Assembly: GCA_003557545.1 (NCBI GenBank)
Contig: PWOD01000095.1
Coordinates: forward strand, 1-8,809
Reading direction: 5' to 3'
DNA length: 8,809 nucleotides
From: a bacterium
GTDB taxonomy: Bacteria; T1Sed10-126
Below the pieces are notes generated by a model that was not told where the DNA came from, did no database searches, and saw only the letters and a program-made list of their open reading frames with translations. The translations under genes were made by a program, and so were the position numbers. Shown in pieces: positions 1 through 8,809 of the stretch. Numbering within the stretch: position 1 is the first letter of the stretch; every line of letters starts with the position of its first letter.

Positions 1-1
1 C

Positions 2-100
2 TGGTTGACGATGAAAACAGTTGATGAAGAGGCTGCTTCAGAAACGATAGTTAGCCGCTTTGAGTGGTTTTTGCTGCGTATATTTGAGGATGTGGAATGA
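2..100 (+). CDS. mrpE: Na+/H+ antiporter subunit MrpE/MnhE, C-terminal fragment
   Basis: Only the last 32 codons are in the window. This is the only forward frame open from the left edge to the stop at 98-100; the other two frames stop early. The tail reads ETIVSRFEWFLLRIFEDVE, which resembles the cytoplasmic C-terminus of MrpE (MnhE), a small membrane subunit of the multisubunit Mrp Na+/H+ antiporter. Its stop codon overlaps the mrpF start (ATGA arrangement), so the two are translationally coupled, matching the conserved E-F-G gene order. The assignment rests mostly on this position in front of clear F and G subunits, because the visible piece is too short to be diagnostic alone. Confidence 0.75.
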   Translation, partial: WLTMKTVDEEAASETIVSRFEWFLLRIFEDVE

Positions 101-366
101 TGGAAAATTTAATCTATTTTTCTATGCTGGTGCTTCTCCTCGCCAGTTACCTTGGTCTGTATAGAGTTATCAAGGGGCCCACTGCACCGGATAGAATTGT
201 GGCGATTGATATACTGGGATTGATTCTGGTGAATTTCTGTGCCCTGTTAACAGTCTTGACCGGCGAAGATTTTTATATGGGGGTAGCCCTGGCCTGGGCG
301 TTATTAAGTTTTATTGGAAGTATAGCACTGGCGAAAAGGCTGGAGGGGAAAGAGTTTGATGAATGA
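97..366 (+). CDS. mrpF: Na+/H+ antiporter subunit MrpF/MnhF
   Basis: This 89-residue integral membrane protein is the F subunit of the Mrp (Mnh/Sha) cation/proton antiporter, which extrudes Na+ in exchange for H+ and supports salt and alkali tolerance. Three hydrophobic helices are visible, at about residues 4-22, 36-56 and 60-78. Between the first two is the family hallmark RVIKGPTAPDRIVAIDILG, and the length is typical. The start overlaps the mrpE stop; a GAGGA ribosome site at 86-90 lies 6 bases ahead of the first ATG, and a second ATG follows directly at 100. The 3' end overlaps the start of mrpG by a few bases, so E, F and G are one translationally coupled unit. Not known to work outside the Mrp complex. 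Confidence 0.95.
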   Translation: MMENLIYFSMLVLLLASYLGLYRVIKGPTAPDRIVAIDILGLILVNFCALLTVLTGEDFYMGVALAWALLSFIGSIALAKRLEGKEFDE

Positions 367-1195
367 ATATATTGGGTTGATTTTGATTAACCTGGGAATT
401 GTATTTAATCTTGTATCCTGCCTCGGTCTGGTCCGATTGCCGGATGTTTATACCCGTTTGCAGTCTTCAACTAAAGCTGTCACCATGGGGACCAGCCTGG
501 TATTGCTGGGTATCGCTATATTTACCGGCAGTGGTTCTGTTATTGCTAAATCGCTGCTGACCGGTTTTTTTGTTTTTATTACTGCCCCCACCGCCGCCCA
601 TGCGATCGCCCGCAGCGCTCACAACTCCGGGATAAGAGTTGAAAGAATTACGGCCGAGGGACTGATAGGTCGCACCATAGAATATGAGCTACTCGATGTA
701 ATCCGGGTGGGAGAAAAGTTTGAAAAGGATCGGTTTGATTTTTTCCTTGAGACCTGTCCGATTTTTGATCTGGAAGAAAGTCTCACTGAACAACAACTTT
801 TTGAACGAGTTTCAAAGATTCTGGCTCCTCGGTTGAATATGGAACCGGAAACGCTGGAGAATAAGTTGCTTGATCGGGAGCAGGAGGCAACCACCGCATT
901 AGCTCCGCGAGTAGCCTTTCCCCATGTCATAGTTGAGGGTAAAAATATGTTTGAAATGGTTATTTTTCGAGCCAGGCAGGGGGTTAATTTTTCTGCTGAT
1001 GCACCTGATGTAAAAGCCATATTTGTGCTGGTAGGGACTGAAGATCAATGGCATTTTTACCTGCGTTCAATGGCGGCTCTGGCTACAATAGTCAGAGAAG
1101 AGGATTTTTTTGATGATTGGCTTGCCGCCGGAGGAATCGAACAACTTCATCAGCTGTTACTGGAAAGATCAAGGCGCCGTCATAATGCTGATTAA
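359..1195 (+). CDS. mrpG: MrpG/MnhG antiporter subunit fused to a PTS EIIA type-2 domain
   Basis: This 278-residue protein is more than twice the usual MrpG length. Residues 1-93 are a normal MrpG: three membrane helices (about 4-25, 41-57, 61-80), the motif LGLVRLPDVYTRLQSSTKA after helix 1, and the typical FFVFITAPTAAHAIARSA segment. After a linker (about 94-120), residues 125-275 match the PTS EIIA type-2 fold (fructose/mannitol/EIIA-Ntr group): the core ATTALAPRVAFPH places the expected phospho-acceptor at His189, followed by FRARQGVNF and a VKAIFVLVG strand. I infer that phosphorylation of His189 could gate or report on antiport; the usual donor would be HPr or an NPr-like protein. ATG at 359 is preferred over the TTG at 356; GGAGGGG at 342-348 is 10 bases upstream. 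The gene overlaps mrpF, and the continuous frame argues against two adjacent genes. No further Mrp gene follows. Confidence 0.88.
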   Translation: MNEYIGLILINLGIVFNLVSCLGLVRLPDVYTRLQSSTKAVTMGTSLVLLGIAIFTGSGSVIAKSLLTGFFVFITAPTAAHAIARSAHNSGIRVERITAEGLIGRTIEYELLDVIRVGEKFEKDRFDFFLETCPIFDLEESLTEQQLFERVSKILAPRLNMEPETLENKLLDREQEATTALAPRVAFPHVIVEGKNMFEMVIFRARQGVNFSADAPDVKAIFVLVGTEDQWHFYLRSMAALATIVREEDFFDDWLAAGGIEQLHQLLLERSRRRHNAD

Positions 1196-1215
1196 TCCAG
1201 AATAATAAAACTAAA

Positions 1216-2028
1216 TCATTCTGCTTCTATTGCTGCCCGTACCGCCTGTTTGATTGTGGGATCAGGATCATCCAGGAATTTTTTAAGATGTTCTGTTGCA
1301 CTCTCCCAGGATGACCGAGAAAGTGCTTCGATCGCGGCCAGTCGAACATGGCTGTCATCTGAATTCTCCAGGGTTCTAACCAGTTCGGGACCGGCTTCTT
1401 CCAGCCGATGAGCTCCGGCAGCTTCGATTGCCGCCAGTTTACGCTGGTCACTGTGTGAACTTGTTAGTTCTTCCAGAATAATTTCCATCCAGTCGCCCCG
1501 CTCGATCCTGGAGATCGCCTGGAGAGCACCCCGGGTTAAAATTGGCTCTTCGCTGTAGTAAAATCGGTCGATAAATTCGGTCACTTGATCATGATTAAGA
1601 TTGGCCAGTTGCAGTAATGTCTGGACACGAATTTTGGCCGGGTAGTTCTCTCTTTTTGTTAGTTCTACAAAAAATTCCACAATAACATTAAACTCTGTCT
1701 GAGAAACTCTTTTTGTGGTTGCGCGCCCAGTTTCCCGGGGGAGTTTATTCAGGTGGAAGTCATATAGTTTTCCCTCATGTAAAAATTGGCTCAGGGCTTC
1801 TAAGGCTTTCTCCTGGATCACCGGATCTGTTTCTTCAGCAGCCAGATGAAAAAGTGGTTTTATGAATTCGGGTGATTTGAAAGAACCGGCCAGTTGTAAT
1901 GCTTTAAGTCGCAGTTCATCATCAAGGTGAAAAAGTCCCTGGCTGATAGTTTCTACCGGATCAAAGGATAGATCAAACGGGTTTTGTTCAATCATTTTTA
2001 GTTGTTGGAGTATATCGTCAGTTGACAT
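1216..2028 (-). CDS. HEAT-repeat protein (PBS-lyase-like repeats)
   Basis: This 270-residue protein has no signal peptide or membrane helix, so it is probably cytoplasmic. It is built of paired helices of HEAT/armadillo type. Clear units include DDELRLKALQLAGSFKSPEF and DPVIQEKALEALSQFL near the N-terminus, then SDQRKLAAIEAAGAHRLEEA, DSHVRLAAIEALSRSSWESA and DPTIKQAVRAAIEAE at the C-terminus. Such proteins serve as scaffolds or binding surfaces; no catalytic residues are visible and the partner cannot be named. The start at 2028 is supported by a GGGAGAG ribosome site just upstream and by a promoter at 2069-2097. The gene converges on mrpG with only 20 bases between the two stops and no obvious terminator, so read-through antisense RNA into either gene is possible. 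A functional link with the antiporter is not shown. Confidence 0.85.
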   Translation of the reverse strand: MSTDDILQQLKMIEQNPFDLSFDPVETISQGLFHLDDELRLKALQLAGSFKSPEFIKPLFHLAAEETDPVIQEKALEALSQFLHEGKLYDFHLNKLPRETGRATTKRVSQTEFNVIVEFFVELTKRENYPAKIRVQTLLQLANLNHDQVTEFIDRFYYSEEPILTRGALQAISRIERGDWMEIILEELTSSHSDQRKLAAIEAAGAHRLEEAGPELVRTLENSDDSHVRLAAIEALSRSSWESATEHLKKFLDDPDPTIKQAVRAAIEAE

Positions 2029-2068
2029 TGAGCTCTCCCTGGATTATTAGATTTTATTAGGCTGTTAG

Positions 2069-2097
2069 ATTATAGCTTATAAAATAGCAGTTTTCAG
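2069..2097 (-). promoter_or_regulatory. sigma-70-type promoter of the HEAT-repeat gene
   Basis: On the minus strand, CTGAAA (2092-2097, 4 of 6 to the -35 consensus) is followed by a 17-base spacer and a perfect TATAAT (2069-2074). Transcription would begin near 2062, leaving a short leader of about 34 bases before the ATG at 2028. The spacing and perfect -10 make this the most convincing promoter in this divergent region. Confidence 0.6.
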
Positions 2098-2307
2098 GGT
2101 GTTAAAGTGGTATTTTTAGACTGATTAGTAGATCTTAAATACAGTTTAGTCGGTAGGTTCAGCAACTTTTTCAGCAGTTTTTTATTCACAAAATATTCTT
2201 CGTTACCGCCGGCAAAAATGAACTATTGTTCCGTTGGCAGGAGTTTAGTTAAAGAGTAGAGGATAACTTTCCGATAACTTATAGTAGGAAACCCGGAATA
2301 AATCATG

Positions 2308-2334
2308 CCGGTAAGCTAGTTTAATGCTTACTGG
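2308..2334 (+). promoter_or_regulatory. hairpin in the leader of the OmpA-like lipoprotein gene
   Basis: CCGGTAAGC (2308-2316) can pair with GCTTACTGG (2326-2334) across a 9-base loop; one of the nine pairs is G-U, and two more G-U pairs could extend the base. It lies 29 bases before the AGGAG ribosome site of the lipoprotein gene. There is no uninterrupted U run directly after it, so it is unlikely to be a terminator. It may stabilise the mRNA or bind a protein; this is inference. Confidence 0.4.
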
Positions 2335-2375
2335 TGGTGGAGTTTAATTTTTAATTTTATTGAGGAGTGAAAATT

Positions 2376-3413
2376 ATGCAGGGACGTCGACTGGTGTTTA
2401 TCATGCTAACAATCCTGACCATGACAACCTTTGTTGTGGGCTGTGCAGCTGTAAATGGTGAAGTGGAACCGCTCGAGGACGAGATAGCTGAGTTGCGGGC
2501 ACAGACGGAAGATATGGTTGAACAGGAGTTGTATGAAGAGCGCGTGGGGGAACTTGAGCAGGCTCGAGAACAGTTACATACGGCCGAGACGGAAAAGACT
2601 GAGCTGCAGGAAACGGTTGATGGTCTCGAACTTCGTCTGGTCGAGCAGGCGGAGGAAAAACAGGCTCTGCAAAGTGAAATTGATTCGCGCGAGGCTGATC
2701 TTGCCAGTAAGCAGAATCAGATAGAACAGTTGCGGGAGGAACGCGATCAGCTTCAGCAGTCACTTCAGACTCAGCTCGATGAGACAGGTGAAGCTGAGCA
2801 ACTTACGGAGGAAATAGAAGAACTAAATGAGACAATAGAAGCTCTTGAATCACGGGTTATGAGACAGAATCAAATTATTCAAGAACTGGAAGAAAAGGTA
2901 GAGGATATTGAAGAGAAGGAGCGGCGCCTGGAGGAGTTGCGCGAGGAAAATCTTCGTCTGGAGGAGTCACTTTCGGAAATAATGGAGGCCGATGCCCGCC
3001 ATGGAGGGCAGGGTGTGGTTGTCACCCTTGATTCGGAGATTCTTTTTGAGCTGGGGTCGGATGAGCTGGTCGAGCAGGCCCGTTATGCGTTGGATAAACT
3101 GGCGGAAATTGTTGAAGAGCATGCTGATCGGCCGATAGTGGTGGAAGGCCATACATGTACTGTGCCGCTGAGTCCGGGGGCACCGTTTCAGACAAACTGG
3201 CACCTCTCCGCCGCCCGGGCTATATCTGTCGTTGAATATCTGGTAGAAACTCACGGTCTGCCGGCCGAACAGTTTTTAGCCGGTGGGCATGGTGAATATC
3301 GTCCGATTAAACCGAATGACACGGCTGAAAATCGGGCCCGTAATCAGCGGGTTGAGATTGTTTTTCTGCCCCCTGAACTGGAACAGCAGATTTTACATCC
3401 TGAGTTCGAATAA
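2376..3413 (+). CDS. coiled-coil lipoprotein with C-terminal OmpA/MotB-like domain
   Basis: This 345-residue predicted outer-membrane lipoprotein starts with a basic end (MQGRR), a hydrophobic stretch and a lipobox VVGC, giving lipidated Cys23 with Ala at +2. Residues about 30-205 form a long, Glu/Gln-rich heptad coiled coil that would span the periplasm. Residues about 212-340 are an OmpA C-terminal-like domain (Pal/MotB family): GVVVTLDSEILFELGS, NWHLSAARAISVVEYL, then NRARNQRVEIVF. Family members anchor the outer membrane to peptidoglycan. The usual GHTD is GHTC here: the diaminopimelate-binding Asp is Cys261, while the partner Arg281 is kept. The ATG at 2376 is chosen because AGGAG (2363-2367) sits 8 bases upstream; an in-frame GTG at 2367 would overlap that site. 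No tol genes are adjacent, so it is not named pal. Confidence 0.9.
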   Translation: MQGRRLVFIMLTILTMTTFVVGCAAVNGEVEPLEDEIAELRAQTEDMVEQELYEERVGELEQAREQLHTAETEKTELQETVDGLELRLVEQAEEKQALQSEIDSREADLASKQNQIEQLREERDQLQQSLQTQLDETGEAEQLTEEIEELNETIEALESRVMRQNQIIQELEEKVEDIEEKERRLEELREENLRLEESLSEIMEADARHGGQGVVVTLDSEILFELGSDELVEQARYALDKLAEIVEEHADRPIVVEGHTCTVPLSPGAPFQTNWHLSAARAISVVEYLVETHGLPAEQFLAGGHGEYRPIKPNDTAENRARNQRVEIVFLPPELEQQILHPEFE

Positions 3414-3631
3414 GGTTGACAGCAGCAGTCCTGAAACCTTCCGCGATATTGATCGGTTGACCGGTTAGTTGTTGGTAATCAACCTATTTTCGTTAAGGGT
3501 GAAGTTTATAAACTGCTTTTCTAAATCCTTTCCTGTAGTATATTATTAGAAGGGTTAAAAACTGTTGATTGGTCGATAGTTCGAACTAAACCTAACAATC
3601 GACAGCAGCTCCACCACAGGGGATGATTGCC
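3414..3631. other. intergenic region with two perfect 12-base palindromes
   Basis: This 218-base gap lies between the OmpA-like gene and the GYF_2 gene. It contains a weak terminator-like pair, GGTTGA (3455-3460) with TCAACC (3479-3484) followed by TATTTT; the palindrome AGTTTATAAACT (3503-3514); a possible -10 TATATT at 3539-3544 without a clear -35; and the palindrome TAGTTCGAACTA (3577-3588). The last is enclosed by GTTGATTG (3564-3571) and CAATCGAC (3596-3603), which can pair with one G-U. No ORF is visible. Confidence 0.45.
3577..3588. promoter_or_regulatory. palindromic candidate operator TAGTTCGAACTA
   Basis: This is a perfect 12-base palindrome 43 bases before the GYF_2 gene start. 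The 17-base context GATAGTTCGAACTAAAC (3575-3591) recurs, with one base deleted, on the minus strand at 7919-7934 upstream of the encapsulated ferritin gene. A dimeric regulator site is a reasonable reading; the regulator is unknown. Confidence 0.35.
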
Positions 3632-4201
3632 ATGCGATGGTGGGTCTACCAGAATGGCGAGATATCTTCACAACCTTATTCAGAAGAACAATTAGTGCAG
3701 TTGTCTGGATTTACCGGGGAAAGCTTGATTTGCAAAGAAGGAACTGAAACCTGGTGTAGGGCCCGGGATATCCCTCGCATAAAAACCGAGCTGAATCGGC
3801 AAACAGTCAAAAATAGTTCTAATCCTCCATTGAAATGTCCTCCCGATTTCAAAAAAGATCAGCGTATAAATACTGCCGAACGTGTAAAATTAACTCAGGA
3901 AATATTGAATCTGGTTGCCAATGAAAACTATCGGTACGGTCTTGAAATCACAGCTTCCTTGCTGGCTGGTGAGTTAGATGAGCGGTTGATCAGTATTGGT
4001 CTAACAGAACATCCTCATTTTGGTTTTTTTGATAACTATCAGACCGAACAGCTGCGGATTGTTATACATAAACTGATTAATTGTCAGCTGCTTGAACAGA
4101 AAATAGTCGCCGGTGATTTTGAGGTTTTAGAGCTTACTCCGCTTGGTAACGAGATTTTGCAGGGTGCGCCGGTACCGAACTTTAACCTGCCCCGTTACTG
4201 A
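3632..4201 (+). CDS. GYF_2-type domain protein with RQC-like winged helix
   Basis: This 189-residue protein appears soluble. Residues 1-50 fit a GYF_2-like module (MRWWVYQNGE..SQPYSEEQLVQL, then W41 and RDIPRI), usually a peptide-binding domain. After a polar linker (about 51-80), residues 86-178 resemble the RQC domain of RecQ helicases: ILNLVANENYRYGLEI, a LLAGE step, FGFFDNYQTEQL, IHKLINCQLLEQ and the end LELTPLGNEILQG line up from memory with RFG...IRG...YG...IRQLI...LQLTE...VLRGE of E. coli RecQ. RQC is a DNA-binding winged helix, but no helicase domain is present. The ATG at 3632 is chosen because AGGGG (3618-3622) lies 9 bases upstream; the ATG at 3623 abuts that site. The next gene starts 28 bases downstream, so the two may be cotranscribed. 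Its function is unknown; DNA or protein binding is inference. Confidence 0.7.
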   Translation: MRWWVYQNGEISSQPYSEEQLVQLSGFTGESLICKEGTETWCRARDIPRIKTELNRQTVKNSSNPPLKCPPDFKKDQRINTAERVKLTQEILNLVANENYRYGLEITASLLAGELDERLISIGLTEHPHFGFFDNYQTEQLRIVIHKLINCQLLEQKIVAGDFEVLELTPLGNEILQGAPVPNFNLPRY

Positions 4202-4229
4202 TTTAAGTGAAGCCAGGGAGTCTACATTG

Positions 4230-4850
4230 ATGATTTTTTCAGGTCGCTGGTCGACAAAAATCTCTTATATAGTTGGTTTTTTTCTACTGTTGCTTGTTTT
4301 AATCGGCTGTACAGCACAGCCGTCGGCGGGTCAGCAGGTCGAGCATGATTGGGCATTTTTTATTTATGGTGGTCAGTGGACTGATAACACCTTTGGCAAT
4401 ATTTTATTAGACTGGCAGACTGAATATGACAATTCCTACCTCTGGACAGTTGGACTTAGTCGTTCGATTTACCAGGTAAATCGGCACGTTTCGGTTGAAA
4501 TAGAATTAAACACAACCGCTCACTCCGGGTTGCAGGATCATCTTGAACTTAATGGAGCCATCTCTTTCCGATGGAACTCTTTTCCCTGGGAACAATTGAT
4601 AAATAGTTCTGTGTCCCACGGTCTTGGGCCATCTCTGGCTGTTAGACATCCGGAGGTAGAGAAGGGGTCTGACGGTAATTCTGACAGAGCACTGCTTTAT
4701 ATGCAGACTGAAATAAGCTTTGCTCCTGCGGTAGACGAAATACCCTGGGAGATTTTTTTCAGGTTGCACCACAGGTCTGGTGTGTTTGGGTTGATCAGTC
4801 ATAAAAGTGGCTCTAATTACCTTGCAATGGGACTGAGATACCGGTTTTGA
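4230..4850 (+). CDS. PagL-like acyloxyacyl hydrolase (lipid A 3-O-deacylase) candidate, outer membrane
   Basis: This 206-residue protein has an N-terminal hydrophobic segment (about 11-25) ending in LIGC, a possible lipobox with Cys27; cleavage after PSA is the alternative. The rest alternates polar and aromatic residues as in a small beta-barrel and ends in GLRYRF, whose terminal Phe is the usual outer-membrane assembly signal. The segment FRLHHRSGVFGLI (about 177-189) contains an H-x-S pair (His181, Ser183) matching the catalytic pair of PagL-type deacylases, which remove the 3-O acyl chain of lipid A. The Glu seen in Pseudomonas PagL is not evident at the expected spacing, so activity is uncertain. 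The ATG at 4230 is supported by AGGGAG (4215-4220), 9 bases upstream; a longer version from 4143 would overlap the previous gene. A lipobox on a barrel protein would be unusual. Confidence 0.6.
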   Translation: MIFSGRWSTKISYIVGFFLLLLVLIGCTAQPSAGQQVEHDWAFFIYGGQWTDNTFGNILLDWQTEYDNSYLWTVGLSRSIYQVNRHVSVEIELNTTAHSGLQDHLELNGAISFRWNSFPWEQLINSSVSHGLGPSLAVRHPEVEKGSDGNSDRALLYMQTEISFAPAVDEIPWEIFFRLHHRSGVFGLISHKSGSNYLAMGLRYRF

Positions 4851-4942
4851 AATGTTGTGAATTAGTCGCAGGCTGTTTTTTCGGCGGCCCGCTTAAAATA
4901 GTTTTAAAAAATCCAAAGATTATATCAATGAAATAGTGGGCG

Positions 4943-4975
4943 TTGATTGTCGTTTGGTTTTACACTATATATAAT
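4943..4975 (+). promoter_or_regulatory. promoter of the phospholipase D-like gene
   Basis: A perfect TATAAT at 4970-4975 is preceded at 17 bases by TTGTCG (4947-4952, 4 of 6 to the -35 consensus). An overlapping alternative is TTGATT (4943-4948), 17 bases, TATATA (4966-4971). Transcription would start near 4982, about 39 bases before the ATG at 5021. This also argues against any start codon upstream of the -10. Confidence 0.6.
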
Positions 4976-5020
4976 AGTCTGGTGTGGCAAATTATTTTTT
5001 GGCTCCTGGAGGAGATTCTG

Positions 5021-6280
5021 ATGAAAAGATTTGGTAGCTCCGTAATCGGTGCAGTACTGATAACCCTGTTATTTCTGGGATTTGTTCCATTGATAAATGC
5101 CGCCGAGTTCGATCTGGTACCTGATTCGGGACAGCAGTTTGTTTTTGAAACTGCCCCCTCCGGGACCACACTTGATCATCCCTATATTCCTAACAGTTTT
5201 GATGTATGGATGGCGGGGATTGAAGCGGCCGATGAACTGATCCAGATAGGAGCATTTTATTTTCAGGATTGGGAAAGAGGCTCGACCCGGTTAACAGAGA
5301 TTTTGGAAAAGCTGGTTGATAGAAGTCGTCAGGGAGTCAAGGTGGAAATTCTCACCGATACTGCGATCGCCTCACCTCCTCAATACCTGGATGCTGAAGA
5401 TAACATTGAAGTTAGGTTCGCAGCTTATCAACAGCATACTAATGGAGTTATGCATGCCAAATATCTTATTATTGATGGGCAGATTATTTATGTCGGCAGT
5501 GCAAATTTTGATTGGCGCTCTTTGGAGCATATTAGGGAAATAGGGCTGGCAGCCAATAATCAGCGAGTTGCCAGACAACTGCAGACACTGTTTGAAATAG
5601 ATTGGGAGCTGGCCACCGTGGAGGATGATGATTTCTGGGTTAATTACTCTCCGCTGAGGGAGCCTGTGGCGTATCATCAGATAGTTGAGGATAGTTTTGT
5701 TATGCCGAATGATCAGGAATTGATTTTAACTGCCACACCCTATCAAACCACTCCGGAGGATATTAAGCTGGCCGATGATGTTATTATTCGGATGATTAAT
5801 AGTGCAGAAAGACAGGTATTTATAGATATTTATAATTATGACAAGTGGGATTTTTATAGCCAGAGGTACTGGGATGAATTGGATAGAGCGATTCGTCGTG
5901 CCGAAGCCCGCGGGGTTAATATTTTTATGTTACTTCCAGATTGGTCCTTGAGTCGTACAACCCAGGCATATTTGAAGGGGTTGGCTTTACTCGATAATCT
6001 GGAGGTTCGAATTATGAGTATTCCTAACTGTGAAGAGCTGGGTTATGTTCCCTTTTCCCGTACGACTCACCCGAAGCTGCTGATTGTCGATGATAAATAC
6101 GCCTGGCTGGGGTCAACTAACTGGTCGAAAAACTATTTTACTGCTACTCGGGATGTGGATGTTGTAACCTCTAACCGACAGGCGGTAGAGGAGCTTAGAA
6201 CATTCTTTTTGACCGGGTTTCAAAGTGAATATACTGAACTTCTGGATCCGGCTCAAACCTATATAAGGCCCTTGAGGTAG
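5021..6280 (+). CDS. secreted phospholipase D-superfamily protein with two HKD motifs
   Basis: This 419-residue protein begins with a standard signal peptide (KR, then a hydrophobic core at about 8-25, cleavage after INA at residue 27), so it is exported to the periplasm or beyond. Two HKD motifs are intact: HAKYLIID at 145-152 followed by GSANFDWRS, and HPKLLIVD at 350-357 followed by GSTNWSKN. The two copies make a complete active site in one chain, as in PLD, cardiolipin synthase and related phosphodiesterases that work through a phosphohistidine intermediate. The substrate is not readable: phospholipid hydrolysis or transfer, or nuclease activity, are all possible. The ATG at 5021 follows GGAGGAG (5008-5014) at 6 bases and has a matching promoter. 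Its PagL-like neighbour upstream makes an envelope-lipid role attractive but unproven. Confidence 0.9.
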   Translation: MKRFGSSVIGAVLITLLFLGFVPLINAAEFDLVPDSGQQFVFETAPSGTTLDHPYIPNSFDVWMAGIEAADELIQIGAFYFQDWERGSTRLTEILEKLVDRSRQGVKVEILTDTAIASPPQYLDAEDNIEVRFAAYQQHTNGVMHAKYLIIDGQIIYVGSANFDWRSLEHIREIGLAANNQRVARQLQTLFEIDWELATVEDDDFWVNYSPLREPVAYHQIVEDSFVMPNDQELILTATPYQTTPEDIKLADDVIIRMINSAERQVFIDIYNYDKWDFYSQRYWDELDRAIRRAEARGVNIFMLLPDWSLSRTTQAYLKGLALLDNLEVRIMSIPNCEELGYVPFSRTTHPKLLIVDDKYAWLGSTNWSKNYFTATRDVDVVTSNRQAVEELRTFFLTGFQSEYTELLDPAQTYIRPLR

Positions 6281-6340
6281 TTATTATTGTAGTCAATTTT
6301 GAAGTTAAGGTTTGAAAAATCGGCTAAGTTGCAAAAAAAA

Positions 6341-6375
6341 ACGGTTGATCCGAACAAGAAAATCGGATCAACCGT
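6341..6375 (-). terminator. intrinsic terminator of the encapsulin-rubredoxin operon
   Basis: A perfect 13-base stem (ACGGTTGATCCGA at 6341-6353 with its complement at 6363-6375) encloses a 9-base loop. Read on the minus strand it is followed at once by a run of at least eight U (A tract at 6333-6340). It begins 11 bases past the rubredoxin stop. On the plus strand there is no U run after the hairpin, so it would serve the PLD-like gene poorly. Confidence 0.92.
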
Positions 6376-6385
6376 CGTCTCCTAT

Positions 6386-6547
6386 TTATTCTTGTTTCTC
6401 GAAATCATCCTTGCCCACACCACATAGAGGGCAAACCCAATCCTCGGGGAGTTCTTCAAAGGAAACACCGGGATCAATATCGCCGGCAGGATCACCCTGC
6501 TCGGGGTCATAAACATATCCACACACCACGCAAATATATTTATCCAT
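6386..6547 (-). CDS. rubredoxin
   Basis: This 53-residue protein has the full rubredoxin pattern: [17 protein letters not shown] with Cys6 and Cys9, then [17 protein letters not shown] with Cys39 and Cys42. The four cysteines bind one iron that cycles between Fe(II) and Fe(III), making it a small cytoplasmic one-electron carrier, in anaerobes often linked to superoxide and peroxide reduction. Length and composition are typical. The ATG at 6547 has an excellent AGGAGGT site (complement of 6554-6560) 6 bases upstream. It lies 83 bases after the encapsulin stop on the same strand and just before a strong terminator, so it is probably the last gene of the encapsulin operon. An electron-supply role for the ferritin compartment is inference. 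Confidence 0.95.
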
Positions 6548-6572
6548 AGTAGCACCTCCTGAACTTAATTTA

Positions 6573-6600
6573 CCTATTTTTCATCAAACAGAGAAATAGG
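6573..6600 (-). promoter_or_regulatory. weak hairpin between encapsulin and rubredoxin
   Basis: A 7-base inverted repeat, CCTATTT (6573-6579) and AAATAGG (6594-6600), with a 14-base loop lies in the 83-base gap. There is no U run on either strand, so it is not a terminator. It could be an mRNA processing or stability element that sets the ratio of rubredoxin to shell protein. No good promoter was seen in the gap. Confidence 0.25.
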
Positions 6601-6630
6601 GCTATAAAACTCTATCGCTTGACAGTTAGC

Positions 6631-7425
6631 TTATTTAAAAGGCAAAACAGCCTCAGGACCGTTCACTTTTAAGACAAAAGATTCAAACAGGAAAAACTCT
6701 ATTTCGTCGCTGGTGTGACTGTTGTAACCTATAGCCGTTTTATGGCCAAAAATAAGTTTGAAATCGTCACCACGTCGTGAAATTAGCAGTCCTGGTTCTT
6801 TTAAATCAGGATTCAGTACAACGTTACCACCGAGAATTTTTTCTAACCTTAAATCAAGTGGATATCCCCGGTTATAGGCGGAATGGAGGCTACTGTAAAA
6901 TTCTGGGGTTAACAGCAGTGAGTATGGTCCGCCGACACCCTGCTGTTTAAGCGTACTGATCGCGCCTGTGACGACACCGGTAAATTCTGATATATTATCA
7001 GAAACTTTTACTGCTGAATTTTCGGCTCCAGGAATGATCCCGGTTATACTGGCTTCTTTTAAGCCGTAAAGGGTGATCTGGTTTTCAGCCCGAGCCAGCT
7101 CGCGAGCTGCCGTTTGAACCGGCTCAAGATCGGCCGCTTCATTTCCTCGCAGGGCTGACTCCAGTTCAGTGCGATTAACTGTGAAGGGTATTTTTATTTC
7201 CAATACCGGCAGTGATTCACGCAGTGATAAACTGGTTTTACCTTCAGATTTCAATGATTTTGTCAGACCGGTGTTGACAGCCGAAAACTCAATCCCTCGT
7301 GGACCTTCTAGATCAACGATCTTTCGGGCGGTAAGGTTTAATCCGAGCATTTCCCCGGCTTCCTCTTCTATTAGCTCCCACAAATCTCCTGAAATTGGTG
7401 CCTGACTGCGATTCAATAAACTCAT
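6631..7425 (-). CDS. encapsulin shell protein (family 1, linocin-M18-like)
   Basis: This 264-residue protein is the shell subunit of an encapsulin nanocompartment, a virus-capsid-like (HK97 fold) sphere that encloses cargo enzymes in the cytoplasm. The N-terminal arm MSLLNRSQAPISGDLWELI and the following ARKIVDLEGPRGIEFSAVNTG are hallmarks of family 1 shells. GLKEASITGIIPG (about 121-133) fits the extended loop region, and the C-terminal FLFESFVLKVNGPEAVLPF is also typical. The length fits a small T=1 type shell. The ATG at 7425 is chosen because AGGAGAG (complement of 7434-7440) lies 8 bases upstream; an in-frame GTG at 7434 would overlap that site. It follows the encapsulated ferritin gene by 34 bases on the same strand, the standard cargo-then-shell order, so the compartment very probably stores iron. 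Confidence 0.95.
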   Translation of the reverse strand: MSLLNRSQAPISGDLWELIEEEAGEMLGLNLTARKIVDLEGPRGIEFSAVNTGLTKSLKSEGKTSLSLRESLPVLEIKIPFTVNRTELESALRGNEAADLEPVQTAARELARAENQITLYGLKEASITGIIPGAENSAVKVSDNISEFTGVVTGAISTLKQQGVGGPYSLLLTPEFYSSLHSAYNRGYPLDLRLEKILGGNVVLNPDLKEPGLLISRRGDDFKLIFGHKTAIGYNSHTSDEIEFFLFESFVLKVNGPEAVLPFK

Positions 7426-7459
7426 CAATAACACTCTCCTTTATTTGATTGATCTGTGA

Positions 7460-7789
7460 TTAAAAGTTCAAACCACCTGTTGCATCTTCTTCGGAATCTT
7501 CATGCTCTTCAAGTTCAGTAATACTGCCTTCGGTAAAAAGGTAGGTTCTCAGCTCTTCGTCCCAGGTTTCACTTTGTCTGCGTAACCATTCAAGACCCAT
7601 GCAGGCGTGCTCGATCTCTTCGTCCCTGTTATGTTCGACAATTGCTTTGAGCTCAGGGTCATTGGTCAGAGAGGCTCGCTGGTTATACCAGTTAACAGCC
7701 TCCAGCTCCTCAATAACACTCTGGATCATTCGGTGATATTCTCGTGCTTCTTCCGGTAGTTCTGCAGCAGGTTCGTTGTATCCGCTCAT
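7460..7789 (-). CDS. encapsulated ferritin (EncFtn) cargo protein
   Basis: This 109-residue protein belongs to the half-ferritin family that assembles into an annular decamer and oxidises Fe(II) inside encapsulin. Two helices carry the iron ligands: IEELEAVNWYNQR (about 26-38) and NRDEEIEHA (54-62). Compared from memory with Rhodospirillum rubrum EncFtn, a uniform shift of four puts Glu28, Glu58 and His61 at the ferroxidase centre, Tyr35 beside it, Glu27 and Glu30 at the entry site and Trp34 nearby. After an acidic tail the protein ends in TGGLNF, the probable peptide that docks it to the shell interior. The ATG at 7789 follows AAGGAGG (complement of 7799-7805) at 9 bases. It is first in the operon with encapsulin and rubredoxin. 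The Glu/Asp-rich tail may help hold iron; that is inference. Confidence 0.93.
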   Translation of the reverse strand: MSGYNEPAAELPEEAREYHRMIQSVIEELEAVNWYNQRASLTNDPELKAIVEHNRDEEIEHACMGLEWLRRQSETWDEELRTYLFTEGSITELEEHEDSEEDATGGLNF

Positions 7790-7918
7790 TGTTCCATGCC
7801 TCCTTGAAAGATGTTTAAATTGAATACGATTTTATTTAAAGATTACTCGTGTAAGCTTTTTCTGGTTCGAATCACTTCTTTCCTGATCATTTTTTTGGTA
7901 AAATAATGATTCTATATT

Positions 7919-7934
7919 GTTTAGTTCGACTATC
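7919..7934 (-). promoter_or_regulatory. candidate operator upstream of EncFtn
   Basis: On the minus strand this reads GATAGTCGAACTAAAC, the same as 3575-3591 apart from one missing T. Here it lies about 130 bases before the EncFtn ATG and would fall between weak -35 and -10 boxes, a classic repressor position. The regulator is unknown and it does not match a Fur box. Confidence 0.3.
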
Positions 7935-7949
7935 TCTAATAATTGAAAC

Positions 7950-7976
7950 ATGAACAGTGGTTATTGGCAACAATAG
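7950..7976 (+). CDS. possible leader peptide with adjacent Tyr and Trp codons
   Basis: A minimal ORF encodes MNSGYWQQ and then stops, 157 bases before aroC. Neighbouring Tyr and Trp codons are what an attenuation leader for aromatic amino acid synthesis would show, and the ORF lies inside the hairpin at 7955-7981. Against it, there is no recognisable ribosome binding site ahead of the ATG and no clear downstream terminator hairpin with a U run. Treat it as a hint only. Confidence 0.2.
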   Translation: MNSGYWQQ

Positions 7977-7981
7977 CACTG
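7955..7981 (+). promoter_or_regulatory. GCAA-tetraloop hairpin in the aroC leader
   Basis: CAGTG (7955-7959) pairs with CACTG (7977-7981) and TATTG (7962-7966) with CAATA (7971-7975). The two stems are separated by a small internal loop (GT against G) and capped by the GNRA tetraloop GCAA (7967-7970). The stable loop favours an RNA function on the plus strand. No U run follows, so it is not a simple terminator. Confidence 0.4.
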
Positions 7982-7997
7982 ATGATTTAATTATCAT
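7982..7997. promoter_or_regulatory. inverted repeat ATGAT-N6-ATCAT
   Basis: This AT-rich inverted repeat directly abuts the GCAA hairpin. Its right half, ATTATCA, equals a Fur/PerR-type half site, but the left half does not fit the 7-1-7 arrangement, so an iron-regulator operator is only a guess. It lies about 190 bases from the EncFtn start and 136 bases from aroC. Confidence 0.25.
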
Positions 7998-8133
7998 GTG
8001 GCTTAATTTTATATTTAATCCAAAGGTTTGTGAAGCTTTTTGCTGGCCCCACAAGGTTGTTTGTGAGATGAGTTAGTAGTTTTTAGGGTAAATGTTGGTT
8101 ATCGCTTGAAAATTTACCAAGGAGTCGAGAAAA

Positions 8134-8809
8134 ATGGCTGGAAATATACGAGGTCGGCTGTTTAGGATTACAACCTGGGGAGAGAGTCATGGGGATAGTA
8201 TCGGTGTTGTGATCGATGGTTGTCCTGCCGGGTTATCGCTGACTGATAGCGATATTCAGCAGGAGTTAAGACGTCGCCGTCCGGGTCAGAGTGAGCTTAG
8301 CAGTCCCCGTGGTGAGCAGGATAGAGTACAGATAATGAGCGGGGTCAAGGATGACAAAACTCTCGGTACACCGATAGCCCTACGGATTGCCAATGAAGAT
8401 GCTAATAGTACTGATTATGATGAGTTGAAGGAGTTATACCGTCCTTCTCATGCGGACTACAGTTATCAGAAAAAATATCAGTTTCGTGACTGGCGTGGCG
8501 GTGGCAGAGCCAGTGCGCGGGAAACTGCCGCCCGGGTTGCGGCCGGGGCAGTGGCTAAAAAATGGTTGTCAGATAATTATCAGGTGGAGCTTCATGGGTG
8601 GGTAGAATCAGTTGGTGAAATATCCGGAGAAAAGCCGGATATTTCAACGATAAACCGGGAGCTTATAGAGTCTAATGCGGTTCGTTGCCCTGATTCTGAA
8701 GCTGCTTCTAAGATGGCTGCGTTGATAACAAAACTTCGCAGCAAGGGAGACACTGTAGGTGGCGTGGTGGGTTTCGTAGGGCGTGGAATTCCACCGGGCT
8801 GGGGAGAAC
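8134..8809 (+). CDS. aroC: chorismate synthase, N-terminal part (cut by window end)
   Basis: This gene encodes the last enzyme of the shikimate pathway: 5-enolpyruvylshikimate-3-phosphate to chorismate, with reduced FMN, in the cytoplasm. The first 225 residues of an expected 350-390 are visible, in one open frame to the window edge. Signatures are TTWGESHG (catalytic His19), RRRRPGQSELSSPR, GTPIALRI, RPSHADYSYQKKY (second catalytic His106) and RDWRGGGRASARET for flavin and substrate binding. The usual RPGHAD is RPSHAD here, a mild change that keeps the histidine. The ATG at 8134 follows AAGGAG (8119-8124) at 9 bases. It is transcribed away from the iron-storage operon; other shikimate genes may follow outside the window. 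Confidence 0.97.
   Translation, partial: MAGNIRGRLFRITTWGESHGDSIGVVIDGCPAGLSLTDSDIQQELRRRRPGQSELSSPRGEQDRVQIMSGVKDDKTLGTPIALRIANEDANSTDYDELKELYRPSHADYSYQKKYQFRDWRGGGRASARETAARVAAGAVAKKWLSDNYQVELHGWVESVGEISGEKPDISTINRELIESNAVRCPDSEAASKMAALITKLRSKGDTVGGVVGFVGRGIPPGWGE

Follow-up and report, generated by a model that had tools for sequence, protein, structure and literature searches.

The mrpG gene of a bacterium of the T1Sed10-126 lineage (probably Candidatus Busufiota, a phylum of two genomes; PMC11382960) runs in a single frame into a type-2 EIIA domain of the phosphotransferase system (PTS), a combination that appears to be undescribed. The fused domain is most likely, judging from its sequence, a cytoplasmic phospho-switch on the MrpG helix that adjoins the proposed cation gate, and a probability of roughly 0.6 is assigned to the reading in which MrpG of an Mrp/Mbh-type module carries a regulatory EIIA domain whose His189 would be phosphorylated by HPr and whose state-dependent docking would set cation flux. 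Tolerance of salt and alkali depends centrally on Mrp antiporters. An earlier note on this DNA had described the fusion and had proposed that Na+/H+ exchange could be modulated by phosphotransfer from the PTS; the fusion is borne out by a one-frame product of 278 amino acids, by Pfam matches to both halves, and by full-length orthologues, and the putative phosphotransfer control of Na+/H+ exchange through MrpG::EIIA is plausible. The same note knew of no described EIIA case on Mrp, and the literature searched, from which most subscription papers were absent, likewise yielded no EIIA domain on an Mrp subunit, no Mrp complex controlled directly by a phosphorelay, and no description of direct post-translational control of an Mrp antiporter. 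EIIA domains on single-chain transporters are already known, being readily found by domain search and, in LacS, known experimentally.

The window analyzed here is an entire contig (C98) of 8809 bases from a draft genome (G000) of 2.15 Mb that is about 92% complete. The features of the fused gene and its neighbors, with the evidence for each, are the following.

2 to 100, plus strand: 3' end of mrpE; the frame reads WLTMKTVDEEAASETIVSRFEWFLLRIFEDVE and then a stop, and matches the end of MrpE in the related genome G001
97 to 366, plus strand: mrpF (Pfam MrpF_PhaF, E 1.1e-15)
359 to 1195, plus strand: mrpG::EIIA fusion gene, 278 amino acids (open reading frame, Pfam, orthologues)
359 to 637, plus strand: MrpG membrane module, residues 1-93, with three helices at residues 2-26, 30-56, and 60-89 (Pfam, AlphaFold2)
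587 to 589, plus strand: codon of the essential MrpG proline, P77 (role: PMC7419157, PMC5703873)
638 to 727, plus strand: linker, residues 94-123 (VERITAEGLIGRTIEYELLDV...), shared with the EIIA domains of APC permeases; low pLDDT at residues 98-105
728 to 1192, plus strand: EIIA type-2 (EIIA-Ntr-like) domain, residues 124-278 (Pfam; AlphaFold2 pLDDT mostly >90)
875 to 877, plus strand: codon of Arg173, equivalent to active-site Arg57 of E. coli IIA-Ntr (alignment; role: PMC1201152)
923 to 925, plus strand: codon of His189, equivalent to the phospho-acceptor His73 of E. coli IIA-Ntr (alignment)
1058 to 1060, plus strand: codon of Tyr234, aligned with His120 of E. coli IIA-Ntr and His111 of IIA-Mtl (alignment; meaning: PMC1201152)
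1216 to 2028, minus strand: convergent gene for a HEAT-repeat protein (Pfam), which also neighbors the fusion in G001

The fused gene begins 8 bases inside the end of mrpF and reads through its 278 codons without an internal stop. The rest of mrpE lies on another contig of the host genome (C15), where its 5' part ends in ...TLTVEATDEG, so that about five codons are absent between the two contigs. The HEAT-repeat gene is probably outside the mrpG::EIIA unit. Farther along the window are a 192-amino-acid protein (3623-4201, plus strand) that begins with a GYF_2-like part, ends in an RQC winged-helix domain, and lacks a helicase, which is an unusual small combination; a protein with a probable signal peptide and two phospholipase-D-type (HKD) motifs (4943-6280, plus strand), with matches of NucT/cardiolipin-synthase/DrmC-like type; and, on the minus strand, an intact family-1 encapsulin shell gene (6631-7434) with an EncFtn ferritin-like cargo gene (7460-7789). 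PADLOC gave only generic PLD, HEAT, and RQC likenesses for three window proteins.

The N-terminal half of the fusion protein matches PhaG_MnhG_YufB (PF03334) at residues 9-88 over profile positions 1-80 of 80 (E 4.7e-24; 84.9 bits against a Pfam cut-off of 23.4), and it exceeds the cut-offs of the MnhG models of NCBIfam, including the equivalog TIGR01300 (88.5 against 63.1 bits). It shares the three-helix module, the conserved proline, and the gene position after mrpF with MrpG/MnhG/PhaG of the CPA3 (Mrp) antiporters and with MbhC of membrane-bound hydrogenases; known MrpG proteins stop shortly behind the third helix, whereas here a further 185 residues follow, made up of the linker and EIIA. 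The C-terminal half matches PTS_EIIA_2 (PF00359) at residues 138-268 over profile positions 11-142 of 144 (E 9.6e-18; 65 bits against a Pfam cut-off of 27). The homologous regulatory unit includes the linker and starts near residue 93, before the residue 125 given in the earlier note. The EIIA domains of the copies in G001 and at loci L115, L116, and L117 score 55.9-74.6 bits against PF00359, while matches of the window protein to the EIIA-Fru/PtsN models of NCBIfam lie below their cut-offs, the PtsN equivalog TIGR01419 reaching 33.8 bits, short of 138.7. Both halves are also recovered by a search of solved structures.

An AlphaFold2 model built from 33 aligned rows (mean pLDDT 89.1) shows with high confidence an MrpG fold of three membrane helices and an EIIA-Ntr fold of alpha/beta type, joined by a linker that is weakly defined (pLDDT <50 at residues 98-105). 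The N-terminal part aligns with the MrpG subunits of solved Mrp complexes (6z16_G, Z 13.1; 7qru_G, Z 13.0; 7d3u_G, Z 12.9), and the EIIA part with IIA-Ntr of Neisseria (2a0j; Z 18.4, rmsd 2.1 over 145 residues) and of E. coli (1a6j; Z 17.8). The fused domain thus shares its fold (Z 18), acceptor histidine, and arginine with EIIA-Ntr (PtsN) of these two bacteria, but PtsN is a soluble, separate protein that lies apart in the tree, and the fused domain has a tyrosine in place of the second histidine. Loop 1 between the helices and the C-terminal end are both positively charged, which places the C-terminus on the cytoplasmic side; EIIA is attached directly to the third helix.

A frame error, as raised by the earlier note, or a chimeric contig could have joined two separate genes; in favor of this alternative is that the window makes up a complete contig, of 8.8 kb, in a draft assembly. 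A full-length orthologue with 76% identity from end to end is present in G001, which represents another genus of the family. A three-row profile also located the fusion, at about 50% identity, in a second phylum (Elusimicrobia by NCBI label), where three genomes out of 16 carry it: G386 (two copies), G400, and G401. A contig scan with the window protein alone gave no matches, and the same scan with a two-row alignment found loci L081-L084; surveys of 386 and 392 genomes located the fusion nowhere beyond G000 and G001, and in a plasmid collection no match reached 80% query coverage, the best ones being to MrpG only. The frame is intact in the independent assembly of G001 and in four more copies, so the architecture is neither a chance nor a sequencing join: the six full-length copies lie on separate contigs of five genomes and are alike in junction and linker, which rules out a frame error or contig chimera for practical purposes. 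Constraint also runs across the MrpG/EIIA junction. Between G000 and G001, differences at codon positions 1, 2, and 3 number 68, 25, and 160, and dN is 0.14 for MrpG, 0.07 for the linker, and 0.25 for EIIA, with dS saturated (>2.4), so that both halves are under purifying selection; the linker is the best-conserved part (91%). In addition, the MrpG halves form a single clade in their tree (99/99), as do the EIIA halves (SH-aLRT 99), which makes a single fusion event the simplest history. A further frame of 189 amino acids at L083 (352-921, plus strand; on a contig shared with L118) joins the first ~43 residues of an MrpA C-domain to an EIIA domain, and is either a natural internal deletion of an mrp operon or an assembly chimera.

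The similarity of the fusion protein to its nearest relatives begins at residue 93-94, upstream of the Pfam border, and these relatives of residues 93-278 are the linker and EIIA of APC-type permeases (33-41% identity). The linker, VERITAEGL...IEYELLDV, is common to amino-acid permeases with a C-terminal EIIA (VERITAKELTT.SLE.ELKEI). The fused EIIA lies inside the permease-EIIA group of the tree, with soluble PtsN-like proteins, the host's included, outside it, a placement that rules out capture of the host's soluble PtsN and supports, at the level of sequence, descent of the EIIA module from amino-acid-permease EIIAs. The permeases in question (609-656 amino acids) have a homologous linker and EIIA but are single-chain amino-acid transporters, most of which keep the second histidine, whereas the fusion belongs, as one subunit among several, to a cation antiporter. 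At L107 (1-2061, plus strand), a P-type cation ATPase carries a C-terminal linker and EIIA cassette of the same kind, and the occurrence of the linker-EIIA on both amino-acid permeases and a P-type ATPase marks it as a regulatory cassette that is portable. Na+/H+ exchangers of the CPA family whose C-terminus is an EIIA domain, of which one occurs in the host and one adjoins mrpG::EIIA in Elusimicrobia, are likewise cation/proton antiporters with EIIA at the cytoplasmic end; they differ in an unrelated membrane part (PF00999) and mostly in another EIIA lineage. The host's CPA exchanger (L044, 3339-5882, minus strand), its other EIIA-bearing transporter, has a weak Usp match and a degenerate C-terminal EIIA in which the active-site arginine is replaced by leucine, and this domain may be a pseudo-EIIA.

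The preserved phospho-acceptor claimed for the fusion, His189, aligns with the active-site histidine of E. coli IIA-Ntr (1a6j) and is the sole residue identical across all EIIA domains compared (73/73), and Arg173 is kept in all fusions. The second active-site histidine is replaced by tyrosine in all seven fused EIIA domains (Tyr234); H232, considered as a conserved second histidine, was rejected, as it lies two residues off the true position and varies (Ser, Asn). A study of Neisseria IIA-Ntr links the second histidine, His111 of IIA-Mtl, with donation to IIB and considers it unlikely to play a part in IIA-Ntr (PMC1201152). With tyrosine instead of the donating histidine, the fused domain looks like a terminal phosphate acceptor without onward transfer, and the loss speaks against a sugar-PTS donor role of the IIA-Mtl subgroup, not against an acceptor role.

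A candidate donor for such an acceptor is encoded in the host, as the earlier note had suggested checking: one HPr gene and one EI gene lie side by side in a ptsN/rapZ-type cluster with yvcK, rapZ, a PtsN-like EIIA, hpf, and lptB (names from sequence reading), and the counterpart in G001 also holds rpoN. EI and HPr are present in G000, G001, G400, and G401. A PTS_EIIC family search found no permease in G000, G001, or G386, so that the relay seems to have a purely regulatory function and a sugar-PTS role was rejected for these three genomes. The EIIA fold might nevertheless serve as a phosphorylation-independent cytosolic control domain, acting allosterically through a ligand, an ion, or a partner protein, a mode of action that may also apply to the N-terminal, EIIA-like domain of SLC4 anion exchangers. 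This is the main rival, less likely than the relay but a real one. The SLC4 exchangers use the EIIA fold as a cytosolic domain and are not known to involve phosphotransfer. Structure comparison found the fused module to resemble these SLC4 domains (PMC4664831), and the second histidine is lost; in G386, which has two fusion copies in a draft that is perhaps incomplete, EI was found and a match to HPr was not. Similarly, G030, rated 100% complete, has matches to neither EI nor HPr and carries APC::EIIA, EIIA::CitMHS, CPA::EIIA, and a small EIIA-only protein (L039, L120, L121, and L122), from which it follows that an EIIA module of such a type can persist without the relay; regulation by EIIA without the classical relay and a diverged kinase are two possible explanations for this genome. 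Against the rival, His189 and Arg173 are retained in every copy of the fusion, in contrast to the loss of the arginine from the EIIA of the host's CPA antiporter, and EI and HPr are found in most carriers.

Control by phosphorylation of His189 is the preferred reading, and a sequence of steps can be proposed for it. EI would charge HPr from PEP, and HPr-phosphate would phosphorylate His189. On the cytoplasmic face of MrpG/MrpE, docking may differ between the phosphorylated and unphosphorylated forms of EIIA; this is the place where the third helix of MrpG meets the ferredoxin-like domain of MrpE in the proposed Na+ path, and docking there would raise or lower cation flux. In a solved Mrp structure, the third helix of MrpG is broken by the essential proline at its cytoplasmic-side contact with the MrpE ferredoxin-fold domain, perhaps as a part of Na+ gating (PMC7419157). 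The unphosphorylated form would be the likelier inhibitor, a direction suggested by analogy with E. coli, in which PtsN without its phosphate binds to YcgO, a K+/H+ antiporter, and inhibits it (PMC11808508). PtsN also acts on TrkA and KdpD (PMC13104625), so that EIIA-Ntr is already linked to monovalent-cation transport through its phosphorylation state; PtsN binds these K+ transport targets from solution, whereas in MrpG::EIIA the domain is fused. A precedent for the fused arrangement is LacS of streptococci, whose EIIA domain on the transporter is phosphorylated by HPr, altering transport, although that domain belongs to the Glc-type EIIA family and the substrate is a sugar (PMC10710835).

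The fused gene closes an operon of the order mrpA(C)-B-C-D-E-F-G::EIIA in the host genome (contigs C15 and C98), in G001, and at L081 and L117. No gene for the N-terminal NuoL-like domain of MrpA was found beside the mrp cluster at any of these four places, only the C-domain (171-196 amino acids) next to mrpB; NuoL-like genes were located in other clusters. Compared with canonical Mrp, the fusion operon therefore has the MrpA C-domain and subunits B-G without an adjacent MrpA N-domain, for which reason antiport by the MrpG::EIIA complex itself is something that we infer, and the name Mrp/Mbh-type module is used in place of canonical seven-subunit Mrp. Operons of the mrpA(C) type were noted at L098 (403-3391, minus strand), L034/L052, L081 (2335-6008), and L117 (4402-8065, minus strand), without adjoining hydrogenase genes in G001 and at L081, and their gene content is read as an Mbh-type ion module standing alone. 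A second mrp cluster in G000 and in G001 has a plain MrpG and, in G001, adjoins group-4-type hydrogenase genes.

The neighbors of the fused gene bear on another possibility, in which EIIA acts in trans as a membrane-tethered domain that binds another target, such as a neighboring CPA::EIIA exchanger, a ClC channel, or the soluble phosphorelay, with Mrp mainly as its anchor. At the Elusimicrobia loci L081 and L117, the gene after the fusion encodes a CPA exchanger that has an EIIA domain too, at L081 with a ClC-type channel gene after it, and at L115 and L116 the fused gene adjoins a ClC-type gene; the second EIIA-bearing exchanger at L081 and L117 counts in favor of the phospho-switch as well. 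The G400 copy (L116, 4585-5424, minus strand) stands without adjacent mrp genes, next to the ClC-type gene and a cation-chloride-cotransporter-like gene (both named from sequence only), and the known targets of PtsN are other transporters (PMC13104625). The genes downstream of the fusion in the host genome and in G001 do not encode transporters, however, and the linker to MrpG, as the best-conserved part, suggests mechanical coupling, which makes action in trans improbable.

A CBS domain pair is fused to MrpG at L085 (1451-2170, minus strand), L086 (1285-2004, minus strand), and L087 (1677-2453, minus strand), giving proteins of 239-258 amino acids (Pfam-tested in L085); the genes are followed by ferredoxin-type and hydrogenase-maturation-type genes, and the hosts are relatives of the Elusimicrobia that bear MrpG::EIIA. 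The location of MrpE and MrpG within the dimer interface region (PMC7419157) would allow EIIA to be a structural or assembly element, for example in MrpE docking or dimer stability, without a switching role. Such an element does not need an invariant catalytic His/Arg pair, and the CBS pair at the same place in sister genomes points to regulation, so this explanation is given very little credence. The CBS fusions suggest, in turn, that control of the complex is generally exerted at the MrpG end.

The sources of G001 and G386 are soda-lake sediments of pH 10 with 70-400 g/L salt (PMC6146748). Under the proposed phospho-switch, the PEP and energy state of the cell would set the extrusion of Na+ (or K+) at pH 10 and high salt, and the fused EIIA suggests that salt and pH balance are tied directly to energy metabolism. 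A wider statement, for which the odds are judged to be about even, is that an Mrp/Mbh-type antiporter is switched by the PEP-EI-HPr relay through EIIA at the cation-gate helix, that the same linker-EIIA is portable among amino-acid permeases, CPA exchangers, P-type ATPases, and Mrp, and that a PTS without sugar permeases is a general controller of ions and solutes. The fused EIIA would give a defined handle on the antiporter, consisting of one histidine, one donor (HPr), and one helix, at the proposed cation gate, to which the domain is attached. The action of PTS-Ntr, long tied to K+ balance by binding in trans, would thereby become testable in cis on cation/proton exchange, and the fusion could explain the retention of EI, HPr, and EIIA in organisms in which no PTS sugar permease is found.
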